Assembly (NCBI GenBank): GCA_024636405.1
Contig: JAGXHC010000082.1
Span: 1 to 5,783, forward strand
Length of the DNA: 5,783 nt
Reading direction: 5' to 3'
From: Sulfitobacter sp.
GTDB lineage: Bacteria; Pseudomonadota; Alphaproteobacteria; Rhodobacterales; Rhodobacteraceae
In this document: positions 1-5,783 of the stretch, one piece after another
Layout of the letters: the number at the start of each line of letters is the position of its first letter
How positions within the stretch are numbered: position 1 is the first letter of the stretch
Notes under the pieces: model-generated
What the model was told of the DNA's origin: nothing
The model's input: the letters and a program-made list of their open reading frames with translations, nothing else
The model's database searches: none
Translations under genes and position numbers: made by a program

Positions 1-670
1 CAATCTGCAACACATGATCGCCTGCTGCATGGCCCAGTGTGTCATTCACCGCCTTGAAATAATCAAGGTCGATGTGCATCACCGCAAACGACGTGCTGCC
101 GTCTATCTGCCGGGACAGAATATGCTCCAGTGCGCGGCGGTTCTTCAACCCGGTCAACGTGTCGGTAAACGCCTGTTCCTCTGCCGCGATCTTGGCCCCC
201 TGAAGACGCAGGTTCAACCGCCGCGACGCTTCCATTGCGGCTGATTTCGCCTCCACTAGATACAGCATTTCGATGGCCAGATCGGTCGCCGCGAAATCAG
301 CATTGGTCAGGGAATAATCCCGCACTCCGTCAAGGATCGAGATGCCGAACGACAGGTTTACGATCATCCGCCCCTCGCCCAGTGAGGTGGGCACAATGAC
401 ACCTTTCAGCTCTGTCCGGGGTGCGTCGCGCATTTGCAGGTGCAGCTTTACCTCGGTTGCGCGGCGCAGATCGTCCATACCGGAGATGGAACGGGGCCGC
501 AGAACGGCAAAAACCTCAAGAAACCGCTGTCCGGCCAATGCAAGATCAGGTCGCAATTTCTGAATGGTGGGGCCTGCGTGGTTGATATGCCCCGTCGCGC
601 TAAGCATCAGGTGCATGGGACACAACACATCAAGAACGTCTGTCAAATTGTGGCGGTCGGTGTCCGTCAT
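1..670 (-). CDS. Diguanylate cyclase with N-terminal HNOBA-type domain (GGDEF), C-terminus outside window
   Basis: Predicted to make cyclic-di-GMP from two GTP in the cytoplasm, under control of the H-NOX protein encoded just upstream. I translated 223 residues by hand from the minus strand. Residues about 15-140 resemble the HNOBA (haem-NO-binding-associated, PAS-like) domain of soluble guanylate cyclases, with an LCPMHLMLS opening and a late SILDGVRDYSLTNADF segment. Residues about 142-168 (EAKSAAMEASRRLNLRLQ onward) look like the signalling coiled coil that follows HNOBA. The GGDEF domain then begins with TDTLTGLKNRRAL (169-181) and IDLDYFKAVNDTLGHAAGD (200-218), which holds the metal-binding Asp and the usual N/D/H/G residues. 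The window ends before the GGDEF signature and the I-site, so catalytic competence cannot be judged. The ATG at 670 overlaps the H-NOX stop codon as ATGA, implying translational coupling. Identification as GGDEF is very secure; the HNOBA call rests on pattern and gene context. Confidence 0.9.
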   Translation of the reverse strand, partial: MTDTDRHNLTDVLDVLCPMHLMLSATGHINHAGPTIQKLRPDLALAGQRFLEVFAVLRPRSISGMDDLRRATEVKLHLQMRDAPRTELKGVIVPTSLGEGRMIVNLSFGISILDGVRDYSLTNADFAATDLAIEMLYLVEAKSAAMEASRRLNLRLQGAKIAAEEQAFTDTLTGLKNRRALEHILSRQIDGSTSFAVMHIDLDYFKAVNDTLGHAAGDHVLQI

Positions 671-1254
671 CCGATCCGCGCCCCCAGATCGAAACTGCGT
701 CCGTTGGCAAAATCGGTTTCCACCAGCGTGATCGACAGGGTTTCAGTCCCCTGCCCGCCCCCGGTATGATCCAAAAGCGCGAGCGCGCCGTAATCATCCG
801 CCATGACCCGCAACAGGCCCATCATGACATATCCGTAGCCCGCAACCGGGCTGCTGCAGATCAGGCTGAACTGCCGCTTGGCATGTTCGCGCAATTCCAC
901 ACGCGGCAGGTTCAGGTCAGCAACGGCAAGCCGCGCCCGGTCCGGCAGGTCGTCCAGTGAATGAAGAAAGTCCTCGAAATTGACGCCGCCGAAACGCAGC
1001 AGGCGGCGGACCGGTTCAAGACCGTGATGAGAAACGACAAATGCGCCGATATCTTCCATGACTTCAGAACGTGGTCGGTTCAGCACCTGCGCCGCCGCAT
1101 CCAAAACCCGCGGCGTGATCGCGTCATCATATGTCAGCATCGCTTCAAAATCGACAAAGTCGAGCCCGGCAAGCTGCGCCACTTCTGCCCACCGCTCGGC
1201 CCCGTAGTGGTCACAAACAAAGCTTTGTATGCTGCGGTTGATTAGCCCGTGCAT
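667..1254 (-). CDS. H-NOX (HNOB) domain protein with degenerate haem-binding residues
   Basis: A stand-alone 195-residue protein of the H-NOX family, which normally binds haem b and senses NO (or O2) and passes the signal to a partner kinase or cyclase. Family marks are the MHGLIN start, FV at 12-13, YG at 17-18 and Trp22, with full-length family size. Aligned without gaps to the known pattern, the position of the proximal haem-ligand His (His102 of the Thermoanaerobacter protein, His105 of sGC beta1) is Pro104. The YxSxR positions are Cys133, Ser135 and Val137. The spacings of 29, 31 and 33 residues are exactly those of canonical members, so the alignment looks sound. His98 lies in the same helix, six residues earlier. 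The frame is intact, so this is not obvious decay. A GAGG Shine-Dalgarno (1260-1263) sits 5 nt before the ATG. The stop overlaps the start of the HNOBA-GGDEF cyclase. Family membership is secure; haem loss is inferred. Confidence 0.93.
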   Translation of the reverse strand: MHGLINRSIQSFVCDHYGAERWAEVAQLAGLDFVDFEAMLTYDDAITPRVLDAAAQVLNRPRSEVMEDIGAFVVSHHGLEPVRRLLRFGGVNFEDFLHSLDDLPDRARLAVADLNLPRVELREHAKRQFSLICSSPVAGYGYVMMGLLRVMADDYGALALLDHTGGGQGTETLSITLVETDFANGRSFDLGARIG

Positions 1255-1585
1255 GGCTGCCTCACTCCCGATAATCCCGCGTCACTTTGGGCCCGGAGAG
1301 GTTAATATTCGACCAATAATCGCAATTGTAGGCATTTCTCGGGGGTATCTCGGTGACGGTTTTCAGCATGCTTTGCGAAAACAGACGCGCCAAATACGCG
1401 CGCAGCGGCACGGCATTAATCTGTCATATCGCGATGGGGGTCCATGTTTGCCACAAAACGCGCGTCTTGAGCATAGATGTCGCCCGCGCACAGCCCTGGC
1501 AATCCAGATGCCGTTCAGCGGTCAACGCGCGTTCGGCACGTAACGAAGTGCAACAAGTGCTGCCCGGCGCGCCTGCACCGTTTCG
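1255..1585. other. Intergenic region between the methyltransferase and H-NOX genes
   Basis: About 330 bp with no convincing gene on either strand. The open frames crossing it have no recognisable protein, and several run into the adjacent genes in the wrong frame. It must hold the 3' end of the methyltransferase transcript and the promoter of the H-NOX/cyclase pair. I found no hairpin followed by a U-tract in the minus direction, so any terminator is not a classical intrinsic one. The AT-rich stretch at about 1300-1330 is the likeliest promoter area. It contains a TTAACC hexamer (minus strand, 1305-1300), about 46 nt before the H-NOX ATG, which resembles a CtrA half-site. Three ACGCGCG motifs lie at 1396, 1458 and 1525, the last inside a 10-bp palindrome (1524-1533). 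Confidence 0.6.
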
Positions 1586-3148
1586 TCAGAAATCGGTCGG
1601 CGCGCCGCCTTCGGATTTCCGCCGCGCCACAAAATCCGCCAACTCGTCACGGATCGCAATGTCCATTGGCGGCTCCTCGAAACTGGCGACAATTTCCTTG
1701 AACATGTGATGCGCGCGCTCCGCCGTCCAGATGCCACCCGCGACTTCCCACCCTTCGTAGTTCTTCCAGTCTGACAGGAAAGGCTGGTAGAATGCCGTCG
1801 TATAGCGGTCCTGCGTGTGTTGAATGCCAAAGAAATGGCCCGCACTTCCCACCGATTTAATCGCATCCAGCGCAATCTCATCCGGTCCGGTCGCGGTGAT
1901 CATCGGGTCCATATACCGTTGGATCTGTTGCAGGATCTCGCAGTCCATGATGAATTTCTCCGGGCTGGCAATCAATCCGCCCTCCAGCCAACCCGCCGCA
2001 TGGTAAACCATGTTCGTACCTGATTGCACCGCCGCCCAAAGACTGTTGGAGGTTTCCCACATCGCCTGTCCGTCCGGTACATTGGCGGCGCAGACACCCG
2101 ACGACCGCATCGGCAGATTATAAAACCGCGCCAGCTGGCCTGTCATTTGGGTCGCACGCATGTATTCCGGTGTGCCAAAGGCGGGCGCACCGGATTTCAT
2201 ATCCACGTTGGAGGTGAACGTACCGATCGCACAGGGGCAGCCAGGGTTGATGATCTGCGCCAGCACCACAGCACAAAGCGCTTCTGCCAGCGATTGCGCC
2301 ACGGCGCCTGACATCGTGACAGGCGCCATCGCGCCTGCCAGCGTAAAGGGGGTCACCACCAGCCCCTGACCGCGCCGCGCAAGCCGCATCCAGCCATCCA
2401 GCATCGGGATATCGTGCTTTAGCGGCGAGGTGGAATTGATGTTGGTGTACATGCGCGGGGAGGCGTCAAATTCTTCATGGGTCAGCCCGCCGGCAATGCG
2501 CACCATCTCCATCACGTCTTCGACCCGTTCAGCGCCAAGACTATAGGCATGCATCACCTTGTCGGTGATCGTCAGCTTGTCAAAAAGCACATCAAGATGG
2601 CGTACGCTGGCATGAATGTCGCAGGGTTCCACCGGATATCCACCGGCGAAGTGGATGCAATTGAAATACTGGGTCAGCCGCAGCAGATCCTTGCACATTT
2701 CGCGCGTGCCGGGGACCTTCTTGCCGATGGCCATGTCCCAATAGTTTGGCGGCGAAGAGACGTTGCCGAACACCATGTTTTTGCCGCCAATGGTGATCTT
2801 GCGTTCCACATTGCGCGGCGTGAGCGTGAATTCCGACGGCGCCTTGGCGATCCATTCCATAACAAAGTCGCGGCCCATGCGCACGTTTTCACCATTGATG
2901 GTGCAACCTGCCTTGCGCAGGATTTCCAGCGCTTCATGATTGAGAAACTCAATCCCGATTTCTTCGAGAATGCGCATTGCCCCATCATGGATCGCCTCCA
3001 CCCCTTCGGGGCCAAGAGGCTCTGTCGGGCGGTCGATATTGATCGGGGGAGACCAGGGCATCTGTTCGATGACAGAGGTGCCGCGCCGGGTCTGAGCGCC
3101 GGACCTGCCGCCGTGGCGGGTTCTGCGTTTCGATGCGGTATCGGCCAT
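1586..3148 (-). CDS. MttB-family (trimethylamine/glycine betaine-type) methyltransferase, non-pyrrolysine
   Basis: A 520-residue protein of the MttB superfamily (COG5598). Characterised members transfer a methyl group from trimethylamine, glycine betaine or related quaternary amines to a corrinoid protein. Recognisable segments are a basic Arg-rich N-terminal tail (about 8-22), IHDGAMRILEEIGIEF (53-68), PPNYWDMAIG (133-142), the SPLKHDIPMLDGWM region (241-254), NVPDGQAMWE (356-365) and YHAAGWLEGGL (382-392). The archaeal enzyme carries pyrrolysine shortly before a PD-x-Q motif. The corresponding place here appears to be Asn356 before VPDGQ, and the frame contains no amber codon, so this is a non-Pyl paralogue with unknown substrate. 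The ATG at 3148 has a strong GAGGAGG Shine-Dalgarno at spacing 7. No corrinoid protein, MtbA-like partner or reductive activase is in the window. Family is secure; substrate is not assignable. Confidence 0.93.
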   Translation of the reverse strand: MADTASKRRTRHGGRSGAQTRRGTSVIEQMPWSPPINIDRPTEPLGPEGVEAIHDGAMRILEEIGIEFLNHEALEILRKAGCTINGENVRMGRDFVMEWIAKAPSEFTLTPRNVERKITIGGKNMVFGNVSSPPNYWDMAIGKKVPGTREMCKDLLRLTQYFNCIHFAGGYPVEPCDIHASVRHLDVLFDKLTITDKVMHAYSLGAERVEDVMEMVRIAGGLTHEEFDASPRMYTNINSTSPLKHDIPMLDGWMRLARRGQGLVVTPFTLAGAMAPVTMSGAVAQSLAEALCAVVLAQIINPGCPCAIGTFTSNVDMKSGAPAFGTPEYMRATQMTGQLARFYNLPMRSSGVCAANVPDGQAMWETSNSLWAAVQSGTNMVYHAAGWLEGGLIASPEKFIMDCEILQQIQRYMDPMITATGPDEIALDAIKSVGSAGHFFGIQHTQDRYTTAFYQPFLSDWKNYEGWEVAGGIWTAERAHHMFKEIVASFEEPPMDIAIRDELADFVARRKSEGGAPTDF

Positions 3149-3155
3149 TGTCTGT

Positions 3156-3180
3156 CCTCCTCGGGATGAACCCGATGAGG
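3156..3180 (-). promoter_or_regulatory. Hairpin enclosing the Shine-Dalgarno of the methyltransferase gene
   Basis: Read on the minus strand, CCTCATCGGG, loop TTCAT, then CCCGAGGAGG fold into nine base pairs with one internal A-G mismatch. The 3' arm is the GAGGAGG ribosome-binding site, 7 nt before the ATG at 3148. The folded state would therefore block ribosome access. No U-tract follows, so it is not a terminator. The pairing is seen directly in the sequence; a regulatory role (temperature, protein or small-RNA control) is inference and may be absent. Confidence 0.45.
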
Positions 3181-3278
3181 CATGATGCGCGCGACCGCAT
3201 CCTTTCCGTTCGCGACGGTACGTGTCGTTTTTTTGTCAGGCGCGCCTCTTAATTATGGCCCGCGCCGGCGCTTATGGT
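3181..3278 (-). promoter_or_regulatory. Probable promoter and leader region of the methyltransferase gene
   Basis: This stretch separates the HAD phosphatase stop codon from the leader hairpin of the methyltransferase. It contains a CATAATTAA patch (minus strand, about 3257-3249), which could serve as a -10 element, although no good -35 lies at the right distance. It also holds a GGCGCGCC palindrome (within 3239-3248) and an A7 run (T7 on the plus strand, about 3228-3234). The run is on the wrong strand to form an intrinsic terminator for the HAD gene, so read-through from the phosphatase into the methyltransferase is possible. Confidence 0.3.
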
Positions 3279-3977
3279 TCAGGCAGCACCATCAAGCCAG
3301 CCGGGCAGATGCCCGATATCCGGCAACACAACGTCCGCAAATGGGCTAAGGTCAACCTCTGCTGCGAGCCCGGTCAGCACAGCAACGGTCATCATTCCCG
3401 CCGCGCGGCCTGCACGCAGATCATGGGTGCTGTCGCCGACCATGACGATCTGTTCCACCGCGACGTTCGTGGCCGCAGCAAATGCCAAAAGCTGACCCGG
3501 TGCGGGTTTGCCCCCATGGCCCGAATCGAACCCGGCAATGAAATCGAACATCTCAATGACACCGGCCTGCCCCAGATGTGCCCGCGCAGGGGCTTCGGCG
3601 TCATTGGTTGCGACCCCCAACAGCAATCCGCGCGCGCGCAGACCCGTCAGAAGTGGCATCAGCGGCACCGCCTCTTGTTGCGGCGCGTTCTCGGCCTCTT
3701 CGTTGAGCACGCTCAGCAGGGTCTGCATCTGCATTCCGCGAAGCGAGGGCAGCAGACAGTGCGCCACTTCACCCGGAGTGCCTGCAATCACCACGCTGTC
3801 GCGCGCAAAGCTTCTTGTTTTCAGATCAAAACCAATCTGCGCGCCCAGGGCTGCGGCACGGGTCCGGTCACCTTCTGTCAGCCGCAGCAAAAAGCTTTCG
3901 GCCCACGACACCCAGGTTGCGGCGAAGTCAAACAACGTGCCGTCCTTGTCGAAACAAATTGCCTTGACTGTTCTCAT
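3279..3977 (-). CDS. HAD-IA family hydrolase, phosphoglycolate phosphatase-like
   Basis: A 232-residue cytoplasmic phosphatase of the haloacid dehalogenase superfamily. All four motifs are present: FDKDGTLFD with nucleophile Asp10 and acid/base Asp12, Thr124 in GVATND, Lys157 in GGKPAPG, and GDSTHD with Asp182 and Asp186 for Mg2+. The cap is an inserted helical domain after motif I (type C1), as in phosphoglycolate phosphatase and related enzymes. The substrate cannot be read from sequence; detoxifying 2-phosphoglycolate is one possibility. The chosen start is the ATG at 3977, because it overlaps the DUF3572 stop as ATGA and places motif I at the usual distance from the N-terminus. A TTG two codons upstream (3983) is a less likely alternative. 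The tight overlap implies co-translation with the DUF3572 gene. Confidence 0.92.
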   Translation of the reverse strand: MRTVKAICFDKDGTLFDFAATWVSWAESFLLRLTEGDRTRAAALGAQIGFDLKTRSFARDSVVIAGTPGEVAHCLLPSLRGMQMQTLLSVLNEEAENAPQQEAVPLMPLLTGLRARGLLLGVATNDAEAPARAHLGQAGVIEMFDFIAGFDSGHGGKPAPGQLLAFAAATNVAVEQIVMVGDSTHDLRAGRAAGMMTVAVLTGLAAEVDLSPFADVVLPDIGHLPGWLDGAA

Positions 3978-4258
3978 GTCCAATTCACCTGCTCCCCGCC
4001 GGGCAACGCTGCGCGCGCCTGCATGATCCTGTCATAAGGCAAATTGCTGGCGTCGCAAAACGCCATCACCCAAGCATCATCCAACATGATGAAATCAAGC
4101 ACCGCACCCAGAAACATCGGATCGGCCAACTGTGCCTTGAGGTCGGTCTCTGCCACGCCGGTTGCCCCCATAAAGACAGGCATCAGATCGTCATTGTTTG
4201 CCAACCACCCCAAAGCGTTGAGGGCCAGGGTCTCGGCGGATTCTTGCGTATGATTCAT
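3974..4258 (-). CDS. DUF3572 family protein
   Basis: A 94-residue protein matching the DUF3572 family of Alphaproteobacteria at full length. Recognisable features are the QESAETLALNALGWLA opening (5-20), the LMPVFMGATG segment (25-34), the FIMLDDAWVMAFCD core (56-69) and the RAALPGGEQVNWT end (82-94). There is no signal peptide or transmembrane helix; it looks small, acidic and helical. No biochemical function is known to me. It is the first gene of a two-gene unit with the HAD phosphatase and is divergent from the PleD-like gene; I have the impression this arrangement recurs in Rhodobacterales, which would argue for a shared promoter region. The ATG at 4258 has only a weak Shine-Dalgarno. 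Confidence 0.9.
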   Translation of the reverse strand: MNHTQESAETLALNALGWLANNDDLMPVFMGATGVAETDLKAQLADPMFLGAVLDFIMLDDAWVMAFCDASNLPYDRIMQARAALPGGEQVNWT

Positions 4259-4363
4259 GGGGCGCGTCCGGTTGTCATGCGTTTGGAAACCCTTTGTTAA
4301 CGAATAGAGAAGACAACGGAAACACTAACATCTGGTCTTTTATTGCGCGGAAAGGATGACGGC
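4259..4363. promoter_or_regulatory. pleD: Divergent promoter region between the DUF3572 gene and pleD
   Basis: About 105 bp must carry both promoters. A GTTAAC palindrome (4296-4301) lies near the centre of a spaced inverted repeat, GTTGTC (4271-4276) and GACAAC (4312-4317). TTGTCA (4272-4277) is a fair -35 for plus-strand transcription, but the hexamer 17 nt later (TGTTAA) is a poor -10. GTTAAC resembles half of a CtrA site, but no second TTAA occurs at the expected 7-nt spacing. An AAGGA Shine-Dalgarno (4352-4356) serves the GTG start of pleD. Confidence 0.4.
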
Positions 4364-5767
4364 GTGCAGGGCAAAATCCTTATCATCGATGCGATCGCCA
4401 CCAACCGCATCGTCCTGAAGGTCAAGCTGGCCTCCGCATTCTATCAGGTGATCCAGGCTTCCACCATCGAGGAAGCAACCGCGATTGCCCGCAAGCAGCG
4501 GCCGGATTTGATTATATCGTCACTGTCTATGCCTGACGGGACGGCCATCGACCTGTGTGATCGGCTCAAGCGTGTCGCACTGACGCGCAATATTCCCATT
4601 CTGGTCATCGGCAGCCGCGCCTGCGCCGACACCCGCATTGCAACACTAGAGGCAGGCGTGCACGATGTGCTGTTGAAACCCATTGATGACACGCTTCTTC
4701 TCAGCCGGGTGCGCAGCCTGATCCGGGCGCATAATGCTTCTGCCGAATGGCAGATGCGCGATGATACCAGCCGCGCGCTGGGGCTTGCGGAACCGGCTGC
4801 GGAATTTGTTGCCAAAGGTCGGTGCGTTCTGGTCAGCAATGACACCCCAACCGCCCAAGGGTGGGCCATGCGTCTGCGTCCCATTTTGCGCTGCACCCTC
4901 ACGCTGGCGAAACCCGAGAATGCGATACGCGACCTGCAACCGAATGCAGTGCCGGACGTCTTTGTCCTTGTGGTGCCCGAAGACCCGACTGCCGCGGCAG
5001 CAAGCCTGCGTATGATTTCAACGCTTCGATCCAATGCCAGCACCCGCCACGCAGGCGTGTTGATCCTGCAAACGACGCCTGATTCCGGCCAGGCCTCCAC
5101 AGCTCTTGATCTGGGTGCCGACGATCTGATGGCCGATGGTTTTGACCCCGCGGAAATCGTGCTGCGTCTGGAGGCGTTGTTGCGTCGCAAGCGCGTCGCC
5201 GAACAATTGCGTGCCACGGTGCGCACCGGGTTGAAGGCGGCCGTTTTCGATCCGCTGACGGGTCTGCACAACCGGCGCTATGCCAAACCCCATCTGACGC
5301 GCATCGCAGAGCATGCCCACGCCACCGGACGCACATTTGCGGTGATGATTGCCGATCTGGACCATTTCAAACGTATCAATGATCATTACGGACATGCCGC
5401 AGGCGATGCGGTGCTGGTCGAAACGGCCCGGCGGTTGCGTGGCAATCTGCGTGCCATGGATCTGGTCGCAAGAATTGGCGGCGAAGAGTTTCTGATCGTA
5501 ATGCCAGGCACTTGCCGGACACAGGCGCGCGCCGCCGCCAAACGGCTGTGTCAGGACATTTCGGCAACGCCGTTTGCCATTCCGCGCGGCGACCCTGCGA
5601 TCGCCGTCACGATCAGCATCGGAATGGCCATCGGGGGTGGTGCAGATCAAGGTGGTTTCCCCAATCTTGCGACTGCTGACATGCTGTTGGACGAGGCAGA
5701 CAAGGCGCTCTACGCGGCCAAGCTGAGCGGTCGAAATCAGGTCACACTCAGCCGCCCGGCGGCCTGA
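4364..5767 (+). CDS. pleD: PleD-like diguanylate cyclase, REC-REC-GGDEF, with degenerate receiver domains
   Basis: A 467-residue cytoplasmic protein with PleD domain order: REC1 (about 1-122), REC2 (about 152-280) and GGDEF (about 295-460). The output domain looks fully active: FDPLTGLHNRRY, IADLDHFKRINDHYGHAAGD, the GGEEF signature (372-376) and a primary inhibitory RxxD site (Arg363-Asp366) five residues before it. REC1 aligns without gaps to Caulobacter PleD. Asp9 and Lys105 are kept, but Asp10 is Ala10 and phosphoacceptor Asp53 is Ser53 (PDLIISSLSMPDG). REC2 lacks the acidic pair (Ser158, Asn159) and the phosphosite (Val203), as expected for the adaptor domain of this family. I chose GTG at 4364 because AAGGA lies 7 nt upstream and the protein then starts MQGKILIID, like other receivers. 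A TTG seven codons earlier (4343) has no good ribosome-binding site. Confidence 0.93.
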   Translation: MQGKILIIDAIATNRIVLKVKLASAFYQVIQASTIEEATAIARKQRPDLIISSLSMPDGTAIDLCDRLKRVALTRNIPILVIGSRACADTRIATLEAGVHDVLLKPIDDTLLLSRVRSLIRAHNASAEWQMRDDTSRALGLAEPAAEFVAKGRCVLVSNDTPTAQGWAMRLRPILRCTLTLAKPENAIRDLQPNAVPDVFVLVVPEDPTAAAASLRMISTLRSNASTRHAGVLILQTTPDSGQASTALDLGADDLMADGFDPAEIVLRLEALLRRKRVAEQLRATVRTGLKAAVFDPLTGLHNRRYAKPHLTRIAEHAHATGRTFAVMIADLDHFKRINDHYGHAAGDAVLVETARRLRGNLRAMDLVARIGGEEFLIVMPGTCRTQARAAAKRLCQDISATPFAIPRGDPAIAVTISIGMAIGGGADQGGFPNLATADMLLDEADKALYAAKLSGRNQVTLSRPAA

Positions 5768-5783
5768 AACCTGTGACAACCAA

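Follow-up and report, generated by a model that had tools for sequence, protein, structure and literature searches.

Results

The window encodes an H-NOX-fold protein and an overlapping cyclase

The window, as we call the whole analyzed stretch of 5,783 nucleotides from Sulfitobacter sp., carries on its minus strand an hnoX-like gene at 667..1254 (ATG at 1254, stop codon at 669-667), which encodes a protein of 195 amino acids with the H-NOX fold, as identified by profile, phmmer and structure matches. The first-pass annotation had given these coordinates, which we confirmed, and the strand is minus. The protein matches the Pfam family HNOB (PF07700) with 91 bits (1e-25) against a cut-off of 25.5. 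Its predicted model has a pLDDT of 90, and the best matches among solved structures are H-NOX domains; in this comparison, Z differences below 1 count as ties and a structural lean is a hint only, and the structural alignment of 8hbe with the model has an rmsd of 10.5.

The stop codon of the H-NOX gene and the start codon of the next gene share a 4-base ATGA overlap (667..670, minus strand). This partner gene (2..670, minus strand) encodes a diguanylate cyclase with a GGDEF domain and an HNOBA-like N-terminus, the latter a weak match of 21.2 bits that falls under the cut-off of 23.4. The end of the window cuts the cyclase gene ahead of the GGDEF motif, which is present in 97 of 97 other partners. 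Other genes in the window encode an MTTB-family methyltransferase, an HAD phosphatase, a DUF3572 protein and a PleD-like regulator. The trimethylamine methyltransferase model gives the MTTB-family protein (1586-3148, minus strand) 258 bits, short of the cut-off of 525, and we therefore assign no substrate to it. The PleD-like response regulator (4343-5767, plus strand) has a GGDEF domain and scores 361 bits, under the PleD cut-off of 474; it places a second diguanylate cyclase gene close to the H-NOX/cyclase pair. Among the 78 lineage loci of at least 9 kb, 50 had an MTTB match and 61 an HAD match, a count that may take in other HAD proteins. We set PleD aside as a conserved neighbor, its count being unusable because hits to the PleD GGDEF domain include the partner cyclase.

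The haem-anchoring positions of the window protein

Based on phmmer against solved structures, FLHSLDDLPDRA aligns without gaps on FMENLDNLHARV of Nostoc Alr2278, and Pro104 (codon CCG, 943..945, minus strand) lies opposite the haem-ligating His. Similarly, LICSSPVAGYG lies opposite LHYQSTRAGLA of the same protein, so that C133-S-S135-P-V137 (844..858, minus strand) occupies the Y-x-S-x-R columns. Unlike the window protein, Alr2278 (2o09, 4iah) has both the ligand His and YxSxR. Canonical Rhodobacterales paralogues have the His at residue 104 and the Tyr at residue 133, which are 29 residues apart, just like the corresponding sites of the window protein. The alignment and these columns rule out a misalignment at residue 104, and a profile comparison, weak overall (probability 32%, E 0.0005), also pairs Pro104 with the canonical His. 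Two features of haem-binding, NO-sensing H-NOX proteins thus read differently here, with Pro104 for the proximal His and C-S-S-P-V for YxSxR. The first-pass annotation had made both calls from the window alone, together with that of canonical spacing, and all three hold: only Ser135 of the YxSxR motif is kept, and Ser is found there in 21 of 99 lineage proteins. A further difference is Ala112 (919..921, minus strand), since all 120 sampled canonical paralogues have Pro at this position. Gly70 and Gly146, which we take to be the hinge glycines of H-NOX, are kept in 99 of 99 lineage proteins.

Haem-anchor residues in the lineage and in canonical paralogues

For the orthologue tabulation proposed in the first-pass annotation, we compared the 120 nearest proteins, a set that includes the window protein. 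Residue 104 is Pro in 111, Ala in 5, His in 3 and Ser in 1, which rules out a sequencing error at the Pro104 codon; Cys133 and His2 are present in all 120, His76 in 109 and His98 in 108. For the wider lineage, 113 matches were reduced to 99 distinct proteins (window included), and 18 canonical matches to 16; all lineage shares refer to fetched loci (30 loci and 100 stretches, better-scoring places first). In these 99 proteins, residue 104 is Pro in 72, His in 10, Asn in 4, Ala in 3, Thr, Gln and Ser in 2 each, and Asp, Lys, Arg and Gly in one each. YxSxR is found in none of the 99, and two protein searches yielded 237 lineage proteins, all of them likewise without the motif. His2 is present in 88, His76 in 71, His98 in 62 and Cys133 in 53 of the 99, followed by Cys11 (29), Cys55 (24) and Cys14 (19).

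In contrast, the canonical sample has His104 in 15 of 16 proteins and Gln in one, with Tyr, Ser and Arg of the motif in 16 of 16 each. A second canonical sample of 120 has His, Pro112, Tyr and Ser in all 120 and Arg in 112. Two loci missing from the canonical sample (L017 and L034) later matched the canonical profile, and inspection by eye showed the His in both. Both kinds occur together in 14 fetched genomes, and there residue 104 of the lineage copy is Pro in 12, Thr in 1, Gln in 1 and His in none. One branch separates lineage from canonical proteins in the FastTree tree (support 93, with a long-branch warning). Loss of the haem anchors therefore characterizes the lineage, set against an anchor-keeping paralogue in the same bacterial family. 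The rarity implied by the first-pass annotation did not hold up: in this lineage a missing His is the normal condition, and it is already published (PMC5588039, PMC8738867). As a separate observation, locus L019 (1384-2037, plus strand) encodes a canonical-type H-NOX with Gln at the ligand His and with Tyr, Ser and Arg kept.

A minority with His104 includes Dinoroseobacter shibae

One genome in our sample is D. shibae DFL 12, of which a plasmid contig is 100% identical to NC_009955 over 6,000 bases. Its H-NOX has His104 and reads CIWHR at 133-137. Among the relatives of this protein, those 99% and 87% identical have His104, one at 81% has Asn and one at 70% has Arg. Across 301 rows less than 92% identical, drawn from 336 (99 extracted from loci, 237 obtained by protein search), Trp or His at residue 135 accompanies His104 in 30 of 36 rows versus 48 of 265 others (Fisher 1e-14, kinship ignored). 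The tree offers 7 independent pairs on starred branches, of which about 2.6 go the same way and 0 the opposite way (median p 0.25); with so few pairs, we regard the apparent association as a lead. Together with the 3 His104 proteins among the 120 nearest to the window, it suggests that site 104 may still matter.

At 59 other columns, likeness to canonical proteins is 0.231 for His104 members versus 0.22 for the others, and by this measure His104 members do not resemble canonical proteins more closely elsewhere than the rest of the lineage does. The tree implies 10 changes for His104 with canonical rows included and 8 within the lineage, but an AU test gave no grounds for rejecting monophyly of the ten His104 rows (p 0.41). 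His104 may have been either kept or regained.

Spread and maintenance of the gene

In the order search, 118 of 149 genomes had a match, 116 of those above 89 bits, and 31 had none; matches of 111 to 154 bits were taken together rather than singly. A phylum search matched 61 of 398 genomes, and the 22 matches exceeding 100 bits were all also in the order search. HNOB was carried by 138 of 198 genomes sampled from the family of an uncultured Tateyamaria (L001).

The window H-NOX gene compared with that of locus L027, at 75% identity, has a dN/dS of 0.12, and the gene is under purifying selection; 24 columns are invariant across 123 aligned members. The H-NOX gene has a cyclase gene next to it at 98 of 99 lineage loci (counting the window) and at none of the 16 canonical ones, although these span only 2.3 to 3.5 kb. 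With the adjacent cyclase, the dN/dS and GGDEF in every other partner, the earlier proposal that the protein is kept for a purpose is supported. In one genome (G268, contig C2, 183911-184490), the lineage gene is divided between two matches that overlap, and this copy looks broken or misassembled.

Two phylum-search matches, L158 (978-2231, minus strand) and L160 (805-2337, plus strand), are fusions of HNOB to a PilZ domain according to Pfam. On visual inspection, the proximal His is retained in L158, whereas L160 seems to carry Leu at that position but keeps Y-V-S-R-R. Many other matches in this search lie within frames of about 400-520 codons; the domain check covered L158 and L160.

Discussion

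The window protein belongs to a class of H-NOX proteins already described in print. In the available text of a 2022 review (PMC8738867), "group 5" is a sequence-network cluster built on the Paracoccus denitrificans H-NOX, in which less than 10% of the proteins have the proximal His, the residue being mostly Pro, and of which the neighbors include GGDEF, HAD and MTTB genes; the review asks how group 5 senses NO or anything else. The window has Pro104, an adjacent GGDEF gene, and MTTB and HAD genes nearby. The group is described there as being without a conserved Cys; in our samples, Cys133 is kept in 53 of 99 lineage proteins but in all 120 near the window. We add residue counts set against a canonical control, the observation that D. 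shibae H-NOX has His104, the invariance of Cys133 near the window and the tentative association of residues 104 and 135; a search of open-licence papers, as far as their accessible text goes, returned none of the last three.

Another close comparison is to HnoX/DgcA of P. denitrificans, in which HnoX is 36% identical over 97% of the query and, like the window protein, has Pro104, a gene overlapping a GGDEF gene and no YxSxR; unlike it, HnoX has Glu98, Ala133, Gln137 and Pro112. According to the sections available, this His-less H-NOX acts in vivo on the same pathway: deletion of hnoX lowers biofilm formation (2017, PMC5588039), and a mutant lacking both cyclases overproduces biofilm (PMC5588039; PMC12582929). 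For R. sphaeroides and P. denitrificans, the 2017 paper gives credit to previous studies, and NO remains the signal of the P. denitrificans H-NOX in the Kumar and Spiro model given there (PMC5588039). D. shibae H-NOX/Dgc1 is of the same lineage as the window pair, with an adjacent HNOBA-like/GGDEF partner 50% identical to that of the window, and two papers, in the parts available, report that the NO-bound H-NOX inhibits Dgc1. Unlike the window protein, D. shibae H-NOX has His104 and CIWHR, and because of this His104 the NO result should not be extended to Pro104 proteins.

We propose, at a probability of roughly 0.55, that the window H-NOX works without haem and keeps its cyclase in the state brought about by NO in ordinary H-NOX/cyclase pairs. 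Of the functions suggested in the first-pass annotation, haem-free protein-protein control is thus the one we favor. With the H-NOX fold and the operon partner kept and the haem anchors lost, the protein most likely functions without haem; it would bind the HNOBA-like N-terminus of the cyclase whose gene overlaps its own. In ordinary H-NOX proteins, the subdomains move when NO displaces the proximal His (PMC7108781), and haem-free sGC beta H105C resembles the activated state (PMC8196705). Because NO acts by breaking the iron-His bond, a protein with no His to break may rest in the acting state, and the window H-NOX would then be inhibitory by default and restrain the cyclase, whose activity would be set by the amount of H-NOX or by some other input. 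We infer this direction of control, and default inhibition fits the P. denitrificans phenotypes. A precedent for a haem-free H-NOX domain is the "pseudo-H-NOX" of sGC alpha, which likewise misses the ligand His in the human protein (PMC8196705); unlike the window protein, it is part of a guanylate cyclase subunit and has an N-terminal extension that occupies its pocket. The same source attributes its haem-free state to the filled pocket and not only to a want of residues, and a missing His is by itself no proof that haem is absent. Also counting against the proposal are NO as the signal in the Kumar and Spiro model, the His104 of 3 of the 120 nearest proteins and its association with Trp/His135. 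Pure default inhibition, moreover, leaves unexplained the invariance of Cys133 in 120 of 120 near relatives.

A less probable alternative is that the former haem pocket holds another small, probably hydrophobic ligand and that the protein still senses for its cyclase. The model resembles BcsD and Bet3, but because a canonical control model matches both equally well, this similarity is a fold-class likeness only. We give a comparably tentative standing to the idea that the cyclase-coupled H-NOX proteins of Rhodobacterales are a cofactor-switching sensor family. Most lineages may have given up haem, with the same pocket now taking another ligand or none, and others, such as D. shibae with His104 and Trp/His135, may keep or have regained a haem-type state. 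If so, near relatives with the same partner would obey different signals.

It is unlikely that NO is still sensed by haem bound through His2, His76, His98 or Cys133, or bound weakly with no ligand from the protein. The solved structure of the Shewanella oneidensis H-NOX H103G mutant bears a title that names the Fe(II)CO state, so that haem can be present without the His; the D. shibae protein of the same lineage is said, in the text available, to act with NO; and the 120 nearest proteins keep all four candidate residues almost throughout. However, D. shibae has His104, YxSxR is gone from 99 of 99 lineage proteins, and His98, Cys133 and His76 fall to 62, 53 and 71 of the 99. The first-pass annotation had suggested ligation by His98 (961..963, minus strand) or Cys133, and both residues are well kept in the close clade (108 and 120 of 120), where they may still serve; as a general answer the suggestion is not supported, because of these lineage counts and because P. 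denitrificans H-NOX, which has an hnoX phenotype, has Glu98 and Ala133.

More doubtful still is a redox or thiol sensor acting through Cys133, comparable in idea to Vibrio cholerae H-NOX, for which the available review text describes a haem-free redox response at a zinc-site Cys (PMC8738867). Cys133 in all 120 near relatives would suit such a function, but it is the one well-kept Cys, the other candidates in the lineage being Cys11, Cys14 and Cys55 at 29, 19 and 24 of 99, which argues against a three-Cys zinc site; moreover, P. denitrificans has Ala133. Finally, decay of the H-NOX gene, to which the one split gene in 116 lineage-type genomes and the 31 of 149 order genomes without a match might point, is largely refuted by the dN/dS, the invariant columns and the P. 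denitrificans phenotype.

Database records call these proteins "heme NO-binding", which reads as "NO sensor", and in the sampled Rhodobacterales most cyclase-coupled H-NOX proteins are without the haem-holding residues. Because most lineage members have lost the anchors, NO control of c-di-GMP is not to be assumed from D. shibae.

Arg83, Arg84, Arg87, Gly90, Arg106, Ala152, Asp153, Asp154 and Tyr155 are near-invariant and lineage specific, and residues 83-90, 106 and 146-158 (window ~1008-781, minus strand) form a candidate partner or ligand surface.
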